A stretch of DNA of 64,000 nt from Brumimicrobium oceani (GTDB lineage: Bacteria; Bacteroidota; Bacteroidia; Flavobacteriales_D; Crocinitomicaceae), in the NCBI RefSeq assembly GCF_003143775.1, contig NZ_QFRJ01000014.1:1-64000 (forward strand), in the 5' to 3' direction. Positions 1 to 64,000 of this stretch are shown here, in pieces (position 1 is the first letter of the stretch; each line of letters starts with the position of its first letter). The position numbers were made by a program, and so were the translations under genes. The notes under the pieces were generated by a model, which worked only from the letters and a program-made list of their open reading frames with translations, was not told where the DNA came from and ran no database searches.

Positions 1-220
1 AGAAAAACACGCTCAAAAAGTGAGAAATTAAATCAATAAAATAGACAATAACGCTTAGTTAAAAATTGAAATTTATATTTCTCCTTTCTTAATTGGTTAA
101 AACTAGCTGATGAATAAAGCGGGTTAAAGGTATTCCTTTTATTGTAGCATACTAAATAGCTGGTAAAGTTACCGACAAGCATTTAAAATTTATAACCATT
201 TTTTTGACCTCGCTAACCAT

Positions 221-263
221 AAAAAAAGTTACTGCAAGATTCCATCTTGTGGTAACTTTTTTT
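221..263. terminator. Bidirectional terminator-like hairpin
   Basis: Left arm 221-240 (A7 then GTTACTGCAAGAT) pairs with 244-263 (ATCTTGTGGTAAC then T7) around a 3-base loop. The A-tract and T-tract flank both sides, so it could stop transcription in either direction. Its core resembles the hairpins at 323-352 and 19128-19172. Confidence 0.7.
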
Positions 264-322
264 CTACATCACTTTAATCCATGTTATCCCTTAGTCTGAT
301 CAGATGTCATCAAGCTTTGAGT

Positions 323-352
323 GCTACCGCGAGATTTTTTTCTCGTGGTAGC
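323..352. repeat. Palindromic hairpin, GCTACCGCGAG family
   Basis: Arms 323-333 (GCTACCGCGAG) and 342-352 (CTCGTGGTAGC) pair with one mismatch around a T-rich loop. It is related in sequence to the hairpins at 221-263 and 19128-19172, suggesting a small palindromic repeat family. Confidence 0.6.
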
Positions 353-360
353 CAAAACCA

Positions 361-399
361 AAAAGACCAGTTCCGACATGATGTCAAAACTGGTCTTTT
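361..399. terminator. Terminator downstream of yajC
   Basis: Perfect inverted repeat AAAAGACCAGTT (361-372) / AACTGGTCTTTT (388-399). Read on the minus strand it lies downstream of the yajC stop codon and ends in a U-tract, as expected for an intrinsic terminator. It would also work in the opposite direction. Confidence 0.75.
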
Positions 400-506
400 A
401 ATATTTTAATAGAACTTAATTTCTGATTTAGAAAGTTCAATATTCTTAGGCCTTTGATAAGAAGACTTCAAAGACAAGGCTTGTAAAGTTTTCTTACAAA
501 GACTAA

Positions 507-794
507 TTATTTGTTTACTTGAGCTAATTGCTGTTCATCAGTCCCAGTAGAAACAGCAGATTTCTCTACACGAATCTTTGCACTTCCTTCGCAACTTAAC
601 AGAATGGTTGTGTCACCAATTTCTAAAACTTTTCCATGAATACCACCAATAGTAACAACTTTGTCACCAACAGCTAAGCTTTCACGGAATTTTTTAAGCT
701 CTTTTTGCTTCTTCATCTGCGGACGTATCATAAAGAAATAAAATACTCCTAAGATAAGTAGCAACATTACTAATTGCATTCCTCCTTCACCCAT
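507..794 (-). CDS. yajC: Preprotein translocase subunit YajC
   Basis: A 95-residue protein with one N-terminal membrane segment (about residues 6-24) followed at once by the family motif [11 protein letters not shown] and a small soluble domain with the typical [14 protein letters not shown] stretch. YajC is an accessory subunit of the SecDF-YajC complex that assists Sec-dependent protein export at the inner membrane. It is the third gene of a minus-strand group with a DUF1573 lipoprotein and nusB, an order often seen in Bacteroidota. The start ATG at 794 gives the standard length. Family assignment is secure; a role in Sec export is inferred from the family. Confidence 0.95.
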
Positions 795-840
795 AACTTA
801 CTTTTTAATTTAATTATTAAATATTCTTCTATTGTCTGCG

Positions 841-1236
841 CTAGTCTAAAACTGTCGCTTGAATCATTACAACAGTTGCTGATGGTCTTGTATTGGCCAA
901 TATAGAAATTGGTTTTTTAATTACACCTTTTCCTGTCTCATCTGTGTTTACAGAAGCTTTAATGATTGTTGTTTCGCCTGGTTTAATAGGATCTTCACTG
1001 TATTCAGAAACAGTACATGCGCAGGCAGCAGAAATGTTTGCTATAACTAACGGATAGTCTCCTGTGTTTTTTACTTCAATTTCTGCCTCAACAATTTCTC
1101 CTTTGGCAACAGAGCCAGCATTATACAATTCTTGAACCTCAATCGTTGTATATTGTCCAACCTGTGCTTCGGTTTCTCCACCTCCACAAGAGAGAAGACC
1201 CAAAGAAAGAGCCGTCATTAAAAATACTTTTTTCAT
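841..1236 (-). CDS. DUF1573 domain lipoprotein
   Basis: A 131-residue protein with a lipoprotein signal (hydrophobic stretch ending LSLGLLSC, so Cys17 is the likely lipidated residue) and a single immunoglobulin-like DUF1573 domain. Hallmarks are VKNTGDYPLVIANISAACAC near the middle and GETTIIKASVNT towards the end. DUF1573 proteins are common, poorly characterised Bacteroidota surface or periplasmic proteins. It sits 46 bases before yajC and 10 bases after nusB, so co-transcription is likely. The function is unknown; exposure on a membrane is inferred from the lipobox. Confidence 0.9.
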   Translation of the reverse strand: MKKVFLMTALSLGLLSCGGGETEAQVGQYTTIEVQELYNAGSVAKGEIVEAEIEVKNTGDYPLVIANISAACACTVSEYSEDPIKPGETTIIKASVNTDETGKGVIKKPISILANTRPSATVVMIQATVLD

Positions 1237-1246
1237 CTTTTCGTTT

Positions 1247-2197
1247 TTATTTCATTAAACCGCGTCCCACTTTTTGAATGTCGCCTGTACCTTCAAGTTT
1301 TGTAATCGCTTTGTCTAGGATTCCGTTAATGAATAAATTACTTTTTGGCGTACTATAAAATTTTGAAATTTCAATGTACTCGTTCAAAGTAACCTTTGTG
1401 GGAATATTGCTGAAAGTTGTTAATTCAGTAATTGCCAACTCCATTAACAAAACATCCATTTTTGCGATACGATCAAGTTCCCAGTTTTGGGTTAAATCAT
1501 CGATAATCTTTAAGTTTTCTGGACGATTTTTGATCGCTTGTCTCAGTAGGTCGGCAATAAAGTCTTCCTCATCATCATTGGGCTTGTATAAGGGGAGAAT
1601 AGAATATTCCTCACTGTCTTCTTTAAAAGACTTGAGGGTCTTAATCACCATTGAACAAGCCAAGTCGATATCATCCATCCAGTACACGCTTCTTTCTTCT
1701 AAGAAGTCATATAAAAGTGGAAAGTTGGCTATCTCCGTTTTAAACAACTGAACCATAAACTCTTTGTCTTCCTCAAAGCCTTCTTTTTCATTGTTCATGA
1801 ATTCGAAGTAAACCTCAGATTGACGGATGTGATTGTACATTTTACGCATCAATTCCTGACGATCATCACCAATCCAATTGGCTTTGAGGTCTTCTGCTTG
1901 ATGACGTAATTCTGCACTCTCTTCAAGGATTTGAATAATTTTGTTGTCAATAAACTTCAGATTCGGATTAATATCCTCCTCTGAAGGTAACATCTTCTTT
2001 TTATTCTCATCCACACGATGTTCTCCCTTTAATTTTAATTCAGGGAAAATCATGAGTAGCGAAATGTACAATTCATACATTTGGTCTACTGCTTTGAATA
2101 GTTCTTTTTTAGCCCACAAAAACTCTTTGTCCTCATGCTGAGAAAAAGCATAAAGCGTTTGGAGTACTTTTATACGTAAGTGTCTTCTGTTTAACAT
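1247..2197 (-). CDS. nusB: Transcription antitermination factor NusB
   Basis: A 316-residue protein whose N-terminus (MLNRRHLRIKVLQTLYAF) and C-terminus (WELDRIAKMDVLLMELAITEL, then KVTLNEYIEISKFY and FINGILDKAI) match NusB. NusB binds boxA RNA together with S10 in antitermination of rRNA operons. It is about twice the length of the E. coli protein; the additional middle helical region (about residues 60-200) is usual for Bacteroidota NusB, so the length is not a fusion artefact. It heads the nusB-DUF1573-yajC group and lies 5 bases after the upstream dehydrogenase gene, so it may be read from the same transcript. Confidence 0.93.
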   Translation of the reverse strand: MLNRRHLRIKVLQTLYAFSQHEDKEFLWAKKELFKAVDQMYELYISLLMIFPELKLKGEHRVDENKKKMLPSEEDINPNLKFIDNKIIQILEESAELRHQAEDLKANWIGDDRQELMRKMYNHIRQSEVYFEFMNNEKEGFEEDKEFMVQLFKTEIANFPLLYDFLEERSVYWMDDIDLACSMVIKTLKSFKEDSEEYSILPLYKPNDDEEDFIADLLRQAIKNRPENLKIIDDLTQNWELDRIAKMDVLLMELAITELTTFSNIPTKVTLNEYIEISKFYSTPKSNLFINGILDKAITKLEGTGDIQKVGRGLMK

Positions 2198-2202
2198 CTA
2201 TC

Positions 2203-3300
2203 TTAGTAAGGTAATTTAACTTTACCAACAGCAGCTATTCTTTCCTCAGCTACTTTATTAGCAATAGCATAAGCTGGAATGTTTTCGTCTGTTGAACGTT
2301 TTATAATTTCGTAAATTGTATCGTAAATTCCTTCTGCTTTTTGCAATGCCCACTCAGAAGTGTTGCTTGTTAACTCAGCATAAACATTAATTACACCACC
2401 TGCATTAATTGCATAATCAGGAGCATAAATAATTCCTTTGTCGAGCACTGCTTGACCGTGTTTTACTTCGTTTGCCAATTGGTTATTTGCAGAACCAGCG
2501 ATGATAGAACATTTCAAACGAGAAAGTGTATCGTCATTCACGGTTGCGCCAAGTGCACATGGTGCATAAATGTCCATGTCGATGTCATAAATTTCATCTA
2601 AACCAACAACTTTCGCTCCGTAAGTTTCAGAAACGTGTTTTAAAGTTCCTTCATCAATATCAGAAATATAAACTTCTGCATTTTCTTCACGTAAGTGTTT
2701 CACAAGGTATTCTCCCACGTGTCCAACACCTTGAACGGCTATCTTTTTACCTGCTAAACTATCGTTTCCGAATTGTTTTTTAGCACATGCCTTCATTCCT
2801 ACATAGGTTCCTAAAGCAGTAATTGGAGATGGATCTCCACTTTTCCCTGGTAATCCAACAACGTGGTCAGTTTCCATGTTTACCCAAGTCATGTCAATTG
2901 GAGAAATTCCAACGTCTTCTGCAGTGATGTATCTTCCTGCAAGTCCGTTTACAAACTTTCCAAATCTGCGGAATAAAGCTTCCGATTTCATGGTTTTAGA
3001 ATTACCAATGATTACAGCTTTACCACCTCCCAAATTTAATCCAGAGATAGAGTTTTTGTAAGTCATACCACGAGACAAACGCAAAACGTCGTTTATTGCC
3101 TCAAGTTCGTTGTTGTACATCCACATTCTGGTTCCTCCCAAAGCAGGTCCTAAAGTCGTGTTGTGTACGGCTATAATTGCTTTTAATCCCGTTGCATTAT
3201 CATTACAAAATAATAGTTGCTCGTGATCATATTCACTCATTGCTGCAATGACTGGATTGTCTACCAAATCCTCAGCGGTAACTTTTCTTGTTTCTATCAT
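2203..3300 (-). CDS. Leucine / branched-chain amino acid dehydrogenase
   Basis: A Glu/Leu/Phe/Val dehydrogenase, 365 residues from the ATG at 3300. The N-terminal catalytic domain has GPALGGTRMW and NSISGLNLGGGKAVI, which hold the substrate-binding glycines and catalytic lysine; the C-terminal Rossmann domain has VQGVGHVGEYLVKHL. These enzymes deaminate branched-chain amino acids to 2-oxo acids with NAD. The reading frame is open eight codons further upstream (3324), but MIETRKVT at 3300 fits family starts better. Substrate preference (leucine against valine or phenylalanine) cannot be settled from sequence. A TATTTTTG element (minus strand) lies at 3374-3381. Confidence 0.88.
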   Translation of the reverse strand: MIETRKVTAEDLVDNPVIAAMSEYDHEQLLFCNDNATGLKAIIAVHNTTLGPALGGTRMWMYNNELEAINDVLRLSRGMTYKNSISGLNLGGGKAVIIGNSKTMKSEALFRRFGKFVNGLAGRYITAEDVGISPIDMTWVNMETDHVVGLPGKSGDPSPITALGTYVGMKACAKKQFGNDSLAGKKIAVQGVGHVGEYLVKHLREENAEVYISDIDEGTLKHVSETYGAKVVGLDEIYDIDMDIYAPCALGATVNDDTLSRLKCSIIAGSANNQLANEVKHGQAVLDKGIIYAPDYAINAGGVINVYAELTSNTSEWALQKAEGIYDTIYEIIKRSTDENIPAYAIANKVAEERIAAVGKVKLPY

Positions 3301-3339
3301 TGTATTACGCTTTTTATACTTCATATAAAATCAAATGGC

Positions 3340-3381
3340 TACTTTTGTAGAACAAAAATGCTCATTCGTTGTGCAAAAATA
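3340..3381. promoter_or_regulatory. Divergent Bacteroidota-type -7 elements
   Basis: The plus strand has TACTTTTG at 3340-3347, 46 bases before the ABC exporter start, and the minus strand has TATTTTTG (3374-3381) ahead of the dehydrogenase. Both match the Bacteroidota -7 consensus TAnnTTTG. Neither has a clear -33 TTG at the ideal spacing, so they are tentative, and their transcripts would overlap. Confidence 0.4.
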
Positions 3382-3393
3382 GGAAATTAATAG

Positions 3394-5154
3394 ATGAAGT
3401 CTCTAAGCTATCTCAACAAATATTTTTTTAAGTACAAATGGCGCCTTTTATTGGGTGTTTTGTTCATTCTAGGATCTAATTTTCTTTATGTGAACATGCC
3501 ATTAATTGTAGGTGATGCAGTAGATCAATTTAAAACAGGATTTGATGCAGATAATTGGTTGAAATTTGCGCTGTCTTTGGGTGGAATGTACATCCTGCTG
3601 TCATTGGGTAAAGGGATATTTTTATTCATGCAGCGCCAAACCATTATCGTTGTTTCTCGCTATATTGAATATGATTTGAAAAACGAAATTTATGATCAAT
3701 ATCAAAGGCTTTCTTACAACTTTTATAAAAGAAACAACACAGGAGATTTAATGAACAGAATCTCTGAAGATGTTTCTTATGTAAGACAATATCTTGGGCC
3801 AGGAATAATGTATACCATCAGTACAACAATTCTCTTTGCTTTTACCGTAACCTTTATGGTAAATATTAGTCCAGAATTGACCTTATACACTTTGATTCCT
3901 CTTCCTTTACTAACTTTTATTATTTACAAAGTTTCGAGTATTGTAAATAGACAAAGTGTAAAAGTACAACAGCAGCAATCGAAAATTTCAACGAAAGTAC
4001 AAGAGTCGTTTTCTGGAATTACGGTATTAAAAGCTTATGGTGCAGAAGATAAGTTTCAAGCAGATTTTAATATCGATGCCAAAGGATATTTGGCCAGACA
4101 CATGGATTTGGTGAAGACCAATGCTTTTTTTATGCCTACCATCACTTTCTTAATTGGTCTAAGTACCATTATGACCATCTATTTTGGGGGAATCCTTTCC
4201 TTTGAAACACAAAGTGGATTGACGGCGGGAAATATTGTTGAGTTTATTTTCTACGTAAATATGCTCACATGGCCTTTGGCGAGTGTGGGTTGGGTTACTT
4301 CTATGATTCAAAGGGCTGCCGCAAGTCAGGAGCGAATTAATGAGTTTTTAAGTGAAAAGCCAGATGTTAAAAACACCAATAATTCACCTTTCCATTTTAA
4401 AGGAGATATAGCGTTTGAAAACGTAAGCTATACTTTTCCTACCTCAGGTATTCAAGCGGTAAAAGATTTGAGTTTTGAGATTAAACAAGGAGAAACATTG
4501 GCCATCATCGGAAGAACAGGGTCAGGAAAAACCAGTGTCATCAACCTTTTAATGCGTCAGTTCGATCCTACTTCAGGAACAATTAAAATTGATGGTGAGG
4601 ATTTGAAATCCATCAATGTGAATGATTTTAGGAAAGAAGCTGGTGTTGTTCCGCAAGGGGTTTTCTTGTTTTCAGATTCTATTCGAAATAATGTAATGTT
4701 TGGATTGGCGGCAGATCAAGAAGCAACAGAAAAAGAGGTGATTGAAGTGTTGGAAACTACCCATGTTTGGCATAACATCAAAGACTTTAAACAAGGTTTA
4801 GATACCGTTTTAGGAGAACGTGGTGTGAATTTGAGTGGTGGACAAAAACAAAGAATTAGTATTGCGAGAGCATTAATTAGAAAGCCGAAGCTGTTGATTT
4901 TTGATGATTGTCTTTCTGCTGTGGATACGGAAACTGAAGAGATAATTTTAAATAACTTAAAGGAAACACTTCAGGGAACAACTTCATTAATCGTAAGTCA
5001 CCGTGTTTCTTCTATCAGAAATGCAGATAGAATCTTAGTGTTGGAAGATGGTGGGAAAATCGAAGAAGGAACTCATGATGAACTTTTGGCTTTAGGCGGT
5101 GTTTACTCCGAGATATACAATAAGCAATTGTTGGAAGAACAGGAGGAGGAATAA
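3394..5154 (+). CDS. ABC transporter, fused permease and ATPase (exporter type)
   Basis: A 586-residue half transporter: an N-terminal domain with about six membrane helices (residues 15-310) and a C-terminal ATPase with Walker A IGRTGSGKTSVI, signature LSGGQKQRIS, Walker B LLIFDD and the switch histidine in IVSHRVSS. The position after the Walker B Asp, usually a catalytic Glu, is Asp (FDDCLSAVD). This is common in MdlA-like subunits and suggests it may pair with another subunit or hydrolyse ATP slowly. Substrate is unknown; lipids, peptides or drugs are possible for the family. uvrA follows 28 bases downstream. Confidence 0.9.
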   Translation: MKSLSYLNKYFFKYKWRLLLGVLFILGSNFLYVNMPLIVGDAVDQFKTGFDADNWLKFALSLGGMYILLSLGKGIFLFMQRQTIIVVSRYIEYDLKNEIYDQYQRLSYNFYKRNNTGDLMNRISEDVSYVRQYLGPGIMYTISTTILFAFTVTFMVNISPELTLYTLIPLPLLTFIIYKVSSIVNRQSVKVQQQQSKISTKVQESFSGITVLKAYGAEDKFQADFNIDAKGYLARHMDLVKTNAFFMPTITFLIGLSTIMTIYFGGILSFETQSGLTAGNIVEFIFYVNMLTWPLASVGWVTSMIQRAAASQERINEFLSEKPDVKNTNNSPFHFKGDIAFENVSYTFPTSGIQAVKDLSFEIKQGETLAIIGRTGSGKTSVINLLMRQFDPTSGTIKIDGEDLKSINVNDFRKEAGVVPQGVFLFSDSIRNNVMFGLAADQEATEKEVIEVLETTHVWHNIKDFKQGLDTVLGERGVNLSGGQKQRISIARALIRKPKLLIFDDCLSAVDTETEEIILNNLKETLQGTTSLIVSHRVSSIRNADRILVLEDGGKIEEGTHDELLALGGVYSEIYNKQLLEEQEEE

Positions 5155-5182
5155 TTGACAATTCGTAATTCGTAATTAACTA

Positions 5183-7972
5183 ATGAGGACAGAATTTATA
5201 CATATAAAGGGCGCAAAAGAACACAATCTTAAAAACATTGAAGTCAAAATTCCACATGGAAAAATGACTGTAATTACAGGATTGTCGGGTTCTGGGAAAT
5301 CCTCTTTGGCTTTCGATACATTGTATGCCGAGGGTCAGCGTCGTTACATTGAGAGTTTATCAGCGTATGCCAGACAATTCCTCGGAAAACTCGATAAGCC
5401 CAGTGTTGATTTCATTAAAGGAGTAGCTCCTGCCATTGCAATTCAGCAAAAGGTGACCTCAACAAATCCACGTTCTACTGTGGGAACGGTGACGGAAATA
5501 TATGATTATTTGAAAGTGCTTTTCGCACGCGTAGGGAAAACCTATTCCCCCATTAGCGGTAATGAAGTGAAAAAGCATGATGTAACAGATGTTGTGGATT
5601 TAATCAATAGCCGAGAGGAAGGTGAGAAATTTATGATTCTGTCTCCTGTGAAAAACTATGAACGTTACGGAATTGAACGACAATTAAATATTTTTAAAGA
5701 ACAAGGTTTTGCACGTGTTCGATTAGATGGGAAGGTTTTAAGAGTTGATGAGGCAATTGAAAATCCTCCCAAGAAGATAAAGGATTTAGAATTGGTGATC
5801 GACCGTTTGGGGGTTAGAAAAGAAGATGAAGATCATCAATCCAGAATTGGAGATTCTGTTCAGTTGAGTTTTGCAGAAGGTAATGGCGAATGTTGGATTT
5901 ACTTTCCGAAAAATGAAGAGATTTTTCCGTTTTCTAATCGTTTTGAATTAGACGGAATGCAGTTTGCGGAACCTAATTTGCATTTTTTCACTTTCAATAA
6001 TCCTTACGGAGCTTGTGGAACTTGTGAAGGGTTTGGATCCGTAATTGGAGTGGATGAAGATTTGGTTATTCCCGATCGATCTCGTTCACTTTACGATCAA
6101 GCAGTTGTGCCGTGGAAAGGTGAAAAAATGGGACAATATTTGAACGATTTTATTGCTCAGTCGGCCTCGATTGGCTTTCCAATTCACCGTCCGATTAAAG
6201 ATTTAACGGATGAAGAATATGATATTCTTTGGAATGGTAGAAAGGGAATTGATGGAATAAATGATTTTTTCGAATATTTAAACACAAAGAAGTACAAAAT
6301 TCATGTGCGTGTGATGTTGGCGCGTTATCGTGGAAAAACGAAATGTCCAGATTGTAAAGGAACACGCCTTAGAAAAGATGCCAATTATGTTAGGTTAGGA
6401 GGGAAGAATATTTCAGAAATGATCTTAACTTCAATTGAGGACAACTTGGAATTCTTTAAAAATATTGAACTGGATGAGCAACAATTAGAAATAGGAAAAC
6501 GAATTCTGGTTGAAATTCAAAGCAGGTTAAATTGGTTGAATGAAGTTGGTTTAGGATATTTAACGCTTAATAGACAAGCCAATACATTATCTGGTGGAGA
6601 ATCTCAACGCATTAATTTAGCAACCTCATTAGGAAGTAGTTTGGTGGGGTCAATGTATATTTTGGATGAACCAAGTATAGGACTACACCCAAAAGATATT
6701 GAAAAATTAGTAGGTGTTTTAAATGAATTGAAAAGCCTAGGAAATACTGTAATCATTGTGGAACACGAAGAGGCCATTATGAAATCGGCTGATGAAATTC
6801 TCGATATTGGTCCTTTGGCTGGTGTGAATGGTGGAGAACTCGTTTTTCAAGGAACGCACAAAGAATTGGTGAATGCCAAAAACAGTTTAACGGCAGATTA
6901 CTTAACAGGAAAAGTAGAAATTCCTGTTCCTAAAAGAAGAAGAAAGTTAAAAGATGCCATTCATGTTATTGAAGCTTCTGAAAATAATTTGAAGAAAATC
7001 AGTGTTAAAATCCCATTGCACGGAATGGTTTGTGTTACGGGAGTGAGTGGATCTGGGAAATCGACTTTGATTAAAGATATTCTTTACCCAGCTTTGTCAA
7101 AGCAATTAGGAATTCACGGAAATGCTATTGGAAAACACACAGAAATCACAGGCGATTTTTCACAAGTTGAAGCTATCGAATTTGTAGATCAAAACCCGAT
7201 TGGGCGTTCTTCGAGAAGTAATCCTGTTACTTATGTAAAAGCTTTTGATGAAATCAGAACCTTATACTCTCGTTTGAAATTGGCAAAAATGAGAAATCTG
7301 AAACCGGGTTACTTTAGTTTCAACGTTCCTGGAGGAAGATGCGAAGTTTGCGAAGGTGAAGGTTTGATTACTGTTTCTATGCAATTTATGGCAGATATCC
7401 AATTGACCTGTGAAGCGTGTAATGGATCGCGGTATAAAAATGAGGCTTTAGAAATTAAATATGAAGAGAAGTCGATAGCCGACCTTTTAGCAATGGATAT
7501 TGACGAAGCATTGACTTTTTTCAAATCTAAGGAAGGTAATCTCGAAAAGAAAATAGTTGATAAAATTCAACCTTTGGTAGATGTTGGATTAGGCTATTTA
7601 ACGATGGGACAATCGTCGTCAACATTATCGGGGGGAGAAGCCCAAAGAATAAAGTTAGCTTCTTTCTTAGTGAAAGCAAAAAATCCAACCAAAACGTTAT
7701 TCATTTTTGATGAACCCACCACAGGACTGCACTTCGATGATGTAAATAAATTATTGATTTCATTAAATCGCTTAATTGAAATTGGCCATTCTGTTGTGAT
7801 AATAGAACACGATATGGATGTGGTGAAAAACGCAGATTGGGTTATAGATTTAGGTCCAGATGGTGGAGTGAATGGAGGTAATTTAGTAGCGCAAGGAACT
7901 CCAGAAGATTTGGTGAAAATTAAAGAAAGTTATACAGGCAAATTTTTGAAGGAGAAGCTTATTAATGTTTAA
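5183..7972 (+). CDS. uvrA: Excinuclease ABC subunit UvrA
   Basis: A 929-residue protein with two ABC ATPase modules. Module I has Walker A GLSGSGKSSLAFDTLYAEG and signature LSGGESQRINLA; module II has GVSGSGKSTLI and LSGGEAQRIKLA. Zinc-finger cysteine pairs are visible at CGTCEGFG, CPDCKGTR, CEVCEGEG and CEACNGSR. UvrA recognises bulky DNA lesions and loads UvrB in nucleotide excision repair. Length is normal. The 28-base gap to the ABC exporter contains part of an AT-rich repeated string (TTGACAATT-like) and no terminator, so read-through from upstream is possible. Confidence 0.97.
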   Translation: MRTEFIHIKGAKEHNLKNIEVKIPHGKMTVITGLSGSGKSSLAFDTLYAEGQRRYIESLSAYARQFLGKLDKPSVDFIKGVAPAIAIQQKVTSTNPRSTVGTVTEIYDYLKVLFARVGKTYSPISGNEVKKHDVTDVVDLINSREEGEKFMILSPVKNYERYGIERQLNIFKEQGFARVRLDGKVLRVDEAIENPPKKIKDLELVIDRLGVRKEDEDHQSRIGDSVQLSFAEGNGECWIYFPKNEEIFPFSNRFELDGMQFAEPNLHFFTFNNPYGACGTCEGFGSVIGVDEDLVIPDRSRSLYDQAVVPWKGEKMGQYLNDFIAQSASIGFPIHRPIKDLTDEEYDILWNGRKGIDGINDFFEYLNTKKYKIHVRVMLARYRGKTKCPDCKGTRLRKDANYVRLGGKNISEMILTSIEDNLEFFKNIELDEQQLEIGKRILVEIQSRLNWLNEVGLGYLTLNRQANTLSGGESQRINLATSLGSSLVGSMYILDEPSIGLHPKDIEKLVGVLNELKSLGNTVIIVEHEEAIMKSADEILDIGPLAGVNGGELVFQGTHKELVNAKNSLTADYLTGKVEIPVPKRRRKLKDAIHVIEASENNLKKISVKIPLHGMVCVTGVSGSGKSTLIKDILYPALSKQLGIHGNAIGKHTEITGDFSQVEAIEFVDQNPIGRSSRSNPVTYVKAFDEIRTLYSRLKLAKMRNLKPGYFSFNVPGGRCEVCEGEGLITVSMQFMADIQLTCEACNGSRYKNEALEIKYEEKSIADLLAMDIDEALTFFKSKEGNLEKKIVDKIQPLVDVGLGYLTMGQSSSTLSGGEAQRIKLASFLVKAKNPTKTLFIFDEPTTGLHFDDVNKLLISLNRLIEIGHSVVIIEHDMDVVKNADWVIDLGPDGGVNGGNLVAQGTPEDLVKIKESYTGKFLKEKLINV

Positions 7973-8109
7973 TTATTATGGTTTAATGTTTAACGTGGTT
8001 GGTTTTTTAATTATTATTGGTAGATTGTTGAAGATTTGCGATTTTTCGACAGCGCAAACGACGTTAATAAATAAATCCTAAACAATAATCATTGAAAATG
8101 ACTAGTATT

Positions 8110-8511
8110 ATGAAAAATATTCTCAAATTTCTATTTACAGTTTTATCAGTTGTTCTAGTGTTCTCTTCCTGCGTGAAATATGAAGCGGGACCAAGTATTA
8201 CTATCTATACCAAAAAGTTTAGAATTACAGGAGAGTGGGAAAAAGAATTGTATTATTCTTCTGCTGGCGAAGAATACGAAACGGACGGAATTCAAAAAAT
8301 GGAAATTTATAGAGATGGAGTAATTACTTATTTCGAGGACAGCACCGAAATTACTGGTAATTGGGAATTTATAAAAGACAAAGAGGAGATTTATATTACT
8401 AACGACTTGTTTAATCCTACTTCTTACAAGACTTTTAAAATCAAGAAACTGAGAAATAAGGAGATGTTGTTGGAGGATGAGTTTGGAGAGAGTCGTCGTT
8501 TTTTTAAATAA
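8110..8511 (+). CDS. Small lipoprotein, paralogue of the next gene
   Basis: A 133-residue protein from the ATG at 8110 (in-frame alternatives: ATG 8098, TTG 8092). A hydrophobic signal ends in VFSSC, a lipobox. The mature part has ITGEWEKELYYSSAGEEYETDG and TGNWEFIKDKEEIYI, a lipocalin-like pattern of a strand with GEW followed by GxWxFxxDKExI. The next gene has the same architecture (KARISGEWRVEKEISAAG, TWDFIKDKEYISF), so the two arose by tandem duplication. Function is unknown; a small beta-barrel lipoprotein on a membrane is inferred. Confidence 0.8.
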   Translation: MKNILKFLFTVLSVVLVFSSCVKYEAGPSITIYTKKFRITGEWEKELYYSSAGEEYETDGIQKMEIYRDGVITYFEDSTEITGNWEFIKDKEEIYITNDLFNPTSYKTFKIKKLRNKEMLLEDEFGESRRFFK

Positions 8512-8645
8512 GATGAATGCTATGGTGAAATTGAAGGACTTTGAGATATTCACCTTTTTTTAATCAACTCATTAAATAAGAAGCTCTAAATTTTGTGTTA
8601 TGGGTTCTAAACAATATTTTTGAGCAATAATCGATAATAAATAAA

Positions 8646-9053
8646 ATGAAAAACAATTTTAAATTTTTTCTCGCGATTTTGAGTGTAGCCTTCGTTTTTA
8701 CAGCTTGTAAAAAATACGATGAAGGTCCGGCTCTTTCGTTATTAACTAAGAAAGCAAGGATTTCTGGGGAATGGAGGGTAGAAAAAGAGATTTCTGCAGC
8801 AGGTGTAGAACAACTTGTTCAATCGCAAGATGTACTTTCTATAAGCAAGAGTGGTTCTTTTGAGATAATTGAAGATAACAAAATTGAAACTATCGGTACT
8901 TGGGACTTCATTAAAGACAAGGAATACATTAGCTTCACTTACAAAGAGGATGGTGTAAACAATATTGAAGAGTTCAAAATTATCCGATTGAAAAACAGAG
9001 AATTGTGGTTAAAAGATATCGAAGGAAAACAATATAATTACGTTCCTGCTTAA
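8646..9053 (+). CDS. Small lipoprotein, second tandem copy
   Basis: A 135-residue protein with a lipobox signal (LSVAFVFTAC) and the same order of motifs as its upstream neighbour: LLTKKARISGEWRVEKE, then TIGTWDFIKDKEYISF, then a C-terminal IIRLKNRELWLKD that parallels KIKKLRNKEMLLED in the first copy. The pair shares a 134-base spacer with no evident terminator. I do not recognise a functional family beyond a lipocalin-like domain. A hairpin terminator follows at 9079-9105. Confidence 0.82.
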   Translation: MKNNFKFFLAILSVAFVFTACKKYDEGPALSLLTKKARISGEWRVEKEISAAGVEQLVQSQDVLSISKSGSFEIIEDNKIETIGTWDFIKDKEYISFTYKEDGVNNIEEFKIIRLKNRELWLKDIEGKQYNYVPA

Positions 9054-9078
9054 AATATATTTTTTTAAAAAATAGTGG

Positions 9079-9105
9079 TTCATCCTACAGAAGTAGTAGG
9101 ATGAA
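9079..9105. terminator. Terminator between convergent genes
   Basis: Perfect 10-bp arms TTCATCCTAC (9079-9088) and GTAGGATGAA (9096-9105), followed by TTTTC on the plus strand and preceded by an A/T-rich run. It lies between the convergent lipoprotein and PorP genes and can serve both. Confidence 0.75.
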
Positions 9106-9122
9106 TTTTCTATTTATAGAGA

Positions 9123-10160
9123 TCAATAAAATCGTGTATTTGCTTTATTTCCAAAAGCCGATTTCTGAGAAATGAATTTAAGACTGATTTCAAATCCCCC
9201 TTTACCGTTACTGGCATTTCTTAGTTGAGAAGCATTAATATCGTAGCTTAATCCTAAAACAAAAGAATCCCATTGTACTTGTACAGTTGGAATAAAAGCA
9301 TCAGCAACGCGATAATAGGCTCCAAAAGCTATTGATGAAGATTTGTTATGACTTTTAGAACCTTCGTTCAAATTATAATTTAACAAGGAGCCAAATACAA
9401 TGTCAAGTGCTTTGTTTTGTAAAGCCAAGTAAGCTGCTGGTTGAACTGCCCATTGAGAAGAAGAAAGCCCAAATGAACTGTTGAAACTAGTGATGAACTT
9501 TAAACCTAGGTCTTCTTGACTGATTTTATGATAGCGCGGTTGGTTGTAATGGTAAACGGCAACTCCCACATTAATTTTCTTACTTCCAGTAGCTGGTTGA
9601 CTAAAAATATCAGACCATAAATAAGAAATTCCTCCAGAAATAGTTGGACTAATTTCAGAAATATTTGATAAATCTTCATTTGGATTTATCGCGGGATTAT
9701 GTCCTGTTCCTTCAAATTGATTATCAAAACGCAAATCGCTTTTATCTATGCTTTTTTGATTAAAACCTCCTTGGAGTCCGCCAGAAAAGAAGCTCTTACT
9801 ATTAATTTTAACATGTGCAGCAAAAGTAAAATTCACCAAGGTTGTGCGCATTTTTGAATTTCCTGCTACATCGGAAAACATGGAGAATCCTCCAGCCAAG
9901 TGACTTTCACTACCATTTAAGCCTTTTTTAAAGCGTGTATCGAAACTTGCTCCAAAAGATTGGAAAGGAGATGAAATAACACTTCCCCATTGAGATCTGT
10001 AATTCACAATGGCCCTCAAGTCTCCTCCAGAATTCCCTGCAAAGGAAGGATTGTGAAGGAGTGGAGTGCTTTGGAGTTGTGAAAAGTGAACATCTTGAGC
10101 ATAGACTTTATAGCTAACAAATAGCAGCATTGCAATTGTAAAAAGTATAGTGTTTTTCAT
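9123..10160 (-). CDS. PorP/SprF family type IX secretion membrane protein
   Basis: A 345-residue outer-membrane protein with signal peptide (MKNTILFTIAMLLFVSYKVYAQ) and the family hallmark at the mature N-terminus, DVHFSQLQSTPLLHNPSFAG, then NYRSQWGSV. The C-terminus ends in beta-strands (LGLSYDINASQLRNASNGKGGFEISL). PorP/SprF proteins act with the type IX secretion system, and SprF-like members are needed for particular cargo with type B (CHU_C) C-terminal domains. The adjacent upstream gene encodes exactly such a protein, so the two are probably partners. A fragment of a second PorP copy lies at 16901-17101. Confidence 0.92.
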   Translation of the reverse strand: MKNTILFTIAMLLFVSYKVYAQDVHFSQLQSTPLLHNPSFAGNSGGDLRAIVNYRSQWGSVISSPFQSFGASFDTRFKKGLNGSESHLAGGFSMFSDVAGNSKMRTTLVNFTFAAHVKINSKSFFSGGLQGGFNQKSIDKSDLRFDNQFEGTGHNPAINPNEDLSNISEISPTISGGISYLWSDIFSQPATGSKKINVGVAVYHYNQPRYHKISQEDLGLKFITSFNSSFGLSSSQWAVQPAAYLALQNKALDIVFGSLLNYNLNEGSKSHNKSSSIAFGAYYRVADAFIPTVQVQWDSFVLGLSYDINASQLRNASNGKGGFEISLKFISQKSAFGNKANTRFY

Positions 10161-10213
10161 GGTCTTGTTTTTTTAACTCTAAAGTTATTTCCTATAATAA
10201 GTGCATAAATTGC

Positions 10214-12127
10214 TTATCTAATTAAGTTTATATCTCCGCTTTCTACTATGGTTTTTCCATTTTCAAAAGTAGCTTCTAATATGTAAGCGTAAACACCAGA
10301 ATTTTGAAGGTTCCCTTTGTAATATCCGTCCCAGCCGTCATTTAGCATATTAGTTTCAAAGACTAAATTCCCCCAATGGTTGAATATTTTAAAGGAAACA
10401 TTCGTAATGCAAAAACCTCTAACAGGAATAAAATCATTGTTGCCGTCACTATTTGGTGAAAATGCATTCGCAACATAGATGAAACACTCGCATCCATCTG
10501 TATTGTTGTAAATTTCGAAAGATTTAGTAACACTGCACGAAACAGCATCTGATACAGTTACGTCATAAGTTCCCTCAGAAAGTTCTGATATAAAAGAATC
10601 AGTACTTCCATTATTCCAAGAATAAGTGAAAGGAGGATTTGGTGAACTAGGATTAAGTACTATTTGACCTGTATAGGTTTCACAACTATCTTGTATAATT
10701 GTAGCACTGAGAACAGGAGTAGGGTTAATATTTACATTTACTTGTGATGTATCATTGCAGTTGTTTCCAAGTGAAGTAATCACCTCATAGGTTCCAGAGT
10801 TGGCCGTGCTTGTGTTGTTGATTGTCGGGTTTTGGCTCTGACTTGTGAAGTTGTTTGGTCCAGTCCATACATAAGAAGCGCTATTTATTGTTGTTGCATT
10901 GAGGCTTAAAATTCCCCCTTGACAAATTGGGCTGTTGCTAGTTGCAGTTACGTTAGGTGGACTAACAATTGTTAAATCTAATGTTACAATAGAATCACAA
11001 CCATTTGCTGCTCCTCCGGTTATCGTATGGGTTGCTGTATTGTTATCTGAAGAATAGGTAATTCCATCAATCCACGTATAACTGTCACAAGCTGTTTGTG
11101 TATCTGTTCCTGTAACTTCAATATTTATTGTTAAATCAAGAGTTACAATGGAGTCACAGCCATTTGCTGATCCTCCAATTATAGTATGGGTTGCAGTGGT
11201 GTTGTTTGCAGTATATGTAACCCCATCAATCCAAGTATAGCTGTAGCAAGCCGACTGTACATCAGTTCCATTTGATGTTGGACTTATGGTCAAATGAGTT
11301 GTTACAACACTATCACATCCTAAAATATTGATTAGATTATCTACATATACACCAGCATTTGAATAGGTATTTGTTCCAACACTTATGCTTTCACCTTGAC
11401 AAATGAAAAGGTTTTGAGAAACAGAATCTACCGCACAAGGGACAATTAGAGTCCATGGAGAGAATGTGTTTTGACCTAATATTGGTCCTAAAGAACCAAC
11501 TCCAGTAGTAACACCAGCTATTCCTGGTCCAACAGGTGCATCCCAAGAAGTACCGTTCCAATGCTGTGCTTGAATTGCACCATTTGGGGCACTCGTTGTG
11601 TTTTCTACACCTAAATACGAGAAAGTTAAATCGGCAGTGTTTCCACTGGCTTGAATATCCCAAAAACGATCTAATGCATACAAAACAGAGTCTGTTATTC
11701 CTGTCATATTACCAACCGCAGCCACGTTTGTAGCGGCTGGATGCGGCAAGTTTTGCTGGTCAGTTGACCAAGTTGATACACTGATATTGTTATTTCCCGC
11801 AGTTTTATTAAAGACAAATGGAATATAATCTGTTGCATTGACTCCCACTCCAAATGGGAAAGTATAACTTCCTGTTGCTATTCCTGAAAGCCACTTTACA
11901 TAGTTATATTGATTTTCTGAATGAATATGGCCTCCTTGTGGCAGTCTTGTTATTCCCGAAGGATTAGCCTCCCCAACTACAATGTAAGTTTGGCTTGATT
12001 GAGAACCGTCCATAACAATATTGGCACCGTTTAATATGATTAAACTGTTTTGGGCGCTTAAATTATTTGAGAGTTGATAACTAACAATTAAAATTAACGG
12101 AATAAGAAAGTTTTTGACTGGCTTCAT
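10214..12127 (-). CDS. Secreted repeat protein with gliding-motility C-terminal domain (type IX cargo)
   Basis: A 637-residue protein with signal peptide ending near LSNNLSAQ. Its middle holds two near-identical modules of about 47 residues (ACDSYTWIDG, then GGAANGCDSIVTLDLTI) and a related degenerate one (CQGESISVGTNTYSNAG, then LGCDSVVTTHLTI), followed by a PKD/Ig-like part (ATSNSPICQGG) and a SprB-like repeat (PPFTYSWNNGSTDSFI). The last 95 residues are a CHU_C/gliding motility-associated domain (VANAFSPNSDGNNDF, then FNHWGNLVFE, then GVYAYILEA), the export signal for type IX secretion. Probably a cell-surface adhesin or structural protein; function unknown. PorP/SprF follows 53 bases downstream. 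Confidence 0.9.
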   Translation of the reverse strand: MKPVKNFLIPLILIVSYQLSNNLSAQNSLIILNGANIVMDGSQSSQTYIVVGEANPSGITRLPQGGHIHSENQYNYVKWLSGIATGSYTFPFGVGVNATDYIPFVFNKTAGNNNISVSTWSTDQQNLPHPAATNVAAVGNMTGITDSVLYALDRFWDIQASGNTADLTFSYLGVENTTSAPNGAIQAQHWNGTSWDAPVGPGIAGVTTGVGSLGPILGQNTFSPWTLIVPCAVDSVSQNLFICQGESISVGTNTYSNAGVYVDNLINILGCDSVVTTHLTISPTSNGTDVQSACYSYTWIDGVTYTANNTTATHTIIGGSANGCDSIVTLDLTINIEVTGTDTQTACDSYTWIDGITYSSDNNTATHTITGGAANGCDSIVTLDLTIVSPPNVTATSNSPICQGGILSLNATTINSASYVWTGPNNFTSQSQNPTINNTSTANSGTYEVITSLGNNCNDTSQVNVNINPTPVLSATIIQDSCETYTGQIVLNPSSPNPPFTYSWNNGSTDSFISELSEGTYDVTVSDAVSCSVTKSFEIYNNTDGCECFIYVANAFSPNSDGNNDFIPVRGFCITNVSFKIFNHWGNLVFETNMLNDGWDGYYKGNLQNSGVYAYILEATFENGKTIVESGDINLIR

Positions 12128-12130
12128 AAT

Positions 12131-13582
12131 TTAATTTTTAGTAGTTAAGGTATAATTCACCCATGCATCGACTTGTTCTACAGAAGCAGGTCTAAGTATA
12201 ATTTTTCTTTCACTATCTAGTAGAAATAGAGTAGGAGCAGCATTGACATAATAATCTTGTGCGGCTTGGTTGTCCCATCCTTTGAAATCACAAGAAGAAA
12301 GAAAAGGGAAATCTCTCACGAAATTTTTAAACTCTAGCTCATCGTGATCTAGAGAAACAAATACCGTTTCAACGCCTCTTAGTTTCCATGAAATATACTT
12401 CTCCTTAATTCTTGGAATTTCCTGAGCACAATGAGAGCACCAACTTGCGCCAAATACTACAAGCGTATAGTTTGATTTCAAATCACTTAACTTTAAATCT
12501 TTATTTACTTCAGTTCCCATCATCATTTTTCTACCTTCAAAAACAATGTCAGAAGCAGTATTTCCAATTTTCATTGCCCGGTAAGACTCCATTTGTTTTG
12601 TTAAATTATCATCTATTGTGCAACTGTTTTGGGTAAGAAGTTTAAGCGCTAAATGTTCTGAAGCTTGATAAAGGCTTCGTTTTTCTAATAACTTAAATAG
12701 AAAATCACCTATTTCATTTAATAATTTTTCATTTCCTTCAAGATTTTTAATCAAATAATTGGTGGAGATATTCATTTGTAGATACATGCTGTCGAAAGTC
12801 ATTCCACCATTTTCTAATAACCAATAATGACTTTCTATCAAATCATCTAAAATTCCACTGTGGTAAAGTTCAGGATCATTGAAATTAATATTTCGAAAAT
12901 CTGCAACATTTTTTGGAATTCTTTCATTGTATTGCTGTGCCGATAGTGGAATGTCATCTAATAATTTTCTCAAAGGCAGAAACCAAGAAACATAGGATGA
13001 TTTATTCAATTGAATTAAAAATTCTTGATCTTGATTTTCTAATCGTGAAATCTCTTTTTTAATTATGTTAGCATACTCTTTTTGCTGTTTCAATAATTCG
13101 ACTGATTTGTACTGAGGCAATAAAAATTTCCATCCCGCCAACGCACGCTCTCGTTGATTGTGTTCAACCGCGTATTGGTTAAAAAGTAGATTTTCATTGC
13201 TGTTCGAAAACTTTATGCTGTCAGGTTCTTTTAAATGCGTCCCTGTAATCTCAATTTTCGGCTCGTTTAAAACCATAAACAGCTGACTTTTATCAGATGT
13301 TTCTAAATATCCCATTCCTTTATAGTTTTTGTATAATAGATTGAAATTACCTGATTCATCAATTGTAGTTTTGGCTAATTCTACCGTTTCAAATCCATTA
13401 TAACCCAAAAGTTTTACTTCTTGATTTGAGTGGTGTTTTAAATTAGCAGATATCTCCTGTGAAAACGATGTAGACCAGTTCAATATAAGAATCAAGCACA
13501 GAAGGTTAATCTTTTGTAGTTTTAACTGAAGGTGTTTCTCTCTCTTTTTCATATTTTTAAATCTCTTTTTCATAGAAAACAT
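12131..13582 (-). CDS. Thioredoxin-like (TlpA/ResA type) protein with long N-terminal domain
   Basis: A 483-residue protein. After a basic N-terminus there is a signal or anchor segment (INLLCLILILNWSTSFSQ), a long domain of the DUF4369-like sort (residues 45-330), and a C-terminal thioredoxin fold with YTLVVFGASWCSHCAQEIP, so the redox motif is Cys-Ser-His-Cys. The later DYYVNAAPTLFLLD supplies the cis-proline strand. Such proteins handle disulfides in the cell envelope. Start choice is uncertain: ATGs at 13582, 13573 and 13552 are all possible. Its stop is 3 bases before the start of the gliding-type protein gene, so the two are probably co-transcribed. Confidence 0.85.
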   Translation of the reverse strand: MFSMKKRFKNMKKREKHLQLKLQKINLLCLILILNWSTSFSQEISANLKHHSNQEVKLLGYNGFETVELAKTTIDESGNFNLLYKNYKGMGYLETSDKSQLFMVLNEPKIEITGTHLKEPDSIKFSNSNENLLFNQYAVEHNQRERALAGWKFLLPQYKSVELLKQQKEYANIIKKEISRLENQDQEFLIQLNKSSYVSWFLPLRKLLDDIPLSAQQYNERIPKNVADFRNINFNDPELYHSGILDDLIESHYWLLENGGMTFDSMYLQMNISTNYLIKNLEGNEKLLNEIGDFLFKLLEKRSLYQASEHLALKLLTQNSCTIDDNLTKQMESYRAMKIGNTASDIVFEGRKMMMGTEVNKDLKLSDLKSNYTLVVFGASWCSHCAQEIPRIKEKYISWKLRGVETVFVSLDHDELEFKNFVRDFPFLSSCDFKGWDNQAAQDYYVNAAPTLFLLDSERKIILRPASVEQVDAWVNYTLTTKN

Positions 13583-13653
13583 AGTCTGTAATAGTTGTTC
13601 TTTAAATTACTTATTTTTTAGCTCATCAAAAATTCATTCAATGAATTTAACAA

Positions 13654-14625
13654 TTAATCTTTTATACATCTTACGCTACAACCAACTGCTCTATAGTTGA
13701 GAGCAGTACTTGACGCATTATTGGTGTTAAAGGTTAATGTGCGTGCACGAGTTGGATAGGATGGATGTATAGTGCTACTCCAGTATGCACTTGTATTTCC
13801 ATTTTGATAGGGTGTGCCAAAAAAATCTCTATAACCAGCCATAGGGAGCTTTAAAACCGAAGCATAAGCGCCTATTTTATCAGGAGAAATCCAAGTGATT
13901 GTTTCGTCATACCATTCTTCTTCAGTGGGAATGCGATAACCAGTTGGGCAAGGATTATTTATTCCTGAAAGACCTTGCCATAAGTTATCATTTTGTGGAA
14001 TTCGCCAATCGTAAGGAAAATTCGAGTTTGTAATATAATCACCATGTCCAGGAACGTCTATTGCACTTGTGATTGAAGTATTTACACTTGTTGTGTTTTG
14101 GTGAAGGTCATCAGCTCTTCCCCACTGAAATATATCGCCATAGGATAAGGGATCGGTGTCGCTTGTGGCTACTTGAGAAGCACCTAAGTTTCTGTCTAAC
14201 CAACATCTAACAGGAGCTGTTTCACTAAGCACTGTTCCGTAGGTTACGGTGGCACCTTTGTATGTGAAAGTAACAGTTCCACAATCTGCTCTTAGTGGAC
14301 TAGGTGGAGTGGAAGAACCACAAGGACAATTTGCGCCTACACCACCTAAAACTGTCCACATTGTACCATTGTAGATGTATAAACAAGAATCGCTTGGTGC
14401 TAAAGTCATTAATCCAAACGCGGGTGCAGGAATGTTCGATGTTTCTGCTCTTGTAATTAAAAAACCTTTGTCAGTGCTGTTTATATCTAATAAAGCAGAA
14501 TTATCAGCTGCTGCACCAGTAGAATTTATGGCAACGTTCTGTGCTATTGCATTTCCGTTTATAAACAGAAGGCTATAAAGCATTGTTATTGTCGGTATGA
14601 TGATTTTAATAATTCTGATATACAT
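13654..14625 (-). CDS. FISUMP-domain secreted protein, copy 1
   Basis: A 323-residue protein with signal peptide ending INGNAIAQ. It has an N-terminal module (VAINSTGAAADNSALLDINS, then KGFLITRAET, then FGLMTLAPSDSCLYIYNG) and a C-terminal FISUMP domain (Fibrobacter succinogenes major paralogous domain): RCWLDRNLGA, FQWGRADDLHQN, NNPCPTGYRIPTEEEW, SAYWSSTI and the terminal VRCIKD. FISUMP proteins are secreted or surface proteins of unknown function, usually in multi-copy families. Three tandem members occur here, and this one shares both halves with copy 2. Confidence 0.88.
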   Translation of the reverse strand: MYIRIIKIIIPTITMLYSLLFINGNAIAQNVAINSTGAAADNSALLDINSTDKGFLITRAETSNIPAPAFGLMTLAPSDSCLYIYNGTMWTVLGGVGANCPCGSSTPPSPLRADCGTVTFTYKGATVTYGTVLSETAPVRCWLDRNLGASQVATSDTDPLSYGDIFQWGRADDLHQNTTSVNTSITSAIDVPGHGDYITNSNFPYDWRIPQNDNLWQGLSGINNPCPTGYRIPTEEEWYDETITWISPDKIGAYASVLKLPMAGYRDFFGTPYQNGNTSAYWSSTIHPSYPTRARTLTFNTNNASSTALNYRAVGCSVRCIKD

Positions 14626-14674
14626 TCTTTCAGTCTTTTAATTATAAAATATTCTTTTGCTAAAAGCATTATCA

Positions 14675-15646
14675 CTAATTTTTGATGCAACGTATGCTAA
14701 AACCAGAAGCTCTTCTACTGGATCCCATCCCGGCGCTATCATCATGAAAGCTAAGTGCTTTTGAACGAATAGGGCTATAGAGATTGGGAGGATTATTTGA
14801 GTGGATGGTACTGCTCCAGTAAACTCCATACTCTCCTTCGCCCACCACTACACCCGTTTTTTGAAGTCTTTGTCCAGCAAGAGCAAGTTTTAAAGGAGAA
14901 TTAAAAGCACCAGTTGCATCATTCGTTGACCAACTTATACGTTCTGCTTCTAATTCTATATCTGTTGGAAGTCGATAGTCTGCAGGACATGGATTGTTAA
15001 TGCCTGCAACTCCTTGCCATAGGTTATCGTTTTTTGGTTGGCGCCAATCACCATTGTTTTGATTGGTATATTCCCTAATAAAATCACCGTGACCAGGTAT
15101 ATCTGTAGCACTGAAAAATACTGTAATAGCACTGTTTCTATTTTGATGTAAATCATCCAATCTGCCCCATTGAAATAAATCACCATAAGCCAATTGGTCA
15201 TTTTTGCTTGTTGCTATTTGGTCAGCGCCAAGGTTTCTGTCCAACCAACATCTGGGTTGAGCAGCATTACTCAATACTGCACCATAGGTAACAGAAACCC
15301 CTTTGTAAATAAATGTTTCAGGTACACAGTTCGTTGAGGGTGGAGTAACAGTTGGGATTGAGGGGCTAGGACAATTGGCTCCTACGCCACCGATGCTTAC
15401 CCAATTATTTCCACTAAACATATATAAACATGAATCAATTGGCGCTAAAGTCATTAATCCAAAAGCAGGGGAGTTTATATTAAAGGTATCAGCTCTGCTT
15501 ATTAAAAAACCTTTATCTGTTGAATTCAAATCCAAAATTGCAGAATTGTCTGGTGTTGCTCCAATTGTATTGATACCGATGTTTTGAGCATCACTGCAAA
15601 ATGCAAATGCCATGATTGTGAATGTCGTTAGAATAGTTTTTCTCAT
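14675..15646 (-). CDS. FISUMP-domain secreted protein, copy 2
   Basis: A 323-residue protein, collinear with copy 1 over its whole length: signal peptide ending AFCSDAQ, N-terminal module IGINTIGATPDNSAILDLNS with KGFLISRADT and FGLMTLAPIDSCLYMFSG, then the FISUMP half RCWLDRNLGADQIATS, FQWGRLDDLHQN, DNLWQGVAGINNPCPADYRL, VYWSSTI and ending IRCIKN. The internal GVVVGEGEYGVYW region differs from copy 1. Secretion is inferred from the signal peptide; the role is unknown. Confidence 0.88.
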   Translation of the reverse strand: MRKTILTTFTIMAFAFCSDAQNIGINTIGATPDNSAILDLNSTDKGFLISRADTFNINSPAFGLMTLAPIDSCLYMFSGNNWVSIGGVGANCPSPSIPTVTPPSTNCVPETFIYKGVSVTYGAVLSNAAQPRCWLDRNLGADQIATSKNDQLAYGDLFQWGRLDDLHQNRNSAITVFFSATDIPGHGDFIREYTNQNNGDWRQPKNDNLWQGVAGINNPCPADYRLPTDIELEAERISWSTNDATGAFNSPLKLALAGQRLQKTGVVVGEGEYGVYWSSTIHSNNPPNLYSPIRSKALSFHDDSAGMGSSRRASGFSIRCIKN

Positions 15647-15659
15647 TTTTCTTTGTTTT

Positions 15660-16571
15660 TTAATCTTTGATACATCTTACGGAGAAACCACTGTCTTTAT
15701 CGCTAGTAACTCGGCGAATTTTACCTTGGGTGAGAGCTATGTCTCTCCTCCAGGCCATGTTGGAATTCTCTGTAGCTGACCACCAAAATCCTGCTATGCC
15801 ATCGTTGTAGAAGTTCGCACCACTGCTAAAGCGACTACCACCCGGCAGTGCTGTAAAACCAGTGGAGTTATTTCCACCCCAGCTTGATGTTTTTAATTGA
15901 TCTCCTTCATTTGTACCTCTATATCCTGTGGCGTCTGCATCGGCTTGAGACATTCCTAATCCCATTTCTAATTCTTTCCATTCTGCATCACTTGGAAGAT
16001 GCCAACCAGTTGGACATATTCCTTTTACACCACTCGGATTGGTATTGCTCGAAGTATTATTTGCTGCAACATCCCAATCATATAATCTACCATAAGTGAC
16101 ACATTTAGCAGGGTTTAATTGATAACACCAAGAGTTACCAGTGGTGGGAGTATAATTCAAATTTTCACTCATCCAACACTGATTTCCTATTTGTACCGTT
16201 CCGTAAGTTTTATTGTCACGTGTATCTATTAAAGATGTAGATCCGCAGGTAAAAGACGGACTTCCAGAGTTTGGCGGTGCGGGGGGGCTGCAGCTGCAAT
16301 TACTTCCTCCTCCTCCCATGCCAATCCATGCGTTTCCACTAAACATGTATAAGCAAGAGTCGCTTGGTGCTAAAGTCATTAATCCAAAAGCGGGTGAAGT
16401 TATATTAGCAGTATCTGCTCGGGTAATTAAAAAACCTTTATCTGTAGCATTCAAATCCAAAACAGCAGAATTGTCTGGCCCAGCTCCTGTAGTGTTGATC
16501 CCCACGCTTTGGGCTAGGCAGTTGAAAGCGAGCAGTATCGTAGTAATTGAGAGTGTGATTGATGTCTTCAT
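15660..16571 (-). CDS. FISUMP-domain secreted protein, copy 3 with a different C-terminal subtype
   Basis: A 303-residue protein, signal peptide ending LAFNCLAQ. The N-terminal module (VGINTTGAGPDNSAVLDLNA, KGFLITRADT, FGLMTLAPSDSCLYMFSG) is nearly the same as in copies 1 and 2. The C-terminal half is the classical FISUMP form instead: DTRDNKTYGTVQIGNQCWMS, ENLNY, YGRLYDW, CPTGWHLPSDAEWKELE, GGSRFSSG, GFWWSATE and FSVRCIKD. The mismatch between the shared N-terminus and a divergent C-terminus suggests modular exchange. It is upstream of the other two in a possible operon (13 bases to copy 2). Confidence 0.88.
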   Translation of the reverse strand: MKTSITLSITTILLAFNCLAQSVGINTTGAGPDNSAVLDLNATDKGFLITRADTANITSPAFGLMTLAPSDSCLYMFSGNAWIGMGGGGSNCSCSPPAPPNSGSPSFTCGSTSLIDTRDNKTYGTVQIGNQCWMSENLNYTPTTGNSWCYQLNPAKCVTYGRLYDWDVAANNTSSNTNPSGVKGICPTGWHLPSDAEWKELEMGLGMSQADADATGYRGTNEGDQLKTSSWGGNNSTGFTALPGGSRFSSGANFYNDGIAGFWWSATENSNMAWRRDIALTQGKIRRVTSDKDSGFSVRCIKD

Positions 16572-16900
16572 GTACTTAATTATTAAACCTTTTTTAAGAA
16601 AAATTTATTTAGGCCATCAATGGTCTTAAAGGTACAGTTGAGCAATAAAACAGAAATAAGTAAAGGTTTAGCTTGTTGATTCGCAGGTAGGTGGTAGTGT
16701 ACTTTGGCATTGCTAAATAGGCGAATTTTGTAAAGTATCTTTTCAGGCCAATGAATAATATATAGTGGTATCATTTTCATACCTACATAACGACACAAAA
16801 ATGTAATGGGTGCTTTTTTTTTGAATAAATATTATGTTGGGTTGTTTTGAAGGAGTTGTTTTTTGGGTATGAGGAGATTTTCCCCACTTTTATCATCACT
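16572..16900. other. Intergenic, nothing recognised
   Basis: About 330 bases upstream of the FISUMP genes. I see no open frame with family resemblance and no clear terminator; the stretch is AT-rich with a T9 run near 16820. The promoter of the FISUMP genes should be here but I cannot place it with confidence. Confidence 0.5.
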
Positions 16901-17101
16901 TTAAAAGCTTTTTCTTAGCCAATTACTAAAAGAATCTTGCACCAAATCTTTTTTAGGTAATGAGATGTATTTAAGACTAATCTCAAATCCACCATTATTT
17001 TGACTCGCACCACTCAATTGAGACAGATTCACATCATAGCTTAAGCCGATGTTAAAAGAGTTCATGTAAATTTGAATTGTTGGTATTAGTGCATCTTTAA
17101 C
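16901..17101 (-). pseudogene. C-terminal fragment of a PorP/SprF protein
   Basis: About 65 codons encoding DALIPTIQIYMNSFNIGLSY, then DVNLSQLSGASQNNGGFEIS and LKYIS. This aligns residue for residue with the C-terminus of the complete PorP at 9123-10160 (DAFIPTVQVQWDSFVLGLSY, DINASQLRNASNGKGGFEIS, LKFIS). The N-terminal 270 or so residues are missing. Upstream, the same reading frame runs into transposase-derived sequence, so the fragment has no start of its own. It is a remnant of a second porP gene, truncated by the mobile element or a later deletion. Confidence 0.8.
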
Positions 17102-17803
17102 ATCAACCTCAATGATTTCATCTAACAAAATACTGCTAAGGAGCTCATCTGGTAATTCATTTGTTTCTACAATGTCATATCTCGCGTTATCTTTGATAGG
17201 CGTTACAAAACCAGTTTTATGTGTAGAAAAATGTCTGAAAGCTTTATAATCATTGTATCCTTTGTCAAAAACGTAATAGTATTATCATCGCACACTAGCT
17301 TTTTTAAAAAACTATGGTCATGGGTTGCTGCTGAACTAAACCAAACTAAACTTGGTACAATTTCATCTGCATTAATTACAGCATGTACCTTAGCACCTCC
17401 TTTACTTTTTCCTTCTTTTGGCTTCCTTCCGACACATTTTAAAATATCCTTAAAGAGGCTAATCGTGCTACTCAATTAATAGGCTATTATAGATTTCTTC
17501 AAAAAACTCGGCCTTTCTATTTTTATTTGTATCGGATAAGGTGCTCCGTTTTGGAATATGTTTTAAACGAAACGCATTCGTTTTACCTGATAAACCTAAC
17601 ATAGCTCCCGAAACTTCTCGAAGTGAATTACATTTTGCAAAAGAGCAGAATAGCAAGCTTAAAAGGTGACCCTAACTTTTAAACTTTTTGACATAACGAT
17701 CTGCATCATGTTTTTTTACAGCATCACTTATCGTTTTATCTTTAATTAAGGAAAGAAGCTGTCCGAAAACAGATTTAGTTGAAAAATAGTTACTTTTACC
17801 CAT
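17102..17803 (-). pseudogene. Decayed IS4-family (DUF4372-type) transposase
   Basis: Translation from the ATG at 17803 gives MGKSNYFSTKSVFGQLLSLI, a typical DUF4372 N-terminus, and continues to a TAG at 17672-17674. There the family usually has Trp (FKSxGHLLSLLF), so TGG to TAG is likely. The frame resumes as KCNSLREVSGAMLGLSGKTN to about 17471, then jumps across an internal deletion to the catalytic region (STISLFKDILKCVGRKPKEG, KGGAKVHAVI, SSAATHDHSFLKKL). A frameshift near 17290 separates this from DKGYNDYKAF and VTPIKDNARYDIVETNELPD. It then runs in frame into the PorP tail. Nonsense, deletion and frameshift make it non-functional. Confidence 0.85.
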
Positions 17804-17844
17804 CGTTAATTTGACTTTTTGCGAAATCAAAATTACTATTTATG

Positions 17845-17869
17845 GAGAAGTCAGCATTGCTGACTTCTC
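17845..17869. terminator. Strong hairpin beside the IS remnant
   Basis: Near-perfect palindrome: GAGAAGTCAGCA (17845-17856) and TGCTGACTTCTC (17858-17869), followed on the plus strand by TTTATTTTTTTTTT. It sits 42 bases upstream of the dead transposase start. It may be a terminator blocking read-in to the element or part of the element's end. Confidence 0.55.
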
Positions 17870-18016
17870 TTTATTTTTTTTTATCGGACAACAATGAATA
17901 ATTATATTAAAATAGACAAAACGAAAGAACTTAATACGATTTAAAGGGTAGCCCTATAATCTTTTAAAAACGGAGGCGAAAAAGAATATAATCTCTGTTA
18001 CTTAAATGAAAAACAA

Positions 18017-18592
18017 CTAATTCCCCAACATCCCATCAACCTTCTCCAAAAAGCTACTGCTATACCAATCATGAGCCCCAACTTCTTCCATGATTATTTT
18101 TCCTTCTTGATTTAAAACATAAGTTGTGGGTAGGCTATTGGAATCAAATTCTTTCGGGTAGTTGCTAGCTGGTATATACACTGGAAAAGTATAGTTTTTA
18201 GCATTCATAAAGCGGTCAATTTTTGAGGGTTGTTCATTGCTCACAAAATAAAACGCCAATTCATCGCCATATTTATCATACAATTTCTGAAGAGAGGGCA
18301 TTTCTGCAACACACGGAGGGCACCAAGTTGCCCACATATTTACGATGGTGATTTTTCCATGGGAAGCTGAAAAGTTGTGCTGTTTTCCTTCTAAGTCAAG
18401 AAGAATCCAGTCCATAGAATTGACTGTTTTTTGATCCTCAGCAGCAATTTCAGAGGGTGAGCCTGCAAACAAACGCTGCACAAATGACATCACTGGCATC
18501 CTTACGCTGGGAATAAACATTAAACCTATAAAAGCGACAAATACGATGTCCCACTTTCTTTTCTTAAGCCAAGCTTTATTTTTATCATTCAT
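18017..18592 (-). CDS. Membrane-anchored thioredoxin-like protein (TlpA/ResA type)
   Basis: A 191-residue protein with a basic N-terminus and one membrane segment (about residues 14-34, WDIVFVAFIGLMFIPSVRMP), then a thioredoxin domain with ITIVNMWATWCPPCVAEMPS, so the active site is Cys-Pro-Pro-Cys as in ResA/CcmG-type reductases. NSLPTTYVLNQEGKI provides the cis-Pro strand. Such proteins keep periplasmic cysteines reduced, for example in cytochrome c maturation; the true partner is not shown here. The CoA-binding protein gene ends 2 bases upstream of this start, so they form an operon. Confidence 0.9.
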   Translation of the reverse strand: MNDKNKAWLKKRKWDIVFVAFIGLMFIPSVRMPVMSFVQRLFAGSPSEIAAEDQKTVNSMDWILLDLEGKQHNFSASHGKITIVNMWATWCPPCVAEMPSLQKLYDKYGDELAFYFVSNEQPSKIDRFMNAKNYTFPVYIPASNYPKEFDSNSLPTTYVLNQEGKIIMEEVGAHDWYSSSFLEKVDGMLGN

Positions 18593-18594
18593 TT

Positions 18595-18960
18595 TTAATA
18601 GCTATTGGTGCTCAATAAAACTAAAGTACAAGCCACTTCAGACTCAATACCATGTTCGCTTAATTGCTTTTCGAATTCAGGGTTTTCAGTTCCTGGATTA
18701 AAAATCACTCGTTTGGGCTTTAGGTCTATGATTGCATCATAATACGACGGCTGGTTTTTAGCAGACAAATAAAGAGTGACAGAATGTATATCTGAATCTT
18801 TAGGGAACTCTTTTGCTATCGGGGTGTCGTTAATGTTTCCCGCTTTATTTCCAAATGCAACTACAGGAACATTGTGTTCTTGCAACATTCTAACTGCTTT
18901 ATTGGCATAGCGATCTGTTTTTTCGCTTGCTCCTATGACTAATGTTTTCTTTGTTTTCAT
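18595..18960 (-). CDS. CoA-binding domain protein (YccU-like)
   Basis: A 121-residue Rossmann-type protein from the ATG at 18960: KKTLVIGASEKTDRYANKAV carries the glycine-rich CoA-binding loop, then VPVVAFGNKAG and KPKRVIFNPGTENPEFE. Single-domain CoA-binding proteins of this size (COG1832) are widespread and of unknown function. The frame is open upstream to 18987 (start codon there TTG-like) but MKTKKTLVIG fits family starts. It heads a two-gene unit with the thioredoxin-like protein. Confidence 0.85.
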   Translation of the reverse strand: MKTKKTLVIGASEKTDRYANKAVRMLQEHNVPVVAFGNKAGNINDTPIAKEFPKDSDIHSVTLYLSAKNQPSYYDAIIDLKPKRVIFNPGTENPEFEKQLSEHGIESEVACTLVLLSTNSY

Positions 18961-19127
18961 AAGTACAAAGATAAAGAAAGCAATCAATGAATTTAAATTC
19001 CAAGTCTTTACAATTGTTAAGAGTGATAAATGTTACATGAGACTGGGGATAACTGCTGCTGCGAGATAGTGTATAACTGCTGCTACGAGTCAAAATCTCG
19101 CAGCAACAGTAGAAACGGTTCAAAACC

Positions 19128-19172
19128 AAAAAAGAGTTACCGCAAGATTTTATCTTTTGGTAACTCTTTTTT
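19128..19172. terminator. Bidirectional terminator-like hairpin
   Basis: Arms AAAAAAGAGTTACC (19128-19141) and GGTAACTCTTTTTT (19159-19172) pair perfectly; inner bases GCAAGAT and ATCTTTT extend the stem. It has U-tracts on both strands and is related to the hairpin at 221-263. Confidence 0.75.
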
Positions 19173-19250
19173 GATCCCCCTCCAAACCTACAACAAAATT
19201 TACTTTCAATCATTCTTTTCGCAAACCAAAGGAAAAGCCTAAAAAAATTT

Positions 19251-19258
19251 TAAATTTG
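19251..19258 (+). promoter_or_regulatory. -7 element TAAATTTG upstream of the aminotransferase
   Basis: Matches the Bacteroidota TAnnTTTG consensus, 26 bases before the ATG at 19285. No TTG is seen at the ideal -33 distance, so this is supported by the -7 only. Confidence 0.45.
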
Positions 19259-19284
19259 TCTAATTAAACCAATAAATAATTTTA

Positions 19285-20478
19285 ATGTTAGAGTTATCAG
19301 ATCGTTTGTTAGCCATGGAGGAATCCGCAACATTGGCAATGTCTCGTAAAAGCCGTGAGCTAAAAAGTCAAGGGCTAGATATTATCTCATTAAGTTTGGG
19401 AGAACCCGATTTTAACACGCCAGACTTTGTAAAAGAAGCTGCTGTTGAAGCGATGGAGCAGAACTATACAACCTATACACCTGTTCCTGGTTATGATGAA
19501 TTGCGTCAGGCCATTGCGGATAAATTTAAACGTGATAATGGATTGCATTATGATTTAGATCAGATTGTCGTTTCTACAGGAGCTAAACAATCTATCGCAA
19601 ATCTAATGATGAGTTTAGTTAACCCTGGAGATGAGGTGTTAATACCGGCTCCTTATTGGGTTTCTTACATTGAAATTGTAAAAGTTGCAGGTGGTGTTCC
19701 AGTAATTGTAGAATCCTCTATCGATACCGACTTTAAAGTGACGGGAGCAGCCATTAAGGCAAAGATTACAGATAAAACCAAAGCAATAATTTTCTCCTCT
19801 CCATGTAATCCGACGGGTTCTGTTTACTCGAAAGAAGAACTGAAAGATATTGCCAGAGCATTTGCTGACCATAAAGATATTACTATCATTTCTGATGAAA
19901 TTTATGAGCACATTAATTTTGTTGGAAACCATGAAAGTATAGCTCAATTTGAGGAGGTGTATGACCAAACTGTAACCATTAACGGAATGTCAAAAGCTTG
20001 GGCGATGACAGGATGGAGAATAGGATATATTGGCGCACCAAAAGCTATAGCAGCAGCGTGTAACAAAATGCAAGGGCAATTTACAAGTGGTGCAAATTCT
20101 ATAGCTCAACGGGCTTCAATTGCAGCCTTGAAAAAAGACCCTTCCTATTTGAAGGAAATGTTAGCCGCTTTTAAAAGCCGAAGAACTTTGGTTTTAAATG
20201 CACTAAAATCCATAGATGGAGTGGAGGTAAATGAACCAGAAGGTGCCTTTTATTTCTTTCCAGATGTATCTAGCTTTTTCGGGAAATCTTATGACGGAAA
20301 GGAAATGAAAGATGCTAACGATTTAGCAATGTACTTGTTGGAAGAGGCTTTGGTAGCTGTTGTTACGGGAGATGCCTTTGGAGATCCAAACTGTATGCGT
20401 ATTTCTTATGCAACTGATGAAAAAACGCTAACCGAAGCAATGGGTCGCATTAAAACAGCTTTACAAAAATTAAAGTAA
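19285..20478 (+). CDS. PLP-dependent aspartate aminotransferase family protein
   Basis: A 397-residue class I aminotransferase. Visible landmarks are VSTGAKQSI (cofactor phosphate site), SPCNPTGSVYSKEEL, the Asp-Tyr pair ISDEIYEHI that contacts the pyridine ring, and the cofactor lysine in NGMSKAWAMTGWRIGYI. This subgroup (AspB/AspC-like) transfers amino groups between aspartate and 2-oxoglutarate, though other substrates are possible. It is the first gene of a tightly packed operon: its stop overlaps the next start (TAATG at 20476-20480), implying translational coupling to the heptose kinase. Confidence 0.92.
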   Translation: MLELSDRLLAMEESATLAMSRKSRELKSQGLDIISLSLGEPDFNTPDFVKEAAVEAMEQNYTTYTPVPGYDELRQAIADKFKRDNGLHYDLDQIVVSTGAKQSIANLMMSLVNPGDEVLIPAPYWVSYIEIVKVAGGVPVIVESSIDTDFKVTGAAIKAKITDKTKAIIFSSPCNPTGSVYSKEELKDIARAFADHKDITIISDEIYEHINFVGNHESIAQFEEVYDQTVTINGMSKAWAMTGWRIGYIGAPKAIAAACNKMQGQFTSGANSIAQRASIAALKKDPSYLKEMLAAFKSRRTLVLNALKSIDGVEVNEPEGAFYFFPDVSSFFGKSYDGKEMKDANDLAMYLLEEALVAVVTGDAFGDPNCMRISYATDEKTLTEAMGRIKTALQKLK

Positions 20479-21470
20479 TGACACTGGAAACGCTTTTCGA
20501 AGATTTCAAGACGAAAAAAATTATTGTGCTAGGGGATGTGATGATTGATGCATATCTTACTGGTCGAGTGGATCGTGTGAGTCCTGAAGCACCAGTTCCT
20601 ATCGTAAATTTCTCTAAGAGAGAAGAGCGTTTGGGAGGAGCAGCAAATGTAGCCCTGAATTTAATCAGTTTAGGTGCTCAGGTGACGATGAGTACAGTTA
20701 TTGGTCAAGATAAAGAAGCAGAAACAATGCTTCAACTTTTAGAAGAGCAAGCCATTTCTACCTCAGGAATTATTCGTTCGAAAGAGCGCCAAACCACGGT
20801 GAAAACCCGCGTAATTGGAAACCACCAACAATTGTTGCGCGTAGATCAAGAGCAAACCAATGATATTTCCACATCTGAGGAAAATGCATTACTGTCTGAC
20901 TTAGAAAATTTATTGAAATCTGGGTGTGATGCTTTAATTTTCCAAGATTATAATAAAGGAGTGCTGACCGCATCTTTGATTGAAAAAGTGATTGACTTAA
21001 CAAAACAATATAATGTTTTAACAACGGTTGACCCCAAACTAAAAAACTTTTTGGCCTATAAAGAAGTTACTTTGTTTAAGCCAAATTTAAAAGAGCTCAG
21101 TGAAGGAGTTCAAATGAAAATAGATTTCGCAAAGGAACCAAAGCAGTTTGAAAGGGCGATTGAAAAATTAAAATCAATAGTTCAGCCAGACATTGTATTT
21201 GTGACATTAAGCGAACATGGAGTTTTTATTGAGAACAAAGAAAGCAAACACCACATTCTTGCGCACAAGAGAACAATATCCGACGTTTCTGGTGCAGGAG
21301 ATACCGTAATTAGCGTTGCGACTTTGTGTTTGGCCGCTGGTGTAAAAATCGAAACACTAGCTGCTATGGCTAATTTGGCAGGTGGAATTGTATGCGAATA
21401 CCGTGGCGTTGTGGCTATAAAAGCTCAAGAGTTATTTGACGAGGCTAAAAAACTAGGCATTAAATGTTAA
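20478..21470 (+). CDS. rfaE1: PfkB-family heptose-7-phosphate kinase (RfaE domain I type)
   Basis: A 330-residue sugar kinase matching the kinase half of HldE/RfaE: IIVLGDVMIDAYLTGRVDRV, SPEAPVPIVNF, RLGGAANVALNLISLGA and the catalytic anion hole SDVSGAGDTVISVATL near residue 270. It would phosphorylate D-glycero-D-manno-heptose 7-phosphate at C1 in ADP-heptose synthesis for lipopolysaccharide. The adenylyltransferase half of the fused E. coli enzyme is absent, so another gene must provide it. It overlaps the previous gene by 1 base and the next by 7, in a four-gene operon. Confidence 0.85.
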   Translation: MTLETLFEDFKTKKIIVLGDVMIDAYLTGRVDRVSPEAPVPIVNFSKREERLGGAANVALNLISLGAQVTMSTVIGQDKEAETMLQLLEEQAISTSGIIRSKERQTTVKTRVIGNHQQLLRVDQEQTNDISTSEENALLSDLENLLKSGCDALIFQDYNKGVLTASLIEKVIDLTKQYNVLTTVDPKLKNFLAYKEVTLFKPNLKELSEGVQMKIDFAKEPKQFERAIEKLKSIVQPDIVFVTLSEHGVFIENKESKHHILAHKRTISDVSGAGDTVISVATLCLAAGVKIETLAAMANLAGGIVCEYRGVVAIKAQELFDEAKKLGIKC

Positions 21471-23290
21471 ACGATTTTAGAGAAAAGGTCAACTTAAGCC
21501 TGTACAACTCTAAAAATGCTGTACTTTCCCTATTCAGATGGTTGCACATCATTATAGCTTTGTCTATGATGGGGGTGCTCACCTATTATTATGGATTTCC
21601 GCAAACTGAAGAATCTCAAGAGTTCTTGATTCGAATCATAGAGTTTAGTTTTCTTTTTTACATTATTCGCTATTTTGTAAAGCTTATTTATGACTACAAT
21701 CTTTTCCATTATATTCGGAGTAATTGGTTAGAAACCATTATTGTAGCATTACTTATTGTTGAAGGTGTTTCTTATAATTTGTTTGGAATAATTTTGGCTG
21801 CGCACTTTTTTGAATCTATTGGATTTGAGGGTTTTGCAGAATTTTCGAACTTAACAATCCAGTTGTTCTTTGTGGCGTATATCTTTATGGAGATCTTTAA
21901 GAAGCGCGATTTTAGACAATATTTTAAAATTCATCCGGGTTTACTTTTCACTTTATCGATTCTTGGAATTATTCTTATTGGAACCGGCATGTTAATGCTG
22001 CCAGAGATGACACAGGATAGTTATAACATCAGTTTTATTGACAGTCTGTTTATTTCTACTTCTTCAACCAGCGTAACTGGGCTAGCCACTATTGATATTG
22101 CCAATATTCTTACTTTCAAAGGACAAATTGTTGTTTTGTTTTTGATTCAGGTTGGCGCCTTGAACACCATAGCTTTTGCAGCGCTGTACCTTTTAATTGC
22201 CAAATTTGGAATTGGGATTAAACAACATGATGTAATTGAAGATTTCGTTAACAATACCTCCTTCCTGGATACGGAAACCATGTTCTATAAAATTGTGAAA
22301 TGGACCTTGGCTATTGAGTTTTTAGGGTTTGTTTGTGTTTTTATTTTGCTAGAACCCGCAGGTATGTTTGCGGACACTTCAGATAGAATTTTTCATTCAT
22401 TGTTCCACTCTATATCGAGTTTTTGTAACGCGGGTTTAACCACTATTCCGAATGGATTGATGAATGCTTTGGTCGTAGATAACTATTTACTGCATGGGGT
22501 AACCTTAGGTTTGTTCTTCTTAGGAGGATTTGGAATGATTTATTTGTTCGATATTTTCGGTGTTCAAAGTTTGAGAAAACGAATGAAATACCCTTGGAAA
22601 ACTTTACGCTTTGATACCAAGATTACACTTTACACAACATTGTTTCTTTTAGTTTTAGGTGCTGCGGTATTCTATATATTTGAATATGATCGCAGTTTGG
22701 AAGGTAAGTCAGGTTTTGGCGCATTGATCACAACCCTCTTTCATTCCATGACTACAAGAAATGCAGGATTTAGCACAGTTGACATTTCTGCTTTAAGCTT
22801 GCCTGTTATTGTGTTTTTCTTGTTTTTAATGTTTGTTGGTGCCAGTTCGGGATCTTCTGGTGGTGGAATTCGGGTTTCTACCTTTGCAATTATGGTAAGT
22901 TCTGTTGTTTCCACAATAAAACGAAAGCCCCATGTTGAGCTTTTTAAGCGAACCATTGACAATGAATTGGTGTTAAAAGCATATTCTATCTTCGTATTTT
23001 TCGTAGTAGGTAACTTAATTGGTATTTTTGCACTTTTAGTAACCGAATACCAAGCGATAGAAGCGGGGAAATTCATGTTGATAGACATTATATTTGAACA
23101 CGTTTCTGCAGCAAGTACAGTAGGATTGTCTACTGGAATTACTGCGGAATTGTCAGAGCCAGGGAAAATTGTGCTAATAATTGCAATGTTTGTTGGTCGT
23201 GTTGGAACATTAACGATAGCTTATTTGTTTGGTAAACAAGTAATGAGTAGAAGGTATAAATACCCGAAAGGGCACACAATGATTGGTTAG
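21464..23290 (+). CDS. trkH: Trk/Ktr-type potassium uptake protein TrkH
   Basis: A 608-residue membrane protein. After an N-terminal extension with several membrane helices (residues 20-150), four pore repeats follow with selectivity-filter-like motifs: STSSTSVTGLATIDI, SISSFCNAGLTTIPNG, MTTRNAGFSTVDISAL and HVSAASTVGLSTGITA. TrkH/KtrB proteins admit K+ with gating by a cytosolic TrkA/KtrA subunit, which is not encoded in this window. The longer N-terminus resembles the form common in Bacteroidota. It starts inside the heptose kinase gene. Confidence 0.92.
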   Translation: MLNDFREKVNLSLYNSKNAVLSLFRWLHIIIALSMMGVLTYYYGFPQTEESQEFLIRIIEFSFLFYIIRYFVKLIYDYNLFHYIRSNWLETIIVALLIVEGVSYNLFGIILAAHFFESIGFEGFAEFSNLTIQLFFVAYIFMEIFKKRDFRQYFKIHPGLLFTLSILGIILIGTGMLMLPEMTQDSYNISFIDSLFISTSSTSVTGLATIDIANILTFKGQIVVLFLIQVGALNTIAFAALYLLIAKFGIGIKQHDVIEDFVNNTSFLDTETMFYKIVKWTLAIEFLGFVCVFILLEPAGMFADTSDRIFHSLFHSISSFCNAGLTTIPNGLMNALVVDNYLLHGVTLGLFFLGGFGMIYLFDIFGVQSLRKRMKYPWKTLRFDTKITLYTTLFLLVLGAAVFYIFEYDRSLEGKSGFGALITTLFHSMTTRNAGFSTVDISALSLPVIVFFLFLMFVGASSGSSGGGIRVSTFAIMVSSVVSTIKRKPHVELFKRTIDNELVLKAYSIFVFFVVGNLIGIFALLVTEYQAIEAGKFMLIDIIFEHVSAASTVGLSTGITAELSEPGKIVLIIAMFVGRVGTLTIAYLFGKQVMSRRYKYPKGHTMIG

Positions 23291-23292
23291 TT

Positions 23293-24027
23293 ATGTCAGA
23301 AAAAAAAGTTGTAAAACCGTACAATAAATTAGATAAGTCTAAAAAGGAAGAGGTTGCTGAAATGTTTGATAATATATCAGCGAAGTATGATTTTTTGAAT
23401 CACTTTATGTCCTTAGGAATTGATCATTTGTGGCGAAAGAAAGCTATTAATATGTTGAAATCCAGTAAGCCCAAAAAGATAATTGATTTGGCCACAGGAA
23501 CGGGTGATTTCGCAATAGCGGCATTAAAATTAAATCCAGAGAAGGTAGTTGGTGTAGATATTTCCAATGGAATGCTGGATAAGGGCCGTGAAAAAATGAA
23601 GAAAAGAGGTAAGGAGAATATCGTATCCATGGTCTATGGAGATTCGGAAGATTTGCCTTTTAACGATAATGAATTTGACGCCTTAACAGTTGGGTTTGGG
23701 GTAAGAAACTATGAAAACCTTGAAAAAGGTTTAGCGGAAATGCTAAGGGTAATTAATGTAGGAGGAACAGCTGTAATTCTTGAGTTCTCTAAACCTAAGA
23801 AATTTCCAATTAAGCATCTTTTTGGGTTTTATTCAAAATATGTGATTCCTGTATTGGGAAAAACAATTTCAAAAGACAGTTCTGCCTACGAATATCTTCC
23901 TGAGTCAGTAGCTGCTTTCCCTGAAGGTCAGGATTTTTTAGACATCCTCAATAAAGTAGGGTATAAAAACACAAAAGCAAGATTAGTTTCTGGTGGAATT
24001 GCCACTATATATACAGGAACGAAATAA
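23293..24027 (+). CDS. ubiE: Demethylmenaquinone methyltransferase UbiE/MenG
   Basis: A 244-residue SAM-dependent methyltransferase with MFDNISAKYDFLNHFMSLGI and WRKKAI at the N-terminus, the SAM-binding IIDLATGTGDFAIAALKL, and LTVGFGVRNYENLEKGLAEM, all typical of UbiE. In a menaquinone-using Bacteroidota it should methylate demethylmenaquinone in the last step of menaquinone synthesis. It lies 2 bases after trkH as the last gene of the operon; a hairpin follows at 24059-24100 before porT. The ubiE-porT order is, from memory, shared with other Flavobacteriia. Confidence 0.95.
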   Translation: MSEKKVVKPYNKLDKSKKEEVAEMFDNISAKYDFLNHFMSLGIDHLWRKKAINMLKSSKPKKIIDLATGTGDFAIAALKLNPEKVVGVDISNGMLDKGREKMKKRGKENIVSMVYGDSEDLPFNDNEFDALTVGFGVRNYENLEKGLAEMLRVINVGGTAVILEFSKPKKFPIKHLFGFYSKYVIPVLGKTISKDSSAYEYLPESVAAFPEGQDFLDILNKVGYKNTKARLVSGGIATIYTGTK

Positions 24028-24058
24028 ATAGAATGAATCAACGTTTGTTCATTACGGG

Positions 24059-24100
24059 GGACAAATCATTCAAAAGAAATTATTTTGAAATGAATTGTCC
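24059..24100. terminator. Hairpin between ubiE and porT
   Basis: Imperfect inverted repeat: GGACAAATCATTCAAAA (24059-24075) with TTTTGAAATGAATTGTCC (24083-24100). A short T-rich run follows only after several bases, so it is a weak terminator candidate or an mRNA-processing hairpin. Confidence 0.45.
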
Positions 24101-24177
24101 TTCTACATTTTAAATTACTTTACAAGTATGGCTTTCCAATTGCTTAGGCAGCAGAGAAGTCATTGTTGAAAAAATAA

Positions 24178-24903
24178 ATGCTTAAAAAGATCATCTTCAT
24201 ATTGCTTGTTATTCTTTTGGGAATAAATAGTGGACTATCACAACGCAGTCCGCTCACTCAGAATTATAGAAAGTTTGATCGTAAAACCATCCACTTTGGT
24301 TTTATGTTGGGGGTAAACACTTCAGATCTTTCTACGCAATATAAGCCAAATATGCTTGAAGATTATGGAATGTATTCCATTACCAACAAAAGTCAGCCCG
24401 GCTTTCAATTGGGTTTGATTAGTTCTTTAAAGCTATGGACTCCTTTGTTGAGACTGCGTTTTGTTCCGTCTCTGTCATTTCAAGAAAGAATTTTAAATTA
24501 TACATTTTATTCGGAAGATCCAGAGAAGGAGTTTGATGAGTACGAAGAGCGAATTGGTTCCACAAATCTCGACTTTCCTTTACTTTTAAAATTCAGAACA
24601 GCCCGATACAATAATTTTGCGGCTTACTTTGTTGGAGGCGCACAATACACGCTTGACTTGCAAACAAAGCAAGACAATTCACAGAAATTTGGAGATCCAT
24701 TTATTAAATTATTTCGTGATGATTTCCAAGCTCAAGTTGGGGCGGGTGTAGATTTTTTCTTACCATTTTTTAAGTTTGGTATTGAAGTAAAATACTCTCA
24801 TGGACTTAAAAATGCCCTGATTCAAGACAATACCCGCCTTTCAGAACCTATTGAGGCTTTGAGAAATAGAGTGTGGTGGATTTCACTAACATTTGAAGGA
24901 TAA
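24178..24903 (+). CDS. porT: PorT, outer-membrane beta-barrel of type IX secretion and gliding
   Basis: A 241-residue protein with signal peptide ending LGINSGLSQ, then RKFDRKTIHFGFMLGVNTSD, which is characteristic of PorT, and alternating strands ending in VWWISLTFEG. PorT is required for assembly or function of the type IX secretion system in the outer membrane. The stop codon overlaps the next start (TAATG at 24901-24905). Together with the PorP/SprF and CHU_C proteins at 9-12 kb it shows that the organism has a type IX system. Confidence 0.87.
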   Translation: MLKKIIFILLVILLGINSGLSQRSPLTQNYRKFDRKTIHFGFMLGVNTSDLSTQYKPNMLEDYGMYSITNKSQPGFQLGLISSLKLWTPLLRLRFVPSLSFQERILNYTFYSEDPEKEFDEYEERIGSTNLDFPLLLKFRTARYNNFAAYFVGGAQYTLDLQTKQDNSQKFGDPFIKLFRDDFQAQVGAGVDFFLPFFKFGIEVKYSHGLKNALIQDNTRLSEPIEALRNRVWWISLTFEG

Positions 24904-26471
24904 TGGAAAACATGGTTCAAATTCAGATCTTGCCAGAGCAACTGCAAGATGAAAAGTATATTCTTAGTGCAGCCAACAAGAAAAATAAAGGAAACAAAGA
25001 GGATTTTCCCTTTTATTACATTCGTAAACGTTCAATTGACGCTCGAAAAAAGCCCGTAAAATATAATCTTCAAGTAGTTTTAACATCAGAGAAACAAGAG
25101 TTAACTGTTCCTCAGGTGAAGTACGGAAACGTTGCAAACGGTGAAGCAGTTCATATAATAGGAGCGGGGCCAGCAGGCTTGTTTGCCGCCCTTGAAGCTA
25201 TAGAGTTAGGGTTAAAACCTATTGTTTACGAAAGAGGAAAAGATGTACGTGAACGAAGAAGAGACTTGGCGGCTATAAATAAAGAGCACATCGTAAACCC
25301 AGAATCTAATTACTGTTATGGAGAGGGAGGAGCAGGAACTTATTCCGACGGTAAATTATATACCCGTTCTAAAAAACGAGGAAATGTGCTGAAAGTGTTA
25401 GAATTGTTTGTTCAATTCGGTTCGCCTTATGACATTTTAGTGGACGCACACCCACACATCGGAACAAACAAATTGCCTGCGATTATTACAGCAATGAGAA
25501 ATCAAATCATTGCTTCGGGTGGGGAGGTTCATTTCAATACAAAAGTGACTGATTTCTTAATTGAAGAAAACAAAATTCAAGGACTTGAGCTAAATCACGA
25601 CAAGAAGGTAGAGACTCAGTATGTGATTCTGGCCACTGGACATTCTGCAAGAGACATTTTTGAATTGTTGAGAGGGAAGAATGTCAAAATGGAAGCCAAG
25701 GGTTTTGCACTGGGAGTTCGAATTGAGCATCCGCAAGAATTGATTGATAAAATTCAATATCATGGAAGGCTGAACGATGAATTTTTGCCGCCTTCCACTT
25801 ATAGCTTGGTTACTCAAGTGAATGACACGGGGGTGTACTCCTTTTGTATGTGTCCTGGCGGAATAGTAGCGCCTTGTGCAACATCGCCTGGTGAAGTTGT
25901 AACCAATGGTTGGTCGCCTTCAAAAAGAAATAATCCCTATTCCAATTCAGGAATTGTAGTAGAAATTGATCCGAAGCGATTACCGAATTACGAGCCCAAT
26001 AATCCATTTGTAGGTTTAGATTTTCAAGCTTCGGTGGAGAAAGCTTGTTGGGAAGCAGGTGGGAAAACACAAGCGGTTCCAGCGCAAAGAATGCTAGATT
26101 TTGTAAATAGAAAAGTTTCAAAAGACCTACCGAAAAGTAGTCATCAACCCGGAATGAAAAGTGTGGACTTAAACAAAGTTTTGCCGCATTTTATCGCCAA
26201 TAATTTACGAAGAGCCTTTAAGGATTTTGGTAAGAAAATGGATGGATATTTAACCAATGATGCTGTTTTGATGGCTCCAGAATCTAGAACCTCTTCACCA
26301 ATTTCTATCCCCAGAAATCCCGAAACTTTGCAACATGTTGAGATTTCAGGATTGTATCCGTGTGGAGAAGGTGCTGGATACGCAGGTGGAATTGCTTCTG
26401 CAGCCGTGGATGGTTTGAATTGTATTCAGGCGGTGGCGAGAATTATTGAAAGAAATTCCAAAAATAAATAA
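24903..26471 (+). CDS. FAD-dependent oxidoreductase (COG2509 type)
   Basis: A 522-residue flavoprotein. The dinucleotide-binding motif VHIIGAGPAGLFAALEA lies at about residue 82, followed by YERGKDVRERRRDLAAIN, the family-typical YGEGGAGTYSDGKLYTRSKK, a Cys motif FCMCPGG, and the C-terminal GYLTNDAVLMAPESRTSSPI with EGAGYAGGIASAAVDGL, closing the FAD site. COG2509 enzymes are uncharacterised dehydrogenases. Its first base is the last base of the porT stop codon, so it is probably translated by coupling; no functional link to secretion is known to me. Confidence 0.9.
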   Translation: MENMVQIQILPEQLQDEKYILSAANKKNKGNKEDFPFYYIRKRSIDARKKPVKYNLQVVLTSEKQELTVPQVKYGNVANGEAVHIIGAGPAGLFAALEAIELGLKPIVYERGKDVRERRRDLAAINKEHIVNPESNYCYGEGGAGTYSDGKLYTRSKKRGNVLKVLELFVQFGSPYDILVDAHPHIGTNKLPAIITAMRNQIIASGGEVHFNTKVTDFLIEENKIQGLELNHDKKVETQYVILATGHSARDIFELLRGKNVKMEAKGFALGVRIEHPQELIDKIQYHGRLNDEFLPPSTYSLVTQVNDTGVYSFCMCPGGIVAPCATSPGEVVTNGWSPSKRNNPYSNSGIVVEIDPKRLPNYEPNNPFVGLDFQASVEKACWEAGGKTQAVPAQRMLDFVNRKVSKDLPKSSHQPGMKSVDLNKVLPHFIANNLRRAFKDFGKKMDGYLTNDAVLMAPESRTSSPISIPRNPETLQHVEISGLYPCGEGAGYAGGIASAAVDGLNCIQAVARIIERNSKNK

Positions 26472-26499
26472 CCCAAATCAAATTATAACGCCGTAGCAG

Positions 26500-26519
26500 G
26501 GACGATTTGTAAATCGTCC
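26500..26519. terminator. Palindrome after the FAD oxidoreductase
   Basis: GGACGATTT (26500-26508) and AAATCGTCC (26511-26519) form a perfect stem around GT. A partial copy (GTAAATTGTCCGTTT) follows at about 26546. Possible terminator or dispersed palindromic repeat; no strong U-tract. Confidence 0.45.
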
Positions 26520-26662
26520 GTTTACAGTTATAATTCGGGTTATATGTAAATTGTCCGTTTCATTTTAATGTAGATCGAGGATTGTGAAATGAAGGGGTTA
26601 AAGCTTCTCCATTGGTGATGTGTGTTAAAGAAAATTCCAATTCTTCCTCAACTTTTGTTACA

Positions 26663-26691
26663 TTGAAATCATTCGTTCAGTGCTATCTTTG
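26663..26691 (+). promoter_or_regulatory. Bacteroidota-type promoter for the methyltransferase
   Basis: TTG at 26663-26665, an 18-base spacer, then TATCTTTG at 26684-26691. This fits the TTG-N(17-19)-TAnnTTTG consensus best of all sites in the window. The ATG follows 25 bases after the -7. Confidence 0.7.
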
Positions 26692-26715
26692 TTTTTCATA
26701 AAATTAGAGAGAGAA

Positions 26716-27327
26716 ATGGAAGAGTTTTGGAATGATCGTTATTCGGGCGTAGAGTTTGCCTATGGTGAAGAACCTAATGAATACTTTAGAGAACAATTGG
26801 CAAAAATTAAACCGGGCAGAATTTTATTGCCTGCCGACGGCGAAGGAAGAAATGGAGTTTGTGCAGCACGTCAAGGCTGGGAGGTTGAATCTTTTGATAT
26901 CAGTAGTGAAGGAAAAAAGAAAGCAGAACAATTGGCGGCTAAACATAACTTAAGCATAAATTATCAGGTAGGTAGATTGGAAGATTTGAGTTATGAACCT
27001 GAGTCGTTTGATGCCATTGCTTTAATTTTTACACATTTTGATCCAAAGGTGAGGGCAGAATACCGCAAAGAATTTGTGAAATTATTAAAACCTGGTGGAA
27101 TCATTATTTCTGAGACATTTAGTACAAACCATCTTGCCTACAATAAAGCCAATCCTAAGGTGGGGGGACCAAAAAATATTGAGTTTTTAACTTCCTTGAA
27201 ACAAGTGAAAGAGGAATTTAAAGGAATTGAGATGGAGGAGCTCTATCCTGTTGAAGCGATCTTTGACGAAGGAACTTTTCACGTAGGAAAAGGTGAGGTT
27301 ATTCGTTTTTTGGGACGAAAATTATAG
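26716..27327 (+). CDS. Class I SAM-dependent methyltransferase
   Basis: A 203-residue protein from the ATG at 26716. MEEFWNDRYSGVEFAYGEEP is the usual start of TehB-like/UPF methyltransferases; LLPADGEGRNGVCAARQGWE is the SAM loop and FDISSEGKKKAEQL the acidic loop, with ALIFTHFDPKVRAEY as motif IV and LLKPGGIIISETF. Substrate unknown; small-molecule or tellurite-type methyl transfer is only a guess. The frame continues open to 26680, but that region contains the promoter, which decides for the later start. Confidence 0.85.
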   Translation: MEEFWNDRYSGVEFAYGEEPNEYFREQLAKIKPGRILLPADGEGRNGVCAARQGWEVESFDISSEGKKKAEQLAAKHNLSINYQVGRLEDLSYEPESFDAIALIFTHFDPKVRAEYRKEFVKLLKPGGIIISETFSTNHLAYNKANPKVGGPKNIEFLTSLKQVKEEFKGIEMEELYPVEAIFDEGTFHVGKGEVIRFLGRKL

Positions 27328-27496
27328 AATAAAATGTTTGTATCTTTAGTTTGCGAAGGACTTTGTCGGTTCACTGATTAATCACATGCTAAATTAAACT
27401 TAAAGATATTGAATTTTAGATCGTCTTACAAAACATGTTGAGCTAGCTGAAATACTGATGTTTGACTATCCGTCTATGTGCCCGCTTGAAGACCTT

Positions 27497-27545
27497 AAAA
27501 AAGCCCACAAACCTGAGTTAATTTCCATCAGGTTTGTGGGCTTTT
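27497..27545. terminator. Bidirectional terminator between convergent genes
   Basis: A long hairpin with arms AAAAAAGCCCACAAACCTGA (27497-27516) and TCAGGTTTGTGGGCTTTT (27528-27545), followed by GTTTT. It separates the methyltransferase from the convergent TrmH gene. Confidence 0.85.
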
Positions 27546-27601
27546 GTTTTGTTCTTTTACACCATGAGCCATTGATTTTGACACTGAACTTTTGATTCCT
27601 T

Positions 27602-28336
27602 TTAGGTTGATTCGTTTCTAGGTCTTGAGAATTCTGAAAGAAAAACAGAAGTGGCCATCGCTACATTTAAAGATTCTCCCGCTCCAAATTTTGGAACTGT
27701 AACAGGATCTGTTATCAGAGAAAGCACATCCTCACTAATGCCATTTCCTTCGTTACCCATGACAAGGATTCCCTTTTTCTGAATTTCTTTTTGGTAAATA
27801 TTTTCTCCTTCCAGCAGCGAACCATAAATTGGTAAATCGGTTTTTTCAAGCGCTTCTTTTAGCGCTAAGTATTCAATGTTTACATTGAAAATAGCGCCCA
27901 TTGAAGCTTGCACTACTTTTGGATTGTAGCAATCTACGGTTTCTTTAGAGGCGATAATGTGCTGGACTCCAAACCATGAAGCCAAACGCATTATTGTACC
28001 CAGATTTCCAGGGTCTTGAATGGTGTCTAAAGCAATATAAAATGCTGGACGAGCGCCTACACTAGGCAAATAATTGCATATCGCCACTTGTTTTTGTGGA
28101 TGTTTTAGCGTTGAGATTTGGCCAAGTGCCCTTTGATCTATTTCTTCAAATAAAACATGTTCTGGTAGCTTTCCATCGACTTTTTCAGTTCCATAAATTT
28201 GAACCAAACTTTCAGGAGCATATTGAATGGCTTCTGCAATCATTTTTGGTCCTTCAATAATAAACTGCCGACTGATATCACGAAATTTCTTTTTGTGTAG
28301 CGAGCGAATAAACTTGATTTGTTCTTTTGAGATCAT
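27602..28336 (-). CDS. TrmH/SpoU family RNA 2'-O-methyltransferase
   Basis: A 244-residue protein with an N-terminal substrate-binding part (SKEQIKFIRSLHKKKFRD, FIIEGPKMIAEAI) and the SPOUT knot motifs IALDTIQDPGNLGTIMRLAS, VMGNEGNGIS and SLNVAMATSVFLSEF, which carry the Asn, Gly-rich and Ser-Leu-Asn residues of the SAM site. Family members methylate the ribose of specific rRNA or tRNA nucleotides; the target here is unknown. Single gene, with the terminator at 27497-27545 downstream. Confidence 0.9.
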   Translation of the reverse strand: MISKEQIKFIRSLHKKKFRDISRQFIIEGPKMIAEAIQYAPESLVQIYGTEKVDGKLPEHVLFEEIDQRALGQISTLKHPQKQVAICNYLPSVGARPAFYIALDTIQDPGNLGTIMRLASWFGVQHIIASKETVDCYNPKVVQASMGAIFNVNIEYLALKEALEKTDLPIYGSLLEGENIYQKEIQKKGILVMGNEGNGISEDVLSLITDPVTVPKFGAGESLNVAMATSVFLSEFSRPRNEST

Positions 28337-28448
28337 AGTTGCGGGAAATTAATCTGACGTAAAAATAGAAATGTTTCAAGGTAATTGACAATTAACAATT
28401 GATAATTATCAAATGAGGTAAAGTTTTATCCGTTAACTCTGTTTTCCT

Positions 28449-28456
28449 TACATTTG
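28449..28456 (+). promoter_or_regulatory. -7 element TACATTTG
   Basis: Matches TAnnTTTG, 18 bases before the ATG at 28475 of the small secreted protein. No convincing -33. Confidence 0.4.
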
Positions 28457-28474
28457 GACTAAAAGAAATTGATT

Positions 28475-28798
28475 ATGAAAAATGTGAAATTATTTACTTT
28501 GCTTACTTTATTGATGACAATTTTGAGTTTTCAAAGTTTGGCACAGAACATTTCCACCGTAATTATTTCTGCGGTTAATTACTCTGGAACAATAAGTATT
28601 CAGGTTGTAAAACCCGATTATACGGTAGGCGAAAAATTTTATGTTCGAAAAGATAAAAAAGTATTTTTCGTTGAAGTGAAAAAAATACTCGATTCATGGA
28701 TCAATGAAGGCTTTACCATAACCCATACTGAATCTTACATACATCCTAGCACTTATAGCATCCATCATCATTATATTTTGAAGAAAGAGGAGGAGTAG
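28475..28798 (+). CDS. Small secreted protein of unknown function
   Basis: A 107-residue protein from the ATG at 28475. Signal peptide LFTLLTLLMTILSFQSLAQ, then a mature part of about 83 residues (YSGTISIQVVKPDYTVGEKF, KVFFVEVKKILDSWINEGFT, then HTESYIHPSTYSIHHHYILK) with strand-rich pattern and a histidine cluster near the end. I do not recognise a family. Secretion to the periplasm is inferred from the signal peptide. It is followed by an AT-rich repeat string and converges on the broken lectin gene. Confidence 0.7.
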   Translation: MKNVKLFTLLTLLMTILSFQSLAQNISTVIISAVNYSGTISIQVVKPDYTVGEKFYVRKDKKVFFVEVKKILDSWINEGFTITHTESYIHPSTYSIHHHYILKKEEE

Positions 28799-28976
28799 AT
28801 AATTATCAATTTTTACTAGGTGATAATTAGAATTTACTGATTGTTGAAAATATGGCCACTATTCATACATTGACGTTGATAGGAATGAAAAAACCATAGA
28901 CCCACGAACATAAAATATTTACGTTTGTGAATCTAAGGTTAATGTGAAAATAATTAAATCTGATTTTATGCGATAA

Positions 28977-30094
28977 TTATTTGCTCATCAATTTCTGGTT
29001 CCCACCAGGTATAAAAGTTTTACCAGTAGAGGAATTAATGAGATACCATTCTGTAGTTATTGCATTATGGTTGTCCCATAAATGTACAGGGTTGCCATTA
29101 TTATTGTGTTTGTTGTCTTTTAAGCAAACAACTTTTCCACTTTTATGGAAGATTTTAAATCTGCCATTACCTAGGTGTTCTAAATAAAACTGTTGTGCCG
29201 CATTGTTTGTGTTGGTTTCCCAGCCGTGTATTGGCGTACCCTTATCTGTTTTTCCACCTTTGCAGTCCATTGCGATTCCTCTATATTGGTGTTCGCCTGA
29301 TGTTATTGTGTAATATTCACTATTGTGACCTTTCTCAAAATGAAACTTTTTATTTGGGTTTGCATCTTTGTTCCAAATGGTCATCAAATTTCCTTTTCTG
29401 TACCAATCAGGGTTTTTTCCTGGGAATTGCAAATACCCATTGTCATTGCGTCCGTAGCTCATTCCCGATTGTATGTAATATACTCCCTCTGGCACTTTTA
29501 CTCCCTTGAGCGCGGCTGCCTCGGTCGTTGCTGATTCGGTTGGTTTTATGGCTTTTTTTGTTGAAGCATCTAATAAATACCATTCGTTGTGCAAGCCTTC
29601 GTGATCATTCCAAACTTGTACATTTGTACCGTTTCCAGCACCTTGATTTTCAAGGTTTACAATTTTTCCTGATTTTGTGTAAATTTTAAAACGCCCGTTG
29701 CCGAGATGTTTAAACAGGAATTTCTGATTGTCTCCACCATTTTTCTCCCATATTCCAATGTTTTTTCCACCTGCAACATCGATTCTAGAAGTCGGTATAT
29801 CAGCGATATAAATTTCCTACCAGCCTTGCTCATCCGTTTCTACAAGCGTAAATCTTTTTGTTAGCGCATTGTCTAAAGTCCAAACCCGAATGTTATCACC
29901 TTTTGCTGCCAATGAACCACCGCCAGGGTTTTCCCAACATCCACCAGCATTCCTGCCGTAGTGTACAGCTGATTGTATAATTAACTTTTTCCTGTTGGCA
30001 GCACAGCAGAGCTTGTTGGTTGTGCATCTGTTGTCATACTGATTCCCAAAAGCATGATCAGTACTGTTATTGATTTTAAAAAATTCTTTCTCAT
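28977..30094 (-). pseudogene. Secreted ricin-type (beta-trefoil lectin) protein, broken by a frameshift and a stop
   Basis: From the ATG at 30094 the frame reads a signal peptide (MRKNFLKSITVLIMLLGISM then TTDAQ) and stops at 29981. One base out of phase, starting at the A5 run just before, it continues as KLIIQSAVHYGRNAGGCWEN and DNIRVWTLDNALTKRFTLV to a TAG at 29817-29819. The same frame then goes on through several ricin-like repeats (NQKFLFKHLGNGRFKIYTKS, AAQQFYLEHLGNGRFKIFHK, HNEWYLLDAS, TTEWYLIN) to 28977. An intact gene would encode about 370 residues and bind carbohydrate at the surface. Two lesions argue for a pseudogene rather than a single read error. Confidence 0.8.
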
Positions 30095-30636
30095 AATCAC
30101 TTAATTTAACATTAATAAAATATTTATCATTCACCTACTCTTCACGATTTTCGAAACTCGTCTAGACTTTTGTTTATACAGGTTTATTAGAATTTGTCCT
30201 GCTTTTATTCCCCATTGCAACGGAGTTTATAGTTGTGCTGTATTGGTTTAGCGCAATTACACTTAACCTACCTGATTTCCTTCAGTGTAAACTTAACACT
30301 AACTTCTCTTAAATACTTGTGAAATTTGGTGATTTATAACGATTGTAACTATGATTTTTATCAGGTTTGCATATCTTAAACCGGCACAATTGAAACTAAA
30401 GATTCTAGGCGGAAACAGTGGCTAAAAAAGACAATTAAATCTCATTTTTCTTGGCTCATGTTATTGCTTGATTTTCTTCTTAAATGAAAATTCTTTATTT
30501 CTGTTTTCTTTACATTTTGACCTTTCATTATCTAATCAGCTTGTGGAATTAGGTTTAAAAAACAGAATTAGAGAATTATCAATTTTTAATTATCAATTGT
30601 CACATTATCACTAACTGATTCGTACTTTTGTCTGTT
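30095..30636. other. Long intergenic region between lectin pseudogene and tamL
   Basis: About 540 bases, AT-rich, between divergent genes. I see no protein-like frame. It contains a copy of the AT-rich TTGACAATT-type string on the minus strand (30570-30602) and the -7 element of tamL at the right edge. The rest is unexplained. Confidence 0.5.
30623..30630 (+). promoter_or_regulatory. -7 element TACTTTTG directly before tamL
   Basis: Perfect TAnnTTTG match ending only 6 bases before the GTG at 30637. A TTG lies at 30597-30599, 23 bases upstream, which is longer than the best spacing. Transcription would start about at the start codon, giving a leaderless or nearly leaderless mRNA. Confidence 0.5.
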
Positions 30637-33300
30637 GTGAAGATATTTAAGCGCTATATTCTCCTTTCTGTGCTTTTCAGCATTATTGCGGCGTGCAATA
30701 TTACTCGGAATGTTCCCGATGGCTATTACCTTTTGGTGAAGAATGTAGTTGAGATGCCGAAAGAGACAAGAATCAGTAAAAGCGAAGTGGAAAGCGTTAT
30801 TCGGCAAAGACCAAACTACAAAACCCTTGGACTAAAGCTGAAATTACGTGCTTTTAACGCAATAGATTCTACAAAGACAGAAATTGATAGGAAAGAGCGT
30901 TATTTCAAGTTCCGTAAGAAAAACAGAAAGCGTATTTCCCGACAGGAAAAAATTAATGATAGACGCATAGCACGTGCTTTGAAGCGAGGAGAAGATTTCT
31001 ATAAGCCAAAAGAAATTGATTTAAAAGATACTTTAGATCCCCGCCCTACAATCAGAGAAAGAATAAAATACGATTATGGAGAAGCACCGGTGATTTTTGA
31101 CTCCTCATCAATGATTGTCTCCAAAGATCAGATTCAACTTCTTTTGCAGAAAAAAGGATATTTTAATGCTGAAGTAACTGCAGCGGTTAAACCTAAAGGA
31201 AAAAAGAAGTATGAGGTACATTATGATCTTACTCCAAAAGACTTACATTTTGTAGATTCTATTTTTTTAAGGACGCAAAATAGTGCGGTAAAAGCGACTT
31301 ATGAAAAGTTTTTGAAGGAGGGGAAAGATGTATTGATTCCACCATTTCGTTTTGATTCTGAAGCATTAGCGAAGATGCGAAAATCTTTATCTGATTATAT
31401 GAAGAACAACGCGCTGTATGGTTTTAAGGAGAGTTATGTTTCTTTTGAAGTAGACACCCTTAGGTCTGGCGATACCATCAAAATTGCAGTAGATATTTCT
31501 AAAAGAATAGTGGGGAAAGAGGAAACAGAGGCATTTAAGCCCTTCGCATATACCAAAGTTAGAAATGTACACTTTCATCTCATGGATACCTTAAATTATC
31601 CAGGGAATTTTCAGAAAGAACAACTGGAGCCAAGAGGTATTCAATTGGGACCTTATGACAATATCCCTACTTTCGACACGCTTGTTTATGATTGGTACGA
31701 TGGACGCAACGCGCAATTTAGAACAGCTACCTTCTTTTATAATGGAAAACTAACTACGAGGGCAGAATTGATTGAGTTTCAAAACTATTTGGAGGAGACC
31801 AATTATTATAAAGGGGATTATTTGGGGCAATCTTATAACCGATTGATGAACCTCAATATATTTAAAACGGTAAAGCCGGAAATTATTGAAAATGAAGATA
31901 ATAGTATTGATGTTCATTATTATCTTACCCCTCAAAAACAAAGAACTTTTAGTTTTGAACCAAAGGCTACTCACTCAAGCAGTTATTTAGGTATTTCAAC
32001 CTCTTTAAATTATATAAATAGAAATTTATATCGATCGGGTAATCGTTTGAAAATTAGTTTCAGTGGTGGTTTTGAATCACAGCCAGATGTTTTCTCGACC
32101 AACGATGAATCTGCGGTTTTGAATGATGGAACTCGTAGTTTTAACTCTCTTGAGTTTGGTCCGTCGATAGAATTAGATATTCCACGATTGTATCCCTTAA
32201 AGTTGAAACGTTTATCTAAAAATCAGAATCCTACAACCACTTTTTCAGCAGTTTATAACTTTCAACAAAGATCTGAGTTTAAGCGTCAAACCGTTCAATT
32301 AAATTATTTGTGGAAATTTTTTGATATAGATAGAACTCAGGTTTTTACGGTAGGTATTCCTGTGATTGGTGGAATTCAATTTGTGAGGATTGATAAAACG
32401 GAAGGTTTTAAAAACCGATTAGAGCAGCAGAATGATTTATTTTTGATTAATGCCTACAGTAATCAAGCAATTTATAAAGATGCAGCTGTTACTTACAGTT
32501 TTACTAATCCAAAATTAAAAGAAGGTCGTATCACTTTTAATTATGGGTTTATTTTCGACATGGCCGGAATGACAATGAGCTTAATTACAAAAGATAAGCC
32601 TTCCAATGAAAATGGATTTAAAGAGTTTTTGGGTCAGCGTTATTCACAGTTTGTGCGCTTAGACAATGAGTTTAGACTGCACCATTATTTCAACAAGCAA
32701 TCTATACATTATCGTTTGCAAGTTGGGGCGGGTGTACCACTAGAAAACAACGGGCCTAGTTTACCATTTGATTACAGTTTTTTTGGTGGTGGATCCAATG
32801 ATAATAGAGGTTTTCGCGCAAGATCACTCGGTCCTGGGGTTTACAAATATTATTTGGATACCAGTAGAACAGTGACAGAAATGGGGGATATGCGCCTAGG
32901 GGCATCAGTCGAATACCGATTTAAGATTTCAAGTCTTTTTGAAGGAGCAATTTTTAGCGATGTAGGAAATGTTTGGACTTATAACGAGGATCCTAATCGT
33001 TCTGGAGGTCAGATTACTGCAGATTTTTATAAGCAATTAAGCGTTTCCGGTGGGATAGGTTTGCGATTAGACTTTACCTTTCTAATTGTTCGTTTAGATT
33101 TAGGTATTCCTTTGCGAAATCCAACCTTGCCCAAAAATGCGCAATGGATATTCCAAGATGATGCGCCATATATTCAGGAAGCTATTGATCAATGGGGAAT
33201 AGATCCTGATACTGGGGATTACTATTACAAAAGTGATAAGGCAAATTTCCCGAATCCTTTTCAGCCACAGTTCCATATTGCTATTGGTTATCCTTTTTAG
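30637..33300 (+). CDS. tamL: TamL-like BamA/TamA family outer-membrane lipoprotein
   Basis: An 887-residue protein from GTG 30637; no ATG is available near the N-terminus, and the TTG at 30628 is inside the promoter. A lipoprotein signal (YILLSVLFSIIAAC) is followed by ITRNVPDGYYLLVKNVVEMP, a hallmark of Bacteroidota TamL, then POTRA-like segments (to about residue 440) and a 16-strand Omp85 barrel ending LDLGIPLRNP and FQPQFHIAIGYPF. GGGSNDNRGFRARSLGPGVY is the conserved barrel loop. TamL replaces TamA in Bacteroidota and works with TamB in envelope assembly; tamB is not in this window. Confidence 0.9.
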   Translation: MKIFKRYILLSVLFSIIAACNITRNVPDGYYLLVKNVVEMPKETRISKSEVESVIRQRPNYKTLGLKLKLRAFNAIDSTKTEIDRKERYFKFRKKNRKRISRQEKINDRRIARALKRGEDFYKPKEIDLKDTLDPRPTIRERIKYDYGEAPVIFDSSSMIVSKDQIQLLLQKKGYFNAEVTAAVKPKGKKKYEVHYDLTPKDLHFVDSIFLRTQNSAVKATYEKFLKEGKDVLIPPFRFDSEALAKMRKSLSDYMKNNALYGFKESYVSFEVDTLRSGDTIKIAVDISKRIVGKEETEAFKPFAYTKVRNVHFHLMDTLNYPGNFQKEQLEPRGIQLGPYDNIPTFDTLVYDWYDGRNAQFRTATFFYNGKLTTRAELIEFQNYLEETNYYKGDYLGQSYNRLMNLNIFKTVKPEIIENEDNSIDVHYYLTPQKQRTFSFEPKATHSSSYLGISTSLNYINRNLYRSGNRLKISFSGGFESQPDVFSTNDESAVLNDGTRSFNSLEFGPSIELDIPRLYPLKLKRLSKNQNPTTTFSAVYNFQQRSEFKRQTVQLNYLWKFFDIDRTQVFTVGIPVIGGIQFVRIDKTEGFKNRLEQQNDLFLINAYSNQAIYKDAAVTYSFTNPKLKEGRITFNYGFIFDMAGMTMSLITKDKPSNENGFKEFLGQRYSQFVRLDNEFRLHHYFNKQSIHYRLQVGAGVPLENNGPSLPFDYSFFGGGSNDNRGFRARSLGPGVYKYYLDTSRTVTEMGDMRLGASVEYRFKISSLFEGAIFSDVGNVWTYNEDPNRSGGQITADFYKQLSVSGGIGLRLDFTFLIVRLDLGIPLRNPTLPKNAQWIFQDDAPYIQEAIDQWGIDPDTGDYYYKSDKANFPNPFQPQFHIAIGYPF

Positions 33301-34150
33301 GGGGGAGGGTGAATTTTTTCCCGCGGATTTTCGTAGATTTCGGAGAATTTTTTGATTCGCTGGTGCTCAGGTTTTTTCCGTGGATTTTCGCAGATTTCGT
33401 AGATTTGTTTGGATTCGCTGGCGCTCATTTTTTTCCCGCAGATTTTCGCAGATTTCGCAGATTTGTTTTGATTCGTTTTGTCAATTTGTGGGTCGCTTCG
33501 CTCTCTTTCGCTTTCTCACTCTATTTTTTCTCCTGTAGATTTTCGTTGATTTTGTAGATCTGTTTTTGATTCGCTTGAGCTCATTTTTTTCCCGCAGATT
33601 TTCGCTGATTTCGCAGATTTATTTTGATTCGCTGGCGCTCAGGTTTCTCCCGTAGATTTTCGTGATTTCGCAGATTTTTTTGGGGGTTCTTGTTATGAAG
33701 TTGTGGGTCGCTCCGCTCTCATTCGCTTTCTCACTCTATTTTTTCTCCTGTAGATTTTCGTTGATTTTGTAGATCTGTTTTTGATTCGCTTGAGCTCATT
33801 TTTTTTCCGCAGATTTTCGCAGATTTCGCAGATTTGTTTTGATTCGTTTTGTCAATTTGTGGGTCGCTTCGCTCTCTTTCGCTTTCTCACTCTATTTTCT
33901 CTCCTGTAGATTTTCGTTGATTTTGTAGATCTGTTTTTGATTCGCTTGAGCTCATTTTTTTCCCGCAGATTTTCGCTGATTTCGCAGATTTATTTTGATT
34001 CGCTGGCGCTCAGGTTTCTCCCGTAGATTTTCGTGATTTCGCAGATTTTTTTGGGGGTTCTTGTTATGAAGTTGTGGGTCGCTCCGCTCTCATTCTTTTT
34101 CTCACTTTATTTTTCTCCTGCAGATTTTCGTTGATAATTCTGGGGATGTT
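33301..34150. repeat. CGCAGATTT repeat block with 371-bp tandem duplication
   Basis: Many diverged copies of a unit like CCGCAGATTTTCGCAGATTT followed by TGATTCGCTGGCGCTCA fill this stretch. On top of this, a larger unit occurs twice with a period of 371 bp: for example TCAATTTGTGGGTCGCTTCG at 33481 and 33852, and GGGGGTTCTTGTTATGAAG at 33682 and 34053. The copies are almost identical from about 33425 to 34150, so the duplication is recent. A 82-codon open frame at 33309-33557 is just the repeat translated and is not taken as a gene. Confidence 0.85.
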
Positions 34151-34220
34151 TAACTTTTTTTGGTTTTCTGGCTGTTAGCTTTGAGGATTGGGCGGTTTTA
34201 AGAAGAGGTCTATTTCTTTC

Positions 34221-34366
34221 TTGGGTGAGGGGTAGAAGCGGCATCCTTTTTTTCTTTTAAAAAAAGATATAGCGGATGACCCGACGCAATGCTTCTTTTA
34301 ATTTAGTGATCTGACTCTTGTTGAATGGATGTTTTGGAGAAGAAAAGAAGTATTGCGGCACCCCCA
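34221..34366. other. Candidate structured RNA or terminator complex
   Basis: Outer arms GGGTG (34223-34227) and CACCC (34359-34363) enclose two hairpins. Hairpin 1 (34229-34282) has nested stems GGGT/ACCC, CATCC/GGATG and T7/A7 separated by asymmetric loops AGAAGCGG and GATATAGC. Hairpin 2 pairs CGCAATGCTTCTTTT (34285-34299) with AAAAGAAGTATTGCG (34343-34357). From memory, hairpin 1 resembles an intergenic element common in Flavobacteriia. Its role is unknown; transcription termination after the repeat block is possible. Confidence 0.55.
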
Positions 34367-34466
34367 AAAAAAAGCTGTTTCGAAATAAATTGTTGTAAGT
34401 GTCTTTATAAGTAAGCTCATCGCAAAATTAGCCACAAAAATTTTCGATAAGAAGTCTAATTTGTGC

Positions 34467-34474
34467 TAACTTTG
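34467..34474 (+). promoter_or_regulatory. -7 element TAACTTTG upstream of the DUF4494 gene
   Basis: Matches TAnnTTTG 41 bases before the ATG at 34516. No clear -33 TTG. It probably drives the DUF4494-pdxH-peptidase operon. Confidence 0.45.
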
Positions 34475-34515
34475 TTGGTCTTAAAATGAAGACATTAAAA
34501 AATTAAAATAGAGCT

Positions 34516-35133
34516 ATGAATAATTGGTTTACGGTAAAGGTAAAATACACCAAACAGCTAGAGGACGGACGTTTGAAGCGTGTAACTGAGCCTTATTTGG
34601 TGGACTCTGTTTCATTCACTGATGCAGAAGCACGTATGTACGAGGAAATTGGACAGAGTGTAACTGGAGAATTTTTGATTACAGGTATTACGAAGACAGA
34701 ATATGCGGATATTTTCTATTATGATGATTCTGACGACTGGTATAAATGTAAATTGACTTACGTTTCTGTTGATGGAGATGAAGGGAAAGAGAAAAAAGTG
34801 ACCAATAATTTCCTTGTTACTGCAAGCAGTGTAAAGGAGGCTTACGAGAGAATTAAGGAGAGTTTAAGTGATATGACGGTTACTTTTGAGGTGCCATCAA
34901 TCATGCTAACGCCAATTGTTGAGGTTTTGCCTTATAATCCAGATATGGACGTTGAGATAGGAAGAAGACCTCTTGAAGAGAGTGAAGTTTTAGAAAACTC
35001 AGTTTCCTCTAAACCGGATTACTCTGATGAAGAAGACGAAATACAGGATGAATATGAGTCATCAAATGAGGAGGAAATAGAGCCAGAAGAAGAGGAAGGA
35101 AATGAAGTTTCATTTAAGGACGAAACAAATTAA
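34516..35133 (+). CDS. DUF4494 domain protein
   Basis: A 205-residue soluble protein. Residues 1-150 form the DUF4494 domain (MNNWFTVKVKYTKQLEDGRL, YLVDSVSFTDAEARMYEEIG, VTGEFLITGITKTEYADIFY), a Bacteroidota-specific family without known function. The C-terminal 50 residues are very acidic and low in complexity (many Glu and Asp), probably unstructured. It is the first gene of an operon with pdxH 3 bases after its stop. Confidence 0.9.
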   Translation: MNNWFTVKVKYTKQLEDGRLKRVTEPYLVDSVSFTDAEARMYEEIGQSVTGEFLITGITKTEYADIFYYDDSDDWYKCKLTYVSVDGDEGKEKKVTNNFLVTASSVKEAYERIKESLSDMTVTFEVPSIMLTPIVEVLPYNPDMDVEIGRRPLEESEVLENSVSSKPDYSDEEDEIQDEYESSNEEEIEPEEEEGNEVSFKDETN

Positions 35134-35136
35134 AAA

Positions 35137-35796
35137 ATGAAAGAGTTTCTTGATATTTTACGTAACGACCACGCTGATTTTGATCAGGGGAAATTGGATG
35201 ATAGATTAAAAAGTATTGATCCGATGAAGCTTTTTACAAAATGGTATCAAGAAGCTTTTGAAAAACAGTGTGTCTCTCCAAATTCTATGACAATTAGTAC
35301 TGTAGGAAAGGATTTAATGCCTTCCTCTCGAATTGTTTATATGAAAGAGTTGATGGAAGAGGGACTCATCTTCTACACCAATTACGAAAGTAAAAAAGGG
35401 GAGGATTTAAAAGTAAACCCTCAAATTTCAGCCTTATTTTATTGGGATGAATTATCAAGACAAATTCGGGTGCAAGGTGTTGTCGAAAAAGCACCTGAGT
35501 TTATGTCTGATGATTACTTCGAATCGCGACCAAGACCTAGTAAATTAGGTGCTTGGGCTTCTCGTCAAAGCAATGTTATTGAAGATAGAGCTACACTTGA
35601 TGAAGCGTATAAGGAAGTTGAAAAGCGTTTTGAAGGGCAAGAAGTTCCCCGTCCGCCTTTTTGGGGAGGTTACTTGATTAAGCCAATTTACATCGAGTTT
35701 TGGCAGGGCAGACCTAGTCGATTGCATGACAGAATTTGCTTTGAAAAAGACGATGTTGAAAGCACTGAATGGAAAGTAACTCGTCGAAATCCTTAA
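35137..35796 (+). CDS. pdxH: Pyridoxamine 5'-phosphate oxidase PdxH
   Basis: A 219-residue FMN enzyme that oxidises pyridoxamine or pyridoxine 5'-phosphate to the cofactor PLP. Landmarks are SSRIVYMKELMEEGLIFYTN (FMN phosphate contacts), RPRPSKLGAWASRQSNVI, and the C-terminal VPRPPFWGGYLIKPIYIEFW with GRPSRLHDR. Length matches the family. It ends in TRRNP rather than the more usual RLAP or RLSP. The next gene starts 8 bases downstream. Confidence 0.95.
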   Translation: MKEFLDILRNDHADFDQGKLDDRLKSIDPMKLFTKWYQEAFEKQCVSPNSMTISTVGKDLMPSSRIVYMKELMEEGLIFYTNYESKKGEDLKVNPQISALFYWDELSRQIRVQGVVEKAPEFMSDDYFESRPRPSKLGAWASRQSNVIEDRATLDEAYKEVEKRFEGQEVPRPPFWGGYLIKPIYIEFWQGRPSRLHDRICFEKDDVESTEWKVTRRNP

Positions 35797-35804
35797 TTCC
35801 TTCT

Positions 35805-37037
35805 ATGAACGTAGAACCAACGATCTATCTGTTAGATAACGGAATGCGAGTTGTATATTTGCATGATCCATCCATTGTTGCCCATCTTGGAGTAACGGTT
35901 CGCGCTGGTTCAAGGTTTGAAGCGGAGAATGAAGAGGGCTTAGCCCATTTTCTAGAGCATTGCATTTTTAAAGGAACCAAAAATAGACGGGCTTTTCACG
36001 TCTTGTCTCGCCTAGATTCAGTTGGGGGAGAATTAAATGCTTATACAACTAAGGAGGAAATTTGTGTTTACAGCTCTTTTACTAAAGAGCATTTAAAACG
36101 TGCTTCTGACTTGTTGGCGGATATTCTATTCAATTCCACATTTCCAGAAAAGGAAATAGAGAAGGAAAAGGAAGTTGTTTTAGATGAAATTAATTCTTAC
36201 TTGGACAGTCCTTCAGATAAAATTTTTGATGAGTTTGAATCGTATTTGTTCCCAGGTAATTCACTTGGCAATAACATTTTGGGAACAGTAGATTCTGTTC
36301 AGTCTTTTCAAAAATCGGACTTAGAGCGCTATGTAAAAAAGTTTTTTTACCCTGACAACATGGTAATTTCCTTTGTGGGGGATTTAAAACCAGAATTGAT
36401 TCTTAAGCAGTTAAATAAAGATTTTGGACATTATACTCAGCATGAGGAGTTAAGTGAGCCTGTTGCCCCTAAACCACTTGTGCCTTTCAATATAATTGAA
36501 GCCGAGGCGAATTACCAGTCTCACATAATGGTTGGCGGAAGGGCTCCTGGTTATAACCATCCCAATCGACGCGTTTTCACGTTATTGATTAATATTTTGG
36601 GCGGTCCAGCTTTAAACTCAAGACTGGGGCTTTCTATCCGCGAGAAATATGGTTATACTTATAATATAGACGCCAGTTATACTCCTTTTGAAGAGGTGGG
36701 ATACTGGAATGTTTATGCTGGAACAGATCCGAAATATCAAAAGAAAACGGTTCGGCTCATCAAAAAGGAAATTCAACGATTTATTGATGAGCCTTTAAGT
36801 GAAAATCAACTAAAAAAAGCAAAGCAACAAATGAAAGGTCATTTCGCCCTAGGGATGGATAGTAATGGCGGTGTAATGTTGAACTTTGGAAAAAGTTTAT
36901 TGGTTTTTAATCAGATTGATACGCTTGCAGAAATTTATGAAGCTATTGACAGCATTACGCCAGAAGAGATTCAAGCGATTGCGAAAGAGTTTTTAAATCC
37001 TGATCAAATTTCAAGTTTAATCTTTAGTGTAAAGTAA
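35805..37037 (+). CDS. M16 family zinc peptidase
   Basis: A 410-residue peptidase from the ATG at 35805; an in-frame ATG at 35769 would overlap pdxH by 28 bases and is less likely. The inverted zinc motif is HFLEHCIFKGT (His-x-x-Glu-His) near residue 50 with the distal Glu around EKEVVLDEINSY; the second domain has NILGGPALNSRLGLSIREKY and YTYNIDASYTPFEE, the R/Y substrate-binding pair. Family members degrade peptides or process proteins in the periplasm or cytosol; no signal peptide is seen here. Last gene of the DUF4494 operon. Confidence 0.9.
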   Translation: MNVEPTIYLLDNGMRVVYLHDPSIVAHLGVTVRAGSRFEAENEEGLAHFLEHCIFKGTKNRRAFHVLSRLDSVGGELNAYTTKEEICVYSSFTKEHLKRASDLLADILFNSTFPEKEIEKEKEVVLDEINSYLDSPSDKIFDEFESYLFPGNSLGNNILGTVDSVQSFQKSDLERYVKKFFYPDNMVISFVGDLKPELILKQLNKDFGHYTQHEELSEPVAPKPLVPFNIIEAEANYQSHIMVGGRAPGYNHPNRRVFTLLINILGGPALNSRLGLSIREKYGYTYNIDASYTPFEEVGYWNVYAGTDPKYQKKTVRLIKKEIQRFIDEPLSENQLKKAKQQMKGHFALGMDSNGGVMLNFGKSLLVFNQIDTLAEIYEAIDSITPEEIQAIAKEFLNPDQISSLIFSVK

Positions 37038-37123
37038 GCTAGAGTAGAATAATTAACTTTTTTTGTTAACTTAATGGGCTCAATTTGGAATTGTATTCTG
37101 AGTTGCGCTAAATACCTTTATTT

Positions 37124-38662
37124 ATGAACGAAGAGATTGAAAAAATAGATATTGAGATTTTAGACGCTAAAGCAAAATTATTAGCGCTAAAAACCAAATC
37201 ATTAGAGCTTAAAAGAAAAAGTTTAGCTGTAAATGATCGCTTAACTCCATCCTCTACATCGAAAGATGTTGAGGAGTATAAAGAGAAATTAGATAAATTG
37301 GAGGAGCGCATTGAAAAAACTAAGGTGTTTTTTAGTGTGGGTAAATGGCTTTATAGTTTCGAGGATGAATCTTTAGAATGGTCTGGAGAAACCTATAAAA
37401 TATTTGATTATCCAGAAAGTTACGAAGGAAGTTTAAAAGAGTTTTATTTTTCATGTGTTAATGATATCACAAAGGTTCGGTTGGATGAGTACAGTAAAAG
37501 ACTAAGGACTGAAAATGAGGAGATAGAAGTTAATCAGTCTATTACAACCCCTCTGGGTAGAAAAAAAATGCTTTCATTTACTTCAAAACCTATATTGAAT
37601 AAAAACGGTGAAATTATAGGTGTTGAAGGTTTGGTTAAGGATTTAACAGATGAAATTGAAGGAGGAGAAGCGCTAGATAACTTCTTTAATTTATCTTATG
37701 ACTTACACTGTATCGCTCACCCAGATCGCTATTTTGTTAAAATTAGTCCAGCTTGGGAAAAATTACTTGGTTATGATGAAAAAGAAATTCTGTCTCGTTC
37801 TTATATGGATTTTATTCACCCCGATGATTTAAATGTAACGGATGATGCTGTTGATGAACTAAAGGATCTTGGTTCTGTTTTTCAGTTTGAGAACCGCTAT
37901 GTGGCCAAGTCGGGAGAAACAGTTTTTTTAGAATGGAACTGCCAAGTTGATTTAGAAACTAACCTAACTTATTGTAATGCCAAGGATATTACGAAAACCA
38001 AATTCGACAAGGAAGCTTTATTAAATGATTTGAGCAACAAGGAATTATTGCTTAGAGAAATTCACCACAGGGTGAAAAATAATCTTCAAATTATTTCAAG
38101 TTTACTTTCATTGCAGGCTGGTGTGAATCATGACGAGGATAGAATTTTAAAACTCTACCAAGACAGTAAGAATAGAATTCATTCTATGGCAGCTATCCAT
38201 GAAATGTTTTATAAATCTGAAGAGTTGGATAAAATTGATTTTAGTGAATACCTTGAAAAATTGGTGGCTGATTTGGCCAATACCTTTAACTCTAAAGATA
38301 AGAACATCAGCTTTGCCATTATAGCAAAGTCTGTTTTTGTTAACCTAGATACAGCAATTCCTTTAGGTCTGTTAATCAACGAGGTAATTACCAACTCCAT
38401 GAAACATGGTGTGGATGCTGAAGGAAATGTGAAAATCTCCATCAATATGGAAGAGAAAGAAAATGAGCGGCTTGAAATAATGATAGGCGATAGTGGAATC
38501 AATAGCTTAGATAATATTTTGGATCAAGATTTAGAAAGTCTGGGCATTATGCTCATTAATAGTTTGGTTGAACAAGTCGATGGAGAGATTGAACAGCTAA
38601 ATGAAATTGATGGAACAGTTTTTAAATTGACTTTAGAAAATAAATTAGCTTATAAGATGTAG
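37124..38662 (+). CDS. Soluble PAS-PAS sensor histidine kinase (HisKA_2), copy 1
   Basis: A 512-residue protein without membrane segments. Residues 1-65 are a coiled coil, 70-180 a PAS-like domain (VGKWLYSFEDESLEWSGETY), 185-300 a second PAS (LGYDEKEILSRSYMDFIHPD), then the HisKA_2 dimerisation domain with the phospho-acceptor histidine in LLREIHHRVKNNLQIISSLL, and a HATPase with N box LINEVITNSMKHG, G1-like IGDSG and SLGIMLINSLVEQ. It should autophosphorylate in response to a cytosolic signal. No response regulator lies nearby. First of three tandem paralogues. Confidence 0.92.
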   Translation: MNEEIEKIDIEILDAKAKLLALKTKSLELKRKSLAVNDRLTPSSTSKDVEEYKEKLDKLEERIEKTKVFFSVGKWLYSFEDESLEWSGETYKIFDYPESYEGSLKEFYFSCVNDITKVRLDEYSKRLRTENEEIEVNQSITTPLGRKKMLSFTSKPILNKNGEIIGVEGLVKDLTDEIEGGEALDNFFNLSYDLHCIAHPDRYFVKISPAWEKLLGYDEKEILSRSYMDFIHPDDLNVTDDAVDELKDLGSVFQFENRYVAKSGETVFLEWNCQVDLETNLTYCNAKDITKTKFDKEALLNDLSNKELLLREIHHRVKNNLQIISSLLSLQAGVNHDEDRILKLYQDSKNRIHSMAAIHEMFYKSEELDKIDFSEYLEKLVADLANTFNSKDKNISFAIIAKSVFVNLDTAIPLGLLINEVITNSMKHGVDAEGNVKISINMEEKENERLEIMIGDSGINSLDNILDQDLESLGIMLINSLVEQVDGEIEQLNEIDGTVFKLTLENKLAYKM

Positions 38663-38767
38663 GCTGTTGTATTTGTTCCCATTTGAGCAGGTGTGTTGCA
38701 ATTCGCTAATTAAAAGAATCTACTATGCTGTTTACCGAAGATTAAGAAAAGCGTCAAACTAAATAAA

Positions 38768-40291
38768 ATGGAGAAGAAATTAGAGATTATATTACACAAG
38801 TTAATACAAGCGGAAGAAAGTGTTCGTATGCTTAAATCGCAAGCTCTTAAAACGATAAATCCAGAAAGTAACTTGTTGTTGGAGGATACCCAAAAGTTGG
38901 AGGAGCTCAAGGCAGAACTAGAACAGAAGGAGGATCTCATAAGAAAAGGGGAAGAATTTGCGAATGTAGGAAGGTGGATATACATGTTTGACACAGATCA
39001 AATGGAATGGTCCGATGAAACACGTAGAATTTTTGAATACCCTAAGGATTACGAGGGGAGTTTAAAGGATTTTTACTTTGAATGTGTTGATCCTGATGGT
39101 TTTGAACATTTAGCTATTCAAATTGAAAACCTGAGATTAAAGAGTGAAGAGCAAGTAATGACCCACAGTGTTCGCACACCGAGTGGAAATCTGAAAACTT
39201 TATCGTGTGTATCTTCTCCCATCTTGAACGAAAAAGGGGAGATAATCGGAGTAGAAGGTTTTCTCAAGGACATTTCTGATCATATTACAGGGAACAAGGG
39301 CTTGGATAACTTTTTTAACCTATCTCACGATCTTCATTGTATATTTCATTTAGATGGAAGGTTTGTAAAAGTGAGTCCCTCTTGGACGAAATTACTAGGA
39401 TATGCCGAGAATGAATTGGTTTCTCATTCTTTTTTAGAATTTCTTCACCCAGAGGACAAAGAGAAATCTTTACAAATTTATACGGATGTGGAAAGGAATA
39501 AAAGAACTCCAACTTTCGAAAATCGGTACATTAGTAAAAGTGGTGAAGTAGTTTATTTAAGTTGGAATACTCAATTAGATACAGAAACGAAATTAGCCTA
39601 TTGTACGGCCAGGAATATCACAGAAACTAGATTAAAAGAGGAAAAATTACTTTCTGATTTGTCGGGAAAAGAGCTCTTGTTGCGCGAAATTCATCACAGG
39701 GTTAAAAATAATCTTCAAATCATTTCTAGTTTGTTGTCCCTGCAGTCCGATATTAATGAAGGGCATGAATTGCTTTCTAGGCTTTATGCAGACAGTAAAA
39801 ATAGAATTCACTCCATGGCGGCTATTCATGAAATGTTTTATCAATCTGAAGAATTAGATAAAATTGATTTCAGTAAATATATAAAGCAGTTGTTAAGTGA
39901 TTTATCCAACACATTTAATTCTGATAAGAAATCAATTAGTTTCTCAGTTAACGCGACGGCCGTGTTTGTTAATCTAGACACAGCAATACCTTTAGGGTTA
40001 CTGATAAATGAGGTAATTACGAACTCTATAAAGCATGGTGCAAATGCCGAAGGAAACGTGGTGATCTCCATTGATATGACTGAAAAAGAAAATGGAGAAT
40101 TTGAAATAATGATAGGCGACACCGGTATTAATACACGAGAGAATATATTGAATCAGGATTTTGAAAGTCTGGGGGTTTTATTGATTAATAGTTTGGTGGA
40201 TCAGGTCGATGGAAAAATTGAACAATTAAATAAAACTGAAGGTACGGTTTTTAAACTCACATTGGAAAATAAATTAGTTTCACAGGGTTAA
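38768..40291 (+). CDS. Soluble PAS-PAS sensor histidine kinase (HisKA_2), copy 2
   Basis: A 507-residue protein collinear with copy 1: coiled coil (residues 1-65), PAS 1 (VGRWIYMFDTDQMEWSDETR), PAS 2 (LGYAENELVSHSFLEFLHPE), phospho-acceptor region ELLLREIHHRVKNNLQIISS, N box LINEVITNSIKHG, IGDTG and SLGVLLINSLVDQ. The catalytic half is nearly the same as in copy 1, while the PAS domains are more diverged, so the signals sensed may differ. The 105-base spacer suggests its own promoter or read-through. Confidence 0.92.
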   Translation: MEKKLEIILHKLIQAEESVRMLKSQALKTINPESNLLLEDTQKLEELKAELEQKEDLIRKGEEFANVGRWIYMFDTDQMEWSDETRRIFEYPKDYEGSLKDFYFECVDPDGFEHLAIQIENLRLKSEEQVMTHSVRTPSGNLKTLSCVSSPILNEKGEIIGVEGFLKDISDHITGNKGLDNFFNLSHDLHCIFHLDGRFVKVSPSWTKLLGYAENELVSHSFLEFLHPEDKEKSLQIYTDVERNKRTPTFENRYISKSGEVVYLSWNTQLDTETKLAYCTARNITETRLKEEKLLSDLSGKELLLREIHHRVKNNLQIISSLLSLQSDINEGHELLSRLYADSKNRIHSMAAIHEMFYQSEELDKIDFSKYIKQLLSDLSNTFNSDKKSISFSVNATAVFVNLDTAIPLGLLINEVITNSIKHGANAEGNVVISIDMTEKENGEFEIMIGDTGINTRENILNQDFESLGVLLINSLVDQVDGKIEQLNKTEGTVFKLTLENKLVSQG

Positions 40292-40531
40292 ATTTTTTAT
40301 TAGGGTTTATGTGAACAATTAACTTTTCCTAAACTGAATGTCTTTTTTTTCTAGCGTTTGTTAGAAGTTCTAAATCCTTAACCATTTTTCGCTTTAGCAA
40401 TTAACTTTTGTTTGAATATCGTTTGATTTTCAATAATCTACCCAGCATAAACCTAAGAAAAAACAGAATTTCACAATAATTTAACTATTTTTACAATCTA
40501 AATCTTGTTTGGGTCTAGAAATTAATCAATA

Positions 40532-42061
40532 ATGCAAAGAAACCACGAAAAGCTAAAAAAAGAACTAGAGAGCGCTGCAGCTAAACTCTTAGAGTTAAAG
40601 ATAAAAACAAAAGATTTGGATTACAGCAGTAAAATTCCTCTTCAGTTCCAAATCAGTAAAAAAGTTTATAACATCTCTCTCTTTAATGGGATTGATAATC
40701 AGATTAAAAACTTAAAAAACAAAGAGCAATCGAAAGTGGGGAGGTGGTCTTATTTGTTTGAAAGCCAAAATTTGGAATGGTCATCGGAGGTTTATCACAT
40801 TCTTGAATATCCAAAGAACTTTAAGGGAGACTTATTGGCTTATTATTTCTCAATTATAGATAGGAAAACAATAGAGCGTTTGCCGGAAATGATCGAAATC
40901 TTTAATGGAAAAAAGGAAAGCAGTGTAATGAGCCAAACTATTATTACACCTTCTGGAAAAACTAAGGTTTTATCTTTTTCATCTGTTCCTCTTTTAGATA
41001 ATAATGGAGAGCTTATCGGTGTTACTGGTAGTTTGATTGATGTTACAGATAACATAAATGGAAGAAGCGGATTAGATAACTTCTTTAATATGTCAAGTGA
41101 TTTACATTGTATTACACACTTAGACACTTATTTCTTAAAGGTAAGTCCAGCGTGGTCTCAGCTCTTAGGATATACAACGGAAGAGCTACTTTCGAAAAGC
41201 TATTTAAATTTTATTCATCCCGATGATATCGATGGTTCCTATGCCGCGGTTCTTGAAGTTGATAAAACAAGTACTTCTTTGACGTATGAAAATAGATTTG
41301 TAAAGAAAAATGGTGAAACGGTTTATTTAAGTTGGAAAGCTAGATTGGACCCTTTAACAGACTTAGGTTTTTGTACTGCTAGAGATATCACTGAAAGTAA
41401 GTTGAAAAGTGACAGTTTAATTAGTAGTCTCAGCAATAAAGAGTTGTTGCTCAGAGAAATTCATCACAGGGTGAAGAATAATTTGCAAATTATAACTAGT
41501 TTATTTTCGCTTCAAGCCGGTATAACTCCACACGAGGAGCATTTGACACAATTGTATCAGGACAGTAAAAATAGAATTCATTCTATGGCGGCTATTCACG
41601 AAATGTTTTACGAATCTGAACAACTAGATGTAATTGAGATAGGTAAATATTTAAAGAAATTAGTTGATGTTTTGTCTTCGAGTTCAGATACAAAGGGAAA
41701 AACTATTGCGTTTACTACAAAAATGGATGAAGTCTATGTGAATTTAGATATTGCAGTACCATTGGGGTTAATAATCAACGAAATTGTAACAAATTCTATC
41801 CGCTTTGGAATGGATGGAGAAAACAAGGTGAATATTTCTATTTCTATTAAGCAGTTAGCGGGTAATCAACTGAAAATAGAGATTGGTGATAATGGCGTGA
41901 GTGAATATATTGATTTGCTTGATGAAAAGGCAGAAAGCCTGGGTATTTTATTAATCAATAGTTTGGTAGAACAAATAGATGGTGAAATAGAGCAATTAAA
42001 AGGTGTTCAAGGGACTAAGTTTACATTGGTTTTTGAAAACAAAACCAATTATAATGCATAA
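40532..42061 (+). CDS. Soluble PAS-PAS sensor histidine kinase (HisKA_2), copy 3
   Basis: A 509-residue paralogue with the same order of domains: short N-terminal coil, PAS 1 (VGRWSYLFESQNLEWSSEVY), PAS 2 (LGYTTEELLSKSYLNFIHPD), ELLLREIHHRVKNNLQIITS, N box IINEIVTNSIRFG, IGDNG and SLGILLINSLVEQ. It is the most diverged of the three, notably in PAS 1 and at the N box, where His is replaced (SIRFG against SMKHG). Its 3' end overlaps the convergent porin gene by 13 bases. Confidence 0.92.
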   Translation: MQRNHEKLKKELESAAAKLLELKIKTKDLDYSSKIPLQFQISKKVYNISLFNGIDNQIKNLKNKEQSKVGRWSYLFESQNLEWSSEVYHILEYPKNFKGDLLAYYFSIIDRKTIERLPEMIEIFNGKKESSVMSQTIITPSGKTKVLSFSSVPLLDNNGELIGVTGSLIDVTDNINGRSGLDNFFNMSSDLHCITHLDTYFLKVSPAWSQLLGYTTEELLSKSYLNFIHPDDIDGSYAAVLEVDKTSTSLTYENRFVKKNGETVYLSWKARLDPLTDLGFCTARDITESKLKSDSLISSLSNKELLLREIHHRVKNNLQIITSLFSLQAGITPHEEHLTQLYQDSKNRIHSMAAIHEMFYESEQLDVIEIGKYLKKLVDVLSSSSDTKGKTIAFTTKMDEVYVNLDIAVPLGLIINEIVTNSIRFGMDGENKVNISISIKQLAGNQLKIEIGDNGVSEYIDLLDEKAESLGILLINSLVEQIDGEIEQLKGVQGTKFTLVFENKTNYNA

Positions 42062-43452
42062 TCAATAATTAAATTCAAATTGATCATATTTACCTTATTG
42101 TGCTTTTCTGAAAAGGTCATTGAAGCGGAGTGCTTCTCTTTTTTATAGGCTGCCAAAAACCTTATGCTCATTCCTTTAAGATAATTTTTAAACTTGTATT
42201 TCATGTCGATTGTGAAATGATAATAATCATCCAAACTGTACTTGTTCAGTCTTTTATTCTCTATATCCGGTTGATCAACTAATCCTGCACCTAAAAGTAG
42301 GGAGTATCCAGTCTTTAAAGTGTTGAATTTGTATTTTAAGGTGTATGCATTTAGCCCTCCATAACCTTCAAAAGCTTCTCGGGATTGCGTTGCATAAAAA
42401 ATTTCGCGTCCCCATTCTCTTGGAAAAAGATACCTGCCTTGATCAGAAATTCCTAAATAGTTTATACTAAATTCATGTTGCTCAATGAATTTGGCGGCCA
42501 TTTTCCCTCCTATGGCAAAGCTTTGCTCATCTTTTAGAATGTAGGTGAAATCTTGATTAGCATTTCCTCCATTGTTTAAAGCAGTTTGGTATAATCCCTG
42601 AAGCCCAAGCTTATATTCTGTATTGTTGTGTTTTAATTTAAAATCGGATTGAATAAAAGTTAAATTAAAAACATTCTCGCCTACATAGTTCCAAGCTTGT
42701 GTTTTCCAATTGTCTAAATTGTATTGCGCTCCAAAAACACCAATTCCTGAGGTGGAAATATGACCGCGATAATTGCTCGCTTCACCAGAGGGATTAATGC
42801 CTTGACCGTAAACTCCGAATGAGTTGGAAGAAGAGAAGCTATGGCTCGTTCCTCGGATATGCTCAGAAAGAAACCAAGCAGCCGAAAGTTTCCATTTATT
42901 GTAATTATAATTTACATTTAATCCTTGAAATAGATTAGGACGTATGCGATTGGTGTTCTTGTTCAAAAGTGGTGTTTGGTGAATTTGACTTCCAAGTTTG
43001 AAATGGAGTCCCTTGTATTCATAGGCCAAATAAATCTCTTCCAAACCAGCCAAAGGATGCCGATTATTTGGGTTTTTAATGTCAAATAAAGACTTTTCAT
43101 AACGATTTTGAGCCCATTCGTTTTCAGCATTGAGTAAATTGTACTCTGCTAAACGAAAGGTGACATATCCTCCCATTTTAAAATGAAATCCATAAAAACT
43201 AGGGGTGGTGTAGTCAACTCCAGCACCTTGGGCCAATGCGAAGTAATCTCTATTTGATCCTTCATTTAATGTGGACATAAAAAATGTTCGTGATTTAAAT
43301 TCTAATTCACCTTTTTTTAAGAAATCACTTAATGTTTTGGTAGAATCGGTAGAAGGAGATTGACCAAAGGGATGCTTTGGGAAAGTAAAAGCGAGTAAAA
43401 TAACTATTAGTAGAATTAAATTTTTACGCCTAACACTTGCTTTTAATATCAT
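42049..43452 (-). CDS. Outer-membrane beta-barrel protein (OprD-like porin)
   Basis: A 467-residue protein from the ATG at 43452 (the frame is open to 43521). Signal peptide (LILLIVILLAFTFPKHPFGQ), then a mature part with alternating amphipathic strands, frequent aromatic girdles and a final strand MINLNLIIDYAL ending near the C-terminus. GLEEIYLAYEYKGLHFKLGS and KAWNYVG-like strands resemble OprD/alginate-type porins of Bacteroidota, but the match is by pattern. As the last gene of a reduced-sulfur operon it may pass thiosulfate, sulfite or a related anion; this is inference from position only. Confidence 0.75.
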   Translation of the reverse strand: MILKASVRRKNLILLIVILLAFTFPKHPFGQSPSTDSTKTLSDFLKKGELEFKSRTFFMSTLNEGSNRDYFALAQGAGVDYTTPSFYGFHFKMGGYVTFRLAEYNLLNAENEWAQNRYEKSLFDIKNPNNRHPLAGLEEIYLAYEYKGLHFKLGSQIHQTPLLNKNTNRIRPNLFQGLNVNYNYNKWKLSAAWFLSEHIRGTSHSFSSSNSFGVYGQGINPSGEASNYRGHISTSGIGVFGAQYNLDNWKTQAWNYVGENVFNLTFIQSDFKLKHNNTEYKLGLQGLYQTALNNGGNANQDFTYILKDEQSFAIGGKMAAKFIEQHEFSINYLGISDQGRYLFPREWGREIFYATQSREAFEGYGGLNAYTLKYKFNTLKTGYSLLLGAGLVDQPDIENKRLNKYSLDDYYHFTIDMKYKFKNYLKGMSIRFLAAYKKEKHSASMTFSEKHNKVNMINLNLIIDYAL

Positions 43453-43539
43453 TTTACTCGCTTTTGATTTTAAATTCGATGGACAACTACCAAAAGTAAA
43501 TGGCCAACCAATAATTGTCAATTATAATTTGTTCACTGT

Positions 43540-43953
43540 TTAATGAGGTAGTCTGTCTTTTAGTACACCATAAAGCAGTGTTCCCAGCAGCGCGAATATG
43601 AAAATCACACCGAAGGACATAAAGCCATACCCGATGTTAACCACCATTGGTCCAGGACAAGCACCGCTAAGTGCCCAACCTAATCCGAATATAGTACCTC
43701 CAATTAAGTAACGCGCAACGGATTTGTTTTTTGGGTAGAATAAAATTGGATTTCCTGCCATGTCACGGACTTTGAATTTTTTTATCAGTGCTACAATAAT
43801 TGTAGAAGTAACTACTGCAACTCCAATAATGCCGTACATGTGGAAGGCTTGGAATCTGAACATTTCTTGAATTCTGTACCAAGAAATAGCTTCTGATTTG
43901 GACATAACTATTCCAAATAGTGCTCCCACTATTAAGTATTTTATAAATTTCAT
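43540..43953 (-). CDS. YeeE/YedE-family half transporter (DUF6691 type), subunit B
   Basis: A 137-residue membrane protein with about four helices. ALFGIVMSKSEAISWYRIQE and GGTIFGLGWALSGACPGPM are typical: the Cys in GACPGP is conserved among YeeE/YedE proteins that move thiosulfate or other sulfur species across the inner membrane. In this layout the transporter is split into two short polypeptides, the other encoded 17 bases upstream. Function in thiosulfate or sulfur uptake is inferred from the E. coli YeeE family and the neighbours. Confidence 0.88.
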   Translation of the reverse strand: MKFIKYLIVGALFGIVMSKSEAISWYRIQEMFRFQAFHMYGIIGVAVVTSTIIVALIKKFKVRDMAGNPILFYPKNKSVARYLIGGTIFGLGWALSGACPGPMVVNIGYGFMSFGVIFIFALLGTLLYGVLKDRLPH

Positions 43954-43970
43954 CTCTCTCTTTTAATTTT

Positions 43971-44531
43971 TTAAAAAATAAGCGGGAATATTCCGAATGT
44001 CATGATTAACCCGCCGATAAAGAATCCCACAACTGCAATTAATGAAGGAAGTTGAAGGTCTGCTAAGCCACTGATGGCGTGTCCTGATGTACATCCTCCG
44101 GCATATCTAGCACCGAATCCAACCATAAGACCACCAAAAGCAAGAATTAAAAATCCTTTCAATGTGAATATTGCTTCAAAAGCAAATAATTCGGCTGGTT
44201 GTATAGATGTAGGAGCAGCAAAACCAAGTGCTTCTAAATCTGTAATTGTGTTTTCGGATATCAAAACGGCCTGGTTAGGATCACTCAAGAACTCGCTTGT
44301 GATGTATCCTCCAACTACTGCACCTAAAAGAAAAACTAAGTTCCATATTTGTTTTTTCCAATCAAAATCAAAGAACTTTACACGTTTCCCAGCACCACCC
44401 ATTGAGCAGATTGTGCGTAAATTGGCAGAGAATCCGAAGGAGTTTCCGAAGAATAACATCAAAAACATAATCAAAGCAAGTACTAGCCCTGAAAACCACC
44501 ATGGCCAAGGTTGCATTAAAAAATCTATCAT
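43971..44531 (-). CDS. YeeE/YedE-family half transporter, subunit A
   Basis: A 186-residue membrane protein with about five helices. It contains FSANLRTICSMGGAGKRVKF, a conserved Cys region, and GGLMVGFGARYAGGCTSGHA with the GGCTSGHAISG motif that lines the substrate path in YeeE proteins. It pairs with the following half to form a complete YeeE-like unit. Six bases separate it from the universal stress protein gene, so all five genes here form one transcript. Confidence 0.9.
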   Translation of the reverse strand: MIDFLMQPWPWWFSGLVLALIMFLMLFFGNSFGFSANLRTICSMGGAGKRVKFFDFDWKKQIWNLVFLLGAVVGGYITSEFLSDPNQAVLISENTITDLEALGFAAPTSIQPAELFAFEAIFTLKGFLILAFGGLMVGFGARYAGGCTSGHAISGLADLQLPSLIAVVGFFIGGLIMTFGIFPLIF

Positions 44532-44537
44532 TTTTAT

Positions 44538-45371
44538 CTATTTAATTTTGTAAGAAATAATTGGTTTGTATAAGTGGTTAATCAAAGTTTCTGTTGCACT
44601 TTTATGGAAAAAACCACCCTTTCCGTGTGTTCCAATGCATACGACATCCATGTCATGTGATTCCATGAAGTGATTAACACCCTCCTCGATATTATGATCA
44701 AGAATTACATGCATTTCGTAATTTTTCAGCTCGTTTTTCTGAGCAAAAATCAACATGTTTTCCTTGATTTTATCTTGGTTGTCATTCTTCGTAGCAATTT
44801 GCAGTAAATGAAGTTTAGTTCCGAAGACTTCCATCACGCGCTTCATCAACTTTAAATTCTGCGGATCATTTTCTTCAAAATTATGAACCAAAAGAATGTC
44901 TTTTAATTCTAATCCTGAACGGTCACACATCAAGGTCATCACAGGAATTTCAGAACGTCGAGCAATTAATTGCGCATTACTACCGATAAACCGCTCTGCA
45001 AATCCGGAAGTTCCTTTTGTTCCTAATGCGATAAGATCAAAGTTGTTTTCCTCTGCATATTGAATGATTCCTGTCGTAGTATGGCCAAAAATCAGATCAG
45101 TTTTAACCCCTTCATTTTTCTCTTTAAGTTCATTCAATTTTCCTAAAGCCATGTCACGTTGTACGGCAACAAAGTCCACATCAATCTCTCCACAAGTACT
45201 AATGTTGTTGTCCTTATCGAGCGTTACCGTGTCGGGAACATTTAAAATATGCAAAAAAGTGATGTCCATATTTGCCTTTTTTGATAGGTTGTTTACCATC
45301 ATAAAAGCATATTCCGCTTCGATTGAGAAATCAGTGGGAATCAAGACTTTTAAACTCTCTTTCTTTTCCAT
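44538..45371 (-). CDS. Tandem universal stress protein (UspA domain pair)
   Basis: A 277-residue cytosolic protein of two Usp domains: domain 1 begins LKVLIPTDFSIEAEYAFMMV and ends with the ATP-binding-type loop GTKGTSGFAERFIGSNAQLI; domain 2 is more diverged and ends CIGTHGKGGFFHKSATETLI. Usp proteins bind nucleotides and modulate stress responses; their direct targets are mostly unknown. The placing between a rhodanese lipoprotein (2 bases upstream) and sulfur transporters suggests a role in sulfide or oxidative stress handling, as an inference. Confidence 0.9.
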   Translation of the reverse strand: MEKKESLKVLIPTDFSIEAEYAFMMVNNLSKKANMDITFLHILNVPDTVTLDKDNNISTCGEIDVDFVAVQRDMALGKLNELKEKNEGVKTDLIFGHTTTGIIQYAEENNFDLIALGTKGTSGFAERFIGSNAQLIARRSEIPVMTLMCDRSGLELKDILLVHNFEENDPQNLKLMKRVMEVFGTKLHLLQIATKNDNQDKIKENMLIFAQKNELKNYEMHVILDHNIEEGVNHFMESHDMDVVCIGTHGKGGFFHKSATETLINHLYKPIISYKIK

Positions 45372-45373
45372 GA

Positions 45374-45778
45374 TTATTGTTGTTTCTTAATTTTATTCAA
45401 ATGGGCTTCATTAATTCCATTGATGATATTGTCGACTCCGGCATTCATCAGCATATTTTTAGCTTGTCCAGATCGTGCTCCACTGCGGCAGTACACAACA
45501 ACTTGGTCATGGCCTTGGAATTTTTCAACATTGGATTCAACAGTATTTAAAGGAATATTAATCGCACCTTCAAAATGGCCTGCTTTAAATTCTTGTGGTG
45601 TTCGTACATCAACTATAAAGGCATTTTCAAAATCAATTTTATCGTTTTGACTGTTTTGAGTTGTGCGCTTTGTTTCTGAAGTGCTCGCCGTTTCTGATGT
45701 TTGTGAGTTTGAGCAGCTCGTAAAAACTACTGTTCCAAACATCATGAGGCTTAAACCTATGTTTTTTATATAACTCAT
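45374..45778 (-). CDS. Rhodanese-like lipoprotein
   Basis: A 134-residue protein. The signal ends in GTVVFTSC, a lipobox; the mature part is a short Ser/Thr-rich linker and one rhodanese domain with FIVDVRTPQEFKAGHFEGAI and the active loop VVYCRSGARSGQAKNML, with the catalytic Cys present. Rhodaneses carry sulfane sulfur as persulfide, so this is probably a periplasm-facing sulfur carrier feeding the nearby YeeE/YedE transporters. It is the first gene of a five-gene operon, after a terminator-like hairpin that separates it from the MBL-rhodanese gene. Confidence 0.9.
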   Translation of the reverse strand: MSYIKNIGLSLMMFGTVVFTSCSNSQTSETASTSETKRTTQNSQNDKIDFENAFIVDVRTPQEFKAGHFEGAINIPLNTVESNVEKFQGHDQVVVYCRSGARSGQAKNMLMNAGVDNIINGINEAHLNKIKKQQ

Positions 45779-45826
45779 TTGCTTTGTTTTATAACTTTAA
45801 AATTTGGATTCTAGTTCAATACAAAA

Positions 45827-45857
45827 CACAGTGGCCCAAACGTGTTGAACCACTGTG
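45827..45857. terminator. Terminator after the MBL-rhodanese gene
   Basis: Arms CACAGTGG (45827-45834) and CCACTGTG (45850-45857). Read on the minus strand the stem is followed by TTTTGT, 18 bases beyond the stop codon, so it should end or attenuate the MBL-rhodanese transcript before the rhodanese lipoprotein. Confidence 0.65.
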
Positions 45858-45874
45858 AAAATTATGATATTGAA

Positions 45875-47287
45875 TTATGATAAAGTCTTAGATGCACAAA
45901 CGAAGTCTGTTTTAGGTACTTTTGTTTCTGCGATTGCACCCATTCCACCTTCAACCTCCGTGAAGTTTCTGTAACCTCTAGATTGTAAGATACTTGCTGC
46001 AATCATACTTCTGTATCCACCCGCACAGTGCATGAAGAAATGCTCATCTGGATTAATGTCTTTGATCCAGTCATTTAGACTTGCTAATGGACGAGAGAAA
46101 GCTTCATCAACGTGCTCAGCTTCATATTCTGATTCTTTACGTACATCGTAAACAACGCTTTCGTCTTTTTTGAAACGACTTTCGAATTCAGCTGGTGTAA
46201 TTCTGTCTACTTTGTCAATTTCACGGTCTTCTTTAGTCCAAGATTCAAAACCTCCTTCTAAGAAACCAATTACATTGTCGAATCCAACGCGTGTTAATCG
46301 AATCACAACTTCTTCTTCCATTCCTGGTTCAGTAACCAAAAGTAATGGTTGTTGAACATCTCCAATCATAGCTCCAACCCATGGTGCAAAGTCACCTCCG
46401 ATTCCGATACTCACTGAGTTAGGAATAAATCCTTTAGCGAAATCACCATTGTCTCTCGTGTCTAGAATTAAAGCTCCTGTACCTTCTGCGGCTGCTTCAA
46501 ATTCTTTTGGAGACAATGCTTTAAGACCTGTTTTGATTACATCGTCAACGTTTTTATATCCTGTTTTATTCATTGCAACGTTAGCTCCAAAATATGCTGG
46601 AGGTGGTAGTAAACCATCTGTTACCGCTTCAATAAATGCTTCTTTATTTGGTTGATTCAATGCATAGTTTACCTTTTTCTGGTTTCCTAATGTATCAACT
46701 GTTTCTTTCATCATGTTTTTACCACAAGCAGATCCTGCACCGTGAGCTGGATAAACGATTACGTCATCTGCTAAAGGCATGATTTTCGTCATTAACGAGT
46801 CGTAAAGGTGACCTGCTAGCTCATCTTGTGTCATATTCGCTGCTTTTTGAGCTAAATCTGGACGTCCCACATCTCCTAAGAATAAAGTATCTCCTGAGAA
46901 TATAGCGTGATCATTTCCGTCTGCGTCAATCAATAGGTAAGTTGTACTTTCCATTGTGTGACCTGGTGTATGCAAAACTTTAATTTTGATGTCTCCCACT
47001 TCTAAAATTTGCTCGTCTTCAGCAACTATACAATCAAACTCTGGTGCTGCCGTAGGACCAAAAACGATGTCAGCTCCTGTAGCCTTAGCCAAATCTAAGT
47101 GTCCAGAAACGAAATCTGCGTGGAAGTGTGTTTCAAGAATGTACTTCAACTTAACGTTATCTTTTTCTAATCTTTCTAGATAAGGTTGGATTTCACGTAA
47201 TGGATCAATAATTACTGCTTCTCCATTGCTCGTGATGTAATATGCACCCTGTGCTAAACATCCTGTGTAAATTTGTTCAATGTTCAT
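45875..47287 (-). CDS. MBL-fold persulfide-dioxygenase-like protein fused to two rhodanese domains
   Basis: A 470-residue protein. The metallo-beta-lactamase fold (residues 1-240) has THFHADFVSGH (His54, His56, Asp58 by count) and FSGDTLFLGDVGRPDLAQ, typical of ETHE1-type persulfide dioxygenases. Rhodanese 1 (about 260-355) has TEPGMEEEV where the Cys loop should be, so it is catalytically dead. Rhodanese 2 (about 370-465) has FMHCAGGYRSMIAAS with the Cys. It should oxidise glutathione- or protein-bound persulfide to sulfite and move sulfur through rhodanese 2. It stands upstream of the five-gene sulfur operon. Confidence 0.92.
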   Translation of the reverse strand: MNIEQIYTGCLAQGAYYITSNGEAVIIDPLREIQPYLERLEKDNVKLKYILETHFHADFVSGHLDLAKATGADIVFGPTAAPEFDCIVAEDEQILEVGDIKIKVLHTPGHTMESTTYLLIDADGNDHAIFSGDTLFLGDVGRPDLAQKAANMTQDELAGHLYDSLMTKIMPLADDVIVYPAHGAGSACGKNMMKETVDTLGNQKKVNYALNQPNKEAFIEAVTDGLLPPPAYFGANVAMNKTGYKNVDDVIKTGLKALSPKEFEAAAEGTGALILDTRDNGDFAKGFIPNSVSIGIGGDFAPWVGAMIGDVQQPLLLVTEPGMEEEVVIRLTRVGFDNVIGFLEGGFESWTKEDREIDKVDRITPAEFESRFKKDESVVYDVRKESEYEAEHVDEAFSRPLASLNDWIKDINPDEHFFMHCAGGYRSMIAASILQSRGYRNFTEVEGGMGAIAETKVPKTDFVCASKTLS

Positions 47288-47644
47288 GTCTCTCTTTTTT
47301 TATTGTTTTTTAATTATTTTCTTTTGACTGGCACAAAGGTCGGGAATCATTAGTGATATCTCGGTTACAATTGTTACAGTCTTTGCAAGAGTTCTCCAAA
47401 TCCTGCGTTACGCTCGTTAAATTTTAAATCATTTATAAAAATAAACTCCCAACAATTATGCCTTCGCATGCCTTGTCATTGTGCAATTCTTACAAAGAAT
47501 TGTATTTCTTCTTTTAGTATTTCAAATCCTGCGTTATGCTTGGTTTTACTTTCAGTTGTTTATAAAAATAAACGCCTAAAATTAAAATCATGTATTTATC
47601 GGAATCACAAGCCTTGTCATAGATTAATGCTCATTAAAAATATA
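47288..47644. repeat. Imperfect direct repeat of about 130 bp
   Basis: CAAATCCTGCGTTA occurs at 47397 and 47523, TTTATAAAAATAAAC at 47432 and 47559, and CCTTGTCAT at 47471 and 47612, in the same order. The region between the MBL-rhodanese gene and the Bro-N pseudogene is therefore a diverged tandem duplication. No coding sequence is seen. A promoter-like CCTTTG lies near 47338 on the minus strand. Confidence 0.6.
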
Positions 47645-48481
47645 TCATTTGTCCAAATTCTTTTGTTCATTTAAATAATCTTTAGCTGTCAGTTTGTTTA
47701 CAATTTTTTTTCCTGATTTTTCTTCAATTTCTTTTCTTGTATTGCCTGCAATAGTTCCACCTTGTTATGCTATTTCTTTGTTCGCGGTGAAAGACTTTGG
47801 TTTTTTCTCTTTACTTATTTCCGTAGTAGTAGCTTCGGCAAGCATATTTAGTACGAGTTCTAAATTGCTCATGTTATCACGAAGATTTTCTTTTTTAAGT
47901 CCTTTCAGTTTTTTATAATTTTTCACATCAAAACCACTCCATGCTTTAGTTATTTCATTAGTGAGAATTGCATATTCCATTCCTTTTTTAACACCTCTTT
48001 CTTCCCATTCATCGGTAAGCTCCTTTCGAACCTCAATACTTTTTAGCCGTTGATTAACCCATTGTTTGCTATATCCTTTTTTGAGGTAAGTTTCCATTAA
48101 TCTATCAAATCCAATCTCCGGATCTTCAATTTCATCAATACGTTCCTTGGCCACTTTAGCTATCCATATTTTAAATGGTTCTGCTTTTGGTGACGGAACA
48201 CTTTGTATTAATCTAAACAGTTGTTCGGTATCGGCAACATCTGTTTTTCTCTTTTTACCATCTTTAGCTGTCATTTTCAACCCGTGAAGATTTGTCACGG
48301 TTTGGTTTCCCTCTTGCTTTAGGCGTTGTTTTAGTTTACGCCAATAGGCTGTTGCATCTTTACTTTCGGTGAGAATAGCAATAACATCTATAACTGAAAA
48401 ATACCATTTCTCTTGGTCTTCATCCCATTCCGTGCGTACTTGTTGTTGTTCAAAAAGTTTTATGCTATTTTCTTTGGTCAT
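47645..48481 (-). pseudogene. Bro-N domain (phage antirepressor-like) protein with in-frame stop
   Basis: From the ATG at 48481 the frame encodes a Bro-N domain (IKLFEQQQVRTEWDEDQEKW, YFSVIDVIAILTE, AYWRKLKQRLKQEG, DTEQLFRLIQSVPSPKAEPF) and a helical middle, then stops at TAA 47765-47767 after 238 residues. The same frame continues for 39 more codons (QGGTIAGNTRKEIEEKSGKK, IVNKLTAKDYL) to TGA 47645-47647, a match to the usual C-terminus of these proteins. So a sense codon mutated to TAA. The shortened 238-residue protein could still be made. Related proteins are phage- or plasmid-borne regulators. Confidence 0.8.
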
Positions 48482-48485
48482 TTGC

Positions 48486-49082
48486 CTACTTTTTAAGATT
48501 AATCCACAATTCAGTATCTTTTCTTGCTGGATGAGAATTATAGCACTTTTCCATTTTTTCTATTTTTAAATTCCCTTCCATTAAATCCAAATATTCTTCC
48601 TTGTTTCCTTCGAATGGCGGACCGCCAACAAATTCTCTATCGAATAACAATCCACAAAGTTTACCTTCGTCTGAAAGTAAGGATTTCATTTTTTGTACAT
48701 ATTTCGGTCTAAGAGAAGGGTGAATAGCACAAAAGAAAGTTTGTTCAATGATTAAGTCATACGCTCCTTCATGTTTAAAAAAGTCTCCATGAATTAAATG
48801 AATATTTGGATTGTTCTTAAAGTCTTTCTGAAGTTTGGAAATCAATTTTGGTGCAATATCTATAACGGTAACATTGGTAAATCCATTGTCTATTAAATAT
48901 TTCGCTTCATAAGCGTTTCCGGCTCCAGGAATTAAAATCTTTAAATCCTTATTTTCAATTTGATCAATATATGTTTTGATAGGAGGGGAGACTTCGCCCA
49001 AGTCCCAACCAGTTAAATTATTCTCGTATTTAGAGTTCCAAAATTCTTGGTCTAAATTTTCTAATGTTTGTGATTCTTTCAA
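48486..49082 (-). CDS. TPMT-like SAM methyltransferase
   Basis: A 198-residue protein of the thiopurine methyltransferase family: FWNSKYENNLTGWDLGEVSP is the usual N-terminus, ILIPGAGNAYEAKYLIDNGF the SAM loop, VIDIAPKLISKLQ the acidic loop, YDLIIEQTFFCAIHPSLRPK motif IV, and GGPPFEGNKEEY the C-terminal signature. Substrate unknown; bacterial members act on thiols, selenium or tellurium species. It is 4 bases upstream of the Bro-N frame, so the two may share a transcript. Confidence 0.9.
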   Translation of the reverse strand: MKESQTLENLDQEFWNSKYENNLTGWDLGEVSPPIKTYIDQIENKDLKILIPGAGNAYEAKYLIDNGFTNVTVIDIAPKLISKLQKDFKNNPNIHLIHGDFFKHEGAYDLIIEQTFFCAIHPSLRPKYVQKMKSLLSDEGKLCGLLFDREFVGGPPFEGNKEEYLDLMEGNLKIEKMEKCYNSHPARKDTELWINLKK

Positions 49083-49152
49083 GGTCTATGAATTTTAATT
49101 TGAAGAAAGAAAGATACTAAAATATATGCGATTTACCGACTATATAAAACCA

Positions 49153-49187
49153 AAAATAGGCACACCGCATTGCAATGTACCTATTTT
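49153..49187. terminator. Terminator after sulP
   Basis: Arms AAAATAGGCACA (from 49153) and TGTACCTATTTT (ending 49187) pair with one mismatch. Read on the minus strand it lies just past the SulP stop and ends in a U-rich tract. Confidence 0.65.
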
Positions 49188-49207
49188 AGCCTGTCTTAAG
49201 ATTTTAG

Positions 49208-50941
49208 TTACTTTACATTACTTTGTAAAGCATATCTTTTACTATCAAAATTTTCTTTGATTTCTTCTTTATTTAAGAATTGTACCGCATCTTTCATATT
49301 GATAAACACATAATCTTCTCCAAGTTTTTTAATCATATTCCATTTTACAAGGATATCTCGAACTGGACCACGGGCTCCAGCAATTGCCACTTGAATTCCT
49401 TTCTTGTGCCAGTTGTTGATCCAGTCTTCAATTTCATGAGCTCCCGTACTATCCAACGAAATAACACTTTCGAAGTTGAGAATAACTTTGGCTAAGGCTT
49501 CTCCTTTTTCTTTTTCCCAAGCTTCTACTTGTTTTTGAATAAAACTGATATTGGCAAAATAAATTTGACCATCGATACGGATAAATAATTCGTCTTTTCC
49601 TTCATTCAAATCTGGAAAACGCTCTGTATTTCTATAAATAGTTGTGCTGGGAACCTGAGCTAATTTTGCAATGTGTGGACGAGAAGCTTTGTATAAAACC
49701 GCAACTAATGAAAGAATCATTCCGATGATAATTCCAGTTACAATTCCTAAAGTTAAGGTAGAAACAAAGGTAATCATCAACAAGAAGAAATCTGTTCTGT
49801 CTGTTTTCCATAATAACTTTGGAGTTTTTGCGTCAATTAATCCATACACAGCTACCATAACTACCGCGGCTAAAATTGATTTCGGAAGGTAGAAGAATAA
49901 TTCTGTAAGAAAGAGGAGTGTAATTACGATAAGCGCAACACTTATGATAGAGGCTAAAGCAGTTTTAGCACCCGATTGGTCGTTTACTGCTGTTCTGGAG
50001 AAACCACCTGTAACAGGATAACCCATAAAGAAAGCCGCTCCAAAATTAGCCATTCCTAATCCAATCAATTCCTGATTAGCATCTAATTTGTAGTCTTTGT
50101 GCTTTCCTTGAATGATCTTTGCTACTGCGAAACTTTCAGCAAAACTCACCAATGATATTGTAATGGCTATAGGAAGTAAAATACTCCAAGTTTCCATTGA
50201 AAAAGATGGAGAAGATAATCCTGGAAGTCCAGAAGGGACATCACCAAGCACTGAAACTCCGTTGGCTGTTAATCCAAATCCCCAAACCAATAAAATTCCA
50301 AATATTACCGCTAAAAGTGGGGTAGGTAAGCTTTTATGAATTTTCTTACCAAATTTTATAATGATGATTCCACCAATACCAATTGCGAAGGCTGTCCAGT
50401 TGATTCCTCCAATATTTTGGTAAATATTTACCATTATATCTTGTAAGTATTCACTTCTAGGTAATTCAATTCCAAATAAATGCTTGGCTTGACTTAGTCC
50501 AATAATTATTGCAGCTGCCGATGTAAATCCGTTAATTACAGGATGAGAAAGGAAATTCACAAAGAAACCGAAACGTAAAACTCCCATTGCAAATTGAATA
50601 AGTCCAATGAGGAATGCCAATGTTAGGGCGTAAAGTAGGTATTGCTCAGGAGAATCTGGATTGAGCGCTCCAATTCCTGCTGCGGTTAGTAAGGAAACCA
50701 TGGCCACTGGACCAACAGCGAGCTGTCTTGATGTTCCAAAGATGGCATACAATAAAATGGGAACAGTTACAGCATATAATCCGTGAATTGGATCTAAACC
50801 CGCTAACATTGCATAAGCCATTCCTTGAGGAATAAGCATAATTCCAACCGTTAAACCAGCGGACAAATCTCCCTGAAGATTTTTCTTTTTGTAATTTGGG
50901 AGCCAATCTAGTATTGGCATGTACTTTTTAAGTAATTGCAT
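49208..50941 (-). CDS. SulP-family anion transporter with STAS domain
   Basis: A 577-residue protein: a SulP membrane domain with about 12-14 helices (PNYKKKNLQGDLSAGLTVGI, MLIPQGMAYAMLAGLDPIHG, FGTSRQLAVGPVAMVSLL, NQELIGLGMANFGAAFFMGY, PVTGGFSRTAVN) and a C-terminal STAS domain (about 440-560; FESVISLDSTGAHEIEDWIN). SulP proteins import sulfate, bicarbonate or other anions with H+ or Na+. Sulfate fits with the sulfur cluster 2 kb downstream but bicarbonate is as likely. Length is normal. Confidence 0.93.
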   Translation of the reverse strand: MQLLKKYMPILDWLPNYKKKNLQGDLSAGLTVGIMLIPQGMAYAMLAGLDPIHGLYAVTVPILLYAIFGTSRQLAVGPVAMVSLLTAAGIGALNPDSPEQYLLYALTLAFLIGLIQFAMGVLRFGFFVNFLSHPVINGFTSAAAIIIGLSQAKHLFGIELPRSEYLQDIMVNIYQNIGGINWTAFAIGIGGIIIIKFGKKIHKSLPTPLLAVIFGILLVWGFGLTANGVSVLGDVPSGLPGLSSPSFSMETWSILLPIAITISLVSFAESFAVAKIIQGKHKDYKLDANQELIGLGMANFGAAFFMGYPVTGGFSRTAVNDQSGAKTALASIISVALIVITLLFLTELFFYLPKSILAAVVMVAVYGLIDAKTPKLLWKTDRTDFFLLMITFVSTLTLGIVTGIIIGMILSLVAVLYKASRPHIAKLAQVPSTTIYRNTERFPDLNEGKDELFIRIDGQIYFANISFIQKQVEAWEKEKGEALAKVILNFESVISLDSTGAHEIEDWINNWHKKGIQVAIAGARGPVRDILVKWNMIKKLGEDYVFINMKDAVQFLNKEEIKENFDSKRYALQSNVK

Positions 50942-51132
50942 TTTCTCTCGTTTTCTCTCTTGATTTAATATTTTACAAAAGTCTAAAATTCTTCTTGTTA
51001 TTTAGGTGACTAAAGTAACGCTCATTTAAAATGAGGAGATGAAAACACAAAGCTTTACTTCGTTGATTGCTGATTTTATTCTGCCAGGAAAAATATTTTG
51101 TCAGAACATTAACTTATTCAATTCCGTTTCCT

Positions 51133-51140
51133 TATTTTTG
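51133..51140 (+). promoter_or_regulatory. -7 element TATTTTTG upstream of ndk
   Basis: TAnnTTTG match 25 bases before the ndk ATG at 51166. It also argues against the longer open frame starting at 51067, which would place the promoter inside the coding sequence. Confidence 0.5.
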
Positions 51141-51165
51141 CGCCACATTTAGAAAAAACAATAAA

Positions 51166-51588
51166 ATGGCAACGAATAGAACTTTTACAATGATTAAACC
51201 AGATGCAGTTAAAGCTGGTAATATCGGAAACATTCTTCAAATGATTACGGATGGAGGATTTGAAATTAAAGCGATGAAATATACGCAATTGACTGAAGAG
51301 CAGGCAAAAGAATTTTATGCTGTTCACAGTGAGCGTCCTTTTTATGGTGAATTGGTTGAGTTTATGACGTCAGGACCTATCGTTGCTGCTATATTAGAAA
51401 AAGAAAATGCAGTTGCAGATTTCCGTACTTTGATTGGAGCAACTAATCCAGCAGAAGCAGCAGAAGGAACTATCCGTAAAAAATACGCTTCTTCAATGGG
51501 AGAAAATGCAGTTCATGGTTCAGATTCTGACGAGAATGCAAAAATCGAAGGTGAATTTCACTTTGCAGCTGATGAGGTTGTAGCGTAA
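51166..51588 (+). CDS. ndk: Nucleoside diphosphate kinase
   Basis: A 140-residue enzyme from the ATG at 51166. [49 protein letters not shown] and the active-site histidine in [20 protein letters not shown] are all present (canonical NxxHGSDS). It transfers the terminal phosphate of ATP to other NDPs. Length is standard. Single gene with its own promoter and terminator. Confidence 0.97.
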
Positions 51589-51612
51589 GTTACTTTGAGA
51601 ATATATGATTTG

Positions 51613-51644
51613 AAAAGCTGTACTGAGAGGTACGGCTTTTTTTT
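51613..51644 (+). terminator. ndk terminator
   Basis: Arms AAAAGCTGTAC and GTACGGCTTTT around TGAGAG, followed by a T9 run. Begins 24 bases after the ndk stop codon. Confidence 0.8.
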
Positions 51645-51881
51645 TAACCACGAAGTTCACAAAGGAGGCACAAAGTTCATAAAGAAGAGTCACCTGAGGT
51701 ATTTTAAAAGGTGACGCAAAGGTGCGCAGAGGAGCAGAGATTCGCATAGTTCTAGAGAAGAATCACCTGCGGTGTTTAAAAGGTGACGCAAAGCTTCGCA
51801 GAGGAGCAGAGGTACGCGAAGTTGTTGAAATGCGTCCGACCAGCTGTCAAATCTCACGTTGTCTGCTGGAATTGTACTATG

Positions 51882-51912
51882 AAAAAAGCCCAGACATTTC
51901 ATCTGGGCTTTT
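51882..51912. terminator. Terminator downstream of the PDH E2 gene
   Basis: Perfect arms AAAAGCCCAGA (51884-51894) and TCTGGGCTTTT (51902-51912). It serves the minus-strand PDH transcript and could also catch plus-strand read-through from ndk. Confidence 0.75.
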
Positions 51913-52037
51913 GTAATATGTTTTATTTAATTGTTGTGTGAATGCGTTGGTTTGTGGGCATGCACATTAATATGTGGGCATGCGTTGGTATGTGGGCATG
52001 CGTTGGTTTGTAGGCATGCCCTAATAGGGCAAGCCTA

Positions 52038-53345
52038 CTAAACCAACATCATCATTGGGTTTTCCATGTACGATTTAAACGTATTCAAGAATTCCGCTCC
52101 TGTAACACCATCAACCACACGGTGGTCACATGAAAGTGTTACTCGCATAACATTGCCTGGAACAACTTGTCCGTCTTTTACGACAGGGACTTGTTTAATT
52201 CCTCCAATTGCTAAAATACAACTGTCTGGCGGATTAATAATCGCTGTGAATTCTTCAATATTATACATTCCTAAGTTAGAAATTGTAAATGTATTTCCTT
52301 CCCAATCTTGAGGTTGTAATTTCTTTTCTTTTGCTTTTTTGGCGTATTCTCTTACTTCAGCACCAATTTCCATTAGTCCTTTGGTGTCAGCGAAACGCAC
52401 TACAGGAACCAGTAAACCTTCTTCTACAGCTACAGCTACTCCGATATTTACATGGTCATATTTTCTGATTTTGTCTCCTAACCAGGCGCTATTTACTTTA
52501 GGATGCTTTTTCAATGCAACGGCGCAGGCTTTTATAACCATATCGTTGAATGAAATACGGATGTCGTCGTTTGCATTTACTGCTTTACGCTGTGCAATTG
52601 CGTTATCCATGTCAATATCTAGGGTTAAGTAGAAATGAGGTGCAGTAAATTTGCTTTCCGCTAAACGTTTTGCAATTGTTTTACGCATTTGAGAAACGTT
52701 CTCATCTGTGTAAGATTCTGTTAAGGCTGAACCAGCGCTTTTTCCTGCTGGAGATTTCGCGCTGTTTTGAGGTTTTTCTGATGGTTTGTAATTTTCAATA
52801 TCGCGTTTAACGATTCGACCATTTTCCCCAGATCCTTGAACATCAGATAGATCAATGTTTTTATCTTCCGCTAATTTTTTAGCCAAAGGCGAAGCGAAAA
52901 TTCTCTCTCCATCTCCTCCTTGTGATGATGCAGTTTCTTTTGGTGAATTGTCAGAAGATTTATCAGCTACTGGCTTTTTTTCTTCTTTCTTCTCTTCTTT
53001 TTCCTCTACTTTCGCTTCCTTTTCTACAGGTTCTTCATTCCCTTCATCGGAAGGTGCAGAGTCATCTCCTTTTTTTGCGTCGGCGATAATTTGATCTACG
53101 TCATCTCCTTCTTCTCCGATAATTGCAAGAATATCGTTTACTGGTGCAGTTTCTCCTTTGTCAATTCCGATATATAAGAGTTTTCCGTCATAGAAAGATT
53201 CAAACTCCATTGTTGCTTTATCTGTTTCGATTTCAGCAAGTAATTCACCTGATTCTACATCGTCTCCAACTTTTTTGTGCCATTCTGCAACGACACCTTC
53301 CGTCATCGTATCCGATAATTTTGGCATTAAAATAACTTCAGCCAT
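52038..53345 (-). CDS. pdhC: Pyruvate dehydrogenase E2 (dihydrolipoamide acetyltransferase)
   Basis: A 435-residue enzyme: one lipoyl domain (residues 1-78; lipoyl lysine in EIETDKATMEFES), an acidic/Lys-rich linker (EEKEEKKEEKK region), a peripheral subunit-binding domain (ASPLAKKLAEDKNIDLSDVQ then GENGRIVKRDI), an Ala/Ser-rich linker and the catalytic domain with DHRVVDGVTGAEFL near the C-terminus. It moves acetyl from E1 to CoA. E1-alpha is encoded 14 bases upstream, so they form one operon; E1-beta and E3 are not here. Confidence 0.96.
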   Translation of the reverse strand: MAEVILMPKLSDTMTEGVVAEWHKKVGDDVESGELLAEIETDKATMEFESFYDGKLLYIGIDKGETAPVNDILAIIGEEGDDVDQIIADAKKGDDSAPSDEGNEEPVEKEAKVEEKEEKKEEKKPVADKSSDNSPKETASSQGGDGERIFASPLAKKLAEDKNIDLSDVQGSGENGRIVKRDIENYKPSEKPQNSAKSPAGKSAGSALTESYTDENVSQMRKTIAKRLAESKFTAPHFYLTLDIDMDNAIAQRKAVNANDDIRISFNDMVIKACAVALKKHPKVNSAWLGDKIRKYDHVNIGVAVAVEEGLLVPVVRFADTKGLMEIGAEVREYAKKAKEKKLQPQDWEGNTFTISNLGMYNIEEFTAIINPPDSCILAIGGIKQVPVVKDGQVVPGNVMRVTLSCDHRVVDGVTGAEFLNTFKSYMENPMMMLV

Positions 53346-53359
53346 TGTTCTTTCGTTTT

Positions 53360-54412
53360 TTAGTATTCTTTAATAAATGGGTAATCCTCAGATTTGTATA
53401 CATCCTTGTATAATTCATCTTTTGTTGGGTAATCTGAATTTTCAGCAAACTCAATTGCTTCTTTTATTTCGTTTGCTACCCAGTCTTGAATTTCCTTTAT
53501 TTCCTCTTCCGTTAGGTAAGAATTGTCTTTGATCACTTTTAAGCAGTGCTCAATTGGATCTTTAGACTGATATTCTTTCACCTCATCTTTCGTTCTGTAT
53601 TTTTGAGGATCAGACATTGAATGTCCTTTGTAACGGTATGTTTTAATGTCTAGTAATGTTGGACCGTCTCCTTTACGAGCGCGTTCTGCAGCCATTGAAA
53701 TAGCTTCGTGCACGTCTTCAGGTGACATTCCATTTACAGAGAAAGAAGGCATTTCGTAAGAAGAACCTAATTTCTTTAAATCCATCACGTTTGTTGTTCT
53801 TTCTACAGAAGTTCCCATCGCGTAATTGTTGTTCTCTACAATGAAAATTACGGGCAACTTCCATAGCATTGCCATGTTGAATGTTTCATGAAGTGCTCCT
53901 TGACGTGCTGCTCCATCTCCAAAAGATACCATGGTCACATTGTCTGTTCCTTTGTATTTCTCAGCAAATGCAACACCCGCTCCCATTGGAATTTGCGCTC
54001 CAACGATTCCGTGACCTCCCATGAAGTTTTTTTCTTTGTCAAAAAAGTGCATTGATCCACCTTTTCCTTTTGAAATCCCGGTTTGACGACCGTAAAGCTC
54101 AGCCATTAATGGACGAACATCCGTTCCTAATCCAATTGGGTGCGCATGATCGCGGTATGCAGTCATATGGAAATCTGTTGGTTTTGTAGCACTTACAGTA
54201 CCCGCTACAACAGCTTCTTGACCTATATATAAGTGACAAAATCCTCCAAATTTTTGTTGGATATATAATTGTCCAGCCTTCTCTTCAAATTTTCGCATCA
54301 AAAGCATATCCTTATACCATTTGATATAAGTTTCTTTTGAAAACTTTTGTTTTTTTGAAGCTGTTTCCTTTTTAGTGGTTTTTGTTGGCTTTTCTGATGA
54401 TTTTGCTGCCAT
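53360..54412 (-). CDS. pdhA: Pyruvate dehydrogenase E1 component subunit alpha
   Basis: A 350-residue protein with a Lys/Thr-rich N-terminal 25 residues, then the E1-alpha domain: LMRKFEEKAGQLYIQQKFGG, GQEAVVAGTVSA, the thiamine diphosphate motif VSFGDGAARQGALHETFNMA ending in VENNNYAMGT, and YRYKGHSMSDPQKYRTKDEV, the phosphorylation-loop region in eukaryotic homologues. It decarboxylates pyruvate with E1-beta, which is encoded elsewhere. The -7-like TATATTTG on the minus strand lies at 54440-54447. Confidence 0.96.
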   Translation of the reverse strand: MAAKSSEKPTKTTKKETASKKQKFSKETYIKWYKDMLLMRKFEEKAGQLYIQQKFGGFCHLYIGQEAVVAGTVSATKPTDFHMTAYRDHAHPIGLGTDVRPLMAELYGRQTGISKGKGGSMHFFDKEKNFMGGHGIVGAQIPMGAGVAFAEKYKGTDNVTMVSFGDGAARQGALHETFNMAMLWKLPVIFIVENNNYAMGTSVERTTNVMDLKKLGSSYEMPSFSVNGMSPEDVHEAISMAAERARKGDGPTLLDIKTYRYKGHSMSDPQKYRTKDEVKEYQSKDPIEHCLKVIKDNSYLTEEEIKEIQDWVANEIKEAIEFAENSDYPTKDELYKDVYKSEDYPFIKEY

Positions 54413-54439
54413 AGTTTAATACAGTTTAATTCGAATAGA

Positions 54440-54447
54440 CAAATATA
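54440..54447 (-). promoter_or_regulatory. -7 element TATATTTG upstream of pdhA
   Basis: Minus-strand match to TAnnTTTG, 27 bases before the pdhA start codon. No clear -33. Confidence 0.45.
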
Positions 54448-54682
54448 GAATTTATATTTTTTTAAAGTAGGTATTCCATTAAGAGAATTCCCGAAAATCT
54501 TTACTGGGGTATGCAAGATTACTAAGTATTACTTTACCCTTGAACAGAAAGCGTTAAAGACAAGGCAGGTGATGCTTTTAAACGCTAGAGTTTATTCTCA
54601 ATAAATGCGTTGTGCTGAGTCAGTCGATGGGACGGCAATTTAAAACAAGCATAACGCCGTATTTGAAGTTTTCTATTAAAGA

Positions 54683-55156
54683 TTATTTGCTCCCAAAAAT
54701 AAAAGGCAGCAACTGATGAACTCCCTCAAAAACTAATATACTGCCATCACCATTTTTCATTATAATTTCGAATGGTTTACCTTGAATTTCAGTGTATTCA
54801 GCCATAGCTTGTCTGCAACCACCGCAAGGTGTGAAAAATTCATCTGGATTTATTAATTCACCTGCACAGGCAATGGCTAAAATTTTTATTCCCTGATCTT
54901 TCTGTTGTGCGCCGTAGGAAAAAAGTGCAACACGCTCTGCACATAATCCAGTTGGATATGCTTTGTTTTCTTGGTTACTCCCCAAGACTAAAGTATCGTC
55001 GTTTAACAAAAGAGACGCACCAACCTTAAAATGTGAATAAGGAGCATAAGCCTTCTGGGTAGCTTTTTCAGCGCCATCCAACGCTTTCTTTTGATCTTCA
55101 TTTAACTCTTCAACTGAGGCTAAATGATGGTATGAGAATTTGAATTCTTTTTTCAT
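54683..55156 (-). CDS. cdd: Cytidine deaminase
   Basis: A 157-residue enzyme that converts cytidine or deoxycytidine to the uridine form for pyrimidine salvage. The zinc site is visible: CAERVALFSYGAQ (Cys-Ala-Glu) and the PCGGCRQAMAEY pair of cysteines. APYSHFKVGASLLLNDDTLV is the substrate-binding start. Length is a little above the 130-residue homotetrameric form because of an N-terminal extension of about 35 residues. It stands alone, 270 bases from pdhA. Confidence 0.95.
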   Translation of the reverse strand: MKKEFKFSYHHLASVEELNEDQKKALDGAEKATQKAYAPYSHFKVGASLLLNDDTLVLGSNQENKAYPTGLCAERVALFSYGAQQKDQGIKILAIACAGELINPDEFFTPCGGCRQAMAEYTEIQGKPFEIIMKNGDGSILVFEGVHQLLPFIFGSK

Positions 55157-55442
55157 ATTGAGTTATATTATACCATTTTTACAAATGAGTATATCTTTTG
55201 TTTGGTAAATACCGACTCAGTAGATCGTAGTTCAAATACAGTAATTCGCTGTGATAAATACAAAGCCTCCTCGGTATGTATCCATACTCAGTTTACATTG
55301 CCTTGTATGGGATGCTAAAATAGTAGGATTATCCTAAGTGTTAGCCATTAGTTTGCTTTTTTATCATAAAAAGTACAAAAAGAAGCTTGTTTTGAATGGA
55401 AAGGACAACGCGAAAGAAATAAAAGTGATTTTGAAGGATGAA

Positions 55443-55826
55443 TTATTCTTTGATCAATTTTAACTCCATTAAATCACTTGCATTCTTGGTTTTAACTTGA
55501 CATGTATACCGGTCTTTTCCGATCTCAACAATTTCTGCACTAATTTTTTGGCCAACCATGTCGTTAAACTCTTCTGGAGCATTCTTAAATTCTTCATAGG
55601 TAAGGATATATTTACAATCTGAAACCCATTCGATTGAAGTGTGCGCTTCAATTTTCGTTTCTGAGTTGATTTCAACTTGGGTGTTTTCTGTTCGAATTAT
55701 TCTAATATGATTAGATTCTGGTGCAGTATATTCGAAAGTTCCAGTGCGAAAATCTGAACATGTCTGTTTTTCTGGGGTACACGAAATAACTAAAAGTAAA
55801 ATCGAAATGTACATCAAGCTCTTCAT
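55443..55826 (-). CDS. Small lipoprotein of unknown function
   Basis: A 127-residue protein with a short lipoprotein signal (SLMYISILLLVISC) and a mature domain of about 110 residues: KQTCSDFRTGTFEYTAPESN, IIRTENTQVEINSETKIEAH, SIEWVSDCKYILTYEEFKNA, then strands to the end. Two further cysteines (in KQTCSDF and SDCKYIL) could form a disulfide. Similar small proteins in Bacteroidota are annotated as DNA topoisomerase IV by mistake; no enzyme is visible here. Function unknown. Confidence 0.75.
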   Translation of the reverse strand: MKSLMYISILLLVISCTPEKQTCSDFRTGTFEYTAPESNHIRIIRTENTQVEINSETKIEAHTSIEWVSDCKYILTYEEFKNAPEEFNDMVGQKISAEIVEIGKDRYTCQVKTKNASDLMELKLIKE

Positions 55827-56217
55827 ATAATTGATTTTAAATAAATTTAAATAATGGTGAGAGAATTAGATTCAAAATGAAGCGCTTATTCTCAATTGCT
55901 TTTAAAGTAAAATTAGAGAAAACAGATTCTTATATCGACGAAAAGGGGAGTTATTTAGAGGAGTAGTTTTTGATTTTTAACTTGTTGTGTGATGAAGGCC
56001 AGTCGCTGCGCTACTTTTGGGGAGATTTTTTAGGGTGTTAAAATACTGTAATTCTGAATTGCGGCGTATGTATTAAGCCCTTATTTTTAAATATAAATTA
56101 GCCCAATAAAAAGGAGTGAATTCTGTAAATTGTTGCTAGCTTCTCCAATGTAGCTCCAAAATTCGTAAAGGTTTTTAGTGATTTGTTCTTTCATTTGTGA
56201 TTGGAATTTTTACAAAA
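55827..56217. other. Intergenic region with gene fragments
   Basis: AT-rich, with a 29-codon frame on the plus strand (55877-55966, beginning MKRLFSIAFKVKLEKTDSYI) that I cannot judge, and the fragment at 56087-56194. No strong terminator seen. It marks the left edge of an accessory patch that continues to 59.4 kb. Confidence 0.4.
56087..56194 (-). pseudogene. N-terminal fragment, possibly of a GNAT acetyltransferase
   Basis: A 35-codon frame beginning MKEQITKNLYEFWSYIGEAS and stopping soon after. The start resembles the N-terminus of some Bacteroidota GNAT acetyltransferases (pattern NLxEFWxxIG), with the remaining domain absent. Too short to be sure; it may be a decayed fragment or chance. 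Confidence 0.35.
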
Positions 56218-56697
56218 TTAATAGGATTTAACCTTTACAATCGGATTATTCGTCCAAACACTTTCAATACAATCCCATCCAGCTCCAAACCAAATAGAGT
56301 TATCTTCCTCAATCATCAATTCATATTTATATTCGGGGTATTTTTCTTCGAATTTTAAATACCTATGAAGAGCTCTTCTTTTTAAATTGTATGCTGGGTT
56401 TCTTGATCGAGCAAAGGCAATAGGATAACCAATTGTTCCATTTTTGTTGCTCAAAAACTCCTCGTCTTCATCCAAAGTAAAGAATAAAACCTTATCACTT
56501 GCTAGCCATTTCCCGGTATTTTTCCAAAAGGTAGCAAAATTACAATCGGGTTTTATTTGAATGTGCCAAGTCATTCGATAAGTTGAATCGGGATTCAGAA
56601 AAAGTTCTGCTTTCATAGAAATAGTGGTGTCTAGCTTTGTGTCAGGAATAGAATCAGTGCTAACTGTTCCGGTATAATAACCAGTGTATTTATCCAT
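56218..56697 (-). CDS. Hypothetical protein with a possible unannotated signal peptide
   Basis: A 159-residue protein from the ATG at 56697; strand-rich with FLNPDSTYRMTWHIQIKPDC, KNTGKWLASDKVLFFTLDED and YKYELMIEEDNSIWFGAGWD. I do not recognise a family. The open frame extends about 25 codons upstream and reads IIKYILTFLFVIFFYQTSAA then Q, a clear signal peptide, but contains no ATG, GTG or TTG. Either an ATT/ATC codon (56757 or 56760) starts translation or the start codon was lost. The protein is therefore probably secreted in origin. Confidence 0.65.
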   Translation of the reverse strand: MDKYTGYYTGTVSTDSIPDTKLDTTISMKAELFLNPDSTYRMTWHIQIKPDCNFATFWKNTGKWLASDKVLFFTLDEDEEFLSNKNGTIGYPIAFARSRNPAYNLKRRALHRYLKFEEKYPEYKYELMIEEDNSIWFGAGWDCIESVWTNNPIVKVKSY

Positions 56698-56793
56698 TTG
56701 CGCAGCTGATGTTTGATAAAAGAAGATGACGAATAGAAATGTGAGAATGTATTTAATGATTTTATTTTTTGTTTAAAATTCGTTTTTTAGTTT

Positions 56794-57024
56794 TTAATCT
56801 TTGCCATCTGAGGCAGTTGTTAAGTAATCCTTAATAACTGAATTCTTTTCTAACTCTCCGTCTTTCAGTATGTTTGATATGTGTATACTGATGTTTGGTA
56901 CAGAGGTGGTAAAAAGTTCTGCTAGCTGATTTCGGTTGTTCCTAATATTGCCGTTTTTGGCGCATAATGAGACCGTTGCTTTTTCATCAGCGGTTTTATA
57001 GACAATGATATTAGTGTTGTCCAT
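56794..57024 (-). pseudogene. Truncated RhuM-family protein
   Basis: A 76-residue frame that matches only the N-terminus of RhuM-like virulence/Fic-associated proteins: IIVYKTADEKATVSLCAKNG, NQLAELFTTSVPNISIHISN, ILKDGELEKNSVIKDYLTTA, SDGKD. The family is usually about 300 residues or more, so most of the gene is missing after a stop at 56794. RhuM genes often travel on mobile elements. It is next to the mobile mystery pair. Confidence 0.75.
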
Positions 57025-57116
57025 TCCGATTACTTAGTGAAAGTTTAAAATTACGGAATTTGTTTGTAAAAGGGAAGTGGAGGTGCTTGCTTTACGAATG
57101 AAATTTACCGTTTAAT

Positions 57117-57713
57117 TCAACTCCTAGCAAACTCAATTAAAGGATTTATAATGCACTTATCAGCTTCTCTCAAAGTATCTATGTATCTTTTTCTAGTTTC
57201 ATTCGCTTTAACCATATTTGATCTGCTCCAAGTAAATACTTCTTGACTGAAAATGGATTCAATTATTATGTCAGCTATTAGCCGTGAATGTCTTCCGTTC
57301 CCATTGGGAAAGCAGTGAATAGATACAATTCTGTGTTTAAAACGTATGGCGATTTCATCTGGTGAAAATGTTTGGAATTCTATCCAAAATTTAGTATCAT
57401 CGATGAGAATTTTCAAGGAAGAACTGACAAGAGTCCAGTCAGTTCCAATGTTTTTATTGGATTTCCTAAACTCTCCCGCCCACTTCCAAACTTCACCATA
57501 CATTTTCTTGTGGAGATCCTTGATAAATTTTTCTGTGAGAATAGTTTCGCCTTTCAACTTCTTCCGGATAGTCCATCCTACGGCCTTTTCAATATTCAAT
57601 TGCTCAAATTGATCTAACTCTCCTTGGGTTGTGATTGACTTTATTTTCAATCCTTCTTTTTCAGTTTCATCTAAAGGAGTTTGACCATCTGCGTAGTTTA
57701 GTTCTAGTCCCAT
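57117..57713 (-). CDS. Mobile mystery protein B (Fic-domain, toxin-like)
   Basis: A 198-residue protein with a Fic fold. The N-terminus has YADGQTPLDETEKEGLK, typical of the family. The active loop is HCFPNGNGRHSR (His133), a variant of HPFx[D/E]GNGRxxR in which the acidic Mg-binding residue is Asn, as is usual in this family. EFRKSNKNIG and FIKDLHKKMYGEVWKWAGEF are the flap helices. Fic enzymes transfer AMP or other groups to proteins; whether this variant is active is unknown. It overlaps the HTH gene upstream by 10 bases, so it is the downstream partner in a toxin-antitoxin-like pair found on mobile elements. Confidence 0.9.
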   Translation of the reverse strand: MGLELNYADGQTPLDETEKEGLKIKSITTQGELDQFEQLNIEKAVGWTIRKKLKGETILTEKFIKDLHKKMYGEVWKWAGEFRKSNKNIGTDWTLVSSSLKILIDDTKFWIEFQTFSPDEIAIRFKHRIVSIHCFPNGNGRHSRLIADIIIESIFSQEVFTWSRSNMVKANETRKRYIDTLREADKCIINPLIEFARS

Positions 57714-58165
57714 AATGATTTATTTAATTCGCGCTTAAATTCTTCTGCTAATTCTTCGATGTTTTTCCCAATTTTGTCACCATAAATAGCCTGATCTTCT
57801 AGTGCCATATTGTGATTTGTTCTTAACACTATTTTTGCAGCTAAATCTCTTGCTTTTCTCTCAATTAAATTCTCAATCGATCCATCTTTAGGCACGAATC
57901 CATAAACCAACTTTAAATCCATAGCTTCGCCAATATCCTTTAATGTATTTAAAGAAATGGAACCTTTCGCTTCGCTGTCTTCGAGGTGCTTAACGCCCTG
58001 TCTCGATATTCCTAGTTTCTCCCCAAGTTGAGCCAAAGTCATATTCAAAGATTTTCTTATCACTGAAATCCAGCCAGTTTCTGGAACAATGACGCTTTTT
58101 ACCTTTTGGAAAGGCGCAATTTTATTGTCTGTCTGCTCGACTAGAAGATTCTTGTTATTTCTCAT
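57704..58165 (-). CDS. Mobile mystery protein A (HTH regulator, antitoxin-like)
   Basis: A 153-residue protein with a Xre-type helix-turn-helix around residues 35-65 (SLNMTLAQLGEKLGISRQGV, KHLEDSEAKGSISLNTLKDI), then a helical C-terminus (ARDLAAKIVLRTNHNMALED, EFKRELNKSLWD). By family it partners the Fic protein encoded downstream and probably represses the operon. The region directly upstream has phased 32-bp inverted-arm units that are likely its operators. The start ATG at 58165 lies against the first unit. Confidence 0.9.
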   Translation of the reverse strand: MRNNKNLLVEQTDNKIAPFQKVKSVIVPETGWISVIRKSLNMTLAQLGEKLGISRQGVKHLEDSEAKGSISLNTLKDIGEAMDLKLVYGFVPKDGSIENLIERKARDLAAKIVLRTNHNMALEDQAIYGDKIGKNIEELAEEFKRELNKSLWD

Positions 58166-58325
58166 GGTGTAAAGTTTTTAATTGACTTAATTGTGTTTTT
58201 GTAAATCTTTAGGTTTACAAACAAATAAAAATGTAAAGTAAATATATTACAAAATTATTAAAAAGTAAAGAGTTATGTGTACAAATTTTAATTTTTGTAA
58301 AGATTATATTTTACAAAATTGGCTT
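58166..58325 (-). promoter_or_regulatory. Phased 32-bp operator array upstream of the HTH/Fic pair
   Basis: Four consecutive 32-bp units begin at 58198, 58230, 58262 and 58294. All have GTAAA at unit positions 4-8 and TACAAA at 19-24 (GTAAA-N10-TACAAA), and the outer arms extend the dyad in units 1, 2 and 4 (TTTGTAAA-N8-TTTACAAA in units 1 and 4). A fifth unit at 58166, next to the start codon, keeps GTGTAAAG in phase but has a poor right arm. 32 bp is about three helical turns, so all sites face the same side of the DNA. The minus-strand TAATTTTG at 58250-58257 could be the -7 promoter inside the array. Confidence 0.75.
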
Positions 58326-58501
58326 TTTTAGTTTGTTGTCGGTTGTTGGCGGAAATGTTGTGTGGTTTGATATTCGCCTCTATCAGCTTTTGTTTTAAGT
58401 TTATTAATTGTATTATATTTTACTTAGACGTTCTTTTGAAAAGTTCGAAATCCTGAAATCCACGCAGCAATAATCACAGTTACAGATTTCAAATAACGCA
58501 A
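58326..58501. other. AT-rich spacer between the two toxin-antitoxin-like pairs
   Basis: No gene and no clear terminator. It separates the operator array from the end of the HTH antitoxin gene of the HigBA-like pair. Confidence 0.5.
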
Positions 58502-58897
58502 CTATATTTTTAAATCCTTCTTCCTAAACCGTCTGCTCTCCTTTATTTCCCTAGAAATCTCCTCCGCGGATTTCTCCGAACCAAAAGCTCCAAAAGATTT
58601 ATAAAAATCTTGTTCATCCAAATTAATAAGTTCAATTCCCAATGCTTCTTGAATGTCAAATAAAGTGTCGTGCGTAAAATTGTGAGTTCCCGAAAACCAT
58701 TTTGTGGCAACAGAAGCATTTTTTTGTCCTGTGGCTTCAAGTAATTTCTTTCGGTTCCAACCTTTAGCTTTCATGGCATCTTCAATTTTTGCAGCCAAAA
58801 GCATTTTTGTCCTGATTCTTTTTTCTTCTATTGGAGATGTAGATTGTAATATTTCATCAATTTGTGAACTGTTGTGTTTTTCTTGTTTAGTCTTCAT
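58502..58897 (-). CDS. Xre-family HTH antitoxin (HigA-like)
   Basis: A 131-residue protein with a helix-turn-helix around residues 35-85 (LLAAKIEDAMKAKGWNRKKL, LEATGQKNASVATKWFSGTH, TLFDIQEALGIELINL) and a charged C-terminus (SREIKESRRFRKKDLKI). It begins 11 bases inside the toxin gene, in toxin-first order as in HigBA. By analogy it would bind and neutralise the toxin and repress the operon; the toxin pairing is an inference from position. Confidence 0.85.
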   Translation of the reverse strand: MKTKQEKHNSSQIDEILQSTSPIEEKRIRTKMLLAAKIEDAMKAKGWNRKKLLEATGQKNASVATKWFSGTHNFTHDTLFDIQEALGIELINLDEQDFYKSFGAFGSEKSAEEISREIKESRRFRKKDLKI

Positions 58898-59390
58898 AAT
58901 CTTCTATTATTAGGTTCCCTTCAAAATCCATATAATCTGAGGAAAACGATAATTCGCCATGTTGCATACTTTCTTTTATTTTGGATGAAAGCCATCTTAA
59001 AATGTAGTTTTCTTTTTCTAATTTTTCATCATCTTGAAGTGCTCTTACATTCTTTGGTCCGCCACTACCAATAATAATTAATTCTGTTCCATATCTAATA
59101 CAGTAAAGCCTTAACTTCTTATCTGGCGTGTCGTACAATGCGCAAACACCATCACCAGGAGCACCTTCTTTGGTTTTGAAATAACTTTCTCTTGCTCCAG
59201 TTTCATTTCCGATGATCTTTAAACGCAAAACTAAGGTTTTTATTTCACTTAAAAGTGAAGTTTTATTTTCTTTTATGAAAGAGTCGAAGAAAGATTCTTC
59301 AAAATTTCCTGATTCATTCTCTGGGATTGCGCTATATATTGAAGCTTTTTCTCCGCTAAGTTTATCGATTTTAACTAGTTTATATTTCAT
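58887..59390 (-). CDS. RelE/HigB-like toxin candidate
   Basis: A 167-residue protein, longer than typical HigB. The middle holds ARESYFKTKEGAPGDGVCAL, YDTPDKKLRLYCIRYGTELI and IIGSGGPK, a pattern seen in Bacteroidota proteins paired with Xre-type antitoxins; the N-terminus (MKYKLVKIDKLSGEKASIYS) and acidic C-terminus are less typical. RelE-type toxins cut mRNA in the ribosome, but I cannot verify the active residues. Its 3' end overlaps the HTH gene, which supports a toxin-antitoxin unit. Confidence 0.7.
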   Translation of the reverse strand: MKYKLVKIDKLSGEKASIYSAIPENESGNFEESFFDSFIKENKTSLLSEIKTLVLRLKIIGNETGARESYFKTKEGAPGDGVCALYDTPDKKLRLYCIRYGTELIIIGSGGPKNVRALQDDEKLEKENYILRWLSSKIKESMQHGELSFSSDYMDFEGNLIIEDYED

Positions 59391-59481
59391 AATTAAGGTG
59401 GTTATATTGTTAATTCTTGAATTTAGGTCTATAATAAAGATAATGAAAAAATATAAACGGGCGACTTATTGTAGGAACAAA

Positions 59482-59511
59482 AAAAGGAGCTCCACTGCTG
59501 AAACTCCTTTT
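59482..59511. terminator. Terminator downstream of purL
   Basis: Arms AAAAGGAG (59482-59489) and CTCCTTTT (59504-59511), with an A-run to the left that reads as a U-tract on the minus strand. It lies just past the purL stop codon. Confidence 0.7.
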
Positions 59512-59533
59512 AAATTATGATATAAAATCTACT

Positions 59534-62500
59534 CTATCTCTTCTCAATCCACTCTCTGGCATTCACAAAAGCCTCCAACCACGGAGTCACTTCGTCTTTT
59601 CTACCATCTGGGTAGTTCGCCCAGTTCCATTGGAAAGTTGAACGTTCGATGTGTGGCATCGTTACCAAGTGTCTTCCTGAAGCGTCGCACATCATTGCGG
59701 TGTTGAAATCTGAACCGTTTGGATTCGCTGGATAGTGTTCGTATCCGTATTTCGCTACGATGTTGTATTTGTCTTCGCTGTAAGGTAAATCGAATTTCCC
59801 TTCACCGTGTGAAATCCAAACTCCTAATGTTGTTCCTTCAAGTGAAGAAAGCATTACAGAATTGTTCTTTTGAATTTTAACCGACGTGAACCCGCTTTCG
59901 TGTTTTTTAGAATCGTTGTAGGTCATTTTTCCGTGCTTGTCGTGGTCTGGGTTTACTAAGTCCAATTCCATCCATAACTGACAACCATTACAAATTCCAA
60001 CTGAAAGTGTGTCTTCTCTTTTGAAGAAGTTTTCCAAAGCTGCTTTTGCTTTTTCATTGTGTAAGAAAGCACCAGCCCAACCTTTCGCAGAACCCAAAAC
60101 ATCAGAGTTTGAGAATCCTCCAACTGCTCCGATAAATTGAATGTCTTCTAAGTTTTCACGGCCTTCAATCAAGTCCGTCATGTGAATGTCTTTTACGTCA
60201 AATCCTGCCAAATACATCGCATTCGCCATTTCGCGTTCACTGTTACTTCCTTTTTCACGAATAATTGCCGCTTTTGGACGTGCTTTTGTCGTGTCTAATT
60301 CTGGAAGCTTCCCTGTGAAATGCGCTGGGAAAGTATAATTTAACGCTTGATTTTTATAATTTTCGTAACGTGCTTTTGCTAATCCGTTTGCTGTTTGTTT
60401 TTGGTCTAATAAATAAGAAGTTTTAAACCAAGTATCACGCAATTCGGAAACGGTCATTGTGAAAGCATCTGTTCCGTTGATGATGCTCACGAAATCGTTT
60501 TCTACCACTTTTCCAATTTCGTGGAAGGCGATCTTATTTGCTTCTAATTCTTTCGCTACACTCGCATCTTTCGCTTGGAAGACAATTCCTGAATTCTCAG
60601 CGAACAAGATTTTAAATGAATCTTCTTCTTTTAATGAAGTTAAATCGTATTCTGCTCCGATGTTGTTGTCGGCGAAACACATTTCCAAAAGGGTAGTAAT
60701 TAATCCTCCGGAAGCCACGTCATGACCGGCAATGATTTGTTCTTTTTGAATTAAATCTTGAATGGTATTGAAAACCGTTTTTACATAACCAGCATCTTTA
60801 ACATCTGGTGCTTCGTTTCCTAATTGACCCATAATTTGAGAGAAAGAACTTCCGCCCAATTTGAAATCATCCTGTGAAATGTTGATGTAGTATATCGGAC
60901 CACTTTCTTTTTTGAACACGGGTTCAACTACTTTTGAAATGGCATTACAATGTCCAGCTGCCGAAATAATCACCGTTCCTGGTGAAATCACCTCATCATT
61001 TGGATATTTCTGCTTCATCGATAAAGAATCTTTTCCTGTTGGAACGTTAATTCCTAATCCGATAGAAAAATCTGAAACCGCTTGCACTGCTTTATACAAA
61101 CGTGCATCTTCTCCAGGGTTTTTACAAGGCCACATCCAGTTGGCAGATAAAGAAACGCTTTTTAACCCTTCTTCTAAAGGTGCCCAAATGATGTTGGTTA
61201 AAGATTCGGTAATTGCATTTCTACTTCCTGCTGCTGAATCGATTAATCCCGCGATTGGAGCATGACCAATTGATGTTGCAACCCCTTCTTTTCCTTTGTA
61301 ATCTAATGCCATAACGCCAACGTTATTTAAAGGCAATTGCAAAGGTCCTGCACACTGTTGTTTGGCTACTTTTCCACCCACACAACGGTCCACTTTATTG
61401 GTTAACCAATCTTTTGAAGCAACAGCTTCTAGTTGTAATAATTGGTTTAAATAGTCGTAGAACTTCTCTTTTTTATAGTCTAAATCAGAATAAACACGTT
61501 TTACTGTGCTGTCTGTCATGATTGTTTTTGGCGAACTTCCAAACATATCAAACAAAGCCAAATCCATTGGTTTTTCACCTGTGGTTTTCGATTCGAAAGT
61601 AAAACGATTATTGTTTTTCACATCTCCAACGGTGTACATTGGCGAACGCTCACGATCTGCAATTTTCTGAAGTGTTTCGATGTGTTTTTCAGCAATCACC
61701 AATCCCATTCTTTCTTGAGATTCGTTTCCGATAATTTCTTTTGCCGATAGGGTAGGGTCTCCAACTGGAAGTTTGTCCAAGTCAATGTTTCCACCAGTAT
61801 CTTCTACCAATTCACTCAAGCAATTTAAGTGACCTCCAGCTCCGTGATCGTGAATAGAAACAATGTAGTTTTCGTCTCCTTCCACCATTCCACGAACCGC
61901 ATTTGCCGCACGTTTTTGCATTTCTGGATTAGAACGTTGCACTGCATTCAATTCGATTCCTGAAGAAAATTCTCCAGTATCGGCACTTGAAACAGCGGCT
62001 CCACCCATTCCGATGCGGTAGTTTTCACCACCTAAAATAACGATTTTATCACCGTCTTTTGGCGTATCTTTTAATGCTTGATCTACTTTTCCATATCCAA
62101 TTCCACCCGCTTGCATGATGACTTTATCGAAACCTAATTTTCGTAAATCAGCATCGGCGTGTTTATTGTCTTTGTCGTGGTGTTCGAAAGTTAAAACAGA
62201 ACCAGAAATTAAAGGCTGACCAAATTTATTTCCGAAATCAGAAGCACCATTTGACGCTTTGATTAAAATATCCATTGGTGTTTGGTACAACCATTTTCTT
62301 TCTTCGAAAGATTTTTCCCATGGTCGCTCTTCTTCCAAACGAGAATAAGAAGTCATGTAAACTGCTGTTCCTGCAAGCGGCAAAGAACCTTTTCCGCCGG
62401 CCAATCTATCTCTAATTTCTCCACCAGCTCCTGTTGCAGCACCATTGAAAGGTTCCACAGTTGTTGGGAAGTTATGTGTTTCTGCTTTTAATGAAATAAC

Positions 62501-63220
62501 TGATTCAAAATCTTTGATGTTGTAATATTCTGGAATATCGGCACGTAAAGGTGCGAATTGCTCCACTTTTGGTCCTTTTACGAACGCCACGTTGTCCTTG
62601 TATGCCGAAACGATTCCATTTGGATTTTCATTTGACGTATCTCTAATCATTCTGAATAAAGATTTGTCTTTTTCTTCTCCGTCAATCACAAAGGTTCCAT
62701 TGAAAATCTTGTGGCGACAGTGTTCTGAATTCACTTGCGAAAATCCGAAAACCTCAGAATCCGTTAAAGGACGACCGATTTTCTTGGACATGTTTTCCAA
62801 ATATTCAATTTCTTCGTCGTTCAATGCCAAACCTTCTTTTTCGTTGTAAGCAGCAATGTCTTCGATGTCCAAAATGGCTTCCGGTTGAATTTCCACGTTA
62901 AATGAATCTTGTTGAAGTCCATCGTACTTTTCAGAAATCATTGGATCGAAATCTTTAGCATCTTTATCCACTGCTTGAAATTCTTCAATTCGAATAATGT
63001 CAGAAATGCCCATGTTCTGAGTGATTTCAACTGCATTTGTACTCCATGGAGTAATCATCGCTGCACGAGGTCCAACAAAAAAAGCATCCAAAGATGCTTG
63101 TTCTATTTTTGACTGGTCGCCAAATAACCACTCTAATTTAGAGATAGTTTCAGTTGATAATTCTTTTGTTGTTTGAACAGCAAATACTTTACCGTTTATG
63201 TTTCCAAAGAAATGAATCAT
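59534..63220 (-). CDS. purL: Phosphoribosylformylglycinamidine synthase (FGAM synthase)
   Basis: A 1228-residue single-chain enzyme of purine synthesis that makes FGAM from FGAR, ATP and glutamine. N-terminal PurS-like domain, then the linker LGLP-type region, two ATP-grasp-like AIRS domains (SVLKAETHNFPTTVEPFNGA, AGGIGYGKVDQAL, GGLITTLLEMCFAD) and a C-terminal glutamine amidotransferase with the nucleophile in SVGICNGCQLWMELD and HGEGKF plus MPHIERSTFQWNW. The usual PHPER motif reads PHIER here. Length matches the large form. Minus-strand TAATTTTG at 63252-63259 is the likely -7. Confidence 0.97.
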   Translation of the reverse strand: MIHFFGNINGKVFAVQTTKELSTETISKLEWLFGDQSKIEQASLDAFFVGPRAAMITPWSTNAVEITQNMGISDIIRIEEFQAVDKDAKDFDPMISEKYDGLQQDSFNVEIQPEAILDIEDIAAYNEKEGLALNDEEIEYLENMSKKIGRPLTDSEVFGFSQVNSEHCRHKIFNGTFVIDGEEKDKSLFRMIRDTSNENPNGIVSAYKDNVAFVKGPKVEQFAPLRADIPEYYNIKDFESVISLKAETHNFPTTVEPFNGAATGAGGEIRDRLAGGKGSLPLAGTAVYMTSYSRLEEERPWEKSFEERKWLYQTPMDILIKASNGASDFGNKFGQPLISGSVLTFEHHDKDNKHADADLRKLGFDKVIMQAGGIGYGKVDQALKDTPKDGDKIVILGGENYRIGMGGAAVSSADTGEFSSGIELNAVQRSNPEMQKRAANAVRGMVEGDENYIVSIHDHGAGGHLNCLSELVEDTGGNIDLDKLPVGDPTLSAKEIIGNESQERMGLVIAEKHIETLQKIADRERSPMYTVGDVKNNNRFTFESKTTGEKPMDLALFDMFGSSPKTIMTDSTVKRVYSDLDYKKEKFYDYLNQLLQLEAVASKDWLTNKVDRCVGGKVAKQQCAGPLQLPLNNVGVMALDYKGKEGVATSIGHAPIAGLIDSAAGSRNAITESLTNIIWAPLEEGLKSVSLSANWMWPCKNPGEDARLYKAVQAVSDFSIGLGINVPTGKDSLSMKQKYPNDEVISPGTVIISAAGHCNAISKVVEPVFKKESGPIYYINISQDDFKLGGSSFSQIMGQLGNEAPDVKDAGYVKTVFNTIQDLIQKEQIIAGHDVASGGLITTLLEMCFADNNIGAEYDLTSLKEEDSFKILFAENSGIVFQAKDASVAKELEANKIAFHEIGKVVENDFVSIINGTDAFTMTVSELRDTWFKTSYLLDQKQTANGLAKARYENYKNQALNYTFPAHFTGKLPELDTTKARPKAAIIREKGSNSEREMANAMYLAGFDVKDIHMTDLIEGRENLEDIQFIGAVGGFSNSDVLGSAKGWAGAFLHNEKAKAALENFFKREDTLSVGICNGCQLWMELDLVNPDHDKHGKMTYNDSKKHESGFTSVKIQKNNSVMLSSLEGTTLGVWISHGEGKFDLPYSEDKYNIVAKYGYEHYPANPNGSDFNTAMMCDASGRHLVTMPHIERSTFQWNWANYPDGRKDEVTPWLEAFVNAREWIEKR

Positions 63221-63251
63221 TATTTATGGTTTGAATGTTATTTTATGGCTG

Positions 63252-63259
63252 CAAAATTA
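63252..63259 (-). promoter_or_regulatory. -7 element TAATTTTG upstream of purL
   Basis: Minus-strand TAnnTTTG match 31 bases before the purL ATG at 63220. No clear -33 TTG. Confidence 0.5.
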
Positions 63260-63371
63260 AGCTTTTAAAACGAGATTGGGGTTAAAAAAGTGGAGTGAAT
63301 GTTTGTCTTAACGATGCGTTGCCTTCGACAAGCTCAGTCAACCGATTACTCTCCGGAAAATTATTTCATCT

Positions 63372-63524
63372 ATGACTATAAATTTAGATTTTGTAACTCC
63401 ATTTATTAGGAATTCGAATGAAGCAGATCTTCGAACGCTGATTTACATGTACATCGACAAGTTAGGCAGAACCACAAGCATCTTTGATAAAGGAGGTTTT
63501 CTTATTGAATTCTTTGATGCTTAG
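63372..63524 (+). CDS. Short open frame, coding status uncertain
   Basis: 50 codons from ATG 63372 (MTINLDFVTPFIRNSNEADL, RTLIYMYIDKLGRTTSIFDK, GGFLIEFFDA). Composition is protein-like but there is no recognisable family and no clear ribosome-binding site. It could be a gene fragment or a small gene; it runs opposite to purL. Confidence 0.3.
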   Translation: MTINLDFVTPFIRNSNEADLRTLIYMYIDKLGRTTSIFDKGGFLIEFFDA

Positions 63525-63610
63525 TATTTTCTTTTGAGTTAGAAATGTGGGTTTGACCTATGGTTTGGGAGAGGGAATAAAAATTAAGGATAAATCTACT
63601 CCCGAGCCAT

Positions 63611-63793
63611 TTACTTCCCCTTATTCAGTTTTCTCCAGTAAATTACATTAAAAACCATTAAAATACTACCTATGATAAGAAGAATATATGCCGCGAAGTT
63701 GTCCTCAAAAACTGGATTGCTAAAATCTAAATCTGTTATTCCGAAGGTGAGGAAAAGTGTTGCTGTGAATGATAAAGCATGTCCTTTTTTCAT
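63611..63793 (-). CDS. Small two-helix membrane protein
   Basis: A 60-residue protein: helix 1 GHALSFTATLFLTFGITDLD, a short loop (FSNPVFEDNF) and helix 2 AAYILLIIGSILMVFNVIYW, ending RKLNKGK, so the C-terminus is basic and probably cytosolic. A diverged paralogue follows immediately (63834 onward). I recognise no family. Confidence 0.7.
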   Translation of the reverse strand: MKKGHALSFTATLFLTFGITDLDFSNPVFEDNFAAYILLIIGSILMVFNVIYWRKLNKGK

Positions 63794-63833
63794 AATTGTA
63801 AATTTTTAATTTTGATGTGTTTCCGTCCAGACA

Positions 63834-64000
63834 CTAACTATCTTTCCTGCTAGCCTGACCTCTTCTGTACAATACGTAGATCATGACTAATGCGCCGAAT
63901 GTGAGTTGGATGTAGGCGTTGAGATTGTCCTGAAAACTTAAATTATCGAAATCGAGTAAAGTAATTCCTCCAGTGATTAAAAGAATAGCAATAAAGTCTA
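63834..64000 (-). CDS. Small membrane protein, partial at window edge
   Basis: The C-terminal 54 residues of a frame that runs off the window: FIAILLITGGITLLDFDNLS, FQDNLNAYIQLTFGALVMIY, VLYRRGQASRKDS. It matches the previous gene in layout (LDF-N-FxDN-AY then a second helix and basic tail), so the two are tandem paralogues. The start lies beyond position 64000. Confidence 0.7.
   Translation of the reverse strand, partial: DFIAILLITGGITLLDFDNLSFQDNLNAYIQLTFGALVMIYVLYRRGQASRKDS

Follow-up and report, generated by a model that had tools for sequence, protein, structure and literature searches.

Dyads at a near-constant 32- or 33-bp pitch upstream of mobile mystery A/B gene pairs, a probable self-regulatory operator array

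In E. coli, HipB represses its own operon, hipBA, by binding cooperatively to four 18-bp dyads of the form TATCC-N8-GGATA, as described in the available passages of PMC3920265. The HipBST system of Legionella pneumophila has three evenly spaced 18-nt operators, and according to PMC10653801 almost every one of 28 Legionella species examined conserves them. An evenly spaced operator set is likewise found in the PaaR2/YdaS region of prophage CP-933P, a lambda-like switch with two opposed promoters; according to the part of the source paper available, two of its palindromes are poorly conserved and the exact binding sequences are undetermined.

The window (the whole stretch of 64,000 nucleotides analysed here) contains five 18-bp dyads upstream of the gene for mobile mystery protein A, with starts exactly 32 bp apart (Table 1). 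The layout shares with hipBA its 5-8-5 dyads, in this case GTAAA-N8-TTTAC, and several 18-bp dyads, the multi-operator trait of HipBA-type systems, are present; that A reads them is suggested by covariation. It differs from hipBA in spacing, which we measured there as 28, 39 and 28 bp against a uniform 32 or 33 bp here, and in the partner gene, a HipA-type kinase toxin as opposed to a Fic protein. HipBST, a three-gene kinase system, differs by its gaps of 53 bp. The original prediction held that so long an array exceeds the typical two-site toxin-antitoxin operator. This is right, with the qualification that a four-site operator of an HTH antitoxin (hipBA) and evenly spaced sets (HipBST, PaaR2) were already known. 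The trait that sets the array apart is a pitch of 32/33 bp, held across the family while the half-sites diverge. Sequence comparison suggests that the array is a case of multi-operator autoregulation by an HTH antitoxin, a known type, with an unusually conserved uniform pitch. Literature searches on the family names and model numbers, on Fic antitoxin operators and on 32-bp cooperative and equally spaced operators returned titles and passages with no 32/33-bp pitch for this family. Those naming mobile mystery proteins offer gene lists or an antitoxin label and no functional study; one such passage applies the name antitoxin to a TIGR02612-like gene that adjoins a Fic gene (PMC3936711).

Table 1. 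Coordinates of the dyads, the candidate promoter element and the two genes in the window
Feature	Position	Strand	Sequence	Remarks
Dyad 1	58169..58186	-	GTCAATTAAAAACTTTAC	3 bp 5' of the A start codon
Dyad 2	58201..58218	-	GTAAACCTAAAGATTTAC	with flanks, a perfect TTTGTAAA-N8-TTTACAAA match
Dyad 3	58233..58250	-	GTAATATATTTACTTTAC	
Dyad 4	58265..58282	-	GTACACATAACTCTTTAC	
Dyad 5	58297..58314	-	GTAAAATATAATCTTTAC	with flanks, a perfect TTTGTAAA-N8-TTTACAAA match
Candidate -7 element	58250..58257	-	TAATTTTG	TAnnTTTG; last base is the first base of dyad 3
Mobile mystery protein A	57704..58165	-		153 aa; C-terminal helices after an XRE-type HTH with its recognition helix at 55-66
Mobile mystery protein B	57117..57713	-		198 aa; Fic domain (Pfam Fic)

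Protein A scores 140.9 bits against TIGR02612 over residues 6-153, above the cut-off of 122.6, and also matches Pfam HTH_3; B scores 247.5 bits against TIGR02613 (cut-off 124.4). The end of A and B share a 10-nt overlap. The two form an adjacent pair with the DNA-binding gene first and the toxin-fold gene second, the gene order of a type II toxin-antitoxin module, and judged by sequence A is probably both the reader of the array and the antitoxin, and B probably the toxin. The AlphaFold2 model of A, built on a 15-sequence alignment (mean pLDDT 74.9, pTM 0.41), places the HTH between an N-terminal helix and two long C-terminal helices; the best Foldseek match to this model is HipB on O1-O2 DNA, a weak one (E 0.053). 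Among the neighbours, the two genes upstream, at 58502-58897 and 58887-59390, match the PADLOC candidate PDC-M64 (5.5e-19 and 5e-41, respectively), and B matches the candidate PDC-S04 (6.7e-16). These matches raise the possibility of a small defence island.

Units had been predicted at 58198, 58230, 58262 and 58294 with arms at identical offsets, and they are there: the left arms read TTTGTAAA, AATGTAAA, AAAGTAAA and TTTGTAAA, and the right arm TACAAA follows at a constant offset. On the minus strand the dyads succeed each other towards gene A in the order GTAAAATATAATCTTTAC, GTACACATAACTCTTTAC, GTAATATATTTACTTTAC, GTAAACCTAAAGATTTAC, GTCAATTAAAAACTTTAC. The fifth unit foreseen at 58166 does adjoin the start codon of A, whose complement occupies 58163-58165. 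This unit, described as weaker, holds dyad 1, which on the minus strand departs from GTAAA-N8-TTTAC at one of 10 positions, as do dyads 3 and 4, and scores 13.3 bits against the family model described below. The helical repeat of DNA is 10.5 bp per turn, so a step of 32 bp makes 3.05 turns, and the dyads lie nearly, not exactly, on the one face of the DNA that had been proposed for them; at 33 bp the angular drift would be about 50 degrees per step.

We determined the top-scoring four-unit palindromic chain for each gap of 20-45 bp over the whole 64 kb. The highest score, 70.0, belongs to the chain at 58201 with a gap of 32 bp, against at most 59.3 for any other gap, and the best five-unit chain with this gap begins at 58169. 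When 58166-58345 was shuffled 2000 times by dinucleotides and any gap was allowed, no shuffle reached the four-unit score. A two-dyad pattern with up to 2 mismatches in 20 finds only the four neighbouring pairs of this array in the 3.85-Mb genome, and two further sites are added at 3 mismatches. The array and its pitch are thereby confirmed. A tandem repeat finder gave no 32-bp unit for the array. Elsewhere in the window, 33314-34135 is a large block of nested tandem repeats with periods of 58, 156, 215 and 371 bp and a CGCAGATTT-like core.

Proteins matching A were sought in several groups of genomes. In the family of the window A is matched in 46 of 240 genomes (26 above the cut-off), and in the sample of its phylum in 121 of 395 (40 above the cut-off). 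The phylum of G633, a genome with a contig titled Methylophilaceae, has A in 21 of 398 genomes at E <= 1e-20, with 17 above the cut-off; in the phylum of a genome titled Margulisbacteria there are matches in 18 of 55, and in that of a genome titled Anaerotignum the only match among 199 is the query genome itself. Plasmid records match A in 238 cases out of 72,556, 54 of them over at least 80% of A. A search for related loci with A as a single-protein query recovered no relative among 50 stretches. Each search contributed at most 30 loci; the genome-contig homologues are the best 80 of 271 confirmed, the viral contigs gave 2 loci, and the eight plasmid loci come from 30 matches listed among the 238 records. 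Nine of 189 loci were dropped for want of a usable start or for a low score, and 16 more as duplicates or for having less than 130 nt upstream, leaving 164 unique loci that fall into 84 clusters at 70% identity. Group B (54 clusters) comprises the Bacteroidota searches and the genome-contig and viral hits except L083; it includes metagenome-assembled genomes titled otherwise (L060, L064 and L086, for instance), the contigs of which may be mis-binned. Group P combines the phylum of G633, Pseudomonadota plasmids and L083, and group M is the phylum of G635.

For a model-free estimate of the spacing, three mutually similar palindromic 18-mers were fitted to each upstream region with gaps free between 20 and 45 bp, and scores were compared with a 95% threshold from shuffles. 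The threshold is exceeded in 69 of the 84 clusters, with 15 below it, and 120 of the 138 gaps in the former are 32 or 33 bp, against 8.9% of 672 gaps in shuffled sequences. Among the remaining gaps 34 occurs once, 31 never, 21-22 three times and 43 once; gaps near two or four helical turns are thus rare. Fourteen of the 69 clusters lack the 32/33-bp value in one or both gaps. Irrespective of the threshold, both gaps take this value in 37 of 54 clusters in group B, 14 of 20 in group P and 5 of 10 in group M. The array stands ahead of A not only in Bacteroidota but also on named plasmids of Pseudomonadota and in other groups.

Two further analyses, of the first 124 loci (56 clusters), arrive at the same spacing. 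Motif-free autocorrelation of the region from -110 to +3 gives a summed Z of 17.2 at a shift of 33 and 10.3 at 32, and the best shift lies within 31-34 in 38 of 56 clusters, against 7 of 56 for coding and 7 of 54 for far-upstream sequence. The coding control is not flat (Z 4.6 at 32 and 4.0 at 33) and has larger values at 36 (7.0) and 51 (6.6); far upstream, Z is 1.4 at 32 and 3.5 at 33. A family model with gaps of 30-36 bp, trained on these same loci, places 45 of 56 clusters above the 95% null and finds at least three units in 38 of 56 and six units in one.

Promoters of other HTH_3 genes of the relatives served as a control, 29 of the 30 fetched. None of the 29 has both gaps at 32/33 bp, and one exceeds the score threshold; their start codons were picked automatically and at least four are doubtful (L199, L223, L224, L225). 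The fit threshold itself derives from shuffles, and the control with real promoters consists of these 29 genes only. A 32/33-bp pitch as a general trait of HTH promoters is rejected on this comparison.

Within the array, conservation follows the dyads. In the 55 clusters above the threshold with both gaps at 32/33 bp, the last fitted dyad lies between -3 and 41 from the start codon, so that the block as a whole moves with respect to the gene and keeps its internal spacing. Identity between units of the same locus was measured on 126 unit pairs from 42 of these 55 clusters (the rest lie too near an end). It is 0.36-0.94 over the 18 positions of the dyad; the flanks have 0.23-0.49, apart from 0.60 directly after the dyad. 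The linkers of 14-15 bp between dyads are little conserved. The refuting outcome named with the original prediction on the sequence side, no dyad or periodicity upstream of orthologous pairs, did not occur, as the pitch recurs in most relatives examined; a 32/33-bp pitch common to most of these family members is confirmed. Inheritance could account for part of this constancy.

The letters of the half-sites vary widely under the retained pitch: GTAAAC, GTATAC, TTAAGG, GTCAGG, GTTGTT, AACAAC, GCTCAC and TATAAC occur in different lineages. Their changes follow the recognition helix of A. Covariation was computed over 140 variable columns of A in 92 of the 132 array loci (below 80% identity), with overall similarity outside the HTH removed. 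The column with the highest partial correlation is Q56 in the recognition helix (0.42), followed by A81 (0.21), outside that helix, and G57 (0.19); the other helix columns H60, R55 and K59 rank 8th, 23rd and 65th. A composite of columns 55, 56, 57, 59 and 60, picked by analogy and not by rank, gives r 0.358; the highest r was 0.119 among 2000 permutations, and 0.147 among 150 random sets of five columns from outside the HTH. In the 434 repressor, specificity is set by residues 28-30, to which we take residues 55-57 of A to correspond. The pairings are mostly KGA-[IV]-QKI with GTATAC or close variants, [AP]QS-x-KEI with TTAAGG, [RK]QGVK with GTAAAC and SQP[LM] with TATAAC. For binding of the array by A itself this covariation, a correlation, is the strongest support. 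C occupies the third base of 39% of the left arms as against 23% of the right arms (132 loci, the window array among them, weighted by cluster); the half-sites are slightly asymmetric, and the units may have an orientation.

TAnnTTTG is the -7 promoter element of Bacteroidota. Of the 105 array loci numbered below L142, 54 carry it at dyad offset 15, as do 24 of 45 clusters; it falls within the second or third fitted unit, and the median position of its TA relative to the start codon is -34. The candidate in the window belongs to a rarer class at offset 25 (9 of 105 loci) and is weak because no good -33 box is seen, and the promoter of the window is poorly defined. A scan of 58000-58600 with the sigma-70 consensus returned 6 sites against 2.1 expected, some of them over the array on the minus strand; these were not used, since Bacteroidota promoters differ from that consensus.

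The likely function of the array is that of a self-regulating operator of the A/B operon, each dyad being bound through the recognition helix by an A dimer that touches its neighbours about three turns away and binds cooperatively with them. We infer that each 18-bp dyad would take up one A dimer, contacting it through the HTH recognition helix, and that neighbouring dimers, 32 or 33 bp apart, would touch either directly or through B. Contact of this kind is deduced from the spacing, as the best explanation for a distance kept almost to the base over variable linkers while the recognised letters change, and it would make binding cooperative. Cooperative occupancy of the row would cover the promoter and, in many relatives, extend to the start codon, repressing the operon; when A, or an A:B complex, becomes scarce, the row would empty sharply and the operon would be expressed again. 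B would be a toxin held back by A. The interpretation first offered, of an operator-like array on which a repressor would assemble cooperatively, finds partial support, in the recurring pitch and in the covariation with A.

A variant compatible with this operator has the Fic protein B as the bridge between dyads, through conditional cooperativity, with the A-B complex setting the pitch. It draws on the presence of B downstream of A in 146 of the 164 loci and on the frequent co-repression by type II toxins together with their antitoxins, as given in the accessible passages of PMC3920265. Against it, copies of A without B can retain the array. In Brumimicrobium mesophilum (L012, genome G004, 99% complete) five units are present, four of them at 8 bits or more under the family model and the last at 0.8 bits and a gap of 31, and the genome has no TIGR02613 match, which favours direct contact between A dimers over a bridge of B. 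L073, L126 and L144, with no B found downstream, score above 17.6 with gaps of 32/33 bp; weaker Fic matches below the cut-off occur elsewhere in the genomes of the first two and in the plasmid record of L144, and a recent loss of B could possibly explain arrays without it. Among the 18 loci in which B was not found, seven exceed 17.6 (L012, L067, L073, L111, L126, L144 and L145) and L172 stands at 17.6; L145 and L111 each have one gap off 32/33 (31 or 34 bp), and in L067, L102 and L111, three of the 18, the downstream DNA is too short to judge B. Weighing both sides, we regard bridging by B as a serious but rather unlikely variant. Copies of A without B and with dyads about 32 bp apart are seen in L012, L126, L144 (1468-1950) and L145 (1507-1953).

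It is improbable that the array is read by some other DNA-binding protein with A not binding at all. A candidate lies close at hand, as a second HTH-like gene (58502-58897, with an HTH_3 score below the Pfam cut-off) adjoins the array just upstream, and a host factor could play the same part. The recurrence of arrays ahead of A in the groups named above speaks against either, as does the tracking of the A recognition helix by the half-sites beyond overall protein similarity. Scarcely more credible is a role of the units as iterons, or as a partition or mobilisation site of a mobile element. The plasmid records that match A, and the position of A beside parA/parB genes on a Vibrio casei plasmid, fit such a role; arrays on chromosome-sized contigs (L003, on a contig of 4.55 Mb, is an example), the way they stop at the A start codon or close to it, and the promoter-like element at a fixed offset in about half of the loci do not.

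That the dyads act as hairpins of an RNA leader appears very improbable. Some units do lie within the presumed leader, up to the start codon. Spacing by helical turns matters more for DNA than for hairpins, and the position of the offset-15 element in the second or third of three fitted units puts at least one unit upstream of the promoter in the 54 loci concerned, which argues against a leader. A known RNA family is rejected for 57900-58600, where an Rfam scan found none at E up to 1. Chance, which a G+C content of 20% in 58166-58345 might invite, can practically be dismissed in view of the shuffles, the uniqueness in the genome at 2 mismatches and the recurrence in most relatives.

With a small putative antitoxin gene ahead of a Fic gene, the pair resembles the class I FIC modules FicTA and VbhTA. 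Their inhibitory helix is characterised, in the available passages of PMC5033356, by the motif [S/T]xxxE[G/N]. The long predicted helix of A ends in a similar motif, [NTSH]-M-x-[LM]-E-x-Q (with Q at the first position in one case), of which M120, E123 and Q125 are present in all 132 A proteins. The strict motif occurs in 15 of the 132, and the NMALED of the window A does not match it. A further difference from FicTA is the HTH domain of A. In the window B, the sequence HCFPNGNGRHSR departs from the canonical HxFx[D/E]GNGRxxR. Its D/E position is N in 134 of 146 B proteins and D in 2, with no match to the pattern in 10, which suggests that a changed or lost adenylylation chemistry has been kept across the family. 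A profile of A (15 sequences) gave no hhalign alignment with E. coli YhfG, a weak test with YhfG being a single 55-aa sequence. Because of the rarity of the strict motif, the lack of a YhfG alignment and the N at the D/E position, the pair was not filed under FicTA.

Mobile mystery A/B pairs have a wide distribution, in genomes of several phyla and on plasmids, and a conserved array that tracks the recognition helix of A gives this protein a concrete, testable function. More tentatively, and with somewhat less than even confidence, A might be described as a repressor whose copies line up next to each other on DNA and measure out about three turns by a ruler of their own: the 32/33-bp distance would be near-invariant across phyla, the letters would change along with the recognition helix, and the sharpness of the switch would be set by how many units there are (at most six were seen here). 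As a set of natural promoters with constant spacing and varying sequence, the arrays lend themselves to studying the effects of spacing and of site number on cooperative repression.
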